Source: Pseudomonadota bacterium (GTDB taxonomy: Bacteria; Pseudomonadota; Alphaproteobacteria; Sphingomonadales; Sphingomonadaceae). Taken from it: a stretch of 64,000 nucleotides of DNA. The stretch spans positions 1,700,367-1,764,366 of the forward strand of contig JBCBSU010000001.1 of NCBI GenBank assembly GCA_039818985.1, read 5' to 3'. Within the stretch, counting starts at the first letter, position 1. The number at the start of each line of letters is the position of its first letter. Positions 1 to 64,000 of this stretch are shown piece after piece. Under the pieces are notes generated by a model. That model was not told the origin of the DNA, searched no databases, and saw nothing but the letters and a program-made list of their open reading frames with translations. A program made the translations under genes and the position numbers.

Positions 1-883
1 TGATCGCATTAACCTTGTCCGGTGCTTCCTGCTGTACCCAATGCGATACATTGGGCAGCCGGTGCAACGTCAGGCCGGGCACCCACTGATCGGTGTCGTC
101 GGTGCAGCGTATATCGATAGCGGCATCCTCCTCACCCCAGACCATCAGCGTCGGGATATCCACCCGGCCATCGCCAATTTTGCGAAAATCGCGATAGCGC
201 ATCAGTGCGCGGTAATAGTTTATCATTGGCGTCAACGCTCCCGGCTTTGCGGCAGCGCGGGCATAGATATCGAGCACATCATCGGTGAAATGTGTCTTGT
301 CGACCGCCATATTGTAAAACACGTCGCGTACGCGTTCCGCGCCATTGCGGCGCAATCCCCATTCGGGAAGACCCGATATCTGGAAGAAAAAGATATACCA
401 GCTTTTCCTGAGCTGGTGCCAATGACGAAGCTCGCGCCGAGACGCCAGCGGGTGCGGCACATTCATGATGATCAGCCGTTCGAGCGGACGTATCCGCTTG
501 ATCGCGAAATGCCAGGCAACAATCGCACCCCAGTCATGCGCCATCAGCGTCACCTGTTTGGCACCGCTGGCATCGATCAGCGCCGCGACATCCTGCACCA
601 GCGCGTCAAGTCGATAGGCCCTTACCCCTTCTGGCTTGGACGAAGCGCCATAGCCGCGCATATTCGGTGCCCACACGCGATAACCCATTTTGGCCAGCAT
701 CGGCATCTGGTGTCGCCAGCTGAAATTGAGCTCGGGGAAACCATGCAGGCACAGCATCAGTCTGTCGCTGTTCGCCGGTCCGGTTTCGGCCAGTTCAAAG
801 CGCAGGCCATTGGTCTCGATAAAACGGGTGGTGATCCCGCTATCGGGATCAGGGTTCCAGCTATAATCCTGTCCGTGGTCCAT
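1..883 (-). CDS. Alpha/beta hydrolase, epoxide-hydrolase-like (C-terminus cut by window edge)
   Basis: I translated this leftward gene by hand. It starts MDHGQDYSWNPDPDSG and carries the hallmarks of the epoxide hydrolase/haloalkane dehalogenase branch of the alpha/beta hydrolases. These are an oxyanion-hole HGFPE motif near residue 50, a DxRGYG-like stretch (NMRGYGAS), and the nucleophile elbow AHDWGA, in which Asp is the nucleophile rather than Ser. The cap-domain region follows. A W-G-E-x-D segment and a late SHWVQQEAPDKV stretch supply the candidate acid and catalytic His. The reading frame is open to base 1, so only the last residues are missing. A GGGGA ribosome-binding stretch precedes the ATG. 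It diverges from the amidohydrolase at 950. The substrate cannot be told; soluble epoxide hydrolase is the best guess from the Asp nucleophile. Confidence 0.85.
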   Translation of the reverse strand, partial: MDHGQDYSWNPDPDSGITTRFIETNGLRFELAETGPANSDRLMLCLHGFPELNFSWRHQMPMLAKMGYRVWAPNMRGYGASSKPEGVRAYRLDALVQDVAALIDASGAKQVTLMAHDWGAIVAWHFAIKRIRPLERLIIMNVPHPLASRRELRHWHQLRKSWYIFFFQISGLPEWGLRRNGAERVRDVFYNMAVDKTHFTDDVLDIYARAAAKPGALTPMINYYRALMRYRDFRKIGDGRVDIPTLMVWGEEDAAIDIRCTDDTDQWVPGLTLHRLPNVSHWVQQEAPDKVNAI

Positions 884-949
884 CGCATCCCCGTCTTTAA
901 TCACACGGTTAATTCTGATAATCACAAAAGAAAACGCAGGAGAGAGTCA

Positions 950-2695
950 ATGCATGATCTGATCATTCGCGGCGGAACCATTGTCGATGGCACCGGAGAG
1001 GCCGCCTATACCGCCGATATCGCCATAGACGGCGATACCATCACCGCCATTGGCGACATTTCCGGCGAAGCGCGCGAAGAAATTGACGCCACAGGCCGTA
1101 TCGTTACCCCCGGCTTTGTCGACATCCATACCCATTATGATGGTCAGGCGACATGGGACAGCGAAATGGCGCCGTCGAGTTGGCACGGCGTGACCACTGT
1201 TGTCATGGGCAATTGCGGCGTCGGTTTTGCTCCGGCGCAGCCCGACCGGCATGAATGGCTGATCGGCCTGATGGAAGGCGTCGAGGATATTCCCGGTACT
1301 GCGCTGGCCGAGGGCATGACCTGGAACTGGGAGACTTTCCCCGAATATATGGACGCGCTGGAGGCGATGCCGCGCACCGTCGATGTCGCCACCCATGTGC
1401 CGCATGGCGCGGTGCGCGCCTATGTGCTGGGCGACCGGGAAAAGCCTGGCGCGGTGCCGACCGGGGATGATATTCAGAAAATGTCGAAGATCGTCGAGGA
1501 CGGCCTGCGCGCCGGTGCTCTCGGGTTCTCAACATCGCGCACGGTTTTGCACCGCTCGGTTGATGGCGAGCTGGTGCCCGGTACAACCGCGACCAAGGAA
1601 GAGCTGATCGGCATTGGTCGCGCCATGGGCCGCGTTGGCCATGGCGTGTTCGAAATGGCATCGGACCTGCGCTATGAATGGGATGAGTTCGGCTGGATGG
1701 GCGATCTCAGCCGCGAAACCGGCCTGCCCGTCACCTTTGCTGCGCTGCAGTCCATCGCCAAGGAAATGCCGCTCGACGAGCAGATCCAGCGCACCGCCGA
1801 GGAAAATGCCAAGGGCGCCAATATCGTCGCCCAGATAGCCCTACGCGGCAATGGAATTATCATGTGCTGGCGCGGTACGGTGCATCCGTTCCTGTTCAAG
1901 CCGAGCTGGAAGGAAATCGAGGAACTGTCATGGGATGAACAATATGCCCGCCTGCAGGACCCCGAATTCAAGGCGAAACTGATCACCGAGGAATCCATCT
2001 ATCCCGATGATGCAGGCGACCTGTTGCCGCTGATGATGATCATCGCCAATGGCTGGATGGTGCAATATGAGATGGACGATACGTTCAACTACGAACCGAC
2101 CGCAGAGGAGTCTCTCGCGGCGCGCGCAGAAACCACTGGGGTGACTGGCCCGGAATATGCCTATGACCTGCTGATGCAGAATGACGGCGCGGGCATGATC
2201 TATTACCCGATTCTCAACTATGCCGATGGCAATCTCAACTTCCTCCACCCGCTGTTCCACCGGGACGATACGGTGAACTCGCTGTCCGATGGCGGCGCGC
2301 ATTGCGGTACCATTTGCGATGCGGCCTCGACCACCTTCTTCCTTGAGCATTGGGTGAAAAACCGCGATGGCGACAAGGTAGATTTGGAGCACGCAATCAA
2401 GCGCCAGACAGCAGACACCGCGCGTCTTTATGGACTGGAGGATCGCGGCGTGTTGAAACCGGGCTATCTCGCCGACGTGAATGTCATCGACCTCGATGCG
2501 ATCAAGCTGGAGAAACCGTGGTTGGCCTTTGATCTGCCAGCAGGCGGAAAACGTCTGTTGCAAAAGGCACAGGGCTATGACTGCACCATCAAATCGGGAC
2601 AGGTGACCTTCCACAAAGGCACGGTGACCGATGCCCGTCCCGGCGGCCTGATCCGCGGCCCGCAATCGGTAGCACAACGGATTGCAGCGGAATAG
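950..2695 (+). CDS. N-acyl-D-amino-acid deacylase-type amidohydrolase
   Basis: A 581-residue member of the amidohydrolase family 3 (D-aminoacylase/dihydroorotase-like). The N-terminal beta-sandwich start ([13 protein letters not shown]) is followed by the metal-binding HTH at residues 60-62 (DIHTHYDGQ) and the GNCGVG motif around residue 89, whose Cys is typical of D-aminoacylases. The late SDGGAH motif has its Asp at about residue 447, the expected position of the catalytic Asp. The family hydrolyses N-acyl-D-amino acids or related cyclic amides in the cytoplasm. The ATG at 950 follows a good GCAGGAGAGAG ribosome site. The open frame runs further upstream only because it lies antisense to the hydrolase gene. 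The GST-family gene starts 5 bases after the stop, so the two are probably co-transcribed. The exact substrate is unknown. Confidence 0.92.
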
Positions 2696-2700
2696 CGACA

Positions 2701-3693
2701 ATGTACACGCTTCATGGTGCGCTCGGCTCGCCATATTCGATGAAGCTGCGCGCCATCATGCGCTATCGCCGGATAGGGCATATCTGGCGCCATGGCGCGG
2801 AATCGATGCAACTGGCCGGCACCAAGGTCAAAGCGCCGGTCATCCCGGTGATCCGCTATCCGGATGGCAGCTATCATAATGACAGTACGCCGGTACTCTA
2901 TGACCTCGAAGCTCGCAAACAGGGGCGCTCAATCATCCCGCCCGATCCGGCACGCGCCTTTCTCGCCCATTTTATAGAGGATTTTGCCGATGAGTGGCTG
3001 ACCAAGGCGATGTTCGGCTATCGCTGGCTGCGTGAGGTGGATCAGATCCAGATGAGCCGCTGGCTCGCCTTTGACGCGATGAAAGGCGGCGGACGCGAAA
3101 CCAGCGAGGTCTATGCCGAGCAGTTTCGCAAACGGCAAGTTGAACGCATGGCGATTGTCGGCTGCACCGAGGGAAATTTTCCCCTGATCAAGGCAACAAC
3201 ACACGCCGTACTGGATGCGCTGGAAGCCCATGTTACCGATCAGCATTGCCTGTTCGGAACACGCCCCTCACTCGCCGAATTTGGCCTTTACGGGCAACTC
3301 TCGCAACTCGGCGTTGACCCTACGGCACAGGCGATGATGCGCACCGACTACCCCTATAGCCTGCGCTGGTTGCTGCACATTGACGATATGTCGGGCATTG
3401 AAGGCGAATGGGATGATCCCGATGCCGCCCTGCAGCCTGTTGTTCATGCGTTATTGCATCAGGCAGGCCGGGTCTATGCCCCCTTCCTGCTTGCCAATGC
3501 TGCCGCACTGCAACAAGGCAACAGGGCATTCAGCATCAGCGTGGACGGCATGGAGTACACCCAGGGCACGTTCAAATATCAGGCCAAATGCCTCGCCGAT
3601 CTGCGGCAGCGCTATGGCGCCCTGCAAGGCAAGGCGCATGACAAGGTTGACGACATTCTGTCAGGAACAGGCTGCCTCGAGATGCTGCAATAG
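2701..3693 (+). CDS. Glutathione S-transferase family protein
   Basis: A 330-residue protein beginning MYTLHGALGSPYSMKLRA, a thioredoxin-like GST N-terminal domain with the conserved S-P-Y-S region where the glutathione-activating Ser/Cys normally lies. A D-S-T-P-V-L segment near residue 62 matches the cis-Pro/SNAIL region that binds the gamma-glutamyl group. The rest is helical and fits an extended GST C-terminal domain with an additional tail; at 330 residues it is longer than a classic GST (about 200-230). It follows the amidohydrolase by 5 bases, suggesting one transcript. The reaction is unknown; detoxifying conjugation or a redox role is inferred from family only. Confidence 0.8.
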   Translation: MYTLHGALGSPYSMKLRAIMRYRRIGHIWRHGAESMQLAGTKVKAPVIPVIRYPDGSYHNDSTPVLYDLEARKQGRSIIPPDPARAFLAHFIEDFADEWLTKAMFGYRWLREVDQIQMSRWLAFDAMKGGGRETSEVYAEQFRKRQVERMAIVGCTEGNFPLIKATTHAVLDALEAHVTDQHCLFGTRPSLAEFGLYGQLSQLGVDPTAQAMMRTDYPYSLRWLLHIDDMSGIEGEWDDPDAALQPVVHALLHQAGRVYAPFLLANAAALQQGNRAFSISVDGMEYTQGTFKYQAKCLADLRQRYGALQGKAHDKVDDILSGTGCLEMLQ

Positions 3694-3699
3694 AGGCCT

Positions 3700-3732
3700 G
3701 AGAGACTGTACGATGATGGCGCACAGTCTCTC
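3700..3732. terminator. Hairpin between convergent genes
   Basis: A perfect 10-base inverted repeat (GAGAGACTGT at 3700-3709 and ACAGTCTCTC at 3723-3732, 13-base loop) lies just after the GST-family stop and before the stop of the leftward outer-membrane protein gene. There is no clear T-run on either side, so it may be a weak bidirectional terminator or an mRNA 3'-end stabiliser. Confidence 0.5.
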
Positions 3733-3743
3733 ATCACCGATGC

Positions 3744-4829
3744 TCAGAACGCCTTTTGCCAGCCGATGGTCAGCATCCAGTCGCCAGCGAGCTGTGGACC
3801 GTTCAGGTCCTGATAGACCGGTGCGCCGAATTCGATCCCGAGGCGGTGCCCGGCCAGTGCGCCATGGGTCGAGACAAAATTGACCCCGGCAATCAGGTCG
3901 ACCCGCTCACCGCCCTGAAAATCGGGATTAGCGGTCTGGATCGGGGCAACGACGATCGGGTCAATCCCCTCGATCTGACCGGTGGTTCTGCCCTGCACCC
4001 GGCCCGACAGGCTGACCCATTGCGCCGGGCGATAACTGGCCCAGGCAGTGAACTGGTGGACATCGCCGAAACGATAACCCTGCTCATTCTCACCGGTGCG
4101 GATAATGCCGCTATATTGCGCACCAAAACCGAAGCCGCCGCTCCAGCGCTTATAGGTCACCGCGGGCTTGAGATCGAAAGTGCCAGAGCCGATCTGCATC
4201 GGATAGGGAATACGCACTGTAGGCGTGGTACCCATGGGCGTGAGAATGGTATCGGTTTCGTCAGTCGGCCCCAGCGGCAGGCTGACCGCAGCACGGACAT
4301 TGAGCTCATGGCGGTTGCTCTGCTTGTGATCGCTGACACCCAGAACCGGGAAGATCGCACCAACGGTGAGGTCGCCAATATCCTTGGGATTGGTGGTGAA
4401 CTGGCCACGCACATCGGTGCCGACGGGACCGGCAAACACGGTATGCAGCATCTCCTTCTCGATATAGCTGCTCATGGCGACCAGTGTGATCCAGTCCTCG
4501 GGCGCATACATCGCACCGACCATATACATGTCGGTACTCATCGACTCGGGTACTACGCGCAGCGTCGGCGGCTGGCCGGGAAGGCCGAAAAAGCGATTGG
4601 GAATGGTGGTAACGATGGTCTCATTCGATACCAGATCGGTTCCGATCTGATTCTCGCTCATCTCCATCCGCATATAACGGGCCGAAAACATTACCTCACC
4701 TTTCTTGTGCGCATGGTCGGCCATGACACCGATCGGCGCATGGTCATCGGCGTAAACATCATGCGCCAGCGTGGGTGCAGCATGGATCGCGGCGCCGCAA
4801 AGCAGCGCCAGTTTCAGGATATTTTTCAT
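3744..4829 (-). CDS. Outer-membrane beta-barrel protein, putative metal-related transporter
   Basis: A 361-residue exported protein. The N-terminus MKNILKLALLCGAAIHAAPTLA is a signal peptide, then a His/Met-rich stretch (HDVYADDHAPIGVMADHAHKKGE) leads into alternating amphipathic strands ending in the typical barrel terminus IGWQKAF with a final Phe. Proteins of this type, usually labelled only transporter, share the APIGVM-x-DH-x-HKKGE opening and often lie in copper or other metal clusters. The immediate upstream neighbour is a DUF2946 protein, which is also copper-associated, 88 bases away on the same strand. Metal export or binding at the outer membrane is therefore an inference from context and His/Met content. 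A barrel with another cargo remains possible. Confidence 0.75.
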   Translation of the reverse strand: MKNILKLALLCGAAIHAAPTLAHDVYADDHAPIGVMADHAHKKGEVMFSARYMRMEMSENQIGTDLVSNETIVTTIPNRFFGLPGQPPTLRVVPESMSTDMYMVGAMYAPEDWITLVAMSSYIEKEMLHTVFAGPVGTDVRGQFTTNPKDIGDLTVGAIFPVLGVSDHKQSNRHELNVRAAVSLPLGPTDETDTILTPMGTTPTVRIPYPMQIGSGTFDLKPAVTYKRWSGGFGFGAQYSGIIRTGENEQGYRFGDVHQFTAWASYRPAQWVSLSGRVQGRTTGQIEGIDPIVVAPIQTANPDFQGGERVDLIAGVNFVSTHGALAGHRLGIEFGAPVYQDLNGPQLAGDWMLTIGWQKAF

Positions 4830-4917
4830 CGGAATTCTCTCAACTCTTCACGGCACCCACCTATCGGCAGATACCGCGCATAACAGTTGCCGCCCGGATG
4901 AACGGAGCGGCGGTGTC

Positions 4918-5346
4918 TCAGTAAAGCGTCGAGAAAAGGGGTGGCCCGGTAGCCGGCGGTAACAGCGTTTCGGAGAGAAAGCCGCCAAGATTCTTGCGGC
5001 CCGGCAGCGGTTGGCGGTCCGGCAAGGGGATTGTCAGCGGTGCGAAACCATCGCCCAGCACCGCCAGCGCGGCAGCACCGGAAAAGGTACAATCGGGCAT
5101 GGTATCGTCATGCCTGTTATCCTTGTCCAGCGGCGCGTCATCCTGCATCCGCCGCTGCACCTCGGCCAGCCTGGCAAAGATCGGATCTTCGGGCATGATG
5201 GTTGCGATCTGGGCATCGCGCGGCGAACAGATGCTGATGACAAAGCCCTGCTCACCCCAGTCCGGCATGAAACCGACCGGAACCAGCACCGACAGCAGCG
5301 TGGCAAGAAGCGCAAGACGCGCGAGGAAGATGTGGACCATTGCCAT
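4918..5346 (-). CDS. DUF2946 family protein (copper-associated)
   Basis: A small protein with an N-terminal hydrophobic helix (FLARLALLATLLSVLVPVG), a C-S-P region, a central C after DDTMPD and the C-terminal ATGPPLFS signature that closes DUF2946 proteins. Conserved Cys/His residues (ISIC, PDCTF, DNRHDD) suggest metal contact in the periplasm. I chose the internal Met at 5346 (MAMVHIF) because the 14 residues before it are Arg-rich and unlike a signal sequence; an in-frame start at 5388 is also possible. It lies upstream of the barrel gene on the same strand, so the two likely form a metal-responsive pair. Function is inferred from family context only. Confidence 0.7.
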   Translation of the reverse strand: MAMVHIFLARLALLATLLSVLVPVGFMPDWGEQGFVISICSPRDAQIATIMPEDPIFARLAEVQRRMQDDAPLDKDNRHDDTMPDCTFSGAAALAVLGDGFAPLTIPLPDRQPLPGRKNLGGFLSETLLPPATGPPLFSTLY

Positions 5347-5403
5347 ATGCGTCGCGCGGGCTCTAACGCTCGCTCGTGACTCGCGCAACAGGCTAAGGCG
5401 GTT

Positions 5404-6522
5404 TTAGACCCGCATCGGCATCAGCACATAAAGCGCCGGTGCCTTGTCATGCTCCTTGATCAGCGTGGGTGCGCTGGCATCGGCCAGATGCAGGTCAACG
5501 CTGTCGCCTTCGATCTGGCTGAGAATATCGGTGAGATATTTGGCATTGAAGCCGATCTCGACCGTCTCGCTGCCATAGGAAGCCGAGAGTTCTTCCGCTG
5601 CGGTGCCATTGTCCGGCGACGTCACCGACAGCGTCACCTTGTCGCTGTCCAGAGCCATCTTGACCGCGCGGGTCTTTTCCTGGGCGATAGTGGCAACACG
5701 ATCTACGCTTTCGCGGAAGCTCTGCGGGTCAAGCTTGAGCAGCTTGTCATTCCCTGTCGGGATGACGCGGTTATAGTCCGGAAAGGTGCCGTCGATAAGC
5801 TTGGACGTCAGGATGGTCGATTTCAGCGTGAAGCGCACCTTGCTGGCGGACAGGTCAACCATCACATTGCTATCGCTATTCTCGTCGAGCAGCTTTTTCA
5901 GTTCTGCAACGCATTTGCGCGGAATGATGACATCGGGCATTTTCTCGGCGCCATCGGGACGCGTCAACGTGTAGCGCGCCAGTCTGTGGCCATCGGTAGC
6001 GGCAGCCTTGAGAACCGGCGCATCCTCATCGGCGACATGCAGGAAGATGCCATTGAGATAATAGCGGGTCTCTTCGGTCGAGATGGCAAAGCTGGTCTTG
6101 TCGATCAGCGCGATCAACTCGGCTGCAGGCAGCTCAAAGCTGGTCGGCAATTCGCCCTCGGCAATGATCGGGAAATCATCGCGCGGCAGTGTCGGCAGAT
6201 TGAAGCGACTGCGCGAGGATTTGACCGCCAGCTTGCCATCGGCAGCGTCAAGCGAAATCTGGCTGCCATCGGGGAGTTTGCGGACAATCTCGAACAGTGT
6301 GTGCGCTGACACGGTGATCGCGCCAGGCGTTTCGACCTCGCTGGCCTGCGCCGTTTCCACCACCTGAAGGTCGAGATCGGTGGCCATGAAGCGGACGCTG
6401 CCATCGGCCGCCGCCTCGATCAGCACATTGGAGAGGATCGGGATCGTGTTGCGACGCTCCACCACCGATTGCACATGGCTGAGACTTTTCAGCAAGGTGC
6501 CGCGTTCCAGTGTCGCTTTCAT
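5404..6522 (-). CDS. dnaN: DNA polymerase III beta sliding clamp
   Basis: A 372-residue DnaN, the expected length. It opens MKATLERGTLLKSLSHVQSVVERRNTIPILSNVLIEA, the conserved first clamp domain. The middle carries F-P-D-Y-x-R-V-I-P (residues ~245) and the C-terminus ends in Y-V-L-M-P-M-R-V, the canonical beta-clamp tail that lines the peptide-binding pocket. The ring-shaped dimer tethers polymerases to DNA, and the two Y-family polymerases in this window would use it. Here dnaN stands alone, away from dnaA, which is common in sphingomonads. The 242 bases upstream to 6764 hold no other gene and presumably contain its promoter. Confidence 0.98.
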   Translation of the reverse strand: MKATLERGTLLKSLSHVQSVVERRNTIPILSNVLIEAAADGSVRFMATDLDLQVVETAQASEVETPGAITVSAHTLFEIVRKLPDGSQISLDAADGKLAVKSSRSRFNLPTLPRDDFPIIAEGELPTSFELPAAELIALIDKTSFAISTEETRYYLNGIFLHVADEDAPVLKAAATDGHRLARYTLTRPDGAEKMPDVIIPRKCVAELKKLLDENSDSNVMVDLSASKVRFTLKSTILTSKLIDGTFPDYNRVIPTGNDKLLKLDPQSFRESVDRVATIAQEKTRAVKMALDSDKVTLSVTSPDNGTAAEELSASYGSETVEIGFNAKYLTDILSQIEGDSVDLHLADASAPTLIKEHDKAPALYVLMPMRV

Positions 6523-6764
6523 CGCTTTTCTTCCCCCTTACGGGCGCATTGCCACAGTTGCATAATATCGTTCCGAAACTCCCTAGGAGAATCCGGCACA
6601 TCATCCTTAACAGCATGACCGTATGGGGCAAGAGACTGGGGGCGTTGTGCACTGTTGATACAGCGTAATTTGTGGAAAAATAGCTGTTTGGACGATGATC
6701 GGCGCAATTTTGCCAATTCGGCATCAAGGGGTTAGAAGTTCCGGTCACTAAGGGGAGGATTATC

Positions 6765-7181
6765 ATGGATATATTTGCGCCGAACTGGCTGGCAATCTTC
6801 GTGGCCGCGCTCAGCGGTTTTGTTGTCGGGGGCATCTGGTACGGGCCAATCATGGGCAAGCGCTGGATGGGCGCGGTGGGGCTTACGGAGGAAGAGATTC
6901 AAAGCGGCAACATGGGCAAGATTTACGGCACGGCCTTTCTGTTCAGCCTGCTGGCTTCGTTTGTTCTCGCGCATACCATAGCCAGCTATGAGCGCGACCT
7001 GGGCTTTGTCACCGTGGTTCTGCTCTCGCTGGGTATCGGGCTTGGTTTTGTCGTACCTGCCATCGGCACCAATTACCTGTTTTCACAGAAAAGCCGTGAA
7101 CTGTTCTTTATCGATGCCGGATACTGGACTTTATTCTATCTGGCGATGGGGCTGGTTCACGCTGCCTTTGGTGCGGGCTGA
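6765..7181 (+). CDS. DUF1761 family membrane protein
   Basis: A 138-residue protein with four hydrophobic helices, opening WLAIFVAALSGFVVGGIWYGPIMGKRWM. The G-G-I-W-Y-G-P motif in helix 1 is the signature of DUF1761. The ATG follows a strong GGGGAGG ribosome site. It is convergent with the potassium channel gene, which ends 16 bases downstream. The family has no assigned function; location in the inner membrane is clear from the helices. Confidence 0.88.
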   Translation: MDIFAPNWLAIFVAALSGFVVGGIWYGPIMGKRWMGAVGLTEEEIQSGNMGKIYGTAFLFSLLASFVLAHTIASYERDLGFVTVVLLSLGIGLGFVVPAIGTNYLFSQKSRELFFIDAGYWTLFYLAMGLVHAAFGAG

Positions 7182-7197
7182 GGCCGCGAAAGGCAAC

Positions 7198-8238
7198 TCA
7201 AGCCTGTTTGGCTTCGACCTTGGCGCCATTGCCGGGCATGATTTCAACAATCATGTCGCCGGATTCGAGCTTGGCCGCCTGCGGTTCCCAGAAACCATAG
7301 GCCTGACCATCGCGATAAATGCGTACGCCAAGACCACCCGAGGTGATATCCGACAGCGACCGACCCAGTTCTTCATCGGCAACATCACGCTGACTCAGCT
7401 TGACCCGGCCATGCACCGAGGCCAGATCGCTGAGATAATCGGAGATATTGGCACCATCGCATGAACCCGCAAGCAACAGGCCGGCAAAGCTGACCGGATT
7501 GATCACTGTCGAGGCCCCGGCCTGACGCGCCAGCAACTCGTTATCAGCGGCGCGAACCGACACGCTGATCGGTACATGATGCGCCAAATGGCGCGCGGTC
7601 AGCACGATCAATATGCTGGTATCGTCGCGCCCGGCAGACACCACCATAGATTTCGCTCGCGATATCTTGACATCGAGCAGCGTCTTGTCGCGGGTCGCAT
7701 CGCCGCACAGCACCGAACAGCCCATCTGCTCGGCAACCGTCAGTGCCTCCGCATCAGCGTCGACGACCACGATATCCTCGACCGATGTGCCGCGCGCAAT
7801 CAGTTCCTCCACCGCCTCGCGCCCGCTTGTGCCGAAGCCTGCAACAATGATGTGGTCGTGCAAATTGGCCTGAATGATTCTCATACGCCAGACATCCCAA
7901 GTACGCTTGAAAACAAAGTTATACGCCGTGCCGACAAAAATCAGTACCACAAAAATCCGGATCGGCGTGACCAGCATGGCATCGAACAGCCGCGCCCTGT
8001 CGGTCACCGGCGCGATATCGCCATAGCCTGTGGTGGTGATCGAGATCATGGTAAAATAGATGACGTCGATAAAACTGACATCGCCGTCATAATCGTCGCG
8101 CAGGCCAGCGCGATCGAACCAGTGTACCGCTATCGCCGCCGCGATCAGACCGACAACAAATGCCACGCGCCAGGTAATCGCAAGCCAGACCGGCATACTC
8201 GACCGGCGCGACAGCGTTTCATAGGGCCGCAAGCGCAT
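7198..8238 (-). CDS. Potassium channel with C-terminal TrkA-N (RCK) domain
   Basis: A 346-residue two-helix channel subunit. Residues ~15-35 and ~75-105 are membrane helices flanking a pore loop with the selectivity filter TTTGYGD. A Rossmann-type RCK/TrkA-N domain begins at about residue 128 (HIIVAGFGTSGREAVEELIARG, with the nucleotide-binding GxGxxG variant), continues through VVDADAEAL and GDATRD, and is followed by a TrkA-C-like domain. It should be a tetrameric inner-membrane K+ channel gated by a ligand at the RCK ring. It is the last gene of the serS-surE-LysM/LytM run, starting 4 bases after the lipoprotein gene, so translation is probably coupled. Confidence 0.92.
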   Translation of the reverse strand: MRLRPYETLSRRSSMPVWLAITWRVAFVVGLIAAAIAVHWFDRAGLRDDYDGDVSFIDVIYFTMISITTTGYGDIAPVTDRARLFDAMLVTPIRIFVVLIFVGTAYNFVFKRTWDVWRMRIIQANLHDHIIVAGFGTSGREAVEELIARGTSVEDIVVVDADAEALTVAEQMGCSVLCGDATRDKTLLDVKISRAKSMVVSAGRDDTSILIVLTARHLAHHVPISVSVRAADNELLARQAGASTVINPVSFAGLLLAGSCDGANISDYLSDLASVHGRVKLSQRDVADEELGRSLSDITSGGLGVRIYRDGQAYGFWEPQAAKLESGDMIVEIMPGNGAKVEAKQA

Positions 8239-8242
8239 GGAA

Positions 8243-9364
8243 TCAGCGCTCCGGCAGCCGTGTCAGCGGGTCCACCGGCTTGCGGTCGCGCCGTAGTTCG
8301 AAATGCAACTGCGGTCGGGTGGCAAGCCCGGTATCGCCGGCAAGGCCCAACACATCACCGGCTTTGACCTGTTGCCCGCGCTTCACCAATATGCGGCTGG
8401 CATTGCCATAGGCGGTGACCCAGCCAGAACCATGATCGATCAGGATAAGGTTGCCGAGCGTCGGCACATCATCGCCGGTATAGGCGACAACACCACCGGC
8501 TGCAGCACTGAACCGCGCGTCCTGCTGCATCGCCAGTTCGATACCGTCATTGACCTTGCCGCCGCCCTTATTGCCAAAACGCGAAAGGACGGCACCGCTG
8601 GCAGGCCATTGGAAACGGCCGTCAAAGCCGCTGGGGGCAACGATCGCCGCTGTCGATGCGCGCGCCGGAGCGGCATTCCCCGCAGACACCGCCACGCCCT
8701 CGCGCGCCGCCGGTTGGCCGCCGGTGACAATATCATCTATATCGAGAGAGAAAGCGGCAGCGCGCTGCTCCAAAGATATATTCTCCGGCGGGCTTGCCGG
8801 CTGCATCATTGCGCCATCGGGCAGTTTGAGCCGCTGGCCGATACGCAGGATAAACGGCTCTTCCAGATCATTGAGCACGACAATATCGGCCCAGCGGACA
8901 TTATAGGCGCGGGCAATGGCGATGCCGGTCTCGCCGCTACTGACATTGTGGAACAGACCGGAGGGTATTGTCAGCCGCTGACCGGCATAGATGGTGAAAG
9001 GTGGTTCCAGGCCATTGATCGCGGCCAGCGCTTCCGAACCGGCACCGGTCTTGTTGCCGATGCCGCGCAACGTATCACCGGGTTGTACGATATAGCTGCC
9101 GCCGCTGACCGACACGGCATTGCGACTGACGGGTCGCGCCTCCCATAACGGGCGTGTATCGGCCACTGTGCCGACAGAGGGGTCACTCTCGAGCCGTGGC
9201 GCGGGTGTCGGAGCCGTTGTTGTGGGACGGCCATAGTCGCCCGCTGCCTGGGGGATACAGCCGCTGAGTATGAGAGCGGGACACAGCGCCAGCAGGCAGT
9301 TACGCAGCGAAGCCTGCTGCCATCGCGCTAACGCTATCCGTCGCAAAGCTTGTGCCCGGGCCAT
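8243..9364 (-). CDS. LysM/LytM lipoprotein, NlpD-like amidase activator
   Basis: A 373-residue lipoprotein: signal sequence ending in the lipobox LSGC (Cys ~36), two LysM domains (YIVQPGDTLRGIGNKTG and a second starting HNVSSGETGIAIARAYNVR), a linker, and a C-terminal LytM/M23 domain. The zinc ligands of active M23 peptidases look replaced. The HxGxD-type site reads VNDGIEL (His to Asn, Asp to Glu), and the H-x-H pair reads PQLHFELR (first His to Gln). It should therefore be a non-catalytic LytM factor, like NlpD/EnvC, that activates cell-wall amidases during division. It sits downstream of surE, the classic surE-nlpD order. The loss of catalysis is read from sequence; the activator role is inferred from the family. 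Confidence 0.88.
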   Translation of the reverse strand: MARAQALRRIALARWQQASLRNCLLALCPALILSGCIPQAAGDYGRPTTTAPTPAPRLESDPSVGTVADTRPLWEARPVSRNAVSVSGGSYIVQPGDTLRGIGNKTGAGSEALAAINGLEPPFTIYAGQRLTIPSGLFHNVSSGETGIAIARAYNVRWADIVVLNDLEEPFILRIGQRLKLPDGAMMQPASPPENISLEQRAAAFSLDIDDIVTGGQPAAREGVAVSAGNAAPARASTAAIVAPSGFDGRFQWPASGAVLSRFGNKGGGKVNDGIELAMQQDARFSAAAGGVVAYTGDDVPTLGNLILIDHGSGWVTAYGNASRILVKRGQQVKAGDVLGLAGDTGLATRPQLHFELRRDRKPVDPLTRLPER

Positions 9365-9426
9365 CGCGACTGTCTAACAAAATGTCGGCAATGTGCCACT
9401 GTTTTTACAAGCGAGCACAAGCATGT

Positions 9427-10233
9427 TTACATATCGCCCTGGTTACCCGTCGCAGCGGCGAGCCGCGATTCGAGCAATTCCAGCGATGCATAATGCGTCA
9501 TGTCGAGATGCAGCGGCGTCACGCTGATGTGGTTTTCCGACACCGCTTCAAGGTCGCTGCTATGCTCCGGTGTCTTCTCTGTCGGGGCAAGACCGAACCA
9601 ATGATAATCAAATCCGCGCGGGTCCTGATTGGTGATAATCCGCACCCGGCCATAATCATGGCGGCCCAGCGCCACCGAGCGGATCCCGGCGACATCACCG
9701 GCAGCACAGGCAGGAAAATTGACGTTGAGAAGTGTGCGTGCCGGCATCGCTGCATCGTCTGACAACAGCGCAATCAGGGGCTGCAATACCCTCACACCCC
9801 AATTTTCAGCGGTTTCGAACGAGACGCTGTTGCCCGCGCCCTCGCGTGAATAGCATTGGCTGAGCGCGATTGACGGAATGCCTGCCAGCGCGCCTTCTAC
9901 AGCAGCAGAAACGGTACCCGAATAGGAAACATCCTCGGCCAGATTGCCGCCGCGATTGACACCCGAGAGGATGAGGTCGGGTGGGCTGTCCTTCATCAGC
10001 TTGGCCACCGCCATCAACACACTGTCAGTAGGCGTGCCATCGACCGAATAATGCCGGTCGCCATGGCGACGCACCCGCAACGGCCGCGACAGCGTCAGCG
10101 AATGGCCGGCACCCGAATTTTCCTCCGACGGAGCAACAATCCAGATATCGTCCGACAGCTGGCGGGCAATATTGAGCAGCACCGCCAGTCCCGGCGCGTG
10201 AACGCCATCGTCATTGGTGAGCAGGATACGCAT
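9427..10233 (-). CDS. surE: 5'/3'-nucleotidase SurE
   Basis: A 268-residue SurE. The N-terminus MRILLTNDDGVHAPG contains the metal-binding NDDG. APSEENSGAGHSLT and the DLILSGVNRGGNLAEDVSYSGTVSAA block (Asn and Ser-Gly-Thr) complete the active site. It is a metal-dependent phosphatase acting on nucleoside 5'- and 3'-monophosphates in stationary phase. It starts 13 bases after serS, and the lipoprotein gene follows 62 bases later, forming one leftward operon. Confidence 0.97.
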   Translation of the reverse strand: MRILLTNDDGVHAPGLAVLLNIARQLSDDIWIVAPSEENSGAGHSLTLSRPLRVRRHGDRHYSVDGTPTDSVLMAVAKLMKDSPPDLILSGVNRGGNLAEDVSYSGTVSAAVEGALAGIPSIALSQCYSREGAGNSVSFETAENWGVRVLQPLIALLSDDAAMPARTLLNVNFPACAAGDVAGIRSVALGRHDYGRVRIITNQDPRGFDYHWFGLAPTEKTPEHSSDLEAVSENHISVTPLHLDMTHYASLELLESRLAAATGNQGDM

Positions 10234-10246
10234 GGCCAGGTCTTTC

Positions 10247-11527
10247 CTATTGCGGCGTCAGCCGGGTGATGCTGCCCATATAGGGTTGCAATGCGTCGGG
10301 AATGCGTACGCTGCCATCCTCTTCCTGATAATTTTCGACAATCGCTACCAATGTTCTGCCCACCGCAAGGCCCGAGCCGTTGAGCGTATGCACGAAATCC
10401 GTGCCCTTTTTCTCGGCTTCGATGCGGTAGCGGCTATTCATGCGACGAGCCTGATACTGACCGCATGTGGAAACGCTCGAAATCTCGCGATAGGCGCCCT
10501 GCCCCGGCAGCCAGACTTCCAGATCGATGGTCTTGCGCACCGTTGCACCAAGATCACCGGTACACAGCAAAAGGTTGCGATAGGGCAAATCCAATGCCTG
10601 CAATATGGATTCGGCAGAGGCCAGCATATGGGCAAATTCGGCTTCGTCCTGATCGGGTCGGGCGACGGTAATCATCTCGACCTTCTCGAACTGGTGTTGG
10701 CGAATCAGACCCTTGGTATCGCGCCCCGCTGCGCCGGCTTCGGAGCGAAAGCATGGCGTCAGGGCGGTAATCCTGATCGGTAGCTGCTCGGCATCGAGAA
10801 TTTCTTCCCGTACCGAGTTCACCAGACTGGTCTCTGCCGTCGGGATCATCCAGCGATCATCGGTGGTGCGGAACAGGTCTTCGGCAAATTTGGGCAGCTG
10901 ACCCGTGCCAAACAACGCATGATCACGCACCAGCAGCGGTGGGGCACATTCCGTATAGCCGTTTTCAAGTGTCTGCTTGTCGAGCATGAACTGCCCTATG
11001 GCCCGCTGCAGACGCGCCATCTGGCCGCGCAAAAAGGTGAACCGCGATCCCGACATTTTTGCGCCGGTTTCAAACTCCATCCCCAAGGCAGGACCAAGCT
11101 CGCTATGATCCTTCGGGGTGAAATCGAATACACGCTGCGTTCCCCAGGAGGATATCTCGACATTGTCCTCTTCACCGGCACCTTCCGGCGTATCGGGCGC
11201 AGGAAGATTGGGCAGAGCCGCCATCGCCCTGTGCAGTGCCATGGCAACTTCGCGCTGCTTCTCCTCGACCTGCGGCATGCTGGTCTTGATCTGTGCCACT
11301 TCAGCCTTGAGCGCCTCGGCGGTTTCCTTGTCGCCTTTGCCCATGGCCGCACCGATCGCCTTGCTGGCCTCGTTGCGCCGCGACTGCATCACCTGCAATT
11401 CGGTGGTAAGCCGCCGCTGCTCCTCATCGAGCTCCAATAGCGTGGAGGATTGCGGCTCCATACCGCGCAATGTCAGCGCGTTATCAAAGGCCGCAGGATT
11501 CTCTCTTATGGTGCGAATGTCATGCAT
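10247..11527 (-). CDS. serS: Seryl-tRNA synthetase
   Basis: A 426-residue class II aminoacyl-tRNA synthetase, the normal length. The N-terminal long coiled-coil arm (MHDIRTIRENPAAFDNALTLRG through ~residue 110) binds the tRNA-Ser variable arm. Motif 2 is F-R-S-E-A-G-A-A-G-R-D-T-K-G and motif 3 is G-S-G-L-A-V-G-R-T-L. TAETSL (serine site) is also present. I start at the ATG at 11527; the frame stays open far upstream only because of antisense low-complexity DNA. It heads the serS-surE-LytM-channel operon and is insulated from the gene upstream by a terminator at 11587-11616. Confidence 0.97.
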   Translation of the reverse strand: MHDIRTIRENPAAFDNALTLRGMEPQSSTLLELDEEQRRLTTELQVMQSRRNEASKAIGAAMGKGDKETAEALKAEVAQIKTSMPQVEEKQREVAMALHRAMAALPNLPAPDTPEGAGEEDNVEISSWGTQRVFDFTPKDHSELGPALGMEFETGAKMSGSRFTFLRGQMARLQRAIGQFMLDKQTLENGYTECAPPLLVRDHALFGTGQLPKFAEDLFRTTDDRWMIPTAETSLVNSVREEILDAEQLPIRITALTPCFRSEAGAAGRDTKGLIRQHQFEKVEMITVARPDQDEAEFAHMLASAESILQALDLPYRNLLLCTGDLGATVRKTIDLEVWLPGQGAYREISSVSTCGQYQARRMNSRYRIEAEKKGTDFVHTLNGSGLAVGRTLVAIVENYQEEDGSVRIPDALQPYMGSITRLTPQ

Positions 11528-11586
11528 GGCCAGCGCTATGCAACGAGGCTGTGCACGGTGCAAGGCCCTTGCTGCCGGTCCATAGG

Positions 11587-11616
11587 AAAAGGGCGGTGCC
11601 ATGGCAGGCGCCGCCC
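11587..11616 (-). terminator. Rho-independent terminator of the PEP-CTERM gene
   Basis: Read on the minus strand, GGGCGGCGCC and GGCACCGCCC form a 10-base stem (one G-T pair) with a 6-base loop, followed at once by TTTTCC. It lies 26 bases after the stop of the low-complexity PEP-CTERM gene and upstream of serS, so it separates the two units. Confidence 0.75.
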
Positions 11617-11642
11617 ATTCCCCCTCCGTAACAGGAATATTC

Positions 11643-13157
11643 TTAAAGGCTGTGAGACACCTCGACCGTGGGCGCTTGCTTTGCCGCCAGATAACGACGC
11701 CGCGCCACCAGGGCTGCGGCTGCGCCACCGAAGAGCAACAGCATCGGCGGTGCCGGAACCGGGGTGCCACCATTGGAACCGCCGCTGGTACCGCCTGAAG
11801 AACTGCTCGAGCTCGACGAGGAAGACGAGCTGCTCGACGATGAACTGGTCGAACCGGTCGAGCCGCTGGTGCCACCGCTGGAAGAGCTGCTCGAGCTCGA
11901 AGACGAGGACGAACTGCTCGACGAGGAGGATGTCGCGCCAAAGCTCGATGAACCACCGGTTGCGCCCGAGGAGGTCGCGCCCGAGGAGGTGCTTGACGAG
12001 CTCGACGAGGAAGACGAACTGCTCGACGAGGACGAGCCGCCGCCAGTCGAAGTGTCACCGCCAGTCGAACCACCACCTGAGGATGAGCTGGAAGACGATG
12101 AACTCGACGAAGACGAGCTCGACGAGGATGAACTGCTGCCGCCGGACGAAGTGCCGCCACCTGTTGACGTGTCACCGCCAGTCGAGGTGCCGCCACCAGT
12201 CGAACCACCACCTGAGGATGAGCTGGAAGACGATGAGCTCGACGAAGACGAACTCGACGAGGATGAACTGCTGCCACCAGTCGAGGTTGAGGTCGAGACG
12301 CCGCCAGTCGAGGTAGAGGTGGAGGTGGAGACCCCACCGGTCGAGGTCGAGGTGGAGACACCACCGGTCGAGGTCGAGGTTGAAACACCACCGGTCGAGG
12401 TCGAGACGCCGCCGGTGGAAGTCGATGTCGAGACGCCGCCCGTTGAGGTTGAGACACCACCGGTCGAGGTCGAGACGCCGCCCGTAGATGTCGATGTCGA
12501 TACGCCACCGGTTGAGGTCGAGACACCGCCCGTAGATGTCGATACACCGCCGGTCGAAGTGGAAACACCGCCGGTGCTGGTACTGACATTGCCCGAGCTG
12601 GTGTTGTCATTGTCGATGTCGATGTCGATATTGATGTCGCCGTCGCCGCCGGTGGAGCCGCCGCCACCGCCACCGCCGCCGCCACCGCCGCCTCCTCCGC
12701 CACCGCCGAAGAAGCCGCCGAAGAAGCCGCCGCCGAAACCGCCAAAGCCGCCGCCGAAACCGCCAATACCACCGCCGATGACCACCGGAATATTACCGCC
12801 AGTGCTGCCGACAGGGGGCTGGGGTGGCAAAGGTGGCGGGGGCAGAATCGGAGGGGGCAGCGGAATGGGTGCAGTCTGTGTCGCCACGGTCACCACAGTC
12901 GGTGCGGCACAGGATTTTTCCGTCCTGACAACACGGCGCACTCGCCGCTTCACCCGCTTGAGTGGTCCCTTGCGATAAACCCGGGCACGCGAAGCCTTGC
13001 GCGGCGTAGCGCGTTCGACGCTCTTCGCGCCGGCAAGCTGCAGCGTCTGGGTCTGCGCTGTGGCAGGCGTGTCCGCGACATGCACCGCGCCGCCGCCAAT
13101 AATTGCACCACCACAGGTGCAGGCGCATAGTTTTGCCAGGGCCATCTTTACAGACAT
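11643..13157 (-). CDS. Large low-complexity PEP-CTERM surface protein
   Basis: A 504-residue exported protein. In order it has a signal peptide (residues 1-35), a basic region (~45-85, many Arg/Lys), a proline stretch, a Gly/Phe block and a run of about 17 Gly. A DGDINIDIDIDND segment and 13 units of VSTSTGG or its extended forms VSTSTSTGG/VSTSTSTSTGG (bases 12273-12587) follow. Several Ser blocks of about 15-20 residues are separated by GGGSTGG-type spacers. The end is a PEP-CTERM sorting signal: TPVPAPP, a hydrophobic helix (MLLLFGGAAAALVA) and RRR. A 16-17 residue tail follows the Arg cluster, longer than usual. Ser codons are mixed (TCG, AGC, TCC, TCA), arguing for selection on the protein. 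An adhesin, matrix or stalk role is a guess; no known domain is visible. Confidence 0.85.
   Translation of the reverse strand: MSVKMALAKLCACTCGGAIIGGGAVHVADTPATAQTQTLQLAGAKSVERATPRKASRARVYRKGPLKRVKRRVRRVVRTEKSCAAPTVVTVATQTAPIPLPPPILPPPPLPPQPPVGSTGGNIPVVIGGGIGGFGGGFGGFGGGFFGGFFGGGGGGGGGGGGGGGGGSTGGDGDINIDIDIDNDNTSSGNVSTSTGGVSTSTGGVSTSTGGVSTSTGGVSTSTSTGGVSTSTGGVSTSTGGVSTSTSTGGVSTSTGGVSTSTSTGGVSTSTSTGGVSTSTSTSTGGVSTSTSTGGSSSSSSSSSSSSSSSSSSSSGGGSTGGGTSTGGDTSTGGGTSSGGSSSSSSSSSSSSSSSSSSSSGGGSTGGDTSTGGGSSSSSSSSSSSSSSSTSSGATSSGATGGSSSFGATSSSSSSSSSSSSSSSSSSGGTSGSTGSTSSSSSSSSSSSSSSSSSGGTSGGSNGGTPVPAPPMLLLFGGAAAALVARRRYLAAKQAPTVEVSHSL
12273..12587 (-). repeat. 13 in-frame VSTSTGG-type coding repeats
   Basis: 105 codons composed of seven 7-residue units (VSTSTGG), five 9-residue units (VSTSTSTGG) and one 11-residue unit. 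Length differences are whole ST dipeptides (6 bases), so expansion and contraction keep the frame. The DNA repeats are imperfect (GTC/GTT/GTA for Val, TCG/TCC/AGT for Ser). Confidence 0.92.
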
Positions 13158-13614
13158 AATCTCTGCTCTCTCGTTAACGGACCGCGGATAATCATATTAC
13201 CCGAAAAAGGATAATGACCGCAAATCTTGCATTTCCGATACAATCACAAAGGCAGAAAACGGGCGTCATCACAATCCCGTTAACCTTGCTACCGTTACTA
13301 ATATGACAAATTTCGCGGATTTTTGTGGCAAATCCTGCGCCTTGTCCCGTTATGAGACTGGTCAGCGGCAAAGGTTAAAACATCTTCCGCCAGGCCTCCG
13401 CACCAGGGCATAATGATACCGCTCGGAACATTGTAGCCTGGCAGGATACAGTCCAAGGAGAGCATTCCCGCGCCAATCAGTTCCGGCAATCATAGTTTCG
13501 AAAGTGGTCATACACTTTATTCGATAGAATGCATAAATCACCGATGGATGGGGCTTGTCGTTGGCCCGGACCATGGTTATAGGCCGCGCAAACAAGCCTT
13601 AACGGGAGCATCTG
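13158..13614. other. 457-base intergenic region between divergent genes
   Basis: It contains no convincing gene. It must hold the promoters of the leftward PEP-CTERM gene and rightward dksA. A GTTAACG lies 13-20 bases from the PEP-CTERM start, and a CCCGTTAACC at about 13278, which could be regulator sites, but I see no clear -35/-10 pair. A GGGAG ribosome site lies before dksA at about 13605. Confidence 0.6.
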
Positions 13615-14076
13615 ATGGTCACCACCACAAGCATGGACGACATAGATGTCCTGGCAAAAGCACGACGTTCTCTCAGCCAGGATTACACCCCCGACCAAAG
13701 CGAAGAATATATGGGCCCACCGCAGCTCGAATATTTTCGTGATCTGTTAAACGCATGGAAGAAAACGATTATCGAGGCAGCAGAAGGCACTTTGCAGCAG
13801 CTGCAAAGCGGTCCTATCCGCGAATCGGACCTCAATGATCGTGCCTCCAGCGAGACCGATTGGGGCATTGAGTTGCGCACCCGTGATCGCCAGCGCAAAC
13901 TGATCTCCAAGATTGATGCCGCGCTGCGCCGCATCGATGCGGGCGAATATGGCTATTGCGAAGTCACCGGCGAGCCTATCGGCCTTGGCCGGCTGATCGC
14001 GCGGCCGATCGCCACCATGACAGTCGATGCCCAGGAAGCACATGAGCGGCGCGAGAAAATTTCCCGCGACAGCTAA
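13615..14076 (+). CDS. dksA: RNA polymerase-binding transcription factor DksA
   Basis: A 153-residue DksA. The coiled-coil arm (~residues 35-110) carries the tip acidic/serine region DLNDRASSETDWGIELRTRDR, equivalent to the D-x-x-D-x-A tip that enters the RNA polymerase secondary channel. The C-terminal globular zinc-finger region reads YGYCEVTGEPIGLGRL-IARPIATMTVDAQE, so only one of the four classic zinc cysteines remains. This reduced form is known in alphaproteobacterial DksA. It would act with ppGpp on rRNA and amino-acid promoters. The ATG at 13615 has a GGGAG ribosome site. Members with four Cys bind zinc; this one probably folds without it. Confidence 0.95.
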   Translation: MVTTTSMDDIDVLAKARRSLSQDYTPDQSEEYMGPPQLEYFRDLLNAWKKTIIEAAEGTLQQLQSGPIRESDLNDRASSETDWGIELRTRDRQRKLISKIDAALRRIDAGEYGYCEVTGEPIGLGRLIARPIATMTVDAQEAHERREKISRDS

Positions 14077-14342
14077 ACGCTAACGCCTCGAAGTACGTCA
14101 CGCAATCGCGGCGCGGCCACTGGTCCGCGCTGTACTATCTGCTTTCGTCGCTGCACATTCCTGCAGCCGTGCTGACGAAATCTTCACCCTTGTCTGGCAT
14201 AGGCCAAGCAAACGCCGCTGCAACATGTCGCGGCGCGGATACAGGCTATGAACAAATTTACCTTCTCCATTAACGAAGCATCGACACTTTAAGGCTATTT
14301 ACAACGCATAGGATGCTCGAAAGGGTGGACAGGACAGAGACT

Positions 14343-14756
14343 ATGGGTTTTTGGGATAATTTTTCGGATGGCGGAAAGGGTGCCTCGGGCGATGATCGTG
14401 ACAATCGCACCGAACACCGTGACTCACTCTTCCTGCTGGCGAAAATCCATTTTTCAAAATCTGCCAAGGTCGTTGACGTGCGTGTCCGGAACCTGTCGGC
14501 TGGCGGCATGATGGCGGAGAGCAATATCTATTGCGAACGCGGTGATCGCGTCGTCGTCAAAATCGCCAATCTCGAAGATATTGACGGTCGCGTGTCATGG
14601 CATGCCAGCGGTCGTTTCGGTGTTGCCTTTGATCAGCCAATTGATCCGCAAGAGGCACGCAGCAAAAAAGGCGGCGATAACAAATACAGCCCCAGCAACA
14701 TGCATCGCGGCGGCAGACTCGCCAAGCAACCGCCAGGACGTGTACGCCGCATCTGA
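14343..14756 (+). CDS. PilZ domain protein
   Basis: A protein of about 137 residues containing one PilZ domain: H-R-D-S-L at the N-terminal Arg-rich site, then VRVRNLSAGGMMAE, matching the D/N-x-S-x-x-G c-di-GMP motif, and a barrel ending GRFGVAFDQPID. The classic R-x-x-x-R is only partly preserved (DRDNRTEHRD), so c-di-GMP binding is probable but not certain. I chose MGFWDNFSDGG at 14343; an in-frame ATG at 14313 would add ten residues. It is isolated, with a 266-base upstream gap without genes, and is convergent with the CoA-transferase gene. It could couple c-di-GMP to motility or polysaccharide production. Confidence 0.85.
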   Translation: MGFWDNFSDGGKGASGDDRDNRTEHRDSLFLLAKIHFSKSAKVVDVRVRNLSAGGMMAESNIYCERGDRVVVKIANLEDIDGRVSWHASGRFGVAFDQPIDPQEARSKKGGDNKYSPSNMHRGGRLAKQPPGRVRRI

Positions 14757-14791
14757 ACCCGTTCTGGCAATAACCTGTTCCAAGTATTCGT

Positions 14792-15991
14792 CTAAAGATC
14801 CTTCAGCAAGTCATTGTCATGCCCCATTGCCGGTGGCGTCGCCCCTGCCCGTGCCGGACTGGCGTGAAAATCAACCGGATGGCGCATTGACCGATAGGTA
14901 CCGAGTATCGGGTCTTGGCGTGCCTCGAAAAAATCCACCGCCTGCAGATGCGGATCGTGCAGCACATCCTCCATGCTGTTATAGCGCATCGCCGGTATCT
15001 GTTCTTCCGCCAATATCTTTACCCATTCATCGGTGGTCTTGGTCGCCGCCACTTCCTCGATAATCGCATAGAGCGCGCCGGTATTCTGCGTCCGCGCCTC
15101 ATAAGTCGAAAAACGCGGATCATCGAATACACCCGGGCGACCGCCAATTTCGAAGAATCGTTCCCACTGGGCATCGATATAGGGAACAATGGCGATATAG
15201 CCGTCACGGGTGGGATAGGGTCGTCGTCTCGGATTGACCGAGCGGGTATAGGCAAGCTTGCCATTACCGCTCTCGAAAGTCGCACCATAGAGATTCTCCA
15301 CCATGTTGAAGAAGGTGAAGCTCTCGAACATGGGCACGGAGACAAATTGCCCCTCACCGGTGCGCTCGCGATGGTATAGCGCCGCCAGTGTCGCATAGGT
15401 AGCGAACAGCCCAACCGTCTTGTCGGCGATCAGCGAGGGTGCATAAGCAGGATCGCCGCCCGACCGCTCAGCCTCCAGCGCGGCAAAGCCCGAAGCCGCC
15501 TGCACCAGATCATCATAGGCCTGGCGCTTGGAATAGGGGCCGCCAGAGCCATAGCCGGCGCAATGGGTATAGATGATATCCGGTTTGATCGCGCGAACGC
15601 CGTCATAATCCAGACCCAGCCGCTGCATCCCGGCAAGGCGCACATTGTGAAAGAAGACATCCGCACCTTCAAGCAGCGCGGTAAGCTTGGCCTTGCCTTC
15701 GTCGCTTCCAGCATCGATGGTCACCGCTTTCTTGCCACGATTCAGCGCCATGAAGATCGGCCCCCGCTTGCCGTCAGGCGAATAACCGGCATAGCGCATC
15801 ATATCGCCCGGCACCTTGCCGCGATCAAATTCGACCTTGATAACCTCGGCGCCCATATCGGCCATGATCATGGTGGCAAAAGGCCCCATCACCACCGACG
15901 ACATATCGATGATCCGTACCCCGGCCAACGGACCGCCTCCTTCCCGCTTTGCAGCGTCATCACCTGTGGCGGTGTTACCCATGATATTCAT
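14792..15991 (-). CDS. Class III (CaiB/BaiF) CoA-transferase
   Basis: A 399-residue family III CoA-transferase. It opens with GPLAGVRIIDMSSVVMGPFATMIMADMGAEVIKVE, the conserved N-terminal fold, then N-R-G-K-K-A-V-T-I-D. The catalytic Asp fits the segment AYDDLVQAASGFAALE (residues ~165). The enzyme moves CoA between carboxylic acids, for example in degradation of branched or aromatic acids. A GGAACC stretch precedes the ATG. It stands alone between PilZ and panB; the acid substrates are unknown. Confidence 0.93.
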   Translation of the reverse strand: MNIMGNTATGDDAAKREGGGPLAGVRIIDMSSVVMGPFATMIMADMGAEVIKVEFDRGKVPGDMMRYAGYSPDGKRGPIFMALNRGKKAVTIDAGSDEGKAKLTALLEGADVFFHNVRLAGMQRLGLDYDGVRAIKPDIIYTHCAGYGSGGPYSKRQAYDDLVQAASGFAALEAERSGGDPAYAPSLIADKTVGLFATYATLAALYHRERTGEGQFVSVPMFESFTFFNMVENLYGATFESGNGKLAYTRSVNPRRRPYPTRDGYIAIVPYIDAQWERFFEIGGRPGVFDDPRFSTYEARTQNTGALYAIIEEVAATKTTDEWVKILAEEQIPAMRYNSMEDVLHDPHLQAVDFFEARQDPILGTYRSMRHPVDFHASPARAGATPPAMGHDNDLLKDL

Positions 15992-16231
15992 ATTTCGGTT
16001 CCATCATTCTCTGTAATCCGGGAGTGCGAAGCAGACTAATCGCCAGGCAGTCGCAGACAAGCGATTTGTTGTGGTTAACACCTCTGGATTTCCCTGCTGT
16101 CATCGTGTAACAAAATGTCTCGTGAGAGGCTGATGCAGTTCATTTCTGCATAGATAATAAAAACAAGCGCATTTCTGTTTCATGCAGTGCCTGCAGCTGT
16201 GGGTGCAAAGGGTCCTGTATCGTAGAGGCGT

Positions 16232-16420
16232 ATGATGTTTTATCTATTTGAACCCAATGAGCGCAAACAGCGTGACATGACCGAGATCCAGGGACTGCAA
16301 TCACGTTTCGGTGATGACTTTATCGACGAACTGGCGACGCGCGCGGCAGATGACAGCCTGTCATTGCGCGACCGCAAACACTGGCGGCGCCTGTATCGCA
16401 AGGCCAGGGCAATGGGCTGA
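16232..16420 (+). CDS. Small conserved-looking charged protein
   Basis: A 62-residue open frame preceded by GAGG five bases before the ATG. It encodes an alpha-helical, highly charged protein with no signal peptide, rich in Arg/Lys/Asp/Glu (FGDDFIDELATRAADDSLSLRDRKHWRRLYRKARAMG). It sits in the gap between the CoA-transferase and panB genes and is convergent with panB. I do not recognise a family. Composition, ribosome site and lack of an overlapping gene favour a real gene, but this is not certain. An inner ATG at 16277 is possible. Confidence 0.5.
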   Translation: MMFYLFEPNERKQRDMTEIQGLQSRFGDDFIDELATRAADDSLSLRDRKHWRRLYRKARAMG

Positions 16421-16447
16421 GCGCCATGGCGTAAACAGCGATGCGGC

Positions 16448-17320
16448 TCAGCTTTTCGGCTGATAGGTCTGTGCTTCAGTCGGGAAACTGCGGTCGCTGA
16501 CTTCGGCGGCATAGGCCTTCACCGTTTCCTCTACCGTTTCCGCAAGATTGCCATAGCGCTTGACGAAACGCGGCGTTCGCTCGAACAGGCCAAGCATGTC
16601 TTCGGTCACCAGCACCTGCCCGTCGCATTGCGCCGATGCGCCGATGCCAATGGTCGGCACGCCCACCGCCCCGGTTGCGGCAATGGCAATCGGCTCGACT
16701 ACCCCTTCGATAACGATGGCAAAGGCACCGGCCTGATCCAGTGCTTTGGCATCTCCGGCAATTTTTTCTGCTTCCGCATCGGAGCGGCCCCGCGCAGCAT
16801 AGCCGCCCAGTGCATTCACCGCCTGCGGCGTCAGCCCGACATGGCCGACCACCGGAATGCCCCGCGCGCTGAGAAAGGCGACGGTTTCCGCCATCGCCTC
16901 ACCACCTTCCAGCTTGACCGCTGCGGCCCCGGTCTCCTTCATAATGCGTGAAGCACTGGCAAAGGCCTGCTCCGGCGATGCCTCATAGCTGCCAAAGGGC
17001 ATGTCGATGACCACGACGCTGTGATAGCTGCCGCGCACTACCGCCGCACCATGTGCGCACATCATGTCCAGCGTCACCGGCACCGTCGATGGCAGGCCAT
17101 AAATCACCTGACCCAGCGAATCACCGACGAGCAGCATGTCGCAATGCGGGTCGAGTATCTGTGCCATGCGTGCGGTATAGGCAGTCAACATGACGATCGG
17201 CTTCTCGGTCACGCCGCCTTGCTTGCGCCGCCGGATCGCCGGCACGGTCAGCCGCTTCATCGGCTGTGGTGTCGGGTTGGCGCGGCTGGTCGAGGTGTCG
17301 AGGGTATAGGTTGTGGACAT
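16448..17320 (-). CDS. panB: 3-methyl-2-oxobutanoate hydroxymethyltransferase
   Basis: A 290-residue PanB, first committed step of pantothenate synthesis, transferring a hydroxymethyl group from methylene-THF to alpha-ketoisovalerate to give ketopantoate. Motifs are [13 protein letters not shown] (metal-binding Asp), [18 protein letters not shown] and GHVGLTPQ. The C-terminal part includes [24 protein letters not shown]. It is a TIM-barrel decamer in the family. It has a ~20 residue N-terminal extension before [13 protein letters not shown]; an inner start is possible. It stands alone; no panC or panD is in the window. Confidence 0.97.
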
Positions 17321-17495
17321 GAAACGGTCTTTCCCAAAAGCGGCAATATGTATCTTGACGCTCTATGCGTTCAATCGACGATAATGGCAATTGGGCGGGA
17401 CTCTGTTCGAAGCCTATTGCACCAAAATCATAACTGGTGCAGCTTTTCTGGGCAGCTCACGACTCGCCCTGAACATCAAAGCAATGGAATTCTCC

Positions 17496-18752
17496 ATGTC
17501 TGAGGTCTCACGACCTGCGGCATCCAGCGTGTCTGCGATCAAGCCGCGATCCATAATAACGGTTCTTGCCCTTATCATCTTCATCGACATGATGGGGATA
17601 GGACTTATCATCCCTGTGATGCCCGAATTGCTGGTCTCACTCACCGGCCTCTCCGTCGCGCAATCGGCAGAGATTGGCGGCCAGCTCCTCTTTGCCTATG
17701 CACTGATGCAGTTTCTCTTTGCACCGGTGATCGGCGGTCTGAGTGACCGTTTCGGGCGCCGCCCGGTGCTGCTGATCACATTGACCCTGCTGGGCCTCGA
17801 CTATGCCATCATGGCCTGGGCACCGACACTGGCATGGCTGTTCCTGGGTCGTATTCTCTCTGGCATCATGGGCGCCAGCTGGGCCGCGGCCAATAGCTGC
17901 ATCGCCGACATTATCGACCGCAAGGAGCGCGGAAAATATTTCGGCATATTGGGTGGTGCAGGCGCACTGGGTTTTGTTGTCGGTCCGGCCATTGGTGGCA
18001 TTGTCGGTGAATATGGCACCCGGCTTCCCTTCATCGTTGCCGCGATATTGGCGCTCGCCGGTGCTGTTGCGGGCACCTTCATGCTGCACGAGACATTGAC
18101 GCCAGAGCGCCGCCGCCATTTCTCGGCCAGCCGTGCCAACCCCTTTGGCAGCATCATGCAGATGAGCCGTACACCGCTTGTGCTCGGCTTTCTGAGCGTC
18201 ATTTTCCTGCTGCAGCTGGCTGCACAGGCACAACTGTCGATATGGTCCTATTACACCATCGAGAAATTTGCCTGGAGCAAGCTTGATATAGGTCTGAGTG
18301 TTGCCCTGTTTGGTATCTTGCTGGCCATTGTGCAAGGAGCGCTGACCGGCCGGGCAATCGCACGCTTCGGCGAAAAGAGGCTGCCCATAATCAGCATGAT
18401 GATCAGCGTCCCGGCCTATCTGATCTTCGCGTTTGCCTATGATGGCTGGATGATGATTGCCGGGGTCATCGTCGGCGCAGTCAGCGGCTTTGCCTTCCCG
18501 GCCATGCAGCAGATGATGACCGATCGCATCGACGATGATGCACAAGGAGAATTGCAGGGTGCGATTGCCAGCACAATCAGCCTCACCTCGATCATCGGTC
18601 CGGTGATGATGACAAGCGCATTCGCGGCCTATGCCGATAGCAACGGTCTGTATTTTCCGGGCGCGCCCTTCATCCTGTCGACGCTGCTCGGCATCGGTGC
18701 GATCAGCATCTATCTGGCGACCGTCAGACGCTATTACAGCCCCAAACCCTAA
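17496..18752 (+). CDS. MFS drug/metabolite exporter, TetA-like
   Basis: A protein of about 418 residues with 12 predicted membrane helices. Helix 1 reads ITVLALIIFIDMMGIGLIIPVMPELL, strikingly like TetA/TCR transporters (D-x-x-G-x-G-x-I-x-P-V-x-P). Loop 2-3 motif A is GGLSDRFGRRPVLL, and motif C-like GPAIGGIVGE follows. I start at 17496 (MSEVSRP) because a GGAA lies 8 bases upstream; frames open up to 17391 would give a poorly supported extension. It converges with and overlaps the GDPD gene stop by 4 bases. Proton-driven export of a small molecule is expected; the drug is unknown. Confidence 0.88.
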   Translation: MSEVSRPAASSVSAIKPRSIITVLALIIFIDMMGIGLIIPVMPELLVSLTGLSVAQSAEIGGQLLFAYALMQFLFAPVIGGLSDRFGRRPVLLITLTLLGLDYAIMAWAPTLAWLFLGRILSGIMGASWAAANSCIADIIDRKERGKYFGILGGAGALGFVVGPAIGGIVGEYGTRLPFIVAAILALAGAVAGTFMLHETLTPERRRHFSASRANPFGSIMQMSRTPLVLGFLSVIFLLQLAAQAQLSIWSYYTIEKFAWSKLDIGLSVALFGILLAIVQGALTGRAIARFGEKRLPIISMMISVPAYLIFAFAYDGWMMIAGVIVGAVSGFAFPAMQQMMTDRIDDDAQGELQGAIASTISLTSIIGPVMMTSAFAAYADSNGLYFPGAPFILSTLLGIGAISIYLATVRRYYSPKP

Positions 18753-19852
18753 TCGTCCTGACCATTGCGTGCGGCCACTGCTTCGGTGACATTGTCACTG
18801 AACAGGCCGTCTATCCCGGTATCCAGATAGGCGCGAATCTCACCAGATACATCACCAATGGCACCCGGTTTGTCGCCCTGTTTATACTCTTGTGGCAGGA
18901 AGAAATTTTCACGTCTGATTGTCCAGATATGGATCTTCATGCCAGCGGCATGCACTGCTTCGACCAGTCCGGTCGGCTGGCCCAAAGCGCCCTGGTCATC
19001 GCGCGGAATGACCCAACTCTTGGCCGGGCCGATAGCATCGGCATATTCGGCAATCGCCGCCAGCCCTTTGGGCGTCATCATTTGGCTATAGGGCATGTCA
19101 GGACGGTCAGGAGGAAATGTGCCTTCGCCTGAAATCAGCTGCACCAGCGGCAAGTCGGTCATGCGGCTGAGCTTCTGCAAATTGCCGACCTCGAAGCTCT
19201 GGATGAATATCGGCGCGTCTGCCCCGCGATAGCCGGCACGATGCAATTGCTGCACCAGCTTTTCTTCGAATGGCAGACCGATAGAAGCGAAATGGCTGGG
19301 ATGCTTTGTCTCGGGATAAATACCGATAGTGCGCCCGGTCTCTGCCTCCTTGGCTCGCACCAGCGCGATGATCTCGGCCAGGGTCGGGATCTGGTAAAGC
19401 CCGTTGAACCGGCTATTGGCCAGGCGCAGTAGCTCCAGCCGTTCGCGGGTTCGCAGGGTGCGCAATTCAGCCAGGGTAAAGTCCTCGGTGAACCAGCCGG
19501 TGATCTGCTGACCGTCAATGGTCTTCGTGGTGCGCCGACCGGCAAATTCGGGATGATTGGCGACATCGGTGGTGTCGGAGATATCATTTTCGTGCCGCGC
19601 CACCAGCACGCCGTCACTGGTCAGCACCAGATCGGGTTCGATATAGTCCGCGCCCTGATCGATCGCCCGCTCATAGCTCGCCAGCGTATGCTCGGGTCGT
19701 TCACCGCTGGAACCGCGATGCGCAATGATGATGACATTGTCGGCCTTGGGCATGGCGATGCTCTCCCTTGCGCTGGCGGAAAGACCAGGGCCGCCGTGAA
19801 ACAGTACCAATGCCAGTAACAGGACGGACAGGGAAAAGCGTTTCATGACCAT
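18749..19852 (-). CDS. Glycerophosphodiester phosphodiesterase (GlpQ-type)
   Basis: A 367-residue exported protein with an N-terminal signal (SLSVLLLALVLFHGGPGLSASA). The GDPD catalytic core IIAHRGSSGERPEHTLASYERAIDQGADYIEPDLVLTSDGVLVARHEN shows His, Glu and Asp of the metal site. The second catalytic His is in the ARHEND segment. The family hydrolyses glycerophosphodiesters to glycerol-3-phosphate and an alcohol in the periplasm. It lies 42 bases downstream of the Na+ symporter gene on the same strand, so they may share a transcript. GlpQ versus other periplasmic GDPD is not resolved. Confidence 0.93.
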   Translation of the reverse strand: MVMKRFSLSVLLLALVLFHGGPGLSASARESIAMPKADNVIIIAHRGSSGERPEHTLASYERAIDQGADYIEPDLVLTSDGVLVARHENDISDTTDVANHPEFAGRRTTKTIDGQQITGWFTEDFTLAELRTLRTRERLELLRLANSRFNGLYQIPTLAEIIALVRAKEAETGRTIGIYPETKHPSHFASIGLPFEEKLVQQLHRAGYRGADAPIFIQSFEVGNLQKLSRMTDLPLVQLISGEGTFPPDRPDMPYSQMMTPKGLAAIAEYADAIGPAKSWVIPRDDQGALGQPTGLVEAVHAAGMKIHIWTIRRENFFLPQEYKQGDKPGAIGDVSGEIRAYLDTGIDGLFSDNVTEAVAARNGQDD

Positions 19853-19894
19853 AGTCCGCCTGCTGGATATTTGCGACTCTGAGGAGCAACTATT

Positions 19895-21364
19895 CTATGC
19901 CGCTAATATGCCGGGGAACAGCCCAAAAAACAGGATCGCGGCAATAACCAGCGGGCATAGCCAGGCGATCAGGAAACGCCACAGCGCCTGAGCGATACCG
20001 CTCAGGCCATTTTGTGAATTGATGGTGTGTTTATCGGCGATCCAGCCGACGAACAGCGCCACCAACAGTGCCGATACCGGCAGCATGATCTTGCCGGTCA
20101 CGGTATCGAGAAGACCGAACAATGTCTGCCCTTCAAATATGCCAAAGGACAGTGGCTGGAAATCGGTCAGATCATTGAACGAGAAGCTGGCCACCGCACC
20201 GATGGCAAAGGCGATCAACCCAAGCACTACCGCAGTCATGCTGCGGCTGACATTGAACTGACGCGAGGCCCAGCTTACCGACGCTTCGAGCAGAGCTACA
20301 GAGCTGGTCAGCGCAGCGAAAAATACCATGATGAAGAACAGCAGCCCGATTATCGAACCACCGGGCATGGTCTGGAACGACACCGGCAAGGTACCGAACA
20401 TCAGCCCCAGCCCTTGCGGCACCGGCTGTTCTCCGGCCAGGACCTGTGCCAGCAATTCGGGTGTCATCGCGGCAAAGACAATCGGGAAAATTGCCAGCCC
20501 GGCGATAATCGCCACCGAGGTATCGGCAGCGCCGATCATGCCCGATGTCCTGGCAAGATCGGTTTCGGGCGTCGCATAGGCACCATAGGTGATCATCAGC
20601 GCCGAGCCCAGCGACAAGGAGAACAGCGCCTGCCCCAGCGCCGAGAGCATGACATTGGGGTCAAGCAGCCGCGCTGGCTCAAAAGCGAAGAGAAAGTTCA
20701 GTGTCTCGCTAAAGGCTCCGGTGAAGATGCTGTAGATGGTGATCGCCAGAAACAGGACGAAGAAGGTGGGCATCAGCCAGATCGCCACCTTTTCGATGCC
20801 GCCCGAAACGCCTCGCGCCACCACGAAAATGGTGATCGCCATGAACAGGGCGTGCATCGCGATCATCATCTGAGCATTTCCGTGCAGCACATCGAGCATG
20901 CCACCAACCACAGCGATATCCTGACCGGCAAATGCGCCCTGCGCCACAGTGCCGCCCGTCACAGCGCCGGCGGCATCCTGTAGAAATACACCGGTGAAAT
21001 AGACGACCCAGCCGCCAATGACCGAATAATAGGTGAGGATGAGATAGGCACCGAGCATGCCGACAAAAGCGGCCAGCGACCACCATGGCGATTTGCCCGA
21101 TTCCCGCGCCAGCTTCTTGACGCTCTCCACTGCAGAGGATTTGCCGTGACGACCGATCAGTGTCTCCGCCAGCAGCACCGGCAAGCCAATCATCACAACG
21201 CAGAAGATATAGAAAATAACAAAGGCGCCACCGCCATTGCTGCCCGCCTCGGCAGGAAAGCGCACCAGATTGCCCAGACCGACAGCAGAGCCGACAGCCG
21301 CCATCACAAAGGCAAAGCGCGATGACCAGTTTTCCGTTTGTGCAACGCCAGCTGCGCCCGCCAT
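19895..21364 (-). CDS. Na+-dependent symporter, NSS (LeuT) family
   Basis: A 489-residue inner-membrane transporter with about 11-12 helices. Helix 1 contains the NSS signature MAAVGSAVGLGNLVRFPAEAGSNGGGAF, equivalent to the sodium- and substrate-binding unwound helix of LeuT. Helix 6 is within LSLGSALMITYGAYA. It would co-transport an amino acid or related amine with Na+. The substrate cannot be read from sequence. It is followed by the GDPD gene on the same strand. Confidence 0.94.
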   Translation of the reverse strand: MAGAAGVAQTENWSSRFAFVMAAVGSAVGLGNLVRFPAEAGSNGGGAFVIFYIFCVVMIGLPVLLAETLIGRHGKSSAVESVKKLARESGKSPWWSLAAFVGMLGAYLILTYYSVIGGWVVYFTGVFLQDAAGAVTGGTVAQGAFAGQDIAVVGGMLDVLHGNAQMMIAMHALFMAITIFVVARGVSGGIEKVAIWLMPTFFVLFLAITIYSIFTGAFSETLNFLFAFEPARLLDPNVMLSALGQALFSLSLGSALMITYGAYATPETDLARTSGMIGAADTSVAIIAGLAIFPIVFAAMTPELLAQVLAGEQPVPQGLGLMFGTLPVSFQTMPGGSIIGLLFFIMVFFAALTSSVALLEASVSWASRQFNVSRSMTAVVLGLIAFAIGAVASFSFNDLTDFQPLSFGIFEGQTLFGLLDTVTGKIMLPVSALLVALFVGWIADKHTINSQNGLSGIAQALWRFLIAWLCPLVIAAILFFGLFPGILAA

Positions 21365-21482
21365 GCGCCTCTCCCCATATCTCTGACGAATTTTTGCTGC
21401 TTAAAGCCGAAATCGCGGCGCAGGCCAAGCGGCTTTATGACATTTTTGTTTAGTGCCGATGATCCCGGCGCCGGCTCGCTGG

Positions 21483-21767
21483 TTAACCGCTGACCTCAAC
21501 CCCGCGCCAGAATGCAACCCGGTCGCGTATCTCTACGGCTGCATCTTTGGGTTCCGGATAATACCAGGCGGCATCGGGATTCTCGGTGCCGTCGACTACC
21601 AGCGTATAATAGGATGCAGTGCCCTTCCACGGGCAGACACTGGTAGTGGTGCTGTTCTTGAGATAGGCATCATTCACCGCCGAACGCGGGAAATAGGCGT
21701 TGTTTTCGATCGTCACGATATCATCGCTTTCGGCAATCACCACGCCATTCCATAATGCTTTCGCCAT
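21483..21767 (-). CDS. DUF427 family protein
   Basis: A 94-residue protein with the whole of a DUF427 domain: KALWNGVVIAESDD, N-A-Y-F-P-R-S-A, then TSVCPWKGTASYYTLVVDG and AAWYYPEPKDAAVEIRDRVAFW. The Cys-Pro-Trp-Lys-Gly motif is the family signature. I chose the ATG at 21767, which follows GGAGAG; the in-frame upstream codons overlap the gene before it. It is the third gene of a run with the oxygenase-like and ArsC-like genes. No function is known for the family. Confidence 0.9.
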   Translation of the reverse strand: MAKALWNGVVIAESDDIVTIENNAYFPRSAVNDAYLKNSTTTSVCPWKGTASYYTLVVDGTENPDAAWYYPEPKDAAVEIRDRVAFWRGVEVSG

Positions 21768-21786
21768 TTGTCTCTCCTGTCGCTGC

Positions 21787-22443
21787 TTATTTACCGCCGG
21801 GAGGCCGGGCATCGATATTCATCGCCAGCGATATCCGTTCGCGCTGACCATGATAGGGCCGTACCCAGTGACGCAGCCAGGCCGGAAACAATATCATGTC
21901 GCCGCTATTCGGCCGCAGCCGCAATTCACCCTGTTGCGGTTGGCCATCGCTACCGAGCACGCGCAGGCTGTTCATCCGCATATGGGTCATCGGGAAACGC
22001 GGATCTTCGAGAACCAGTTCACCGCCAATATCGTCGCCGGCATTACCCTGATCAACGTAGAAAACAGCGGCCCATAATTCTCCGGGATGAACATGCGCTG
22101 TGTTGAGGCCACCGGCAGGCAGCACATTGGCCCACATGTAGATTTTCCAGTCCAGGGCAGCCGGATCGCCCTGGTCCAGCCCGGTGATCCGCTTCGCCAG
22201 CGCGAGCGCCTTGTCGGCAACGAAGTTCGCTGCCTCGCCCCCCCAGTCGAGCATCCTGGTATCGGAATGCCAGCCGCCGACATTGGAGCGGGGCATATTC
22301 TCACCACCGGCCCGGCGCTCAGCGATGCTGGCCTTGAGCGCCGTGCACAGCGCATCGCAATCCTTGAAGCTGGAATAGATAATCGACGTTTCAAATGCTC
22401 CGGCATGTTCTGCCCTGATGCGAATGTCGTCGAAGCCGCTCAC
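21787..22443 (-). CDS. Putative 2OG-Fe(II) oxygenase (TIGR02466-like)
   Basis: A 218-residue protein resembling the TIGR02466 group of the 2-oxoglutarate/Fe(II) oxygenase superfamily. Recognisable parts are ANVLPAGGLNTAHVHPGELWAAVFYV, the strand with the first candidate metal ligands, LRLRPNSGDMILFPAWLRHWVRPYHGQRERISLAMN with a late His and the Arg-x-Ser that would bind 2-oxoglutarate, and a G-G-E-L-V-L-E-D-P-R segment. Its start overlaps the upstream ArsC-like stop by 4 bases (ATGA), and DUF427 follows 19 bases later. Substrate unknown. Confidence 0.8.
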   Translation of the reverse strand: MSGFDDIRIRAEHAGAFETSIIYSSFKDCDALCTALKASIAERRAGGENMPRSNVGGWHSDTRMLDWGGEAANFVADKALALAKRITGLDQGDPAALDWKIYMWANVLPAGGLNTAHVHPGELWAAVFYVDQGNAGDDIGGELVLEDPRFPMTHMRMNSLRVLGSDGQPQQGELRLRPNSGDMILFPAWLRHWVRPYHGQRERISLAMNIDARPPGGK

Positions 22444-22790
22444 AGCAGAGCTGCCTCATAATCGGTGCTCTTGAAGCCAACCATGACGCCGCCATCCCAA
22501 GCCAGCACCGGGCGCTTGATCATCGACGGGTTCTCAACCATCAGCGCCAGGGCAATATTCTCATTGATATTTTCCTTCGCGACATCCGGCAGGTTCTTGA
22601 ACGTCGTGCCACGACGGTTGAGCAATGGCTCCCAGTCACCCAGTTCCAGCGCCCAGTCAGTCAGCATGTCGGTTGTGACACCGGATTTCTTGTAATCGTG
22701 AAACACATAGTTGACGTCATTGCGCTCAAGCCATTTGCGCGCCTTTTTGATCGTATCGCAATTGGCGATGCCATAAAGTGTCGGTGTCAT
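22440..22790 (-). CDS. ArsC/Spx-family thioredoxin-fold protein
   Basis: A 116-residue protein starting MTPTLYGIANCDTIKKARKWLERNDVNYVFHDYKKSGV. The single Cys in N-C-D-T-I-K-K-A-R and the K-R-P-V segment near residue 90 are features of the ArsC/Spx (YffB-like) family. It has one active-site Cys and lacks a C-x-x-C, so it is not a classic Spx redox switch. It may be a glutathione-dependent reductase, but the substrate is not known. It heads the three-gene run with the oxygenase-like and DUF427 genes. I chose the ATG at 22790 over an upstream in-frame start because of the family N-terminus. Confidence 0.9.
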   Translation of the reverse strand: MTPTLYGIANCDTIKKARKWLERNDVNYVFHDYKKSGVTTDMLTDWALELGDWEPLLNRRGTTFKNLPDVAKENINENIALALMVENPSMIKRPVLAWDGGVMVGFKSTDYEAALL

Positions 22791-22918
22791 ATGCGAATCC
22801 CTGTCTATCCTGTTCGGCTGTGCTGATTTGGCGCACCGCATAGCAGAGGAAAAGGCTGGTGACAGGCGTTTTTCGCATTGCACCCGCAACACACGCAAAA
22901 TGTTCCCATTGTCGGGCC

Positions 22919-24139
22919 TCAGTCGGTCATGGCACCGTCATCGTCATAGTGAATATGTACCGCCTTGGCGGCATTCACGGCCAGTATACGGGCAGCCCGG
23001 GTATCACCCGAATCCGCCAGCCGCGCCAGCGCGACGCCCATGCGGCGCGAGGGCCGTGTCACCGGTTTGCCGAAGAGCCGGATATCGACATGTGCATCCG
23101 GCGCATCGTCCGGTAATGACAGTGCCTGTTCCAGCCCGGTGAAATGGAAATCCTCGGCATCGCGATCCGCCAATATCACTGCGCTGGCAGCCGCTCCCTT
23201 AACCACGATGGGTGGGATTGGCAGGCCGAGAATGGCGCGCCCATGCAGGTCGAATTCGTTGAGGCTCTGCGACACCAGGGTCACCATGCCAGTGTCATGC
23301 GGTCGCGGTGACAGCTCGGAGAAGATCACTCTGTCACCTTTCACGAAGAACTCGACGCCGAACAGGCCCCATCCCGCGCCTTCACCCGCCAGCGCACCGA
23401 CAATCTTCGCCGCCATAGCCTGCGCCTGTTCGAGTGCGGCGGGCGACATAGCGGCGGGCTGCCAGCTTTCGCGATAATCGCCGCGCTCCTGGCGATGGCC
23501 AATAGGTGGGCAGAAATGCACCCTGTCTCGCGCCGATATGGTGAGCAGGGTAATCTCATAGTCGAAATCAATGAACTGCTCGGCAATCACCCGCACCCGG
23601 TCACCACGCATCCCCTGCGCGGCATAGTCCCAGGCGGCATCGATACCGGTGAGGTCGCGCACCGTACTCTGGCCCTTGCCCGAGGAGGACATAACCGGCT
23701 TTACCACCAGAGGTGCACCGATCTCTGCCGCGATGGCGCGTAACTCCTCACGACTCTCGGCATAGGCATAGCGCGATGTCACCAGCCCCAGTTCACGCGC
23801 CGCCAGATCGCGAATGGCATCGCGGTTCATGGTCAGCTGCGCCGCGCGCGCCGAGGGGACGACGTTGAAGCCATCGGCTTCGACTTCGGCCAGTATCTCG
23901 GTGCGGATCGCCTCGATCTCGGGCACGATGAAATCGGGCCGGTGCTTTTCGATGGTCGCGCGCAGTCGATCACCATCAAGCATCGAGAACACCTCATGCG
24001 CATCGGCCACCTGCATCGCCGGCGCGGCGGCATAGCTGTCACAGGCAATGACATGGCACCCCAGTCGCTTGGCCGAGATGACGAATTCACGGCCCAGTTC
24101 ACCCGAACCGAGGAGCAGGATTCTGGCAGTCGGAGTCAT
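22919..24139 (-). CDS. purT: Formate-dependent phosphoribosylglycinamide formyltransferase 2
   Basis: A protein of about 406 residues of the ATP-grasp family. The N-terminus [27 protein letters not shown] is the PurT Rossmann-like opening. [10 protein letters not shown] gives the ATP-grasp glycine-rich loop, and the C-terminal half has [25 protein letters not shown] with the metal-binding acidic residues and N-E-F-D-L-H-x-R. PurT makes formyl-GAR from GAR, formate and ATP in purine synthesis, bypassing folate. I chose 24139 rather than the open frame from 24208, which runs into the neighbouring alcohol dehydrogenase gene. A formyltransferase gene lies 1.1 kb away, but there is no sign of a shared operon. 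Confidence 0.96.
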
Positions 24140-24149
24140 TTTGCGCGCC

Positions 24150-25157
24150 TCAGATATCGACGGCGATTTTGCCGAAATGCGTGCCCGATTCCTGATGACG
24201 AAAGGCATCGGCCAGATCTGCCAGCGGGAAGTGTTTGTCGATCACCGGGCGGATGCCATTGGCATCGATCGCGGCGATCATGTCGAGCTGGTGCTGGCGC
24301 GACCCTACGGTGAGCCCCTGCAGGCGAATGTTCTTGGCCATCAGAAGCGCCGTCTGCACTGGCCCGGCAAAGCCGGTAAGCACGCCGATAAGCGCGATAT
24401 GCCCGCCAATGCGGGTCGCCATAATCGACTGGTCGAGCGTTCCCGGCCCACCAATCTCGACGACGCAATCGACACCGCTACCCGCAGTGAGCTCGATCAC
24501 CTTCGCGCCCCAGGCCTCGGTGTCGCGATAGTTGATGAGATGGTCGGCGCCCAGTTCGCCGAGCCGCTCCAGCTTGGCATCGGACGAGGAGGTGGCGATC
24601 ACCTCGGCCCCCGCCATCTTGGCGAATTGCAGCGCGAAAACCGAGACTCCGCCCGATCCCTGCACAAGCACCTTGTCGCCCGGCTTGATGGCATTGTCGA
24701 CAAACAATGCCCGCCAGGCGGTCAAGCCGGCACAGGTCAGCGTCGCCGCTTCAGCTGCGCTATACCCCGCCGGGACATGGGTAAAGGCGGTGGTCGGGGC
24801 GGTCACCAGTTCGCAAGCATAGCCGTCAATGCCGTCACCCGGCACGCGCTGAAAGCCATTGGTCGGCGGTATGCCGTCGAGCCAGTCAGGGAAGAAGGTG
24901 GAGACAACGGCCTCGCCCACGGCATAGTCGGTCACGCCTTCGCCAATGGCGGTAACTTCACCGGCGCCATCAGACATCGGGATGCGCTTGTCGGCTGTCG
25001 GCAACATGCCTTTGACAACGGCATAGTCATGGTAATTCAGACTGCTGGCGCGCAACCTGACGGTGATTTCTCCCAGTCCCGGAGGCGCTGGTTCAGGCAG
25101 GTCGGCCAGCCTGAGATTATCGAGCGAGGCCGGGGCATGCAGTCGCATGGCTTTCAT
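24150..25157 (-). CDS. Zinc-type alcohol dehydrogenase-like (MDR) protein
   Basis: A 335-residue medium-chain dehydrogenase/reductase: GroES-like N-terminus with [16 protein letters not shown] and [14 protein letters not shown], then the Rossmann fold [30 protein letters not shown], starting with the nucleotide-binding GSGGVS. There is no Cys-His pair at the catalytic zinc site (N-Y-H-D in place of C-x-x-D/H), so it resembles quinone oxidoreductase/zeta-crystallin-type enzymes rather than zinc alcohol dehydrogenases. The ATG at 25157 follows AAGGAC. The purT start lies 10 bases after its stop, so the two may be co-transcribed. Substrate unknown. Confidence 0.88.
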
Positions 25158-25256
25158 AAGGGGCTGTCCTTTCCGGAAACGTTTTGATTTCACCAGAAAG
25201 GATAGGAGATTGCGGTCGGCAAGTCATCCGCAATAGCATTCGGATATTCGGCAAAC

Positions 25257-26018
25257 TCAGCCTGTCTGCGCAGCCAACCGTTTATCCAGCACCGCTTTCA
25301 GATCGGGGTGCATGGTGAAATATTGCCGGCCATCGGCTTCCAGCTGCGGATGATGCGGCGGCAATTCACCGGTATCGGCAATCTGCTTCACCGTCTCGCC
25401 CAGGAAATCGAGCTGGGCCCGGTCCATTTTGGCACGCAGTGCAGCAATGGAATCACAATCAGAAACACCGACATTGCGGGTCGCGATAATATCGCCGGTA
25501 TCGATCCCCGGATCGAGCAGATGCACGGTACACCCTACCTCCCGCCCTTCGAGCACACTCCATTCGGCAACATTCATACCGCGATAGCGCGGTAACAGCC
25601 CCATATGCGCGTTGATCGTACCGAGCCGCGGTATCGCCAGCAGCGGAGCGCGCAATATCCCTGCGCCGGCATGGACAAACAGATCGGGTTCAAGCGCGCG
25701 CAACGCATCAAGGCTCTCCACTGACACCAGGTCGGCAACATTGGTGGTGGCAATCGCCTCGCACGCGGCATAGTCGCCGGCGGGCGGCAGATCGGGATAG
25801 GGGTCGGGTGCCCCGCCCTGCCCTCGGTTTGCCGGTGTCTTCGGTGCCAGCACGGGTATCCCCTGATCGGCCAGCCGCTTCTCGATCCGGCGGCGCAATT
25901 TCGGCGGGCGCCAGCCCTCGAAGACGAATCCGGTCGGAGTAACCCCATGCCGTTTCAAAGCCTCGGCAACGGTGCTGCCGCGCTTGGCGCGATCATGGCT
26001 AAGCAGGAATATCCGCAT
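25257..26018 (-). CDS. Formyltransferase-fold protein (Fmt/GART-like)
   Basis: A 253-residue formyltransferase-domain protein. The active-site block LGTINAHMGLLPRYRGMNVAEWSVLEGREVGCTVHLLDPGIDTGDII shows the Asn, His and Asp triad (N-A-H ... P-G-I-D-T-G-D) of folate-dependent formyltransferases. It lacks the C-terminal tRNA-binding domain of Fmt and is not PurN; such single-domain forms are often sugar or amine N-formyltransferases. It lies 7 bases downstream of the toroid protein gene on the same strand, so the two are probably translated from one mRNA. Substrate and donor are inferred from the family only. Confidence 0.85.
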   Translation of the reverse strand: MRIFLLSHDRAKRGSTVAEALKRHGVTPTGFVFEGWRPPKLRRRIEKRLADQGIPVLAPKTPANRGQGGAPDPYPDLPPAGDYAACEAIATTNVADLVSVESLDALRALEPDLFVHAGAGILRAPLLAIPRLGTINAHMGLLPRYRGMNVAEWSVLEGREVGCTVHLLDPGIDTGDIIATRNVGVSDCDSIAALRAKMDRAQLDFLGETVKQIADTGELPPHHPQLEADGRQYFTMHPDLKAVLDKRLAAQTG

Positions 26019-26025
26019 AACCCAC

Positions 26026-27252
26026 TCAGTCGCTTTCCAGAGCGGTCAGCACCCGCTCCTTGTGCAGCAGCGCATCGATAAAGAATTTCGCCGCCCAATT
26101 GGGCACCGCATGGAAAATATAGCCGCCCCAGACCGGGAAGGATCCGGCAATCCCGCCCTGCAGGCCGGGGTTGGGATTGTCCATCGGCTGCGCCTGCTTG
26201 ACCAGATCGATGGCGCGGCAGGCGGCGTTGACGAAGCGCAAGTCGCCGCGTTCATCATAGAGCCGCAGCCAGATCAGCGCCATTTGCGCGTTGCCGGTGA
26301 GGCACTGCGCGCGCTCGTCGATGCGCCAGCGGCTGTTGAACCGGCCGGGCAGGAATTTGAGCACTTCCATACGCTCCATGATCCGTTCCGCCGCATGCTG
26401 CGCCGCATCGATGGCGTCCTCGCGCCCGAGCAGCAGGCCGTTCAGCAATACCCCCCAGATTGTATAGGCAATGGTGTGGGTCACGGCGGTGCCCCTGTCA
26501 TGATCGGCACCGTAAAAGCCCGAGCGCGCGAAAAAGCCGGTCTCTACATCCTGCAGCGCCAACACCCAGTCGAGATGCTTTTCTGCCGCTTTTCGCGCCG
26601 CCTTGTCATCGAACATCACGCCATATTCGGCGAGCCAACAGGAAAGATGCGCCGCATAGGCCGAGGGCTGGTTGAGATAGAAATGCTGGCGAAACGCACC
26701 ATCATCATCCTGCACCGAAACCAGCCAGGCGGCAGCGCGATCCGCCGCCTGTCGCGCATCGACATCCTGCTTTTCAGCGGCCCAGATATTCAAGCCGTTC
26801 AATATCTGGGCGGTATTGAACGGAGACGGTTTGTCGGTATTTTCCGCCACCTCGCCACCGGGAAAGGCACCATTTTCCAGTTGTAGCCGCAGCAGGAAAT
26901 CCAGCGCCCGTGTGCCGCGCGCTTCCCATTCCGGCTCGTCCAGCCTCTCGGCCAGTGCAAGGCAGGTGGGAACCAAATAACCGGTGGTCTCCGGGTAAGA
27001 AGAGGTCCAGCCCTTATCCAGTTTGTAACGCCCCGAAAAGCCGCCATCATCCTGACTGTCCTGTGCCGCTTTCAGCCAGCCCGCCGCCGCGCGCAAATGG
27101 TCCTCATCGTGATAGCCCAGCGCCGCGTTGCGGCCATGATCGGCAATCTGTGCCAGATAGAATTGGCGATGCCCTGGCTGCGTCAGCCGTGCATGCAGCA
27201 TATTGCCGATGGCGCGCCGGGCATCGCGGGCAAGGCTGGTGACATTGCTCAT
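26026..27252 (-). CDS. Alpha/alpha-toroid protein (squalene cyclase/VpsJ-like)
   Basis: A protein of about 408 residues made of alpha-helical repeats like those in prenyltransferase/squalene-oxidase repeat and polysaccharide-biosynthesis VpsJ-type proteins. Visible repeats are QDSQDDGGFSGRYKLDKGWTSSYPETTGY, LQLENGAFPGG, VSVQDDDGAFRQHF, LALQDVETGFFARSGFY and a final GIAGSFPVWGGYIFHAVPNWAAKFFIDAL. It has no signal peptide or membrane helix. I took the start at 27252 (MSNVTSL); in-frame ATGs at 27300 and 27312 exist and none has a strong ribosome site. It is paired with the formyltransferase gene. Whether it cleaves, binds or cyclises something is unknown. Confidence 0.7.
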   Translation of the reverse strand: MSNVTSLARDARRAIGNMLHARLTQPGHRQFYLAQIADHGRNAALGYHDEDHLRAAAGWLKAAQDSQDDGGFSGRYKLDKGWTSSYPETTGYLVPTCLALAERLDEPEWEARGTRALDFLLRLQLENGAFPGGEVAENTDKPSPFNTAQILNGLNIWAAEKQDVDARQAADRAAAWLVSVQDDDGAFRQHFYLNQPSAYAAHLSCWLAEYGVMFDDKAARKAAEKHLDWVLALQDVETGFFARSGFYGADHDRGTAVTHTIAYTIWGVLLNGLLLGREDAIDAAQHAAERIMERMEVLKFLPGRFNSRWRIDERAQCLTGNAQMALIWLRLYDERGDLRFVNAACRAIDLVKQAQPMDNPNPGLQGGIAGSFPVWGGYIFHAVPNWAAKFFIDALLHKERVLTALESD

Positions 27253-27359
27253 CGGCTCTGCGCGGCTCCTGCCCTTATCAAAGTCATGGCTGATCTTCAT
27301 AGGCCATGCCATGCACGAACGGGGTAAAAATTGGTTAAACCATAGGGGGAAAAACGAAA

Positions 27360-27803
27360 TTACGGCTTTATGTCGAAATGATGGACATCCTCGCGATGCC
27401 CGAGTTTAGTGTAGAGCGTGACCGGCGCCGTATCGTCCCAATCGGCCTGGACAAACACCGTCCATGCGCCGCATTGCCGGGCAATTGTGCGGGTTTGCTC
27501 GATTAGGGCACTGGCAACGCCCCTGCAGCGATGCGCTTCCAGCACTGCGAGATCGTAAATATAGATTTCCGAGCGCGCCTGCTCGAATTTCTCCAGCTCA
27601 TAGGCGGTCAGCGCGCCGATCACCTCCTCGCCTTCCATTGCCGCCAATATGATGACATGCGGCTTGCCGAGCAGGCGGTGGACATAGACGTCATCGGGCG
27701 GGGAACCGCCATATTCCTCCGGCATTTCGAAGACATTGGCGAACAGTTGGTTGACCGCACGAAACAAAGGCAGATCTTCCGGGGTCAGGCGGCGAATATT
27801 CAT
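27360..27803 (-). CDS. AAC(3)-I-like GNAT acetyltransferase
   Basis: A 147-residue GNAT protein very like aminoglycoside 3-N-acetyltransferase type I. The block LEKFEQARSEIYIYDLAVLEAHRCRGVASALIEQ and the end VTLYTKLGHREDVHHFDIKP match the AAC(3)-I pattern (E-Q-x-R-S-E-I-Y-I-Y-D-L-A-V, Y-T-K-L-G-x-R-E-x-x-x-H-F-D-I). The R-C-R-G-V-A segment is the acetyl-CoA loop (Q/R-x-x-G-x-G/A). The start at 27803 overlaps the endonuclease III stop by 4 bases, so it is the last gene of a coupled set. Chromosomal members may be intrinsic and weak; resistance is not shown. Confidence 0.8.
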   Translation of the reverse strand: MNIRRLTPEDLPLFRAVNQLFANVFEMPEEYGGSPPDDVYVHRLLGKPHVIILAAMEGEEVIGALTAYELEKFEQARSEIYIYDLAVLEAHRCRGVASALIEQTRTIARQCGAWTVFVQADWDDTAPVTLYTKLGHREDVHHFDIKP

Positions 27804-28498
27804 GGGTTCGCTGTACGGCACAGCGGCCGTGCCGGGCAAGACGGACAGGCCATATGGCTGGGGCGGCAAAATTGCTGGCCGACGCGCTTGACCAGAAGAT
27901 GGTGCTCGTCAACATCCGCCGGGCCCCATTCCTGCGGCAATATCGGCATCAGCTGGTCATAGGCACGGCGGCTGTCGGCCTTGGGCGGCACCAGCCCCAT
28001 ACGCTGGATGACGCGGCGGTGATTGGTGTCGATCACCAACGCGCTGCGGTTGAAGCTGCTGGCGTTCATCACCCCGGCACTCACCTTGCGCGCCACGCCG
28101 GGCAGCGTCTCCAGCCAGGCCATCGCCGCATCGGTCGGCAGATTGTGCAGATGATTGAGCGTCACCCTCCCGCGCTCGGCGATAATCGCCTGCAGGCACG
28201 CCTTGAGCCGCTCGGCCATTAGCGACGGATAAGTCGCGGTGGAGAGCAGCTCGGTCAGCTCTTCAAGATCAAGCGACGCCACCGCCTCCCAAGAGCCATA
28301 GCGTTCCAGCATGGTATCGGTCGAAACATTGGAATATTGCGTCTTGGTCCGCGCGCCTATGACGCCCTGCACCAATGTCCATACCGGATCACGCCGCTTG
28401 TCCGGCGGACGCACCACCCGGCCAAAATGCGCGATCAGCAGGTCGTGCAGTTCCTCAATTTGCGCCGTGCGCGGATCGGGGCCGAGATCGAGTTGCAT
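27800..28498 (-). CDS. Endonuclease III-like DNA glycosylase (HhH-GPD)
   Basis: A 232-residue base-excision repair enzyme. The HhH is in LPGVARKVSAGVMN (Lys in the place of the Nth catalytic Lys), the catalytic Asp is in ALVIDTNHRRVIQRMG, and the 4Fe-4S motif C-x6-C-x2-C-x5-C closes the protein. It should cut at damaged pyrimidines or related bases. The start overlaps the PIN-toxin stop by one base (TGATG). This looks like a divergent Nth subfamily, so the exact lesion range is unknown, and a second standard nth may exist elsewhere. Confidence 0.9.
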   Translation of the reverse strand: MQLDLGPDPRTAQIEELHDLLIAHFGRVVRPPDKRRDPVWTLVQGVIGARTKTQYSNVSTDTMLERYGSWEAVASLDLEELTELLSTATYPSLMAERLKACLQAIIAERGRVTLNHLHNLPTDAAMAWLETLPGVARKVSAGVMNASSFNRSALVIDTNHRRVIQRMGLVPPKADSRRAYDQLMPILPQEWGPADVDEHHLLVKRVGQQFCRPSHMACPSCPARPLCRTANP

Positions 28499-28866
28499 CA
28501 GATGGTTTTGACTGGATATCTTTGAATATGGTGATCGGCAGTGATGACAGTCATATCTTCAGCCAGTGCATGCGCGATCAGCATCCGGTCAATAGGGTCG
28601 CGATGGATCATCGGCATAGTATCGATAGCCTGCCAGCTATTTGCCGGCAGGTTTACAATCTCCAAGCCCAGAATCTCTCGCAAATCAGATAGCGTTTCTT
28701 CAATCGGCAAGCGGCCACTGCTTTGCAAATGCGTATATTCATACGCAATGACTGCGTTCACAAACAACCGATTGTCCGGGTTGATAATGGCATCTATTTG
28801 CTCTTGCTGCAGCCGCTTGTCGCGTGCGACCAGCCACACCAAAATATGCGTATCAAGCAGCAACAA
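28498..28866 (-). CDS. PIN-domain RNase toxin (VapC-like)
   Basis: A 122-residue PIN domain. The first acidic residue is in MLLLDTHILVWL, a Glu lies in VNAVIAYEY, and the central Asp pair is HRDPIDRMLIAHAL with a final Asp in VITADHHIQRY. PIN toxins cleave RNA, often tRNA or rRNA, using these acids and a divalent metal. It lies 5 bases downstream of the antitoxin gene and is lower in GC than its neighbours, a sign of mobility. The HRDPIDRMLIAHAL type is usually paired with Phd/YefM antitoxins. Confidence 0.92.
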   Translation of the reverse strand: MLLLDTHILVWLVARDKRLQQEQIDAIINPDNRLFVNAVIAYEYTHLQSSGRLPIEETLSDLREILGLEIVNLPANSWQAIDTMPMIHRDPIDRMLIAHALAEDMTVITADHHIQRYPVKTI

Positions 28867-28871
28867 AATGG

Positions 28872-29162
28872 TCAGCCAAATTTGCGCTTCACGCGCTCTT
28901 CATATTCCTCATCGGTCATAGAAGGCGGAATATCGAAAGCCTCATCAGGCAAATGCGCATATTTATCGGCAAGAGATCCTATGGCCGAAAGCCGCTTTGC
29001 AGCAATCGCTTCGCGTTCTATTGCGCTTGCATCCGCGTCGGGCACGATACGCGCCACCGGACGCCCGGCTTTATTCAGGACAACCTCTTCCCCACGCAGC
29101 GCCGCTGCAATCAATTCCGATAGGCGCGTTTTGGCTTCGCCGATATTTACGTGGATGGTCAT
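28872..29162 (-). CDS. Phd/YefM-type antitoxin
   Basis: A 96-residue antitoxin. The N-terminus MTIHVNIGEAKTRLSELIAAALRGEEVVLNKAGRPVARIVP is the Phd fold (N-x-x-E-A-K-x-x-L-S-x-L-I) that dimerises and binds DNA. The rest is acidic and flexible (PDEAFDIPPSMTDEEYEERVKRKFG), as expected for the part that wraps the toxin. I start at the ATG at 29162, where TATGTAAT and TTGGCC-type sequences upstream may form its promoter. It lies directly behind guaA and ahead of the PIN toxin gene. Confidence 0.93.
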   Translation of the reverse strand: MTIHVNIGEAKTRLSELIAAALRGEEVVLNKAGRPVARIVPDADASAIEREAIAAKRLSAIGSLADKYAHLPDEAFDIPPSMTDEEYEERVKRKFG

Positions 29163-29181
29163 AATATTATTACATATAACA

Positions 29182-29202
29182 TGGCCAAGCTGCTTGGCCA
29201 AG
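29182..29202 (-). promoter_or_regulatory. Candidate antitoxin operator: two TGGCCAAG repeats
   Basis: Two copies of TGGCCAAG (29182-29189 and 29195-29202) with a 5-base spacer sit 20-40 bases upstream of the antitoxin ATG. Each repeat contains the palindrome TGGCCA. Phd-type antitoxins repress their own operon through such paired palindromes. Binding is inferred from position and symmetry. Confidence 0.55.
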
Positions 29203-29205
29203 TGG

Positions 29206-30765
29206 TTACTCCCACTCAATCGTCCCCGGCGGCTTGCTGGTATAGTCATAGACCACCCGGTTAATCCCCTTCACCTCATTGACGATCCGCGTTGCGACGC
29301 GGGTGAGGAAGGCAGCGTCAAAGGGGTAGACATCAGCGGTCATACCGTCGGTGCTGGTTACGGCGCGCAGGCCGCAGACGCTGTCATAGGTGCGGCCATC
29401 GCCCATCACGCCGACGGTCTTGACCGGGAGCAACACGGCAAATGCCTGCCAGATCGCATCATATAATCCGGCATTGCGGATTTCCTCGAGATAGATCGCA
29501 TCGGCCTTGCGCAATATCTCGCAGCGTTCGCGCGTCACTTCGCCGGGGATACGGATGGCGAGGCCCGGCCCCGGGAAAGGATGGCGACCGACAAACACAT
29601 CGGGCAAGCCCAGTTCGCGGCCCAGGTCGCGCACCTCGTCCTTGAACAGTTCGCGCAGCGGTTCGACCAGCGCCATATTCATCCGCTCGGGCAGGCCGCC
29701 GACATTGTGATGGCTCTTGATGGTGACGCTCGGCCCGCCGGTGAACGACACGCTCTCGATGACATCCGGGTAAAGCGTCCCCTGCGCCAGAAACGCCGCG
29801 CCGCCGATCTTCTTCGCCTCATCCTCGAACACATCGATAAAGGTCTTGCCGATGAATTTGCGCTTCTTTTCCGGGTCGGTCTCACCTTTCAGGCCACCGA
29901 GGAACAACGTCTCCGCCTCGACATGTACCAACGGGATATTATAGCTGCCACGGAACAGGCTAACGACCTGATCCGCCTCGCCCATCCGCATCAGGCCATG
30001 ATCAACAAAGACACAGGTGAGCTGGTCACCAATCGCCTCATGAATCAGCACCGCCGCCACCGCGCTGTCGACGCCACCGGACAGACCACAAATCACCTTG
30101 CCGTCACCCACCTGTTCGCGAATCTCGGCGATCTTGGTCTTTTTGAACTCGGCCATGGTCCAGTCGCCGGCACAGCCACAGACATGGCGCACAAAATTGG
30201 CGATCAGCCGCGCGCCATCCGGGGTGTGCACCACTTCCGGGTGGAATTGCATGCCATAATAGCGCTTGTCCTCATTGGCGATCACCGCATAGGGCGCACC
30301 CTGCGACGTGGCGACAACCGAAAAGCCGGGAGCCAGCGCCGTCACCTTGTCGCCATGGCTCATCCACACCTGATGCTTTTCCCCCGGCTTCCACAGGCCG
30401 GAAAACAGGTCACAATCGGCATCGACATCGAGGAAAGCACGGCCAAACTCACCGGTCTCGCCGCCCTCGACACTGCCGCCCAGCTTTTGGGTCAGCACCT
30501 GCTGGCCATAGCAGATACCGAACAGCGGCACGCCGCTCTCCAGAACCGTATCGGGAATATCCGGCGCATCCGCATCGGTGACCGAGGCCGGGCCTCCCGA
30601 CAGAATCACACCCTTTGGCTGCAACCGCTCAAACGCCTCGGCAGCGCTGTTGAACGGGGCGATCTCGCTATAGACCCCCGCCTCGCGCACACGCCGCGCA
30701 ATCAGCTGGGTCACCTGACTGCCAAAATCGATGATAAGGATGGATTCGCCGGGAGATATGGTCAT
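29206..30765 (-). CDS. guaA: GMP synthase (glutamine-hydrolysing)
   Basis: A 519-residue GuaA. The N-terminal glutaminase carries FGICYGQQ with the nucleophile Cys and [10 protein letters not shown] with the His-x-Glu pair. The ATP pyrophosphatase domain has [16 protein letters not shown] (PP-loop). The dimerisation domain ends with the conserved KPPGTIEWE. It converts XMP to GMP. The antitoxin start lies 44 bases after its stop, so the toxin-antitoxin set could be partly read through from guaA. Confidence 0.98.
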
Positions 30766-30833
30766 GGCGCCAGCGATAGTTTCGTGCAGGCACCGAGTCC
30801 AGTAGCCTTGGCAGCGCTAGCGCCATTAAGCCT

Positions 30834-32501
30834 TTAAAGCGCCGCCGCGACCTGCTGCAACCGCTGGCGCTGTTCGGGGCGGACAAAGGGCAGGATGATT
30901 TCGATCTCCTGCTTCGCCGCAGCCTTCTCACCATTGGCAATCAGCGCCTGGGCCAGATGCCAGCGTATCTCCATATCCGCCGGTTTCGCCAGCGACGCCG
31001 ACCGCAGCAACTGCAACGCCTCGACCTTGTCGCCATCACTATTGAGCAGCACCCAGCCCAGCGTATCCTGCACCGACGGATCCTCGGGCGCGAGGTCCAT
31101 CGCGGCGCGCGCATGCCGCATCGCCCGGCTTGCATTGCCCGCCATCAGCGCCGCCTGCGCCGCATTGTTGCGCACCAGCGCATTGTCCTGCAGGCCCTTG
31201 CCTATCAATGCTTCATAGATGTTCAACGCTTCGGCGGGGCGGTCCTGCTGCAGCGCCTCCTGCGCTCGCACCAGATCGTCGCCGACGGTATCGAGCTTGG
31301 GCGCTGCCGAGCGTCGTTCCAGCCGTTCGGCAAGTCCGGTATCGCCGGTCTTGCGGGCAATATCGGCAGCATAGCCAAGCAGCACCGGATCGATATCGGC
31401 GCGGTCAATCACCGGGCGTACTGCCTTCATCGCACCGCGTGTGTCTCCCTGCTTCTCCCGGGCCTCAGCCAGCAGGAAGGAACCTTTGACATGGCCGGGG
31501 AACAGCGACACGAAGCGCGACAATCGCTCTTCCGCCTGATTGTAATTGCCCTGTGCCATGGCGATTTCGCCGCTTAGCAAGACCGAGGGCGGATGGTCAT
31601 TCAATGCTGCGCCAGCCTCCTGCATCAACCGATAGGCGGTTGCCAGGTCCTCGCGGGCAAAGGCTATGCGTGCCCGCAGATAGACCGAGACCGGCTGGAT
31701 CGCCGCCATTGAGTCAGCGCGGTCGAGATAGCCCAAAGCCGCGTCATAATCGGCAGTGTCGGCCTTGATCGCGGCGAGGCTGATCAGCGGTGTGACCGAG
31801 TCCGGATAGTTTTCCAGCGCGGTGTCGAATGCCTTTTCCGCCGCGTCCAGATCATCGAGGAACAAGGCCAGCTTGCCCGAGATGAGCAGCGCGTCAAGAT
31901 TGTCCGGTTCGGCTTTGAGCGCGGCGTCAATGCGGCTGCGCGCCTCGCTGATCCGGCCTTCCTCGATGGCGAGCGCGGCGGCCAGTGCCAACAGGTCGGC
32001 GCTGTCGGGATGCAGCGCCAGACCGTTTTCGATACGCGCATTGGCGGCTGCGAAATCACCGCTTTGGAGCAATGCCCGCGCGCCCAGCCGATGCCATTCC
32101 GGTTCATCACTTGCCGGAGCGGCATCGAGCATCTCCAGCGCCTCGCGATATTTGCCCTGCAGAATATTGGCCCGGGCACGCAGCCGTACCAGCGCATCAC
32201 CCGATATGCCGTCACCGGGCTTGACCTTGGACAGCGCGTTTTCCGCCGACAGCCCGTCGCCAAGCTCCAGCATGGTGCGGGCAAAGAGCAGATTTACCTC
32301 GGGTGATGATGGATCCGCCCTGAGCGCATTCATCAGGTGAATGCGGGCATCGGCAAAGCTGTTCTCGGCAAAGGCCTGCTTGCCGGCAGCCCAGGGGTCT
32401 TCGGGTGCGCCAATGCCGCATCCTGCCAGCGTCATTGCGGCGGCAAGCGCAACGAACATGGAGCGGTTGCGTCTGTTCGGCGATATATTCGATCGTGACA
32501 T
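30834..32501 (-). CDS. TPR-repeat lipoprotein, PrsT-like
   Basis: A 555-residue lipoprotein with a lipobox LAGC at about residue 28 and roughly ten or more TPR units. The first units are close to the exosortase-associated PrsT pattern: GKQAFAENSFADARIHLMNALRADPSSPEVNLLFARTMLELGDGLSAENALSKV. Later units are AEKAFDTALENYPDSVTPLISLAAIK and RAMRHARAAMDLAPEDPSVQDTLGWVLL. Full-length PrsT is nearer 900 residues, so this is shorter. It lies next to three PEP-CTERM genes on the same strand, supporting an extracellular polysaccharide/PEP-CTERM connection. I start at the ATG at 32501 because the upstream in-frame codon is TTG. Confidence 0.8.
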   Translation of the reverse strand: MSRSNISPNRRNRSMFVALAAAMTLAGCGIGAPEDPWAAGKQAFAENSFADARIHLMNALRADPSSPEVNLLFARTMLELGDGLSAENALSKVKPGDGISGDALVRLRARANILQGKYREALEMLDAAPASDEPEWHRLGARALLQSGDFAAANARIENGLALHPDSADLLALAAALAIEEGRISEARSRIDAALKAEPDNLDALLISGKLALFLDDLDAAEKAFDTALENYPDSVTPLISLAAIKADTADYDAALGYLDRADSMAAIQPVSVYLRARIAFAREDLATAYRLMQEAGAALNDHPPSVLLSGEIAMAQGNYNQAEERLSRFVSLFPGHVKGSFLLAEAREKQGDTRGAMKAVRPVIDRADIDPVLLGYAADIARKTGDTGLAERLERRSAAPKLDTVGDDLVRAQEALQQDRPAEALNIYEALIGKGLQDNALVRNNAAQAALMAGNASRAMRHARAAMDLAPEDPSVQDTLGWVLLNSDGDKVEALQLLRSASLAKPADMEIRWHLAQALIANGEKAAAKQEIEIILPFVRPEQRQRLQQVAAAL

Positions 32502-32608
32502 GGTCAATGGCTATAGCAGCAAAGACTGAAAATACCCTGAAACATTTGCAATTATAGGGAGATACTATCAGCCACCCCATGCATCATCTTATCCTGTCAA
32601 TGGACACG

Positions 32609-32642
32609 AAAAAAGGCGCCGGAACAGTCTCCGGCGCCCTTT
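32609..32642 (-). terminator. Rho-independent terminator
   Basis: On the minus strand a perfect 9-base stem (GGCGCCGGA at 32615-32623 with TCCGGCGCC at 32630-32638, 6-base loop) is followed by TTTTTT. It ends the transcript of the PEP-CTERM gene at 32674-33384 and separates it from the TPR gene downstream. Confidence 0.85.
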
Positions 32643-32673
32643 TCGAGGGTGACAGACAGTATCGGGTTACGGC

Positions 32674-33384
32674 TCAGCTATATACCCGCTTGCGACGGCG
32701 CAGGCCGAAACCGAGCCCGATCAGTCCCATGGCCATCAGGCCCAGACCTGCCGGTGCCGGAACCGGAGTACCACCGGTCGAACCACCCGGCCTCTCATGC
32801 AGGTTGAGGTTGAAATCCCAGTGCTGACGCAGTGGGTTGCCATATGGGTCGAGCACATTGATCCATGCCGAAGCGCCAAATTTGTCGTTCTTGTCATTGG
32901 CACCCGGTCCGACCTGGACTGTGGTGTTTCCGGCAAACGGGTCGGCGGAGTTCAGGGTAAACACCCGACCATCGATAGTGATGGTGCCCGATCCGGTGGT
33001 GAAAAAGTCGATGTCAGGCGTATCGGTGGCCGCATTGAACGGGCCGCCGCCGGCCTTGTAATCGAAATTGGTGCCGAAAATGGTTTCGAGGAAACCGCCA
33101 AAGCTGAGATCGATCTGGGCGACATTGCCCTGATTGTTGATGGCGCTGCCGGTGAAGGTGGCCGTCTGGTTCTGCTCATCAATGGTGAACAGCGCGCCAT
33201 CCTGCAGCGAATAGCGGCGACCGCAACCCGAACCCAGGCCGCCGGTCCACAGGCCGTGCGAACACTGCCCGGCATTGTTATAATCCTTGGCGTCAAACTG
33301 AATGACGTTGGCCGATGCCATTTGCGGCACGGTCATCGCCATAGCGGCAATAACTACTGCGCCCCTGATAAACTTCTTGAACAT
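32674..33384 (-). CDS. PEP-CTERM protein A
   Basis: A 236-residue exported protein starting MFKKFIRGAVVIAAMAM with a signal peptide, after a GGGAGA ribosome site. The mature part begins NVIQFDAKDYNNAGQCSHGLW and has a beta-rich core, including AQIDLSFGGFLETIFGTNFD and TPDIDFFTTGSGTITIDG. It ends in the PEP-CTERM signal TPVPAPAGLGLMAMGLIGLGFGLRRRKR. Shared core motifs (DxPxIDFF, F-x-x-F-L-E-T) make it a paralog of the next two genes. It ends at the strong terminator at 32609. The function is unknown; a cell-surface or matrix role is inferred from the sorting tag. Confidence 0.92.
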   Translation of the reverse strand: MFKKFIRGAVVIAAMAMTVPQMASANVIQFDAKDYNNAGQCSHGLWTGGLGSGCGRRYSLQDGALFTIDEQNQTATFTGSAINNQGNVAQIDLSFGGFLETIFGTNFDYKAGGGPFNAATDTPDIDFFTTGSGTITIDGRVFTLNSADPFAGNTTVQVGPGANDKNDKFGASAWINVLDPYGNPLRQHWDFNLNLHERPGGSTGGTPVPAPAGLGLMAMGLIGLGFGLRRRKRVYS

Positions 33385-33579
33385 TTTCTGTCTCCCTGTG
33401 GCCGGATCAGGCAAAGCCGATCCCGCCCTTCTCAAATTCTTGCCATAAAGTTAAGCAGGGGGTGTGCCAAAATGCTGAAAACGCCTGTTTTGCGTGATTT
33501 CAAAGGTTAACGCTACGTCGCCAAATCGGTGATTTGTCAAAAAATCCGACGTTTCTACTCGCCGGTACCATTTTTCGCC

Positions 33580-34296
33580 TTATCGCTGGCGCGCGGCCGC
33601 CTTTCGGCGTCGCCAGCCCATCAGGCCAAGTGTGGTAAGGCCCAGAGCCATCAGGCCCATGCCTGCGGGGGCAGGCACGCTGGTGCTGTTGCGCGGTGTC
33701 AGCCTGCCGCTTATGATTACGGGATCCTCAAATCTGGGCTGCGGATTATCCAATGTGGTAAGGCGGCCAAAGATACCCAGTCCTGGAAATGCATCATTGG
33801 CGTTTACGCCAAATTGCAGGACACCGCTTGCTTCGGGATCGAGGAAGCGGTTTATCGTCAATGGCCGTGCCGTGGCTATGCGAATCCCACCATTGACTTC
33901 GGTAAAAAAGTCTATGGCGGGAACGTCATTCACCGGATCATAGAAAAAAGGGCCTGTCGGATCGACCAGGATGTCCGTTCCCAGAACCGTGTCGAGAAAT
34001 CCGCTAAATTCAAGATCAATTTCAGCCGTAAAACCCCTGCGATTGATCAGCGACCCGGCAAATGAACCTGTTCCCGCCTCTCTGTCGACGGAAAATATAA
34101 CATCGCCATCCGGGAAAAACTGATCATTACAATCGAAACCAACAACCGCGACGAGGACCAGCGATGAACATCTCTGGCCATCAGCCGCAATGAAGTCTTC
34201 CCTGCTGCTGACATCAAATTTAATGATGTTTGCCACTGCAGCCGTCGGCCCGAGCAGCGCTGCCAAAGTCAACAATATTGCGGAGGGTCTGGCCAT
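33580..34296 (-). CDS. PEP-CTERM protein B
   Basis: A 238-residue exported protein with signal peptide ARPSAILLTLAALLGPTAAVA and start NIIKFDVSSRED. The core repeats the neighbour's plan: EIDLEFSGFLDTVLGTDILVDPTGPFF, DVPAIDFFTEVNGGIRI. It ends in VPAPAGMGLMALGLTTLGLMGWRRRK. The ATG at 34296 follows GGAAGG. It begins 4 bases after the stop of protein C, so B and C are co-transcribed. A 195-base gap separates it from A, which likely has its own promoter. Confidence 0.92.
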   Translation of the reverse strand: MARPSAILLTLAALLGPTAAVANIIKFDVSSREDFIAADGQRCSSLVLVAVVGFDCNDQFFPDGDVIFSVDREAGTGSFAGSLINRRGFTAEIDLEFSGFLDTVLGTDILVDPTGPFFYDPVNDVPAIDFFTEVNGGIRIATARPLTINRFLDPEASGVLQFGVNANDAFPGLGIFGRLTTLDNPQPRFEDPVIISGRLTPRNSTSVPAPAGMGLMALGLTTLGLMGWRRRKAAARQR

Positions 34297-34300
34297 TAGC

Positions 34301-34966
34301 TTACCTTCCTGTTCTTTTCCGCCGACGATAGCCTGCAAGCCCCATGGCGATCAGACCCAACCCCATCAGTCCAAGCCCGCCCGGGGCCGGGACGTCGGTT
34401 GCGCCGCGTTCGCGCAATGAACCACTTATTTGCGCGAGACCTGCATATTGTCCGGTTGCGTCTGTGAGATCGAACCCGCCAAATATCCCAAATCCGGGGC
34501 TAAACGGAATGGCACCCTCGCCAAATTCCAGAATGCGGTTTGGGGCAAAAACGCTATCGAAACTCGTAACGGTGAAAGTCTCGCTCCCATTTACGGTAAT
34601 GCGACCATCTACAGAGCCAAAAAAATCAATATCAGGCACATCACTGAAGCGATTAAACTCTTCCAGGAAATTTCCGAAAGATAATTCCACAGAGGCCACA
34701 TCACCAAGCCGATTGGTCAGCGCCCCTGTGAAAGTGGCGGTTTGCGCGGCGGTATCAACAACAAACAACGCACCATCTGGAGAACTGAAGGCACTGTCGT
34801 CATTAAAGGGAGGCGCGAGAAGCAGGATAGCATCGCCGCCTGTAGCAGGACTGCTAACCTCATATTCGATGATATTGGCCTGCACCATTTGCGGCATGCC
34901 AAACAGCGCCAACACGAAGAGTGTATATTGTCCTAAATATGCCAGCCACTTTCTTCTTGTGCGCAT
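34301..34966 (-). CDS. PEP-CTERM protein C
   Basis: A 221-residue exported protein. I start at the ATG at 34966 (MRTRRKWLAYLGQYTLFVLALFG), which has AGGGA 7 bases upstream and gives a good signal peptide; an ATG at 34993 is also in frame. The mature start NIIEYEVSSPA and core VELSFGNFLEEFNRFSDVPDIDFFGSVDGRITVNG match its two neighbours but with a shortened middle. It ends in the signal VPAPGGLGLMGLGLIAMGLAGYRRRK. Base composition here is lower in GC than in the flanking ligase and gyrB genes. Confidence 0.92.
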   Translation of the reverse strand: MRTRRKWLAYLGQYTLFVLALFGMPQMVQANIIEYEVSSPATGGDAILLLAPPFNDDSAFSSPDGALFVVDTAAQTATFTGALTNRLGDVASVELSFGNFLEEFNRFSDVPDIDFFGSVDGRITVNGSETFTVTSFDSVFAPNRILEFGEGAIPFSPGFGIFGGFDLTDATGQYAGLAQISGSLRERGATDVPAPGGLGLMGLGLIAMGLAGYRRRKRTGR

Positions 34967-35121
34967 TACATTGTCCCTGAAGAATGACTTCATGTCTACA
35001 CGCAGCACAAAGCGCGCCAGCCGGGCTAAATGAATGAAATTATTATGTTACTGTGGTTTACATGGTTACCCGGCCATTAACCATTGTCAGAATTTTCGAC
35101 AATATGCTGATTCCGATCCTG

Positions 35122-36678
35122 TTATTTCAGCCGCGCACGCAGTTCGGTTTTGAGTACCTTGCCGATATGGCTGCGCGGCAGTTCATCAATCACATGCAGT
35201 GCCGACAACCTCTGGGTCTTGCCCAGTTCAGCATTGGTTGCCGCCAGCAGCGCATCCGGATCAAGCGCTTCGCCCGTTTCGGCAACGACAAAACCGACCG
35301 GGGTTTCGCCCCAGCGCTCGGATGCGACGCCCACCACCGCGGCATCGGCCACGCCGGGCTGTGCCATAAGCGCTTCCTCGAGATCGCGCGGATAGATATT
35401 GAAACCGCCGGAGATGATCATATCCTTGGACCGACCCATCAGCGTGATGAAACCATCCTCATCGACCCGGCCAATATCGCCCATGCGCTGCCAGCGATTG
35501 CCTTCCGCATCATACCAGCTGGCTTCCTGGGTCTTTTCCGGCTGGTTCTGATAGCCGCTCATCATCGTCGATGACCGTCCGACCAACTCGCCCATTTCGC
35601 CCGGCGGCAACTGATTGCCCGCCTCGTCGATGGTGATCACCTCGCTGCCGCCCCAGGCTATACCGACCGTATCCAGCTTGTCGGGATGCTCATGCGCCAT
35701 CAACAGGCACACCACCCCGCCTTCGGTCATCGAATATATCTCCACCAGTCCGCCCGGCCAGCGGCGCAGTACCTCAGCCTTCAGCTCAGCCGAAAAGGGC
35801 GCGCTGGTACAATATTTGAGCTGGAACGACGACAGGTCGAAATCGTCAAACTGCGGATAATCCATCAACCGCTGATATTGCACCGGCACCAGCATGGTGT
35901 GGGTGACGCGGTGCTGCTGCGCCAGCTCCAGATAGCGTGCGACATCGAATTTGCGCATCAGCAGCACCGTGCCGCCATAATGCACGGTCGGGTTGAACAG
36001 GCCGAGCGTGGTGTTGGAATAGAGCGGCGTCGACAGCAATGTTACCTGCCCCGGCGCACCATAGCCCGAGCGCTCGCCCACCGCCGATTGCCGCCAGCGC
36101 ATCAGCCGCGAATGGACAATCCCCTTGGGGGTGCCGGTGGTGCCGCTGGAATAGATGATATTATAGGGATCATCGGGACCGATATCGGGGGTTGTGGGCT
36201 GCGCGCCTTCCGCTGCCATCCAGTCGAACAGCGCCGGGCAGCCATCCATGGCGGCATCGAGCATGATGTGCTTCAGATCGGGCAGATCAACACCGCTTTC
36301 AAGCAGTTCCGCGCGCTTGGCGGTGTCGACAAACAGCATATCCGCGCCGCTATCGGCCATCATCGCAGCGAGCTGTTTCGGCGTCGCCGAAGTCGTCAAC
36401 GGTGCGGCACAACCCCCGGCGATGATGGTGGCGATATAGACAAGCGCATAGCGTGCCGTTGTTGTACCGAGGATCGAAACCGCCTGGCCTTTTTGCATGC
36501 CCTCCGCCTGCAACTGTGCCGCGATGCGATAGACCAGCGGCACGGTCTCGCCCCATGTCAGCCGTTCCTCGCCATCATCAAACGCCATCCGCTCCGGGCG
36601 CTGCTGGCCATGCATGGCAATAAGGTCATGCAGATGACCAAAGGGCTGCTCGAGATAGGACACGGGGGTGTCGGTCAT
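35122..36678 (-). CDS. Acyl-CoA synthetase (AMP-binding, FadD-like)
   Basis: A 518-residue adenylate-forming enzyme. The P-loop is in IIYSSGTTGTPKGIVHS, the A5 region in YSMTEGGVV, the A7 Asp in RMGDIGRVDEDGFITLMGRSKDMIISGGFNIYP, and the C-terminal catalytic Lys in SHIGKVLKTEL. It activates a carboxylic acid to its acyl-CoA through an acyl-AMP. Chain length cannot be told. It is alone between the PEP-CTERM genes and the PIG-L gene, but the window is rich in acyl-CoA enzymes, which suggests a lipid or aromatic-acid lifestyle. Confidence 0.94.
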   Translation of the reverse strand: MTDTPVSYLEQPFGHLHDLIAMHGQQRPERMAFDDGEERLTWGETVPLVYRIAAQLQAEGMQKGQAVSILGTTTARYALVYIATIIAGGCAAPLTTSATPKQLAAMMADSGADMLFVDTAKRAELLESGVDLPDLKHIMLDAAMDGCPALFDWMAAEGAQPTTPDIGPDDPYNIIYSSGTTGTPKGIVHSRLMRWRQSAVGERSGYGAPGQVTLLSTPLYSNTTLGLFNPTVHYGGTVLLMRKFDVARYLELAQQHRVTHTMLVPVQYQRLMDYPQFDDFDLSSFQLKYCTSAPFSAELKAEVLRRWPGGLVEIYSMTEGGVVCLLMAHEHPDKLDTVGIAWGGSEVITIDEAGNQLPPGEMGELVGRSSTMMSGYQNQPEKTQEASWYDAEGNRWQRMGDIGRVDEDGFITLMGRSKDMIISGGFNIYPRDLEEALMAQPGVADAAVVGVASERWGETPVGFVVAETGEALDPDALLAATNAELGKTQRLSALHVIDELPRSHIGKVLKTELRARLK

Positions 36679-36881
36679 GGCCTTGGCTCTCCTCTGTCTT
36701 TTCTTTATCAGGCGGTCCGGACATCAACAGGCCGGTCGAAATCTTCACGCCTTTGCCCAAAGGTAAAGCCCGGATTGGGGCCGGGCAACCTGCTGCCGGC
36801 CTGTTTTGCATTTTCACTCCTGCCTTGCTGCGATAGGATAACCGGTAAGGCACAGTCAGATTGTCCGGAGAGGCCAGTGAA

Positions 36882-37709
36882 ATGACACGAATATCGCGAT
36901 GGCTGCCGGCATCGACGGCTCTTGCTCTGCTCTGCAACATCAGCGCATCGGCCAAGGCTGATGCCGATAGCAAATCCATTACCGAAGCCGACACTGTGCT
37001 CGCCATTTTCGCGCATCCTGATGATGAACTCATCGTTGCCCCCGCTTTGGCACGCCTTGCCCGGCAAGGCGCAGAGGTTCACATCCTCTATGCCACCAGG
37101 GGCGACCTTTCCGCGCCCCAGACCGATTTGCCGCCTGGCGAAGAGATCGCGGCGCTGCGCAGCGATGAAGCGCGATGTGCCTCACAGGCGCTGGGGCTAT
37201 CCGATGCAATGCTGCTTGATTTCGGCGATGGAACGCTGGGGCAGCGAACACGGCCCAATAACCGTATTCTGGGGAGCCTTGCAGACCAGATCCGCGCCCA
37301 GATCGATGATTTTCATCCTGATCTGGTAATCAGCTGGGGGCCGGAAGGTGGCTATGGCCATCCCGATCATCGCCTGATCAGCGCCGTGGTCACCGAAGTC
37401 GTGCAGAGCATGGGTAATGATCGTCCTCAACTGCTCTATCCGGGCATCGCAAACGGCTCAATTCCCGATATTCCCGAAGCAAAGGTCATTCCGTGGATCA
37501 CCACCGACCCTGCGCTGCTGACGATCAGCATTGCCTATGATGAGACTGACCTGGCCGCCAGCCGCGCCGCCTTTCCCTGTCACAAGAGCCAATATGTCAA
37601 TACGCTGCTGATCCAGGGCGCCGACCTGTTTCACCAGACCATATGGCAGGGCGCAGTGCATTTCCGCCCGGCCTTTGCGCCCGCCGCCGAAAATTCCGGA
37701 CGGGACTGA
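36882..37709 (+). CDS. PIG-L family deacetylase (exported)
   Basis: A 275-residue protein with a signal-like N-terminus (ISRWLPASTALALLCNISASAKA). The PIG-L/LmbE zinc site starts IFAHPDDELIVAPALARL, followed by LYATRGDLSAP, ALGLSDAMLLDFGDG and WGPEGGYGHPDHRLIS, giving the Asp and two His ligands (A-H-P-D-D and G-H-P-D-H). The family removes N-acetyl groups from sugars such as GlcNAc-inositol or bacillithiol precursors. I chose the ATG at 36882 with GGAGAGG upstream; a TTG at 36861 is also in frame. Convergent with the thioesterase gene 3 bases away. Export suggests a periplasmic glycan substrate. Confidence 0.92.
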   Translation: MTRISRWLPASTALALLCNISASAKADADSKSITEADTVLAIFAHPDDELIVAPALARLARQGAEVHILYATRGDLSAPQTDLPPGEEIAALRSDEARCASQALGLSDAMLLDFGDGTLGQRTRPNNRILGSLADQIRAQIDDFHPDLVISWGPEGGYGHPDHRLISAVVTEVVQSMGNDRPQLLYPGIANGSIPDIPEAKVIPWITTDPALLTISIAYDETDLAASRAAFPCHKSQYVNTLLIQGADLFHQTIWQGAVHFRPAFAPAAENSGRD

Positions 37710-37712
37710 GAT

Positions 37713-38111
37713 TCAGAGATAAATCTGGCTCTGCGTCACCACCGCCACCAGCGTGTCATCATCACGGGTTATCCGCGTCTGCCAGACCGAGAGCCGCTTG
37801 CCGATCTTGAGCGGTGTCGCCTCGCCGGTGAGCACCGTGCCGATCGGCGCATGGCTCAGAAAATTGGTTTTGCTCTCTGATGTCGTCGACGCTTCGCACC
37901 CCTCGGGCAGGTTCTGATAAGCGCCAAATGCGCCCAGCACATCGGCAAAGGTCATTATCGCGCCGCCATGGATGCTGGCGTTCGGGCCGCTGGCAATGTT
38001 GCAGATTTCCGATCGCACCGTGAGCGTGCCGATGACACGCTCCTTTTCGAGCGTGCGGATATCGATGCCGACATGCTTGGCAAAAGGCACGATATGAGCG
38101 GGATTGGGCAT
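37713..38111 (-). CDS. PaaI-type hotdog thioesterase
   Basis: A 132-residue single-hotdog protein. The active-site strip NIASGPNASIHGGAIMTFADVLGAFGAY carries the Asn/His/Gly-Gly and Asp positions of PaaI/YbgC-like acyl-CoA thioesterases (HGG followed by the catalytic Asp/Glu on helix 1). It would hydrolyse short or aromatic acyl-CoAs. Convergent with the PIG-L gene. The substrate is unknown. Confidence 0.88.
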   Translation of the reverse strand: MPNPAHIVPFAKHVGIDIRTLEKERVIGTLTVRSEICNIASGPNASIHGGAIMTFADVLGAFGAYQNLPEGCEASTTSESKTNFLSHAPIGTVLTGEATPLKIGKRLSVWQTRITRDDDTLVAVVTQSQIYL

Positions 38112-38299
38112 GGCATTTTCTCCCTGACTGCTGGCTGTTTCGGCAACTTTACCAAGACCCGATGCCTGCCGCCAAACGCGCTACGGCACGGGCAGCGACG
38201 CAGCCCATGGCAGCGTCCGAATCAGCACCTTTCGCATTGGCTCTGCGGGCGGTGAAAAATGTGGAAAAAATGCGCTTTTTATTGGGTAATCGCCTTTGA

Positions 38300-40837
<2,538 letters not shown>

Positions 40838-40860
40838 CAGGCCGGCACTCTAGCCGAGAC

Positions 40861-41367
40861 ATGAACCCCATCCACCTTCTCTACCGCTTCGCCCAGACCG
40901 GGCGGGCGCTTTACTGGCGGGTGTTCCGGCCCAAAGTCTTTGGCGCCAAGCTGGTGGTGCGCAATGCGGCGGGCGAGGTGCTGCTGATCCGGCACAGCTA
41001 TGGCCGCAGCGATCTCTACATGCTGCCCGGTGGCGGCATCAGGCGCGGTGAGGCGGCGGTCGATGCAGCGCAACGCGAGCTGATGGAGGAGGTGGGCTGC
41101 CGCGCCGAAGGTCTGGCGTTGCTCGGCGAATATTTCGACGACAGCAAGGGCGCGCGCAACCATGTTAGCGTGTTCACCGCGACCACCAGTGACCAGCCAA
41201 AAATCGACGGGCGCGAAATTATCGAGGCGCGCTTTTTCCCGGTCACCGCCCTGCCCGCCTCTGCCTCCAGCGCTTCACGCCAGCGTATTCTTGAGATGCT
41301 CGGCGAGGCGCAGCCCGACGGGCGGTGGCATCCGGTGGCAGCGCAGAATCCGGGCGCGCCTCAATAG
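40861..41367 (+). CDS. Nudix hydrolase
   Basis: A 168-residue protein with a complete Nudix box GGGIRRGEAAVDAAQRELMEEVG, fitting G-x5-E-x7-R-E-U-x-E-E-x-G-U. The ATG at 40861 is 23 bases after gyrB; a GTG overlapping the gyrB stop would add nine residues. It hydrolyses a nucleoside diphosphate linked to another moiety, with Mg2+. It converges with and overlaps the stop of the Y-family polymerase by 7 bases. Substrate unknown. Confidence 0.9.
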   Translation: MNPIHLLYRFAQTGRALYWRVFRPKVFGAKLVVRNAAGEVLLIRHSYGRSDLYMLPGGGIRRGEAAVDAAQRELMEEVGCRAEGLALLGEYFDDSKGARNHVSVFTATTSDQPKIDGREIIEARFFPVTALPASASSASRQRILEMLGEAQPDGRWHPVAAQNPGAPQ

Positions 41368-42848
41368 AGCGAACGGCTGGCATTCTGCCGCAGCCGGTGA
41401 TGATGCGCCATGCCGGTCAGATGCTTCTGGTCCTCGAGGCTGCGGTCGGAAAATTCCGCCGCTTCGGGCACCCGGCTAAAGGCAATCTTCACGCCGAGAT
41501 AATTGAGGTCCATGCCCTGTTGCGAGGCGGGCATCAGCGTCTCCATGCCATATTTGCGATTGGCATCGTCGATGCGCCGCCACAGCCCCGCCTGCAGCGC
41601 ATCGCGATGATCGCTCTCAACACTGATGAACAGGTCGCGCTCGGGCGCGCCGTTCTGCAGGCCGAACAGATGCACTGCGGCGAGCTTGATCGAACGCCGG
41701 CGCCCATCACGATGGTGGCCCGGATCGGCGAGCCAATCCATCATCGGCCACCACATCTCGTCCAGCTGGGTGAGAAAGCGCCAGCTATTCTGGCTGGCAC
41801 GAAAGCGAATATCCTGCGCCAGACTACCCTCGGGATAGAAACGCAGCGACAGGTGTAACCCCGAGGCATGCAGCCCGTAATGGCGTAATCGGCTCGCCGC
41901 CTTGAGCAGCAGCGCCCGGGCAACAATCCGTGCGCCTTCGGGGCGGCGATGCGCGCCGGAAAGCACCCGGCTGTGCCCGATCATCGCCTTTTTCGGCGCC
42001 GCGCCATCGGGCACGTCATGCCCCTTCAGGCCATAGATGAATCGCTCACCGGTCACCGAACCCCAGATCGCGCGCGCCTGTTTCGGGGCCAGGTTCCACA
42101 GGCTGATAAAATCGGCAATGCCGGCGCGGATCAGCCGCTGCGATACGCCGCGGCCAATGCCGGGGATCGCTTCCAGCGGCAAAGTCGCCAGCGCGCCGGG
42201 CAGGTTTTCGGGCAGGATCACGGTCAGGCCGTCGGGCTTTTGCAGGCCGCTGGCAAGCTTCGCCAGCAGGGTGCTGGAGGACAGGCCGATGGAGCAGCGG
42301 ATCGCCGCACCGAAGCGGGCATGCAATCCCGCCTTGATCCGCCGCGCCAGCGCCCGTGCCGCCTTTGGCTCGGCCTCTTCGGGGTTGAGCCGGCAGACAC
42401 ATTCATCGATCGAACAGACACGCTGGATCGGGATATGCCGCTCAATCTCCTCGAGCAATTTGTGGTGCATCACAACATAGCGGTCATGCCGCGCCGGGCG
42501 CACCGCGACATCAGGACAGATTTCGCGCGCCTCGCGCACCGTGGTGCCACGCGATATGCCCAGCGCCTTGGCCTCATAGCTGGCGGCAATCGCGCCGCTA
42601 TGCTCCGATTGCAGCGGAATGACAATCACCGGGCGGCCGATCAGCGCCGGCTCGTCATGCTGTTCGACACTGGCGAAATAGGCGTTGAAGTCGATAAAGA
42701 TATAGCGCAGCCCGCCAGCATTCTCGCCAAACTCACTATCGGCAAAGGCCAGCCCTTCACCCGTGGCACCGTCGGGGAGTGGTACCAATGGACGCGCATC
42801 ATCGCTGACCCCGCCAGTGGCGGATGGAGATATCGCTTCGCCTTGCAT
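41361..42848 (-). CDS. Y-family DNA polymerase (UmuC/DinB-like), SOS-linked
   Basis: A protein of about 495 residues. After a poorly conserved N-terminus it has the polymerase motifs YIFIDFNAYFASVEQ (metal-binding Asp, steric Phe) and RVCSIDECVC, in which the D-E pair is intact, so it should be catalytically active, unlike ImuB. The thumb and little-finger regions follow (LEAIPGIGRGVSQRLIRAGI). I use the ATG at 42848; a TTG at 42887 is in frame. The GTTC-N7-GTTC LexA box lies 6 bases upstream, pointing to SOS induction. It begins 44 bases after the dinB stop. Its exact subfamily and clamp-binding site are not clear. Confidence 0.9.
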   Translation of the reverse strand: MQGEAISPSATGGVSDDARPLVPLPDGATGEGLAFADSEFGENAGGLRYIFIDFNAYFASVEQHDEPALIGRPVIVIPLQSEHSGAIAASYEAKALGISRGTTVREAREICPDVAVRPARHDRYVVMHHKLLEEIERHIPIQRVCSIDECVCRLNPEEAEPKAARALARRIKAGLHARFGAAIRCSIGLSSSTLLAKLASGLQKPDGLTVILPENLPGALATLPLEAIPGIGRGVSQRLIRAGIADFISLWNLAPKQARAIWGSVTGERFIYGLKGHDVPDGAAPKKAMIGHSRVLSGAHRRPEGARIVARALLLKAASRLRHYGLHASGLHLSLRFYPEGSLAQDIRFRASQNSWRFLTQLDEMWWPMMDWLADPGHHRDGRRRSIKLAAVHLFGLQNGAPERDLFISVESDHRDALQAGLWRRIDDANRKYGMETLMPASQQGMDLNYLGVKIAFSRVPEAAEFSDRSLEDQKHLTGMAHHHRLRQNASRSLY

Positions 42849-42853
42849 GATTG

Positions 42854-42868
42854 GAACAAAGTAAGAAC
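42854..42868 (-). promoter_or_regulatory. LexA (SOS) box, GTTC-N7-GTTC
   Basis: On the minus strand GTTC, seven bases (TTACTTT), GTTC: an exact match to the alphaproteobacterial LexA-binding site. It lies just upstream of the polymerase ATG at 42848, where it would cover the -10 region. Two in-frame halves at the right spacing directly before a translesion polymerase gene make chance unlikely. Confidence 0.8.
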
Positions 42869-42892
42869 ATTTGACCTGATTCGTCAAGCGCT

Positions 42893-44041
42893 TTACAGAA
42901 AGCCGAAGCTCTGCTGTTGCGGTTTCACCGGCACATCATCATCTCCCGCTTCCTCCCCGGCGAGATCCAGCGCGCTCAGCGTCAGGCCCAGCAGCCGTAT
43001 CCCCTGCTCCACCGGAAGCAGTGCTTCAAGCAGGGCATGGCCGATCTCGGAGAATTCGGCCTTGTCGGCGACCCAGCGGTCGAGCGAATGGGCCCGGGTA
43101 ATCTGGTGAAAATCGGCATATTTGACCTTGAGCGTCACCGTGCGGCCCTGTGCCTCGTTCTTCTCGATCCGTTCCCAGACAATATCGACAATATGGTCGA
43201 GTGCCTGGCGCAGTGCGTCATCGGCCAGAATGTCCTCGCCATAGGTGCGTTCGCCACCGATCGACTTGCGGATACGGTTGGGCTGAACCGGACGGTGGTC
43301 GATGCCGCGCGCCGCGCCATGGAGATATGTCGCGAACTTGCCGAAATGCTCCTGCATCCATTCCTGAGGCTTTGCACGCAGATCGGCGCCGGTCTCGATC
43401 CCCAGCGCCGCCATTTTCTCTGCCGTGCGCGGACCAACGCCATGAAACCGGCGCACCGGCAGCGCGGCAACAAAATCCGGCCCCTGCTCTGGTCGGATAA
43501 CGCACAGGCCATCGGGCTTGTTCTGGTCCGAGGCGATCTTGGCGATAAACTTGTTATAGGAGACACCGGCGCTGGCGGTAAGTCGGGTTTCTTCACGGAT
43601 AGCGACGCGAATGGCCTCGGCAATCAATGTCGCCGAACCGATCCCCTGCTTGTCGTTGGTGACATCGAGATAGGCCTCATCAAGTGACAGCGGCTCGACC
43701 AGATCGGTATGCTGGTGAAAGATGGCACGGATCTGCTGCGACACCTGGCGATAGACATCGAAGCGGTGCTTGACGAAGATCAGATCGGGGCAGCGCCGCG
43801 CCGCCGTCACCGACGGCATGGCCGAGCGCACCCCATATTTACGCGCCTCATAGCTGGCCGCTGCCACCACCCCGCGCCGCGCTGATCCCCCCACCGCTAC
43901 AGGCTTGCCCCGCAGTTCCGGATTATCGCGCTGCTCCACACTGGCGAAGAACGCATCCATGTCGACATGGATGATCTTGCGCGGCGGGGCGGCGCTGTCA
44001 TCACCGTCTTCAACGTCAGGCTTGCTGCTCTCGCCACTCAT
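42893..44041 (-). CDS. dinB: DNA polymerase IV
   Basis: A 382-residue DinB. Motifs are KIIHVDMDAFFASVEQRDNPELRG, EPLSLDEAYLDVT (catalytic D-E) and RFHGVGPRTAEKMAALGI. The C-terminus KPQQQSFGFL fits a clamp-binding peptide. It copies past certain lesions at low fidelity. I start at the ATG at 44041; the frame stays open upstream through an intergenic repeat, but that stretch is not part of the family. It lies immediately upstream of the second Y-family polymerase. Confidence 0.96.
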   Translation of the reverse strand: MSGESSKPDVEDGDDSAAPPRKIIHVDMDAFFASVEQRDNPELRGKPVAVGGSARRGVVAAASYEARKYGVRSAMPSVTAARRCPDLIFVKHRFDVYRQVSQQIRAIFHQHTDLVEPLSLDEAYLDVTNDKQGIGSATLIAEAIRVAIREETRLTASAGVSYNKFIAKIASDQNKPDGLCVIRPEQGPDFVAALPVRRFHGVGPRTAEKMAALGIETGADLRAKPQEWMQEHFGKFATYLHGAARGIDHRPVQPNRIRKSIGGERTYGEDILADDALRQALDHIVDIVWERIEKNEAQGRTVTLKVKYADFHQITRAHSLDRWVADKAEFSEIGHALLEALLPVEQGIRLLGLTLSALDLAGEEAGDDDVPVKPQQQSFGFL

Positions 44042-44121
44042 GCCGGCAAAATAGGCGGCCAAGAAACCATTGGCAATTGTCCCGAAGCATGGCCATAAGA
44101 TGCTTTCCGCTTTGCATAATT

Positions 44122-44286
44122 CGTCATTCCGGAAGCCGGCTTTCTCCAAATCTCCGATTTGGCAAGAAAAGCCAGCTATCCGGAATCTGGGACAAGCAGA
44201 GGTAGCGCTTGTGGTCCTGGATTCCGGATCAAGCATTGCCAGCGAAAAACAGACGTTTTTCGGGCAAAGCCAAGTCCGGAATGACG
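44122..44286. repeat. Intergenic inverted repeat, GTCATTCCGG family (copy 1)
   Basis: Between dinB and the MFS gene a stretch opens with CGTCATTCCGG and closes with CCGGAATGACG, and has further internal ATTCCGGAT-type matches. Copies at 55253, 61763 and, more distantly, 53998 begin and end the same way. Confidence 0.75.
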
Positions 44287-44323
44287 ATATGATTAAAGGA
44301 CGATTCCGAAATCTCGAACAACA

Positions 44324-45592
44324 ATGGATCAGACCAGTCCCACCCTTGACCAGCTATCCTCCAAGCTGCAGCGCCGTTTCCCCGGCCAGCGCGAATTTGT
44401 CGCGATGATGGCGGCGATGATGGCGCTGAACGCGCTCGCCATCGACGCGATGCTTCCCGCTTTCCCGGCCATTGGCGAGGCGCTTGGTGTGACGGCGCCC
44501 AATGACCGGCAATATGTCATCTCTGTCTATATCGCCGCCATGGGCGCGGGCGCGCTGATCTATGGTCCGCTGGCCGACCGTTTCGGCCGTCGCCCGGTGC
44601 TGTTTGCCGGCATTGGTATCTATATCCTGTTCGCGTTGCTCTGCGCCCTGGCTGGCAGCTTTACCGCGCTGCTGGGCTTTCGCATTGCCCAGGGCTTTGG
44701 CGCCGCCGCCATCGGCGTACTGGTAACATCGGTGATCCGCGACCGCTATTCGGGCGACAGCATGGCCAAGCTGATGTCGATGATATTCATCGTCTTCATG
44801 GCGGTGCCGGTCATCGCCCCGACCATCGGTCAGGTGATCCTCTATGTCGCCAGCTGGCGCTGGATTTTCGCGGTCTATGCCATTGCCGGTTGCGCTGTGG
44901 TGCTGTGGGTCTGGCTGCGGCTGCCCGAAACGCTCGACCCGTGCAATATCAAGCGTATCAAGCCGACAATATTGGCCAATACCTGGCGCATCGTGCTGAC
45001 CAACCGCATGGCTATGGGCTATGTCCTCGGAGCCGGTATCATCTTCGGCGCGCTGTTCGGTTTCCTCAACAGCTCGCAGCAGATTTTCGCCGTGACCTTC
45101 GATGCCGCAGACATCTTCCCCTATGCCTTTGCCGCCGTCGCGGGCGGACTGGCTCTGGCCAATTTCGTCAACAGTCGGGTGGTCGAGCGGATCGGCGCGC
45201 GCCGGGTTTCGCACAGCGCGCTGATCGCCTTTATCGCACTGTCGCTCGGCCAGATCGCCGCCGCGCTCTATGCCCCCGACAATATGCCACTGTTCCTGTT
45301 GCTGGCGACCGCCAATATGGCGATGCTCGGCTTCACCGGCTCCAATTTCAGCTCGCTGGCGATGGAACCTTTTGGCGAAGTGGCAGGCGCTGCCTCATCC
45401 TTCCAGACTTTCGTCCGCACCGTATTGGGGGCGATTATCGGCGCCGCTATCGGCCAGTTTTTCGATGGCAGCACCATGCCAATGGCACTGGGTTTCCTGG
45501 CAGCGGGCGGCATTGCCTTTGTGCTGGTGCTGTGGTGCGAGCGGGGCAAGATGTTCCACCGGCCGCAGACTTGTCCCAATGTGCCTTATTGA
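44324..45592 (+). CDS. MFS multidrug exporter, Bcr/CflA-like
   Basis: A 422-residue 12-helix transporter. Motif A is GPLADRFGRRPVLFAG between helices 2 and 3, and helix 5 carries the MAVPVIAPTIGQVI motif C typical of drug:H+ antiporters. Helix 1 has A-L-A-I-D-A-M-L-P-A-F-P, as in Bcr/CflA proteins. It should export a hydrophobic compound using proton motive force. It is divergent from dinB across the repeat, and convergent with the HIT gene. Confidence 0.93.
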   Translation: MDQTSPTLDQLSSKLQRRFPGQREFVAMMAAMMALNALAIDAMLPAFPAIGEALGVTAPNDRQYVISVYIAAMGAGALIYGPLADRFGRRPVLFAGIGIYILFALLCALAGSFTALLGFRIAQGFGAAAIGVLVTSVIRDRYSGDSMAKLMSMIFIVFMAVPVIAPTIGQVILYVASWRWIFAVYAIAGCAVVLWVWLRLPETLDPCNIKRIKPTILANTWRIVLTNRMAMGYVLGAGIIFGALFGFLNSSQQIFAVTFDAADIFPYAFAAVAGGLALANFVNSRVVERIGARRVSHSALIAFIALSLGQIAAALYAPDNMPLFLLLATANMAMLGFTGSNFSSLAMEPFGEVAGAASSFQTFVRTVLGAIIGAAIGQFFDGSTMPMALGFLAAGGIAFVLVLWCERGKMFHRPQTCPNVPY

Positions 45593-45600
45593 AAAGGTTT

Positions 45601-45984
45601 TCAGCTCAGCCGCACCAGCATCGGCCCCAATGGTCGTCCACCGAACAGATGGACATGCAGATGCGGCACTTCCTGATGGCCATGGCCGCCGATATTGGCA
45701 AGCAGGCGATAGCCCGGCTCGACCAGCCCGAGGCTGCGCGCAACATGACCGACAGCGCGGACAAAGCCGGCAATCTCTTCGGCATCGGCGTTGCCCGAGA
45801 AATCATCCCAACTGACATAGCGGCCCTTGGGGATCACCAGCACATGCGTCGGCGCCTGTGGGTTGATGTCGTGGAAAGCCAGCGCGAAATCGTCCTCATA
45901 AACGGTCTTGTTGGAGATTTCCCCGCGCAGGATTTTGGCGAAGATATTGTCATCATCATAAGGCTGTGTCGCATCGATAGCCAT
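45601..45984 (-). CDS. HIT family protein (HinT-like)
   Basis: A 127-residue histidine-triad protein. HVLVIPKGRYVSWDDF and the signature HQEVPHLHVHLFGG (H-x-H-x-H with flanking hydrophobics) are clear. HinT-type enzymes cleave adenosine phosphoramidates. It is the last gene of the his operon, 15 bases after hisE, a common arrangement in alphaproteobacteria. Confidence 0.95.
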   Translation of the reverse strand: MAIDATQPYDDDNIFAKILRGEISNKTVYEDDFALAFHDINPQAPTHVLVIPKGRYVSWDDFSGNADAEEIAGFVRAVGHVARSLGLVEPGYRLLANIGGHGHQEVPHLHVHLFGGRPLGPMLVRLS

Positions 45985-45999
45985 TGGTCTGTCTCCCCC

Positions 46000-46323
46000 T
46001 TACTCTTTCGGGCGTGCCGCCTTTTCCACAAGCCCGGACACCCCTTCGCGGCTCGCCAGTTCATCCATCACCTGCTGCCAGCTGATCCCCTTTTCGGCGA
46101 GCAGTACCAGCAAGTGAAAGACCAGATCGGCGCTTTCGCCGATCAGCGCATCGCTATCATCGGCCATCGCGGCGATCACCGCTTCGACTGCCTCTTCGCC
46201 GACTTTCTGGGCCATTTTCTCGCGACCTTTGGCGTTTAGCGAAGCGACATAGCTGGTCGACGGATCAGCATTGCGGCGCTCGGCGATAATGCTCTCCAGA
46301 TGGGTGATGGTATCGATATTCAT
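46000..46323 (-). CDS. hisE: Phosphoribosyl-ATP pyrophosphohydrolase
   Basis: A 107-residue HisE, second step of histidine synthesis. The helical MazG-like fold has G-E-E-A-V-E-A-V-I-A-A and E-S-A-D-L-V-F-H-L-L-V-L-L, with the metal-binding E-E-x-x-E and E-x-x-D. It hydrolyses PR-ATP to PR-AMP. I start at the ATG at 46323 (MNIDTITHLE). It is separated from hisF by a 171-base gap made of a CTCCCC-type repeat. Confidence 0.96.
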   Translation of the reverse strand: MNIDTITHLESIIAERRNADPSTSYVASLNAKGREKMAQKVGEEAVEAVIAAMADDSDALIGESADLVFHLLVLLAEKGISWQQVMDELASREGVSGLVEKAARPKE

Positions 46324-46364
46324 GACGACAGAATTGCCTGCCATGTTAGCCCACGTCAACACAA

Positions 46365-46494
46365 TCCTCCCCCTTGGGGGAGGGGGACCAGCGAAGCTGG
46401 TGGAGGGGCAGGTTCGATATAATGCAGACTTTGTATTAGCGGCCTATGCCCCTCCCCCATCCTACGGATGGGCCCCTCCCCTGAAGGGGAGGAT
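46365..46494. repeat. CTCCCC-type inverted repeat inside the his operon (copy 1)
   Basis: The whole hisF-hisE gap is taken by C-rich and G-rich arms: CCTCCCCCTTGGGGGAGGGG at one end, CCCCTCCCCTGAAGGGGAGG at the other, with CCAGCGAAGCTGG inside. The second copy lies at 59726-59832. It could form strong hairpins in the his mRNA. Confidence 0.8.
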
Positions 46495-47274
46495 TCAGTG
46501 CGCTCTCGCCGCGCACCCCGCTTCTGCCAATGCCCTGTGCGCGTCGGCAATGCTGGCCTCGCCAAAATGGAAGATCGATGCCGCCAGCACCGCGCTGGCG
46601 CCGCATTTGGTCACGCCCTCTACCAGATGCTCCAGATTGCCAACGCCACCACTGGCGACCACCGGCACATCGAAATTGTCCACCATCGCCCGGATCAGCT
46701 CAAGATCATAGCCAAGCCGCGTGCCGTCGCGGTCCATCGAGGTCACCAGCAACTCGCCTGCGCCGAATTCGACAACCCGCCGCGCATGCTCCATCGCATC
46801 AACGCCCGTCGCGCGACGGCCGCCATGGGTATAGATTTCCCAGCCCCCCTCGCTATTGGCACCCTCTTCTCTCGCGCGCGCATCAATCGAAGCGACAACG
46901 CACTGGCTGCCGAAACGCTCGGCGATCTCGGCAATCACCTCGGGCCTTGCCACAGCAGCGCTGTTGATCGCCACCTTGTCTGCGCCCGCGAGCAGGAGGG
47001 CGCGCGCATCCTCGACTCCGCGTACCCCGCCACCGACGGTCAGCGGCATGAAGCACACCTTCGCTGTGCGGCGGACGACATCGATTATGGTATCGCGATT
47101 CTCATGGCTGGCGGTGATATCGAGAAAGCACAGCTCATCCGCGCCCGCCGCATCATAGGCCTGGGCCTGCTCCACGGGATCGCCGGCATCCTGCAAGTCG
47201 ACAAAGTTCACGCCCTTGACCACCCGGCCATTGGCGACATCAAGACAGGGAATAACCCGGGTGCGGACGGTCAT
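46495..47274 (-). CDS. hisF: Imidazole glycerol phosphate synthase, cyclase subunit
   Basis: A 259-residue HisF TIM barrel: [27 protein letters not shown] (first catalytic Asp in CLDVANG), [18 protein letters not shown] and the second catalytic Asp in [16 protein letters not shown]. It uses ammonia from HisH to form IGP and AICAR. It overlaps the stop of the upstream membrane protein gene by 4 bases. Confidence 0.98.
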
Positions 47275-47723
47275 GGCAGGGCCCTACCCACAGCGCCGAT
47301 GGTCAGCAGTGTCGCAAAACTGGCAGTGCAAAAATAGACCATAAAAAACACCCAATAGGCTGTTGGCTGAGAATCTCTCGAGAATACATACCCTCGAACA
47401 TAGACGCGGCGACGCGCAATCCCGATGATAACGCCGATCCATAAAAGGCCTCCCAAACCGCCACAGACAAGTGCGACGCACACGGCGAGATTTCGCGTAT
47501 TTTCCAGGTCGATACTCGTTGCACCCCATATGCCGATGAAGAACGGGATGACCGAAACAAGGATAATCACCATCAGGTTGAATAGCAGCGGGTCATCCTC
47601 ACGCGAAACCACCTCCGTGCGCGCGCAGAAATGACCCGAGTGCAGGCTGGTTACGATCTTCCAGACACAGAATGCGATTGCACAAAACAGGCCTGTTTGC
47701 AGGATGACAATGCCCCAGTCCAT
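47271..47723 (-). CDS. Membrane protein of unknown function in the his operon
   Basis: A 150-residue protein with four strong hydrophobic segments: [63 protein letters not shown] and [22 protein letters not shown]. Short charged loops lie between them. I do not recognise a family. It lies between hisA (3 bases upstream) and hisF (4-base overlap), so it must be expressed with them. It is lower in GC than the his genes. A role in histidine synthesis is not obvious. Confidence 0.8.
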
Positions 47724-47726
47724 GGC

Positions 47727-48455
47727 TCAGACACGCGCGCCCATCGCAATCGCCGCTGCAAGATCAAGCCTGCCTTCGTAAAGTGCGCGGCCCGTGATTA
47801 CGCCTTCTATCCCTTCATTGGCATGCAGCGCCAGTATGTGGATATCATCAAGGCCCTTTACCCCGCCGCTGGCGATCACCGGGATATCGACCTGCCGTGC
47901 GAGATCGACGGTGGCCTCAATATTGACGCCCTTTAGCATGCCGTCACGACCGATATCGGTGAACAACAGGCTCGCAACGCCCGCGTCTTCAAACCGCCGT
48001 GCAAGATCGGCTACCGGGACATCGGACACATCGGCCCAGCCCTCGGTTGCGACCATGCCGTCTTTCGCATCGACCGCAACGACGATACCGCCTTCCCATT
48101 CACGCGCCATATCCTTGACGAATTGCGGGTCTTTGAGCGCCGCCGACCCCATGACAATCCGCGCCACTCCCAGATTGAACCAGCCTTCAACCGCTGCTGC
48201 ATCGCGAATGCCGCCACCAAGCTGCACATAGCCAGGAAAGCGTTCGATGATTGCTTTCACCGCATCGATATTGCGCCCCTCACCGGCAAAACTGCCATCG
48301 AGATCGACCACATGCAGATGCTGTGCGCCGGCATCAGCGAACAGCATGGCCTGCGCTGCGGGGTTGTCGCCATAGACCGTGGCGCGGTCCATATCGCCCT
48401 CGGCGAGACGGACGACTTCGCCGTTTTTCAGGTCAATGGCAGGAAAAACAATCAC
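47727..48455 (-). CDS. hisA: Phosphoribosylformimino-5-aminoimidazole carboxamide ribotide isomerase
   Basis: A 242-residue HisA. The first catalytic Asp is in [21 protein letters not shown], followed by HVVDLDGSFAG, QLGGGIRD and the second catalytic Asp in LFTDIGRDGMLKGVNIE. It opens the ribose ring of ProFAR to PRFAR. The start is a GTG at 48455 overlapping the hisH stop (GTGA), an arrangement typical of coupled his genes; an upstream TTG would be an odd start inside hisH. Confidence 0.97.
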   Translation of the reverse strand: MIVFPAIDLKNGEVVRLAEGDMDRATVYGDNPAAQAMLFADAGAQHLHVVDLDGSFAGEGRNIDAVKAIIERFPGYVQLGGGIRDAAAVEGWFNLGVARIVMGSAALKDPQFVKDMAREWEGGIVVAVDAKDGMVATEGWADVSDVPVADLARRFEDAGVASLLFTDIGRDGMLKGVNIEATVDLARQVDIPVIASGGVKGLDDIHILALHANEGIEGVITGRALYEGRLDLAAAIAMGARV

Positions 48456-49072
48456 TTCGGGTTCCAATCCAGAAAAGTCCGCAGGAAATTCAGCCCATAT
48501 TTCTGGCTCTTTTCCGGGTGGAATTGCACCCCGATAATATTGTCGCGATGCACCGCCGCTTCGAGCGGGCCGCCATGGTCACTATGCGCGGCGACATGCG
48601 CCGGGTCATCCGCGACAAAATGATAGCCATGCAGAAAATAGGCCTCGCCTTGTATTGGCAACCCGGCATTACCATCCGTCGGGATCACATCATTCCAGCC
48701 CATATGCGGTACCTTGACAGTTTCGGACGGCTCGATGGCGCGAACTTCACCACCGATCCAGTCGAGACCGTCATGGCTGCCATGCTCAATCCCGCGCGTC
48801 GCCAAGAGCTGCATTCCGACACAAATGCCGAGAAATGGCACCGCATCGTTCAGCACCCGCTGCTCCAGCGCATCGACCATGCCATCAATCGCGCGCAGTG
48901 CATTGGCGCAGGCGGCAAAGGCCCCTACCCCGGGCAATATGATACGGTCGGCTCTGGCGACAAGTTCCGGATCGGCAGTCACATCGACTGTAGCGCCGAC
49001 AGCGCGCACCGCATTGTGCACCGAATGGAGATTGCCCGCGCCATAATCAATCAGCGCAATGGTTTCAGCCAC
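48452..49072 (-). CDS. hisH: Imidazole glycerol phosphate synthase, glutaminase subunit
   Basis: A 206-residue class I glutamine amidotransferase. The nucleophile elbow is [15 protein letters not shown] and the His-x-Glu pair lies in [11 protein letters not shown]. The start [14 protein letters not shown] is typical of HisH. It supplies ammonia to HisF. It overlaps hisB at its start by 8 bases. Confidence 0.97.
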
Positions 49073-49658
49073 TTAACGTGCCCTTGGTCGACGGGATAGC
49101 GTCACCCTTGCGCGGATCGCGTTCCACCGCCAGCCGCATCGCGCGGGCAAAACCCTTGAAGATGCTCTCGATGATATGGTGGTTATTCTGGCCACGCAGC
49201 AGGTCTATGTGGAGCGTCAGACCCGCTGTCTGCGACACCGAATGGAACCAGTGCTCGAACAGCTCGGTATCCATTTCACCCAGACGCGGCTGTGAAAAAC
49301 TTGCGTTCCAGATAAAATAAGGCCGGCCGCTAATATCCACCGCCACCCGGCTCAGCGTTTCATCCATTGGCGAATAGGCACTGCCATAGCGGACAATGCC
49401 CGCCTTGTTGCCCAGCGCCTCGCTGATCGCCTGACCGATGGAAAGCGCGCAATCCTCGGTGGTGTGGTGCTGATCGACATGCAGATCCCCTTTGATCTTG
49501 ACCTCCAGATCAATCAGCGAGTGGCGCGAGAATTGTTCAACCATATGGTCGAGAAAGCCGATCCCGGTCGAGATATCATACACCCCGGTACCATCCAGAT
49601 TGAGATGGACGGCAATATCGGTTTCCTTGGTGGTTCGGACGATCGACGCTTTTCTCAT
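49065..49658 (-). CDS. hisB: Imidazoleglycerol-phosphate dehydratase
   Basis: A 197-residue monofunctional HisB. The two metal-binding blocks are [19 protein letters not shown] and [16 protein letters not shown]. It removes water from IGP to give imidazole acetol phosphate. I start at the ATG at 49658. It is the first gene of the his operon and diverges from sspB; the 177-base gap to 49836 should hold both promoters. Confidence 0.97.
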
Positions 49659-49835
49659 GCAGCTTCCTATACGCGGCAAATATCAATGAACAAGGGGCAA
49701 TGCGCCGAGAGTATCGCAGCCAAGCGTAGGAATGTGTCCGCTGCCTGATATTTTGTAAGGCAAAACACCAGGCAGTGTACAAATTGCCTGTCCAAGCGTC
49801 TTGACGCTCACCGAGCAAAAGGCCACCAAAGGATC

Positions 49836-50321
49836 ATGAGTGATGATGCGCCAGATAGCCTGATTCCCTATGACGAGATCGTGCAGGATGCCCTGCGCGC
49901 CGTCATCGGACGGGTTTTGCGCACAATTGAGAATAGCGGCCTGCCCGGCGAGCATCATTTCTACATCACCTTCCGCACCCGGGCACCCGGTGTCGACATC
50001 CCTTCGCATCTGATCGAGCGCTTTCCGGAAGAGATGACGATCGTGCTGCAGAACAAGTTCTGGGACTTGCATATCGAGGAAGAGCTGTTCTCGGTCGGGC
50101 TGAGCTTCAACCAGATTCCCGCCAAGCTCACCATACCCTATGCCGCCGTCACCGCTTTTGTCGATCCAGCGGTCGATTTCGGGCTGCAGTTCCAGGTCGA
50201 TGACGAGGCTTCGGGCGAACCCGAACCGCATGAAGAGGCAGAAAACGACCATCCCGATGATGCCGAGGACAGCGAAGATGGTTCCAATGTTGTGACCGTC
50301 GATTTCGGCAAGAAAAAATAG
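49836..50321 (+). CDS. sspB: ClpXP adaptor SspB (alphaproteobacterial type)
   Basis: A 161-residue protein of the SspB-alpha family. The ribbon-helix core, with GLPGEHHFYITFRTRAPGVDIPSHLIERFPEEMTIVLQNKFWDL, forms the tag-binding dimer. An acidic linker and the C-terminal VVTVDFGKKK, a ClpX-binding peptide, follow. It delivers ssrA-tagged and other proteins to ClpXP. It lies opposite hisB, a common order in sphingomonads. Confidence 0.93.
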   Translation: MSDDAPDSLIPYDEIVQDALRAVIGRVLRTIENSGLPGEHHFYITFRTRAPGVDIPSHLIERFPEEMTIVLQNKFWDLHIEEELFSVGLSFNQIPAKLTIPYAAVTAFVDPAVDFGLQFQVDDEASGEPEPHEEAENDHPDDAEDSEDGSNVVTVDFGKKK

Positions 50322-50398
50322 CCTTGTCCATTCGCCATAGGCGCACCCCGCTTGATAATTGTCCGCCCGCATGCATTTATGGTTGATGGATGCAAGCT

Positions 50399-50854
50399 AT
50401 GGCCAATACGCAAAGCGACAATCAGGACGAGGCGGATACCGCCGATAATGGCGCTGATACCAACGCGGCAGCCAAGAACGGGCTCACCGTGGAAGCCGCA
50501 GGGAAACCGGAAAAATTCGGCGCATGGAAATCGGGCAAAGCGATCATGACGACGATATTGCAGGACCCCATGGTTCAGTCTGTAGTGACCGGCTTTGTCA
50601 GCGGCGAGGCTGCCAAACAGCTCAAAAAACCCGGCATCGGCTATACCATATTGGGCCTGGCCGCGACCAGAATCGCCACCCGCTCATTGCCCGGCGCCAT
50701 GGTCGTCGGCGCCGGTCTTGCCGCCAAGACCATCTATGACCACCGCAAAAAGCAGAAAGCCCGGCAACAAAAGCAGCAGCAACAGCGCATCGGTCATGAT
50801 GCAGAACCGGCAAAAGAGACCGGAGAAACCGACGCTGACGGCAGTGACGCTTGA
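50399..50854 (+). CDS. Uncharacterised protein with hydrophobic centre
   Basis: A 151-residue protein: an acidic, disordered-looking N-terminus (SDNQDEADTADNGADTNAAAK), a central region with a likely membrane helix (GIGYTILGLAATRIATRSLPGAMVVGAGLAAKTIYDH), then a basic Lys/Gln-rich tail (RKKQKARQQKQQQQR). I do not recognise it. It lies 77 bases after sspB and 32 bases before gmk, on the same strand. An ATG at 50390 is also possible. Membrane association is inferred from the central segment. Confidence 0.72.
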   Translation: MANTQSDNQDEADTADNGADTNAAAKNGLTVEAAGKPEKFGAWKSGKAIMTTILQDPMVQSVVTGFVSGEAAKQLKKPGIGYTILGLAATRIATRSLPGAMVVGAGLAAKTIYDHRKKQKARQQKQQQQRIGHDAEPAKETGETDADGSDA

Positions 50855-50886
50855 CGACGCGCCCCTTTTGCGGCCACAGAGCCGCG

Positions 50887-51561
50887 ATGCAGAGCCCATC
50901 CGACAGCCATGACCCAATAGAGCAAAGCGCGCTGCATAGGCGCGGCCTTTTGTTCATTCTCTCCTCACCTTCCGGCGCCGGTAAATCGACCATCGCGCGC
51001 ATGTTGCTGGAAGCCGATAATGCATTGAAAATGTCGGTATCGGTCACCACTCGCCCACCACGCCCCGACGAAGAGGATGGCAGGCATTATCATTTCATCG
51101 ATGACACGCGTTTCCAGGAAATGGTTGACGGCGGTGAGTTGCTCGAATGGGCACATGTCTTCGGTCATCGCTATGGTACGCCCAAATCTGCGGTGAAACA
51201 GGGTCTCAAGGACGGTGTCGACTTTCTCTTCGATATCGACTGGCAGGGCACGCAGCAGCTTTACCAGCGCGCCGAGGGTGATGTTGTGCGGGTGTTCATC
51301 CTGCCGCCATCGATCGAGCAGCTGCATGACCGATTACGCAAGCGCGGCACCGACAGCAATGAAGTTATCGCCCGGCGGATGGCCGAAGCGCAGAGCGAGA
51401 TCAGCCATTGGGACGGCTATGACTATGTCGTCATCAATGATGATGTGAACAGCTGTTTCGCCAAGGTGCGCGAGATATTGCACGCCGAACGCATGCGCCG
51501 CGCGCGCCAGACAGGCCTGATTGATTTTGTCCGCGACCTGATGGCACCGGAAGACAGCTAG
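50887..51561 (+). CDS. gmk: Guanylate kinase
   Basis: A 224-residue Gmk: P-loop ILSSPSGAGKSTIARMLLE, the GMP-binding S-V-T-T-R-P-P-R-P and E-x-D-G-R-H-Y-H-F segments, and DIDWQGTQQLYQ. It converts GMP to GDP, next to guaA in the same pathway though 20 kb away. I start at the ATG at 50887. A TTG overlapping the previous stop would add 12 residues. Confidence 0.97.
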   Translation: MQSPSDSHDPIEQSALHRRGLLFILSSPSGAGKSTIARMLLEADNALKMSVSVTTRPPRPDEEDGRHYHFIDDTRFQEMVDGGELLEWAHVFGHRYGTPKSAVKQGLKDGVDFLFDIDWQGTQQLYQRAEGDVVRVFILPPSIEQLHDRLRKRGTDSNEVIARRMAEAQSEISHWDGYDYVVINDDVNSCFAKVREILHAERMRRARQTGLIDFVRDLMAPEDS

Positions 51562-51570
51562 ACGCAGTCG

Positions 51571-52284
51571 CTACCCGCCGAAAATTCCATCGAGCAGGCC
51601 TTTGCCTTTTTCCAGCGGATTGGCGCGAAACGCGGCCTCTTCCTGGCCGATATAGCTGAAAATGCCATCCATCGCCTGATCGGTGACACTGTCGGCCAGG
51701 CCGTCATTGCTGATATCCGCACCCGCCAGCGCTGCGATCTGGCGCACATCCTGGAGCCTGTCGAGTTGCTGAAAAGCGCCGACCTCGGTCAGCGCATCGA
51801 CCACCAGCGGTCGCACCTTTTCGCGTAACACTTCACCCGAAGTGCTACGCAGATATTCGGTGCCTGCCATATCGCCACCGGTAACAATGCCGACACCGTC
51901 ACTGAGCGACAGGTCATCGATTGCGGCGCGAAAAACCGGTTTGGCCTCTTCCGCTGCCATGCCGGCAGCATCGTTGAGACTGCGGGTCAGATCGTTGGCC
52001 AGCCCCGACTTGCCAACAAAGCGCAATATTTTCCCGGCATTGCGTAACGGCCCCGGCAGGCGCACCCGCACATCCTTGTCATTATAGAAGGCATCCGGCT
52101 GGGCCAGCTTGTCGAGTGCGCTGTCACTGGCATCGGCCAGTGCACCCTTGAGCGAGAATCCCTGATAGGCCATGGTCATATGCGGCGCGGCAATAGCCGA
52201 AACCGGGAACGCCATGGGCAACATCGCCGCCAGAGCCAAGGCAGAAGCGATTTTCCCCGATGCAGATCTCATCGCTGCAGACAT
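51571..52284 (-). CDS. DUF4197 family exported protein
   Basis: A 237-residue protein, start at 52284 chosen because AAGGAG lies 7 bases upstream. The signal peptide (ASALALAAMLPMAFPVSAIAA) is followed by an all-helical domain with KALADASDSALDKLAQPDAFYND, VRVRLPG, FRAAIDDLSLSDGVGIV and a C-terminal VTDQAMDGIFSYIGQEEAAFRANPLE, which are the DUF4197 features. The function is unknown; it is likely periplasmic or lipid-facing. Convergent with gmk. The frame upstream of 52284 overlaps the next gene and is not convincing. Confidence 0.9.
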   Translation of the reverse strand: MSAAMRSASGKIASALALAAMLPMAFPVSAIAAPHMTMAYQGFSLKGALADASDSALDKLAQPDAFYNDKDVRVRLPGPLRNAGKILRFVGKSGLANDLTRSLNDAAGMAAEEAKPVFRAAIDDLSLSDGVGIVTGGDMAGTEYLRSTSGEVLREKVRPLVVDALTEVGAFQQLDRLQDVRQIAALAGADISNDGLADSVTDQAMDGIFSYIGQEEAAFRANPLEKGKGLLDGIFGG

Positions 52285-52399
52285 GACACGACTCCTTGCA
52301 ATTAACTGCCATATCATGCCGCAAATCACGCGATTCCGCCAGCGAACGATGCCATCAAGCGCACCCACCCGGGTAAAATCTGCTATCTGTCCAACCAGC

Positions 52400-53059
52400 T
52401 CAGATCGTGTCCTGTTTTTCCAGCTCATCGAGTAGTTGCTCTAGCTGGTCCTCGATAATCGCGCTGCTATCACCACCACCATAGCTCAGCGCACCGCTGC
52501 TGAATGTCGTGCCAAAAGTATCCGCCAGCGATTTGGTCTGCAGCAGGCCTGAAGCGAAATCGCGGTCGGTAAGCGATATCAGCGGGTGGATGAAGGTACC
52601 CCAGACCAGATTATTGGCGATGGCATAGCGCGCATCAAGCGCAGTATCGAAATTGGCCTGCATCAACCGCATCAATGCACCTTCGGGCAGGTCTTCCACC
52701 GCCGCTATCGGGGTGATGATACGCATCCGCCCGGCGGCAGGGTCGGTAACGACGATCAGCGTGGTTTCACCGACCGTCAATTCCCAGCTGTTATTGGTGC
52801 GCTTGGCCTCGGGATCGACCTGATCGACAATCGTGGCTAACCGCGCCAGCGCTTCGTCCGCGCCCGGAACGGTATCAGGCTGCGGTGCGGTATCGTCGCC
52901 AGCTTCGGGAGGCGCAATATCGGGCTCTGCTTCTGCCTGCCGCTCTGCCTCTACATCGGAGAAATCATCGAGTGGTGGCTGCTCGCCTGTATCCTGGGCA
53001 CAGGCCGGCGCAGAAAGAAGCAAAAGCGAAGACAGGACAGCGATAGAGGCTGAATGCAT
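52400..53059 (-). CDS. YbjN-like (T3SS-chaperone-fold) exported protein
   Basis: A 219-residue protein with a signal peptide (SIAVLSSLLLLSAPACA). An acidic, proline-rich linker (residues ~25-70, many Asp/Glu) leads to a YbjN/CesT-type alpha-beta domain: WELTVGETTLIVVTDPAAGRMRIITPIAAV and LMQANFDTALDARYAIANNLVWGTFIHPLISLTDRDF. The C-terminal coil (AIIEDQLEQLLDELEKQDTI) is charged. Its role is unknown; YbjN-like proteins are sometimes tied to stress and envelope functions. It lies 115 bases upstream of the DUF4197 gene on the same strand. Confidence 0.82.
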   Translation of the reverse strand: MHSASIAVLSSLLLLSAPACAQDTGEQPPLDDFSDVEAERQAEAEPDIAPPEAGDDTAPQPDTVPGADEALARLATIVDQVDPEAKRTNNSWELTVGETTLIVVTDPAAGRMRIITPIAAVEDLPEGALMRLMQANFDTALDARYAIANNLVWGTFIHPLISLTDRDFASGLLQTKSLADTFGTTFSSGALSYGGGDSSAIIEDQLEQLLDELEKQDTI

Positions 53060-53174
53060 GGGGAAAGGCTCCGAAACCGAGATCGAAATCCTACTCTATC
53101 ATCATTGGCGATGCTGTGTGGCTTGTTACGCAGCCATAACAGCCAATGGCCCGGAGCCCCTCTGCCCGCTGCGG

Positions 53175-53975
53175 CTAATTGCCTTCCGGGTCGGTGCCAC
53201 CACCGGGCGCCGATGCATTGACGATACCGCCATCGACCGGGATGGTGGTGCCGACAACATAATCTCCGGCGCGGCTGGCGAGATAGATGGCAGCCGCCGC
53301 CATATCTTCGGCGGTGCCGACGCGCTTCAGCGGGATGAACTTGGCGACAACCGCCTCGGCATCGCGCGCGGCCTTGTTCATTTCGGAAGGAAATGCGCCC
53401 GGAGCGATACCGCTGACGATGATATTGTCTTTGAGCAGGCGTACCGCCATACGCTTGGTCAGCTGGATCAGCGCCGCCTTGCTCGCCTGATAGCTATAGG
53501 TCTCCCACGGGTTGATACGGATGCCGTCAATCGAGGAGATATTGATCACCTTGCCCGGTTCTTCCGCCGTGGCTGCCGCCTTGAGTTGCGGGTGCAGTGC
53601 CTGGGTCAGGAAGAAGGGTGACTTGACATTGAGGTCCATCACCTTGTCCCAGCCGATTTCGGGAAACTCCTCGAACTCGGCACCCCAGGCAGCACCGGCA
53701 TTGTTGACCAATATGTCGACCCTGGACTCGCGTTCAGCAATCTGCGCCGCGAAAGCCTGTGCCCCTTCAATCGAGCTGAGGTCACCGGGCAGCGAGACGC
53801 AGTTTTCGCCCAGCTCATCAGCGGTGGCATTGCAGACTTTCGCCTTGCGCGCGGTAATATAGACTTTGGCTCCGGCGGCGAGATAGCCTTGGGCAATCAT
53901 CTTGCCGATACCGCGCGATCCGCCAGTGACGATGGCGATCTTGCCGTCGAGCGAGAAGAGTTTCGTAAGGTCCAT
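53175..53975 (-). CDS. SDR family oxidoreductase
   Basis: A 266-residue short-chain dehydrogenase. TGGSRGIGKMIA gives the NAD(P)-binding TGxxxGIG, NNAGAAWG the NAG motif and YSYQASKAAL the catalytic Tyr-x-x-x-Lys. The end DYVVGTTIPVDGGIVNASA is typical. It starts the lipid cluster on this strand, before two acyl-CoA dehydrogenases, and probably oxidises a hydroxyacyl or sterol-type substrate. I start at the ATG at 53975. Confidence 0.93.
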   Translation of the reverse strand: MDLTKLFSLDGKIAIVTGGSRGIGKMIAQGYLAAGAKVYITARKAKVCNATADELGENCVSLPGDLSSIEGAQAFAAQIAERESRVDILVNNAGAAWGAEFEEFPEIGWDKVMDLNVKSPFFLTQALHPQLKAAATAEEPGKVINISSIDGIRINPWETYSYQASKAALIQLTKRMAVRLLKDNIIVSGIAPGAFPSEMNKAARDAEAVVAKFIPLKRVGTAEDMAAAAIYLASRAGDYVVGTTIPVDGGIVNASAPGGGTDPEGN

Positions 53976-53997
53976 AATGGAATTCCCTTCCAAATTC

Positions 53998-54073
53998 GTC
54001 ATCCTGAACTTGTGTCAGGATCTCAGCCGTTTACGCGCGATTGCTTGAGATGCTGAAACAAACTCAGCATGAC
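53998..54073. repeat. Intergenic inverted repeat, GTCAT family (copy 4, divergent)
   Basis: GTCATCCTGAACTTGTGTCAGGAT at one end and GAGATGCTGAAACAAACTCAGCATGAC at the other form two hairpins in the 118-base gap between the SDR and acyl-CoA dehydrogenase genes. The outer GTCAT/ATGAC ends match the other copies; the inside differs. Confidence 0.6.
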
Positions 54074-54093
54074 AATTATTCTATATATTTAGA

Positions 54094-55230
54094 TCAATAA
54101 CCGTGCATCCGGGCGACGCGGTTGGCATGGTAATTGGCATCACCCATAAATTCATTCAGCGCCCGGTCGCGCTTCATATAGAAGCCGATATCATATTCGT
54201 CGGTCATGCCGATGCCGCCATGCATCTGCACGCCTTCACGCACTGCAAGACCGGTGGTGCGCCCGGCCTTGGCCTTGGCAACCGAGACCATGACATCCGC
54301 ACCTTCATTGCCCTGGTCGAGCAATTGCTGCGCCTTCATCACCGCTGCTCGGGCGATTTCCATTTCTGAATAGAGATGAGAGGTCCGGTGCTGCAGCGCC
54401 TGAAATTCCCCGATCAGCTTGCCGAACTGCTTGCGCTGTTTGAGATAATCGACGGTCATGTCCATCGCGCCCGAACCGACACCGACCAGCTCTGCCGCCG
54501 ATCCGGCGCGACCGGCATGGAGCAGCGCATCGAGCACGTCCTGCCCCTGGTCGACTTCGCCGATCACGGCATCGGCATCGACCTCGACATTGTCAAAAGT
54601 CACCGCAGCGGCCACCGAGCTGTCGACAAGCCGAGTCGCCTCGGTGCTGAGGCCTGCAGCATCCTTGTCGACCATGAACAGGGTCAATCCTTCACTGTCT
54701 CCGGCCGAGCCCGCGGTGCGTGCCGCCACGATAAGGGCATCGGCCGAAGCGCCATGGATGACGAAGGTCTTCTTGCCGTTGAGCTTAAAACCATTGCCCG
54801 AGCGCTCCGCTGCCATGGCGATCTGGTCGGGGCGGTGCTTGGCGCGTTCCTCAATGGCGAGGCCCAGCACTGTGTCACCGCTCAATATGCCGGGGAAATA
54901 TTTCTCGCGCAGCGCCTTGCCACCGGCGTTAAGCGCCGAGACACCGGCAACCGAAGTGGTCAGAAACGGCGATGGCGTCAGGTTGCGACCAATTTCCTCA
55001 AGCACGATGCCAGCTTCAACATGGCCGAGGCCCAAACCGTCATCTTCCTCGGAAATCAGGATCCCGGTGAACCCCATTTCGGCAAACTGCTTCCATAGCG
55101 CATGACGAAAGCCGTCCTTGCAATTTTCGTCACGCAGCGCGCGCAGATGCGAAACCGGGGCTTCACCGGCGATAAATTCACGCGCGCTGTCCTGCAGCAT
55201 CGCCTGGTCTTCATTGAGATACATGGGCAT
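54094..55230 (-). CDS. Acyl-CoA dehydrogenase (short form)
   Basis: A 378-residue acyl-CoA dehydrogenase. FTGILISEEDDGLGLGHVEAGIVLEEIG is the N-terminal domain, V-I-H-G-A-S-A-D-A the middle beta domain and QLIGEFQALQHRTSHLYSEMEIARAAVMK the FAD-binding helix region. It ends GGIGMTDEYDIGFYMKRDRALNEFMGDA. A catalytic Glu at the family position is not clearly readable. It removes two hydrogens from an acyl-CoA to give the enoyl-CoA, passing electrons to ETF. It pairs with the larger family member directly upstream, as in heteromeric sterol or bile-acid side-chain dehydrogenases. Confidence 0.94.
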   Translation of the reverse strand: MPMYLNEDQAMLQDSAREFIAGEAPVSHLRALRDENCKDGFRHALWKQFAEMGFTGILISEEDDGLGLGHVEAGIVLEEIGRNLTPSPFLTTSVAGVSALNAGGKALREKYFPGILSGDTVLGLAIEERAKHRPDQIAMAAERSGNGFKLNGKKTFVIHGASADALIVAARTAGSAGDSEGLTLFMVDKDAAGLSTEATRLVDSSVAAAVTFDNVEVDADAVIGEVDQGQDVLDALLHAGRAGSAAELVGVGSGAMDMTVDYLKQRKQFGKLIGEFQALQHRTSHLYSEMEIARAAVMKAQQLLDQGNEGADVMVSVAKAKAGRTTGLAVREGVQMHGGIGMTDEYDIGFYMKRDRALNEFMGDANYHANRVARMHGY

Positions 55231-55252
55231 TTTGGTGTCTTTCTGATCTTTT

Positions 55253-55338
55253 CGTCATTCCAGCGAAACCTGGAATCTCAAGCGATCTGGTTGAACCTGT
55301 GCTTTATCGCCAGCGATCCCAGCTTTCGCTGGGATGAC
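55253..55338. repeat. Intergenic inverted repeat, GTCATTCC family (copy 2)
   Basis: CGTCATTCCAGCGAAACCTGG opens and CAGCTTTCGCTGGGATGACG closes an 86-base element between the two acyl-CoA dehydrogenase genes, with CCAGCG and CGCTGG as stems. Confidence 0.75.
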
Positions 55339-55367
55339 GCGAGAAGGATTATGAAGAGCAGAGCCTG

Positions 55368-56561
55368 TCAGGCCCCTGGCAGGTCGAGAATGCGCTTGGA
55401 GATAACGTTGAGCATTACCTCGCTGGTGCCGCCCTCTATGCTGTTGGCCTTGGTGCGCAACCATGTACGCGGCTTGGCCCCATGATTTGAGGTCTCGCTC
55501 TCCCATTCCAGTGCGTCCGATCCGCCCGACGCCATGATCAGCTCATGGCGTTGCTTATTAAGTTCGGTACCAGCATATTTCATCATATTGGGTTTGGCGG
55601 GATGGCCTTTTCTGGCCTTCATCTCATCGACAAATTTCTCGGCCATCGCTTTGAATGCCAGTGCATCGACATCGAATTGCGCCAACTGAGCGCGCAGCAT
55701 CGGGTCATCAAGATTGCCGGAATCGTCGGTACCGATGACCTTGGCAATTTTCGCGCCCAGTGACGGGGCACCATCGCCCAGACCACCGCCCGAGATCATC
55801 TCGCGCTCATGACCCAGCAGATATTTGGCAACATCCCAGCCGCGGTTAAGCTCACCGACAATCTGATCCTTTGGCACGACGACATTGTCGAAGAAAGTTT
55901 CACAGAAAGGCGAATTGCCCGAGATCAGCTTGATCGGCTTGGTCGAGACACCCGGCGTTTCCATATCGAACAGCAGGAAGGAAATGCCGCGATATTTGTC
56001 TTCCTTGTTGGTCCGTACAAGGCAGAAGATCCAGTCACATTTATCGGCATAGCTGGTCCAGATCTTCTGGCCGTTAACCACCCAGTGATCGCCCTTGTCC
56101 TCGCCAAAGGTCTGCAGCGATACGAGGTCGGAACCCGAACCCGGCTCGGAATAGCCCTGGCACCAGCGGATCTCGCCACGCGCGATCTGGTTCAGATAAT
56201 GTACCTTCTGCTCTTCGGTGCCAAAGTGCAGAAGCGCCGGGCCGAGCATCCATATGCCGAAGCTGGACAGCGGCGGACGCGCACCAATGCGCGCCATTTC
56301 CTGCTTCCAGATCTTGTTCTGCGCCGGGGTAAAGCCAGCACCACCATAGGCCTTTGGCCAGTCCGCCACAGTATAACCCTTGGCGACACAGGCCTCGAAC
56401 CATGCTTTTTGCGCGTCATTCTTGAAGCTCGCATTGCGTCCGCCCCAATAGACATCGTCCTCGCCCTTGACCGGCTGGCGCATCTCCTGCGGGCAATTCT
56501 CTTCGAGCCAGGCGCGTATGTCGCTGCGAAACTGTTCAAGATCGATCTGGGTGTCGGACAT
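55368..56561 (-). CDS. Acyl-CoA dehydrogenase (large form)
   Basis: A 397-residue acyl-CoA dehydrogenase: GKAYGGAGFTPAQNKIWKQEMARIG-like N-terminal region, RWCQGYSEPGSGSDLVSLQT (the FAD and substrate-binding E-P-x-x-G-S-D-L), the middle domain ending QKIWTSYADKCDWIFCLVRT, and the C-terminal helix bundle with N-S-I-E-G-G-T-S-E-V-M. The latter is the region contacting FAD. It lies 137 bases upstream of the smaller one, likely forming a two-subunit enzyme. Substrate unknown. Confidence 0.95.
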   Translation of the reverse strand: MSDTQIDLEQFRSDIRAWLEENCPQEMRQPVKGEDDVYWGGRNASFKNDAQKAWFEACVAKGYTVADWPKAYGGAGFTPAQNKIWKQEMARIGARPPLSSFGIWMLGPALLHFGTEEQKVHYLNQIARGEIRWCQGYSEPGSGSDLVSLQTFGEDKGDHWVVNGQKIWTSYADKCDWIFCLVRTNKEDKYRGISFLLFDMETPGVSTKPIKLISGNSPFCETFFDNVVVPKDQIVGELNRGWDVAKYLLGHEREMISGGGLGDGAPSLGAKIAKVIGTDDSGNLDDPMLRAQLAQFDVDALAFKAMAEKFVDEMKARKGHPAKPNMMKYAGTELNKQRHELIMASGGSDALEWESETSNHGAKPRTWLRTKANSIEGGTSEVMLNVISKRILDLPGA

Positions 56562-56853
56562 TGGGGGCTTCTCCTATGAGCGTGATATGCGAGGGTCACA
56601 ACGCCGCTTCACCGGCGCTTTTCTGCGATATCATGTACTGCGCCAAAGGCCGGGCGGCAACCCCTTGGCCCCATAGCCAGCTTGCCGTAACGGCGGGAAA
56701 GCGTTGGTTGACGCCCTGTCAGGGGTGCATATGCTGTTACCCGAAAGACTCGGCGACAAGACCGGGCCGCAGGAGAGAAAATATGGGTCCAGATATGGCC
56801 AGCGCCCCCGGCCATGGGCATTATTGGTCAGGCATGAAAGGCTGGCGCCGTTA

Positions 56854-58353
56854 ATGGCCACCGCCTCGCCCTCGTCGGAGATTGCCTCCTCCCCGGACAC
56901 TTCCGCTGATGCGCCGGACGCTTCCGCCGACGCGAAAGTTCCACTCCATATAAAGCTGACCTTCGGATTCGGTGTTGTTGCCTATGGCATCAAGGACAAT
57001 GGCTTCGCGGTCTTCCTGCTGTTCTACTATAATCAGGTCATCGGGCTCGATGCACTGCTTGTCTCTCTGGCGCTGGCCATTGCCCTGTGCATCGATGCCT
57101 TTATCGACCCGCTAATCGGCCAGCTCTCCGACCATACCCGCACCCGCTTCGGCAAGCGCCATCCCTGGCTCTACGCCTCCGCCCTTCCCATTGCCATCAT
57201 GTGGCTGCTGCTCTGGAACCCGCCGGAAATGAGCGATGGCTTGACCTTCCTCTATCTGGTGGTGATCGCAACACTGGTGCGTTTCAGCCTCTCCGCCTAT
57301 GAGGTGCCGTCGCTGGCGATGATTCCCGAACTGACGCCGGACTATCATGAACGCACAGTGGTGTTGCGCTATCGCTTTATCTTTGGCTGGGCCGCCGGCC
57401 TGATGATGCTGGCCATGGCCTATGGCTATTTCCTTCAGGCAACACCGGAATATGAGAACGGACTGCTCAACCCCGATGGCTATCCCGGCTTTGCGTTCTT
57501 TGGCGCGGTGATCATGGTGATTGCGGTGCTGGTATCGGCAATCGGCACCCATAGGAGGATCGTTGGTGCCTATCATCGCCAAGGCGTAGTCCACGCTCCG
57601 GCCGAAGGACTGCAAGAAATGCTCGGTGCATTCAGCTTCCGGCCATTTCTGCTGCTGATGCTTGCCGGGGTCTTCGCATTTACCATTCAGGGACTCATCT
57701 TTGCGCTGACCAACTATCTCTTCACCCATGTCTGGGAACTGACCGAAGACCAGTTTCTGATCTATCCGCTGATATTGTTCTGCGGCGTGCTGCTGGCATT
57801 TCTGGTGGTTACACCGATATCCAAAAGGCTGGAAAAAACCGGCGGCGCTTCGCTGTTTACCTTTATCAGCCTCGTCCTCGGCACTGCACCCTATTGGCTG
57901 CGCTATTTCGAGCTGTTTCCCGCCAATGGCTCACCCATGATGTTACCACTGCTGTTCACATTGGTGGCGACATCCACCGGCATGGGAATTGCCGCGATGA
58001 TCCTGACCATGTCGATGATGGCCGATGTCACCGATGCCTATGAAGAGAGCAGCGGCAAGCGCACCGAAGGGCTGTTTTCCGCCGGCATGTTCTTCATGCA
58101 GAAGATGGTCGGCGGCCTCGGTATCCTGCTGTCGGGTCTGATCATCAGCGGTGTCGGCTTGCCAGAAGGCGCGAAGCCGGGCACTGTCGATCCTGCAATC
58201 GTGTCCAATCTGACCCTGATTTTCGCGCTGCTCATAACCTGTCTCGGCATTGCTGGAGGATTCGCCTATCGCCTGATCCCCATAAGCCATGCCGATCATT
58301 TGGCGAGGCTGAGGGCAAAAGCACGCGGCCAGCGAGAGGCGGAGAGCGGATAG
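56854..58353 (+). CDS. GPH-family sugar/acid:cation symporter-like MFS protein
   Basis: A 499-residue transporter with about 12 helices, of the glycoside-pentoside-hexuronide type. The opening LTFGFGVVAYGIKDNGFAVFLLFYYNQVIG, then DAFIDPLIGQLSDHTRTRFGKRHPW (motif A-like D-P-x-x-G-x-x-S-D-x-x-x-x-R-x-G-K-R-x-P) and SMMADVTDAYEESSGKRTEGLFSA, are clear. I use the ATG at 56854; the earlier in-frame start at 56704 gives an Arg-rich, non-membrane extension. It may move a sterol, sugar or organic acid with cations. It lies in the lipid cluster, which hints at its substrate. Confidence 0.88.
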   Translation: MATASPSSEIASSPDTSADAPDASADAKVPLHIKLTFGFGVVAYGIKDNGFAVFLLFYYNQVIGLDALLVSLALAIALCIDAFIDPLIGQLSDHTRTRFGKRHPWLYASALPIAIMWLLLWNPPEMSDGLTFLYLVVIATLVRFSLSAYEVPSLAMIPELTPDYHERTVVLRYRFIFGWAAGLMMLAMAYGYFLQATPEYENGLLNPDGYPGFAFFGAVIMVIAVLVSAIGTHRRIVGAYHRQGVVHAPAEGLQEMLGAFSFRPFLLLMLAGVFAFTIQGLIFALTNYLFTHVWELTEDQFLIYPLILFCGVLLAFLVVTPISKRLEKTGGASLFTFISLVLGTAPYWLRYFELFPANGSPMMLPLLFTLVATSTGMGIAAMILTMSMMADVTDAYEESSGKRTEGLFSAGMFFMQKMVGGLGILLSGLIISGVGLPEGAKPGTVDPAIVSNLTLIFALLITCLGIAGGFAYRLIPISHADHLARLRAKARGQREAESG

Positions 58354-58430
58354 CCGGCTGAGAGTTTCAACAACGGATTTCAACAAGACAGTTTTTCATC
58401 GAATAGACCGATAGAGGAAAAGGACGGATA

Positions 58431-59723
58431 ATGGATTTTGACCTGACAGAACGGCAGCAATATTGGCGTGATCGCGTGCGCGATTATATCGAGAAGCATG
58501 TCCGCCCGCGCGAGGATGATTACAAGAATGAGCAGGCCAGCGGCGACCGCTGGAAGGTGTTGCAGACCATCGAGGAAGAAAAGGCACGGGCCAAGGCGCA
58601 GGGCATATGGAATTTGTTCATGCCGCCCTCCAATCCCAATCTGCCGCATGTCGATGACAGCTTCGAATTTGACGGCCCGGGTCTGACCAATCTGGAATAT
58701 GCTTTGTGCGCCGAGGAAATGGGACGCGTCGCCTGGTCTTCCGAAGTGTTCAACTGCTCCGCGCCCGACACCGGCAATATGGAGGTGTTCCACCGCTATG
58801 GCACCCGCGAGCAGAAGGATGAGTGGCTCAAACCGCTGATGGAAGGCGAAATCCGTTCAGCCTTTCTGATGACCGAGCCGCGCGTCGCCTCTTCCGATGC
58901 CACCAATATCGAAACCTCGATAAAGCGCGAAGGCGATGAATATGTCATCAACGGCCGCAAATGGTGGTCATCGGGCGCAGGCGATCCGCGCTGCAAAGTT
59001 GCCATTGTCATGGGCAAAACCGATTTCGAGGAAAGTCGTCACAAGCAACAGTCGATGGTTATCATGCCGCTTGATGCGCCAGGCGTGAAAATCCTGCGCC
59101 ACCTGCCGGTCTTCGGCTATGATGACGCGCCGCATGGCCATATGGAAATCGAGTTGGAGAATGTCCGCATCCCGGCAAGCAACATGCTGCTTGGTGAAGG
59201 TCGCGGCTTCGAGATTGCCCAGGGCCGCCTTGGCCCCGGTCGTATCCATCACTGCATGCGCACCATCGGTACCGCCGAAGAAGCGCTGGAGAAGATGGTC
59301 AAGCGCCTGACCACCCGCGTCGCCTTTGGTAAACGCATTTCCGAGCACAGCATCTGGGAACAGCGCATCGCCAAGGCGCGCATCGATATCGAGATGACCC
59401 GCCTGCTGTGCCTAAAGGCCGCCGACATGATGGACAAGGTCGGCAACAAGGCGGCCAAGGCCGAAATCGCCATGATCAAGGTGCAGGCGCCAACCATGGC
59501 ACTGCAGATCATCGACGATGCGATCCAGGCGCATGGCGGCGGCGGTGTGTCCGAGGATTTCGGCCTCGCCTCAGCCTATTCGGGCCAGCGTACATTGCGG
59601 CTCGCCGATGGCCCGGACGAAGTCCATGCCCGCACCATTGCGCGGCTGGAAATGGGCAAATATCGCGACCGCGACGCCGAGGCGGCGCAAATCTCGTCGG
59701 GCGATTTGGGGGTTGCGCGCTAA
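58431..59723 (+). CDS. Acyl-CoA dehydrogenase, ACAD10/11-like
   Basis: A 430-residue acyl-CoA dehydrogenase of a longer type. [28 protein letters not shown] opens, [18 protein letters not shown] gives the substrate and FAD-binding M-T-E-P-x-V-A-S-S-D-A-T-N, and [40 protein letters not shown] is the conserved C-terminal helix. The motif is that of ACAD10/11-like dehydrogenases, whose partner is a phosphotransferase domain. The phosphotransferase gene is the next gene, 147 bases away. Confidence 0.94.
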
Positions 59724-59725
59724 TA

Positions 59726-59832
59726 GCCCTCTCCCCTTCAGGGGAGAGGCTTGGGAGAGGGGGCTATCCAAACGGCACAGAGCAAGTTGATATTCCCCTC
59801 CCCTAACCCCTCCCCTAAAGGAGAGGGGAAAA
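59726..59832. repeat. CTCCCC-type inverted repeat (copy 2)
   Basis: CCCTCTCCCCTTCAGGGGAGAGG is followed by GGGAGAGGG, and a second C-rich half CCCCTCCCCTAACCCCTCCCC ends in AAAGGAGAGGGG. It fills the gap between the ACAD10-like gene and the phosphotransferase gene. It resembles the his-operon copy. Confidence 0.8.
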
Positions 59833-59870
59833 GATTCAGATAAAACCAGCATTTTACCGAGAGAGGCTCT

Positions 59871-60941
59871 ATGAGCGAAGATGCCCAGCAGACCATGACG
59901 GGAACAATGGACGTCCCCGAGGCTGATCAGCTTAACGAAGCGCAACTGACCAAGTGGATGGAAGCCAATGTCGAAGGCTATCAAGGCCCGTTAACGTTGC
60001 GCAAGTTCAAGGGCGGTCAGTCCAACCCGACCTATCGCGTCGACACGCCGGATCGGTCCTATGTGCTGCGGCGCAAGCCGTTCGGCAAATTGCTGCCCTC
60101 CGCCCATGCGGTCGACCGTGAATATCGCGCCATGGCGGCGCTGCACCCCCAGGGGTTTCCGGTGCCCAGGCCCTATGGCCTGTGCGAGGATGACGCTGTC
60201 ATCGGGTCGATGTTCTTCATCATGGGCATGGCCGATGGCCGCAGTCTGTGGAACGGGACTCTGCCCGATTATCAACCCAGGGACCGTGGCGATATCTACA
60301 CTGCAATGACCGATACGCTGGCGCATCTGCACCGCTTTGACCCGGAAGCCATTGGTCTGGGCGATCATGGCAAGCCGGGCAATTATTGCGAACGCCAGAT
60401 TTCGCGCTGGACCAAGCAATATCGTCTGTCGGAAACCGAGACCATCGAGAAGATGGACCGGATGATGGCATGGCTCGCCGCCACCGTTCCCGAGCAGCGC
60501 GGCTATGGCATTGTCCATGGCGATTATCGCATCGACAATATGATCTTCCACAAGAGTGAAAATCACGTCATTGCCCTGCTCGACTGGGAATTGTCGACGC
60601 TGGGCGATCCGATTGCCGACCTGTCCTATTATCTGATGAGCTGGATCACCCCGACCGAAGGGCGCAACGGTATTGCCGGGCTGAATCTCAGGGAGCTGGG
60701 CATCCCCACTATCGAGGAGACAATTGCGCGTTACAGCGAGCAGTCGGGAATTACCGACATTCCCGATATGGACTGGTATTTCGCCTATAATCTGTTCCGC
60801 ATGGCGGCGATCCTGCAAGGGATCAAGAAGCGGGTTATCGACGGGACCGCGTCGAGCAAGCATGCCAAGAGCATGGCCGAACGGGTACCCGGGCTGGTCG
60901 AGGCCGGCTGGCAATTCGCGCTCAAGGCCGGGATTGAATAA
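59871..60941 (+). CDS. ACAD10-like aminoglycoside-phosphotransferase-fold kinase
   Basis: A 356-residue APH/choline-kinase-fold protein. VLRRKPFGKLLPSAHAVDREYRAM contains the ATP-binding Lys and Glu. The catalytic loop is IVHGDYRIDNMIFH (H-G-D-x-R-x-D-N), and LLDWELSTLGDPIADLSYYL carries the metal-binding Asp. These features match the kinase domain of ACAD10/11, which phosphorylates 4-hydroxyacyl-CoAs before the dehydrogenase acts. Next to the ACAD10/11-like dehydrogenase gene, this makes a separate-gene version of that pathway likely. It is probably not an antibiotic kinase. Confidence 0.92.
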   Translation: MSEDAQQTMTGTMDVPEADQLNEAQLTKWMEANVEGYQGPLTLRKFKGGQSNPTYRVDTPDRSYVLRRKPFGKLLPSAHAVDREYRAMAALHPQGFPVPRPYGLCEDDAVIGSMFFIMGMADGRSLWNGTLPDYQPRDRGDIYTAMTDTLAHLHRFDPEAIGLGDHGKPGNYCERQISRWTKQYRLSETETIEKMDRMMAWLAATVPEQRGYGIVHGDYRIDNMIFHKSENHVIALLDWELSTLGDPIADLSYYLMSWITPTEGRNGIAGLNLRELGIPTIEETIARYSEQSGITDIPDMDWYFAYNLFRMAAILQGIKKRVIDGTASSKHAKSMAERVPGLVEAGWQFALKAGIE

Positions 60942-60968
60942 TTCAACAATATTATAAGGATAAGCAAG

Positions 60969-61745
60969 ATGTCCCAATTCGACTTAACCGGCAAGGTCGC
61001 GATTATCACCGGCTCCTCGCGCGGAATCGGCAAGGCGACAGGCGAACAGATGGCGGTGCAGGGCGCGAAAGTCGTAATCTCCAGCCGCAAGCAGGATGCC
61101 TGTGACGAGGTCGCCAAGGCCATCAATACGGAGCATGGCGAAGGCACTGCATTGGCGGTGGCGGCGAATATCTCCTCCAAGGACGATCTGCAGAATCTGG
61201 TCGACCAGACGCGCAAGGCGTTCGGCAAGATCGACATCCTGGTCTGCAATGCCGCTTCCAACCCCTATTATGGGCCGATGTCGGGAATTGAGGACGAACA
61301 ATTCCACAAGATTTTGCAGAACAATATCGTTTCCAACCACTGGCTGATCCAGATGGTCGCGCCGGAAATGCTCGACCGCAATAATGGCTCGATCGTGATT
61401 ATCTCTTCAATAGGTGGCTTTACCGGAACCGCGAGCATCGGCGCCTATAACATCTCCAAGGCAGCGGATTTCCAGCTGGCACGTAACCTCGCGACCGAAT
61501 ATGGCAAACAGGGTGTGCGGGTGAACTGCATCGCACCGGGGATTATCAAGACCGACTTTGCGCGTGCTTTGTGGGAGAATCCCAAGCTGATGGCCTATGT
61601 CGAAAATGCGACTCCACTAGGCCGCATCGGCGAGCCGCATGAGATAGCCGGCGCAGCCGTCTTCCTTGCCTCCGATGCCTCGACCTTCATGACCGGTCAG
61701 TCGATTATCGTCGATGGCGGCACGACCATTGCGGCTGGGCTTTAG
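60969..61745 (+). CDS. SDR family oxidoreductase
   Basis: A 258-residue short-chain dehydrogenase: ITGSSRGIGKATGEQ, NAASNPYYG, IISSIGGFTGTASIGAYNISKAADF with the Tyr-x-x-x-Lys, and FMTGQSIIVDGGTTIAAGL. It begins 27 bases after the kinase gene on the same strand. Its role is likely oxidation of a hydroxyacyl-CoA or alcohol made by the cluster. Confidence 0.94.
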   Translation: MSQFDLTGKVAIITGSSRGIGKATGEQMAVQGAKVVISSRKQDACDEVAKAINTEHGEGTALAVAANISSKDDLQNLVDQTRKAFGKIDILVCNAASNPYYGPMSGIEDEQFHKILQNNIVSNHWLIQMVAPEMLDRNNGSIVIISSIGGFTGTASIGAYNISKAADFQLARNLATEYGKQGVRVNCIAPGIIKTDFARALWENPKLMAYVENATPLGRIGEPHEIAGAAVFLASDASTFMTGQSIIVDGGTTIAAGL

Positions 61746-61762
61746 GCACATATAAATACACT

Positions 61763-61865
61763 GTCATTCCGGCGCAGGCGGGGAGTCGAAGACGGACGCC
61801 AGCCCAATCCACAGCGGCAAGCGCCGGGTATATTTGCTCCGGATCCCCGCCTGCGCGGGGATGAC
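61763..61865. repeat. Intergenic inverted repeat, GTCATTCCGG family (copy 3)
   Basis: GTCATTCCGGCGCAGGCGGGGA at one end and TCCCCGCCTGCGCGGGGATGAC at the other form a long stem between the two SDR genes. The outer ends match copies 1 and 2. Confidence 0.8.
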
Positions 61866-61890
61866 TACCAAAAAGAAAGAGACAGAAAAC

Positions 61891-62700
61891 ATGGCAGACC
61901 TCGAAAATATGACCGCCATCATCACCGGTGCGGGCAGTGGCATTGGCCGACGCACCGCAATGCTGTTCGCGCAGGAAGGGGCGCATGTCATCGCCAGCGA
62001 TATCACCGATGCGGTCGAGGAAACCGCGGCTCTGGCGCCACATCATATCACGGCAGTCAAGGCCGATGCCGGTGATGAAGCCGCGGTCAAGGCCCTGGTC
62101 AACCGTGCCGTCACCGATCATGGCGGCCTCGATATCTTCTTCGCCAATGCCGGCATTTCCGGCGGCTTTGACGGCATCTTCGACCAGAGCGCAAAAGAAT
62201 GGGAAGAGATATTGCGGGTCAACCTGATCGGCGTTTTCCTGGCAATCAAATATGGCGGCAAGGCGATTGTCGAGACCTCCCAGGCCAATGGCAATCGCGG
62301 CGGCTCGATCATCGCCACTGCCTCGGTCGCCGGATTGCGTTCAGGCGCCGGCGGACCGGCCTATACTGCATCCAAGGCCGGGGTCGTCAATCTGGTGAAG
62401 ATCGCGGCGCAACAGCTGACCGGCAGCAATGTGCGCTGCAACGCTATCTGCCCCGGACTGATCGAGACCGGCATGACCAGCTTCATCTATGAGACCGCGC
62501 GCGCCAAGGGCCGCGAGATTACGGTCGGCCAGCTCAACCCGATGCAACGCGGCGGCGAGGCCGACGAGATTGCGGAAGCCGCGCTGTTCCTCGCCTCGGA
62601 CCGCGCCAGCTATGTCAACGGCCATGCGCTGGTCGTCGATGGCGGTCTCTCCACCTCTCATCCCTATAACCGCCAGGCCTTTGGCAAGACAGCGGTATAA
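61891..62700 (+). CDS. SDR family oxidoreductase
   Basis: A 269-residue short-chain dehydrogenase: [71 protein letters not shown] with the Tyr-x-x-x-Lys, and [19 protein letters not shown] use the ATG at 61891; the frame upstream runs through the repeat element. The serine hydrolase gene starts 5 bases after the stop, so they are probably co-transcribed. Confidence 0.93.
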
Positions 62701-62705
62701 AGCCC

Positions 62706-63926
62706 ATGACCCTCACCGTTTCCGACCCTGAATCACTGGGTTTTCATGGCCCCTTGCTCGACCACATCCCGGCCTTTATCAGGGCGAAATATCTCGATAC
62801 CGGGTTGCTGCCGCATGCGGCGTTGCTGATCGGGCGTGGCGATGAAATTGCCCATGTCTCGCTGCAAGGCGAGGCAAGACCGGGGCAGCCGCTCACCGAA
62901 GACGCGATCTTCCGCATCGCCAGCATGACCAAACCAATCACCTCGATTGCCTTTATGCAGCTGGTCGAACAGGGCAAGGTGGCGCTGGCCGATCCGGTGC
63001 ATCGCTACCTGCCTGAATGGAAGGGCATGGGCGTCTTTGTGAGCGGCGGCGGTGACCAGCCTTTTGTCACCCGCCCACCTGTCGAGCCAATGCAAATCAT
63101 CGACCTGCTGCGCCATACCAGCGGCCTGACCTACAGCTTTCAGGAGCGTACTCCGGTCGATGCCGCCTATCGCAAGCTTGGTTTCGAACGGTTTGACGGC
63201 GGCGATATCGACCATTTCATCGCCTCGCTGGCGAAGATTCCGTTGCAGTTCGACCCCGGGACCAGCTGGAATTACTCGGTGTCCACCGACGTGCTCGGCG
63301 CGATAATCGAGCGGATTTCCGGCCAGTCGCTCGCCGACTATTTCCAGCAGAATATCTTCGATCCGCTGGGCATGGAGGACACGCATTTCCAGCTGCCCGC
63401 CGAAAAGGTCGACCGCGTGACCGACAGCTACTCTTTTGATCCCAAAGAAAAGATGAAGCCCTATGATCGCGGTGCCAAAACCGCGTGGTTACCCAAGCCG
63501 GGCTATTTCTCCGGCGGTGGCGGGCTGATGTCGACGCTGCACGATTATCATCTGTTCTGCCGGATGCTGCTTAATGAAGGTCAGCTTGACGGCGCGCGGA
63601 TCATCGGGCGCAAGACACTGGAACTGATGACCAGCAATCATCTTCCGGGCGGCGGCGACCTGACCCGGCACAGCACTGCGCTATTCTCCGAAGCGCAGAA
63701 TGCCGGTGCCGGCTTCGGCCTTGGTTTTGCCACCACCATCGACAATGCCGCGACCGGCATGCCCGGCTCCACCGGCGATTTCTATTGGGGCGGCATGTTC
63801 TCGACCGCGTTTTTCGTCGATCCGGTAGAGGATGTGATCATGGTGTTCATGACCCAGTTGATGCCGTCATCCGCCTATCCCATCCGCCGCGAGATCAAGA
63901 CCATGCTCTATGCGGCTCTGGATTGA
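62706..63926 (+). CDS. Serine hydrolase, class C beta-lactamase/esterase-like
   Basis: A 406-residue member of the beta-lactamase family. [38 protein letters not shown] contains the catalytic Ser-x-x-Lys (SMTK). [37 protein letters not shown] carries the Tyr-Ser motif. Members with this plan are often esterases, transesterases or D-aminopeptidases rather than drug-resistance enzymes; there is no signal peptide. It ends the rightward lipid-catabolism unit and may hydrolyse an ester made or used there. No link to antibiotics is shown. Confidence 0.92.
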
Positions 63927-63951
63927 GACTCGGCCCGAACAGGCGAAGGGC

Positions 63952-64000
63952 TAGTTGAGCACGCCCCACATCGCCACTGCCGCGTCATAGCGGGCGCGGC
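63952..64000 (-). CDS. C-terminal end of a leftward gene (cut by window edge)
   Basis: Read from base 64000 on the minus strand, a frame ends in ARYDAAVAMWGVLN followed by TAG at 63954-63952. Only about 16 codons are visible, convergent with the serine hydrolase gene. No family can be assigned. Confidence 0.35.

Follow-up and report, generated by a model that had tools for sequence, protein, structure and literature searches.

The window, that is, the whole stretch of 64,000 nucleotides that we analysed, carries three neighbouring genes on its minus strand, g1, g2 and g3, each encoding a PEP-CTERM protein whose N-terminus resembles, as judged by eye, a signal peptide (Table 1). Four nucleotides lie between the end of g3 and the start of g2, and 195 bases separate g2 from g1. 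Once the signal peptide and the tail are removed, the cores of g1, g2 and g3 comprise 181, 183 and 160 residues, respectively. The original prediction of three tandem paralogous genes is borne out at these positions: BLASTP comparison of the full-length proteins gave 36-38% identity (E values of 7e-30, 2e-28 and 1e-25), and alignment of the cores without signal peptide and tail gave Smith-Waterman scores of 195 (g1-g2), 209 (g1-g3) and 176 (g2-g3), compared with means of 35-38 over 300 shuffles per pair. With z values of 27.6, 23.2 and 20.2 for the same pairs, the cores align far beyond chance. The expected short motifs, namely an [IV]-I mature start (NVIQF in g1, NIIKF in g2, NIIEY in g3), a [LV]xFxxFL[ED] strand (IDLSFGGFLE, IDLEFSGFLD and VELSFGNFLE) and a VPAP...RRRK tail, occur in all three proteins. 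The DxPxIDFF core motif proposed as a common signature is likewise present in the three paralogues (DTPDIDFF, DVPAIDFF and DVPDIDFF), but it does not extend to the family as a whole, as the homologues of genomes G038 and G027 read MDFY and QDFF and neither has the DxP part.

Table 1. Features at and around the g1-g3 locus, with positions numbered along the window
Feature	Positions	Strand	Basis
Candidate substrate, 504 aa (C1:1712060)	11643-13157	minus	VPAP/hydrophobic/RRR tail
Gene for a PrsT-like TPR lipoprotein of 557 aa, downstream of g1	30834-32507	minus	TIGR02917 and TPR models
Terminator-like hairpin in the gap between g1 and the TPR gene	32615-32638	minus	9 perfect pairs, 6-nt loop, TTTTTT
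g1, PEP-CTERM protein, 236 aa	32674-33384	minus	Open frame and start
g1 sorting tail, VPAP to C-terminus	32677-32763	minus	TIGR02595 match, residues 209-234 of a 237-residue scanned frame
Putative sigma-54 promoter of g1, TGGCACACCCCCTGC	33455-33469	minus	65 nt after enhancer
Putative PrsR enhancer before g1, CGTCGGATTTTTTGACA	33535-33551	minus	Pattern search
g2, second PEP-CTERM paralogue, 238 aa	33580-34296	minus	Open frame, TIGR02595 16.7 bits
g2 sorting tail	33583-33678	minus	TIGR02595 match at 207-232
g3, third PEP-CTERM paralogue, 221 aa	34301-34966	minus	Open frame, TIGR02595 21.1 bits
g3 sorting tail	34304-34393	minus	TIGR02595 match, residues 201-227 of a 230-residue scanned frame
Putative sigma-54 promoter of g3-g2, TGGCGCGCTTTGTGC	35005-35019	minus	65 nt after enhancer
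Putative PrsR enhancer before g3-g2, TGTCGAAAATTCTGACA	35085-35101	minus	Pattern search

Searched without their tails, the cores stay below the cut-off of every Pfam and NCBIfam model, and on the strength of these profile searches we therefore treat g1-g3 as an unnamed family, new within a known system. Curated NCBIfam PEP-CTERM families such as EDSAP-1, XDP1 and THxN have a tail of the same kind, but the matches of g1-g3 to these models lie mostly in the tail and far under the cut-offs, and the cores exceed none of them. In the open-access literature, we found neither a published description of the family nor a paper dealing with PEP-CTERM together with Sphingorhabdus. Homologues were obtained from ten loci of a contig search and from the genomes G001, G038 and G027; with G002 apparently being the genome of locus L016, the total comes to 14 genomes, including that of the window. 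In a search of 148 genomes, 45 had a match, mostly to the tail, and five (G000, G001, G002, G027 and G038) had full-length family matches.

The surroundings of the genes are conserved. All 14 genomes carry a PrsT-like gene downstream of the PEP-CTERM gene, followed further on by GuaA; the opposite flank has an AMP-ligase gene, and additional genes are interposed in some of the genomes. The other 13 genomes all have one copy per locus at the same place, a count for which only about 20 kb was viewed in nine of them, and this supports the local copying that the original prediction had proposed. By its sequence, g1 is the copy corresponding to the single-copy gene of the relatives; it shares 77% identity with the gene at the same place in G001 and groups with it in the tree (support 93/95). 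Since the single-copy homologues of other sphingomonads share with it the site described below (12 of 13) and the PrsT-like gene (13 of 13), we regard g2 and g3 as the extra copies. Their position is taken in G001 by a gene for a 1027-aa VIT-domain protein and in L016 by a PEP-CTERM gene of another kind together with an additional PrsT-like gene. The G027 locus looks, from its sequence, as if it were decaying, with an in-frame TAG, a short PrsT-like frame of 341 aa and a degenerate enhancer next to a sigma-54 part that is kept.

Decay could also be considered for g2 and g3, leaving g1 as the only functional copy. Both genes sit on very long branches of the tree, where their placement is unsure, and comparison with the homologues reveals that g3 has a shorter loop and has lost a conserved cysteine pair, and that the GANDK...FGGSAW region is changed in both. 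We nevertheless hold the decay of g2 and g3 to be quite unlikely: the three frames are all open with intact tails, g3 retains a full enhancer/sigma-54 site with the 65-nt spacing, and its structural model is fair (pLDDT 80.9).

The tails of the three proteins exceed the TIGR02595 cut-off of 16 bits (19 bits for g1, 16.7 for g2 and 21.1 for g3), and none reaches the stricter cut-off of the Pfam model PF07589, which, according to the text of Haft 2006 (PMC1569441), detects just 22% of the TIGR02595 instances. The genome proved to contain the exosortase on which the proposed sorting depends: its single exosortase match is an XrtA fused to EpsI (330.1 bits, cut-off 208), which belongs to an XrtA exopolysaccharide locus some 660 kb from g1-g3. 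There, eight of the ten proteins scanned match an XrtA-system model above its cut-off; the tyrosine kinase falls below (198 versus 230.65), a 562-aa protein matches no model at 1e-20, and an amidotransferase gene, next in order, adjoins the scanned locus. The tails of the window read VPAP instead of the canonical PEP, which, together with the unreached PF07589 cut-off, would suit ordinary C-terminal transmembrane anchors left uncut by exosortase. We judge such plain anchors very improbable given that the TIGR02595 cut-off is reached by all three tails, that nine of the ten homologues from the contig search have a VPEP tail, that XrtA is encoded in the genome and that PrsR-type sites precede these genes.

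These sites form the promoter-like part of a predicted switch. The genome carries adjacent genes for PrsK (531 bits, cut-off 300) and PrsR (657.8 bits, cut-off 502.6), with an XrtA-system glycosyltransferase and a 661-aa, weakly PrsT-like TPR protein (203.6 bits) as neighbours, and it encodes RpoN (410.9 bits, cut-off 277.35). Upstream of g1 and of g3 stands a two-part site, in which a 17-nt enhancer motif is followed, after 65 nt, by a GG-N10-GC promoter motif; g2 has no such site of its own and presumably shares the putative promoter of g3. A two-part pattern, built from the g1 and g3 sites plus those of the homologues, found no match in 20 random 64-kb sequences. Genome-wide, the exact pattern occurs at three places (none for the reversed control), and each of them stands before a PEP-CTERM gene, namely g1, g3 and a gene at a third locus. 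The site also precedes 12 of the 13 single-copy homologues, the exception being that of G027; in L019 the site reads CGGC instead of TGGC. Its spacing is 64-65 nt throughout the protein family. Among 89 genomes of relatives from the genus and the taxonomic family, the pattern was found at 296 places versus 31 for the control. This excess holds for the 57 genomes with XrtA over the cut-off (189 versus 24), for the 18 whose sole exosortase match is weaker (74 versus 5) and for the 14 without an exosortase match at 1e-30 (33 versus 2), so the pattern is not restricted to XrtA genomes. A comparable arrangement is given in the text of Haft 2006 (PMC1569441), which reports an upstream two-motif site for 99 of 167 proteobacterial PEP-CTERM genes, in which a 17-nt motif ending in TTTACA is separated from a sigma-54 motif by, on average, 62.8 nt, and which also describes PrsK, PrsR and PrsT; the match of the g1 and g3 sites to this motif was judged by that description.

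A genome-wide search for tails gave five places over the TIGR02595 cut-off and six under it. The gene behind the third exact site (C2:496128; L103:6105-6650) encodes a Ser/Thr/Gly-rich protein of 181 aa with a VPAPG tail, which scored 14.1 bits as a tail in the genome search and 16.8 bits as a whole protein against the cut-off of 16; judged by its two-part site, it is a real PEP-CTERM gene, and a PrsT-like gene (106.9 bits) lies downstream of it. One of the places over the cut-off, C2:605901, coincides with the hydrophobic C-terminus of an Lnt frame and was taken as a chance match. The other five places under the cut-off are crossed by no frame of at least 40 aa with a PEP-type tail end. Within the window, the 504-aa frame consists almost entirely of Ser/Gly/Thr repeats; its signal-like N-terminal stretch and VPAP tail (16.8 bits in the genome search, over the cut-off) make it a possible further PEP-CTERM substrate. 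As a whole protein, it has no NCBIfam match at E 1, perhaps owing to its composition, and neither a two-part site, by exact or relaxed matching, nor a PrsT-like neighbour was identified for the gene. If real, this protein would be a substrate outside the predicted switch.

AlphaFold2 models of the g1 core (pLDDT 79.3, pTM 0.79) and of the g3 core (pLDDT 80.9, pTM 0.81), computed with 13 family sequences as input, are nearly all strand, in agreement with the beta-rich character anticipated for these proteins. With the two models, Foldseek returned no match at E 0.001, and a sequence search for solved relatives found none, the best hits (E 0.25 and 0.46) being unrelated molecules. In VIA-align, the models align weakly to barrels, and the top hits were designed barrels, with a Z of 9.6 for g1 (2.5 A over 107 residues) and 10.4 for g3 (2.4 A over 107 residues). 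From these models, we read the core as a barrel of a common type and no more.

Some of the further alignments could point to surface barrels that bind a ligand (haem, a cofactor or a small molecule) and are of the type of HtaA or of the proteins handled by Slam, in which case the tail would merely tether them and the link to polysaccharide would be incidental. HphA, hemophilin, HpuA and TbpB depend on Slam. The g1 model aligns to HtaA (Z 8.1 and 7.9), hemophilin (7.7), HphA (7.5) and HpuA (7.2), and the g3 model to HphA (8.7), hemophilin (8.3), HpuA (8.1), TbpB (7.8) and HtaA (7.3), a likeness in strand-rich fold with overall Z ranges of 6.6-8.1 for g1 and 7-8.7 for g3, where values below 8 may reflect merely a common arrangement. 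In addition, six of the 13 cores give a weak signal with the HtaA Pfam model (PF04213), with a best E of 0.067 and under the cut-off, but these six are probably near-copies of one another. We consider a ligand-binding barrel unlikely: the designed barrels score higher, unrelated proteins such as DynF (8.4), PsbO of photosystem II (8.0) and BcnB (7.8 and 8.5) score similarly, Foldseek found no match at the threshold given above, and, of the neighbouring genes, the three to which Pfam gave an identity (an AMP ligase, a GMP synthase and a PIG-L-type deacetylase) are not haem genes. The cores of g1-g3 differ from HtaA and Slam-dependent barrels in that their scores are tied with those of unrelated barrels, in that no Pfam match is over the cut-off and in their anchor, and no sequence match between the cores and a Slam-dependent barrel of the TbpB/HphA type was found.

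The gene downstream of g1 starts with TTG, with an ATG two codons further in, and encodes a TPR protein in whose sequence an LAGC lipobox can be read. We call it PrsT-like since its TIGR02917 score, 261.7 bits over two stretches, is under the cut-off of 312.2. The terminator-like hairpin in the gap before it is not listed by an independent consensus terminator scan, and a similar hairpin occurs in one of the 12 other loci scanned (L095). Beyond the clade of the family, we examined 30 PrsT loci in other relatives with our own tail rule, applied to both strands, and three of them had a PEP-type tail no further than about 1.5 kb away. This number is a lower bound, since the rule misses frames truncated at the end of a locus, four of the loci were shorter than the others and one had unread bases. 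A general pairing of PrsT with PEP-CTERM genes was not found outside this clade. The TIGR02917 survey of the genomes was limited to five scored candidates in each, and the short PrsT-like genes of G000 escaped it.

The handling of TbpB or HphA is ascribed to the TPR part of Slam. By analogy, the family could consist of Slam-type barrels anchored by PEP-CTERM, the TPR lipoprotein recognising the folded core and guiding it across the outer membrane and XrtA providing the anchor. This would account for the joint occurrence of TPR and PEP-CTERM genes in all 14 family genomes, and for the finding that, of the three PEP-CTERM loci seen in this genome, two have a PrsT-like gene of their own. If so, PrsT would be a dedicated substrate partner, not a regulator. 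The third, possible PEP-CTERM locus, which has no identified PrsT-like neighbour, makes this Slam-type arrangement less likely, and we find it hard to credit on balance.

Based on these results, we favor the explanation that g1-g3 are matrix proteins processed by XrtA and controlled by PrsKR and sigma-54, which hold the polysaccharide of the XrtA locus to the cell, and we consider it likely to be correct. Our working hypothesis is that the PrsK-PrsR signal would activate the sigma-54 RNA polymerase at two promoters, that of g1 and that of a g3-g2 operon. The signal peptides would take the proteins across the inner membrane, where the VPAP/transmembrane/RRRK tail would anchor them until XrtA cuts them and hands them to an acceptor in the envelope or the exopolysaccharide, and the neighbouring PrsT-like TPR lipoprotein would probably assist in the folding, transport or placement of the substrate. 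The folded, strand-rich core would then be the protein part of a capsule or matrix and would keep the polysaccharide on the cell in a PepA-like manner, so that the surface or matrix role foreseen in the original prediction may well apply. We infer this retention under PrsKR from the pepA-prsT layout of Aquincola and from the mutants of Aquincola and Zoogloea discussed below. Little is known about the functions of exosortase substrates. Here, the predicted PrsKR output could be deleted completely in one strain, since it comprises few substrates and three exact sites only, and such a small output would allow a clean genetic test of whether PrsT is a regulator or a substrate partner.

The closest parallel is provided by Aquincola tertiaricarbonis, for which the text of Xia 2023 (PMC9850573) describes a pepA gene upstream of prsT, with a putative terminator between them and an RpoN1-dependent promoter with the elements TGGCAC/CTGCTT. 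The same text reports that PepA keeps exopolysaccharide bound to the cell, that a prsT mutant loses its flocs and that extra pepA rescues an rpoN1 mutant, with soluble polysaccharide down and bound polysaccharide up; biofilm and swarming were not rescued by extra pepA, and plasmid-borne prsK-prsR did not restore the flocs of a prsK mutant. Zoogloea mutants in prsK and prsR shed their polysaccharide, a defect overcome by extra PepA (text of PMC9012009, citing earlier work). The g1 locus resembles the pepA-prsT system of Aquincola and PepA of Zoogloea resiniphila (NF033554) in the order of its PEP-CTERM and TPR lipoprotein genes, the former upstream, in the terminator-like hairpin between the two, in its TGGCAC...CTGCTT sigma-54 promoter motif, in PrsK-PrsR and in the exopolysaccharide locus. 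It differs in its three tandem copies, in its sphingomonad host and in a TPR protein under the PrsT cut-off.

No sequence homology was found between the cores. Against NF033554 (cut-off 80 bits), g3 scored 17.6 bits and g1 and g2 gave no match at E 1, and hhalign comparison of profiles without signal part and tail, built from 15 family members and 11 PepA-type proteins (L108 among the latter despite its PepA score under the cut-off), returned a probability of 0.4% and an E of 0.14, upon which homology to PepA was rejected. The PepA analogy therefore rests on tail, promoter and layout, and the function suggested by these genes is that g1-g3 may work like PepA, not that they are PepA proteins. 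With the XrtA/PEP-CTERM system, as set out in the text of Haft 2006 (PMC1569441), the genome shares exosortase A, the exopolysaccharide genes, PrsK, PrsR, the two-motif site and the short tail; it departs from that description in its VPAP tails, in a spacing of 64-65 nt in the g1-g3 family versus a mean of 62.8 nt, and in having four clear substrates, three of which form one family, and one possible substrate, compared with an average of more than ten per genome. In sum, the three tandem paralogues are real and well supported; the system, its puzzling TPR partner aside, is of an ordinary kind, its substrate family is new and its predicted regulon is small.

The slot next to the family gene (g1 in our genome, single-copy in relatives) seems to have gained and lost PEP-CTERM and TPR genes over time, as indicated by the second PrsT-like gene and the different PEP-CTERM gene found there in L016. 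A VIT-domain protein takes the place of g2 and g3 in G001. In G027, the family locus looks as if it were in decay, since the family gene carries an in-frame TAG and adjoins a short PrsT-like frame. A further example of tandem expansion in a PEP-CTERM family is provided by the distant genome G417, in which six genes of the PepA type (flocculation protein) lie within about 16 kb (L105, L109, L111, L113, L114, and L115).

Our genome (G000) contains a second locus (L103) in which a PrsT-like TPR gene lies downstream of a PEP-CTERM gene. In the window, a frame composed of Ser/Gly/Thr repeats, immediately upstream of the seryl-tRNA synthetase gene, possibly encodes a further PEP-CTERM protein, judging from its signal-like start and its VPAP/hydrophobic/RRR end; no enhancer/sigma-54 site was found at this frame.

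Features of the PEP-CTERM loci
Feature	Position	Strand	Remark
Second PrsT-like gene and different PEP-CTERM gene (minus-strand)	L016:7259-9725		both adjoin family gene
VIT-domain protein, 1027 aa	L095:9092-12175 (G001)		slot of g2 and g3
G027 family gene	L098, about 8550-9215		
Possible PEP-CTERM protein, 504 aa	window 11643-13157	-	no enhancer/sigma-54 site
PEP-CTERM gene, Ser/Thr/Gly-rich	L103:6105-6650 = G000:C2:496104-496649		own enhancer/sigma-54 site

The enhancer/sigma-54 pattern occurs in 8 to 14 copies in each of the relatives G039, G064, G072, and G073 (reversed control, 0 to 1), none of which has the exosortase XrtA over its cut-off, and the same switch may be used there with another exosortase type.
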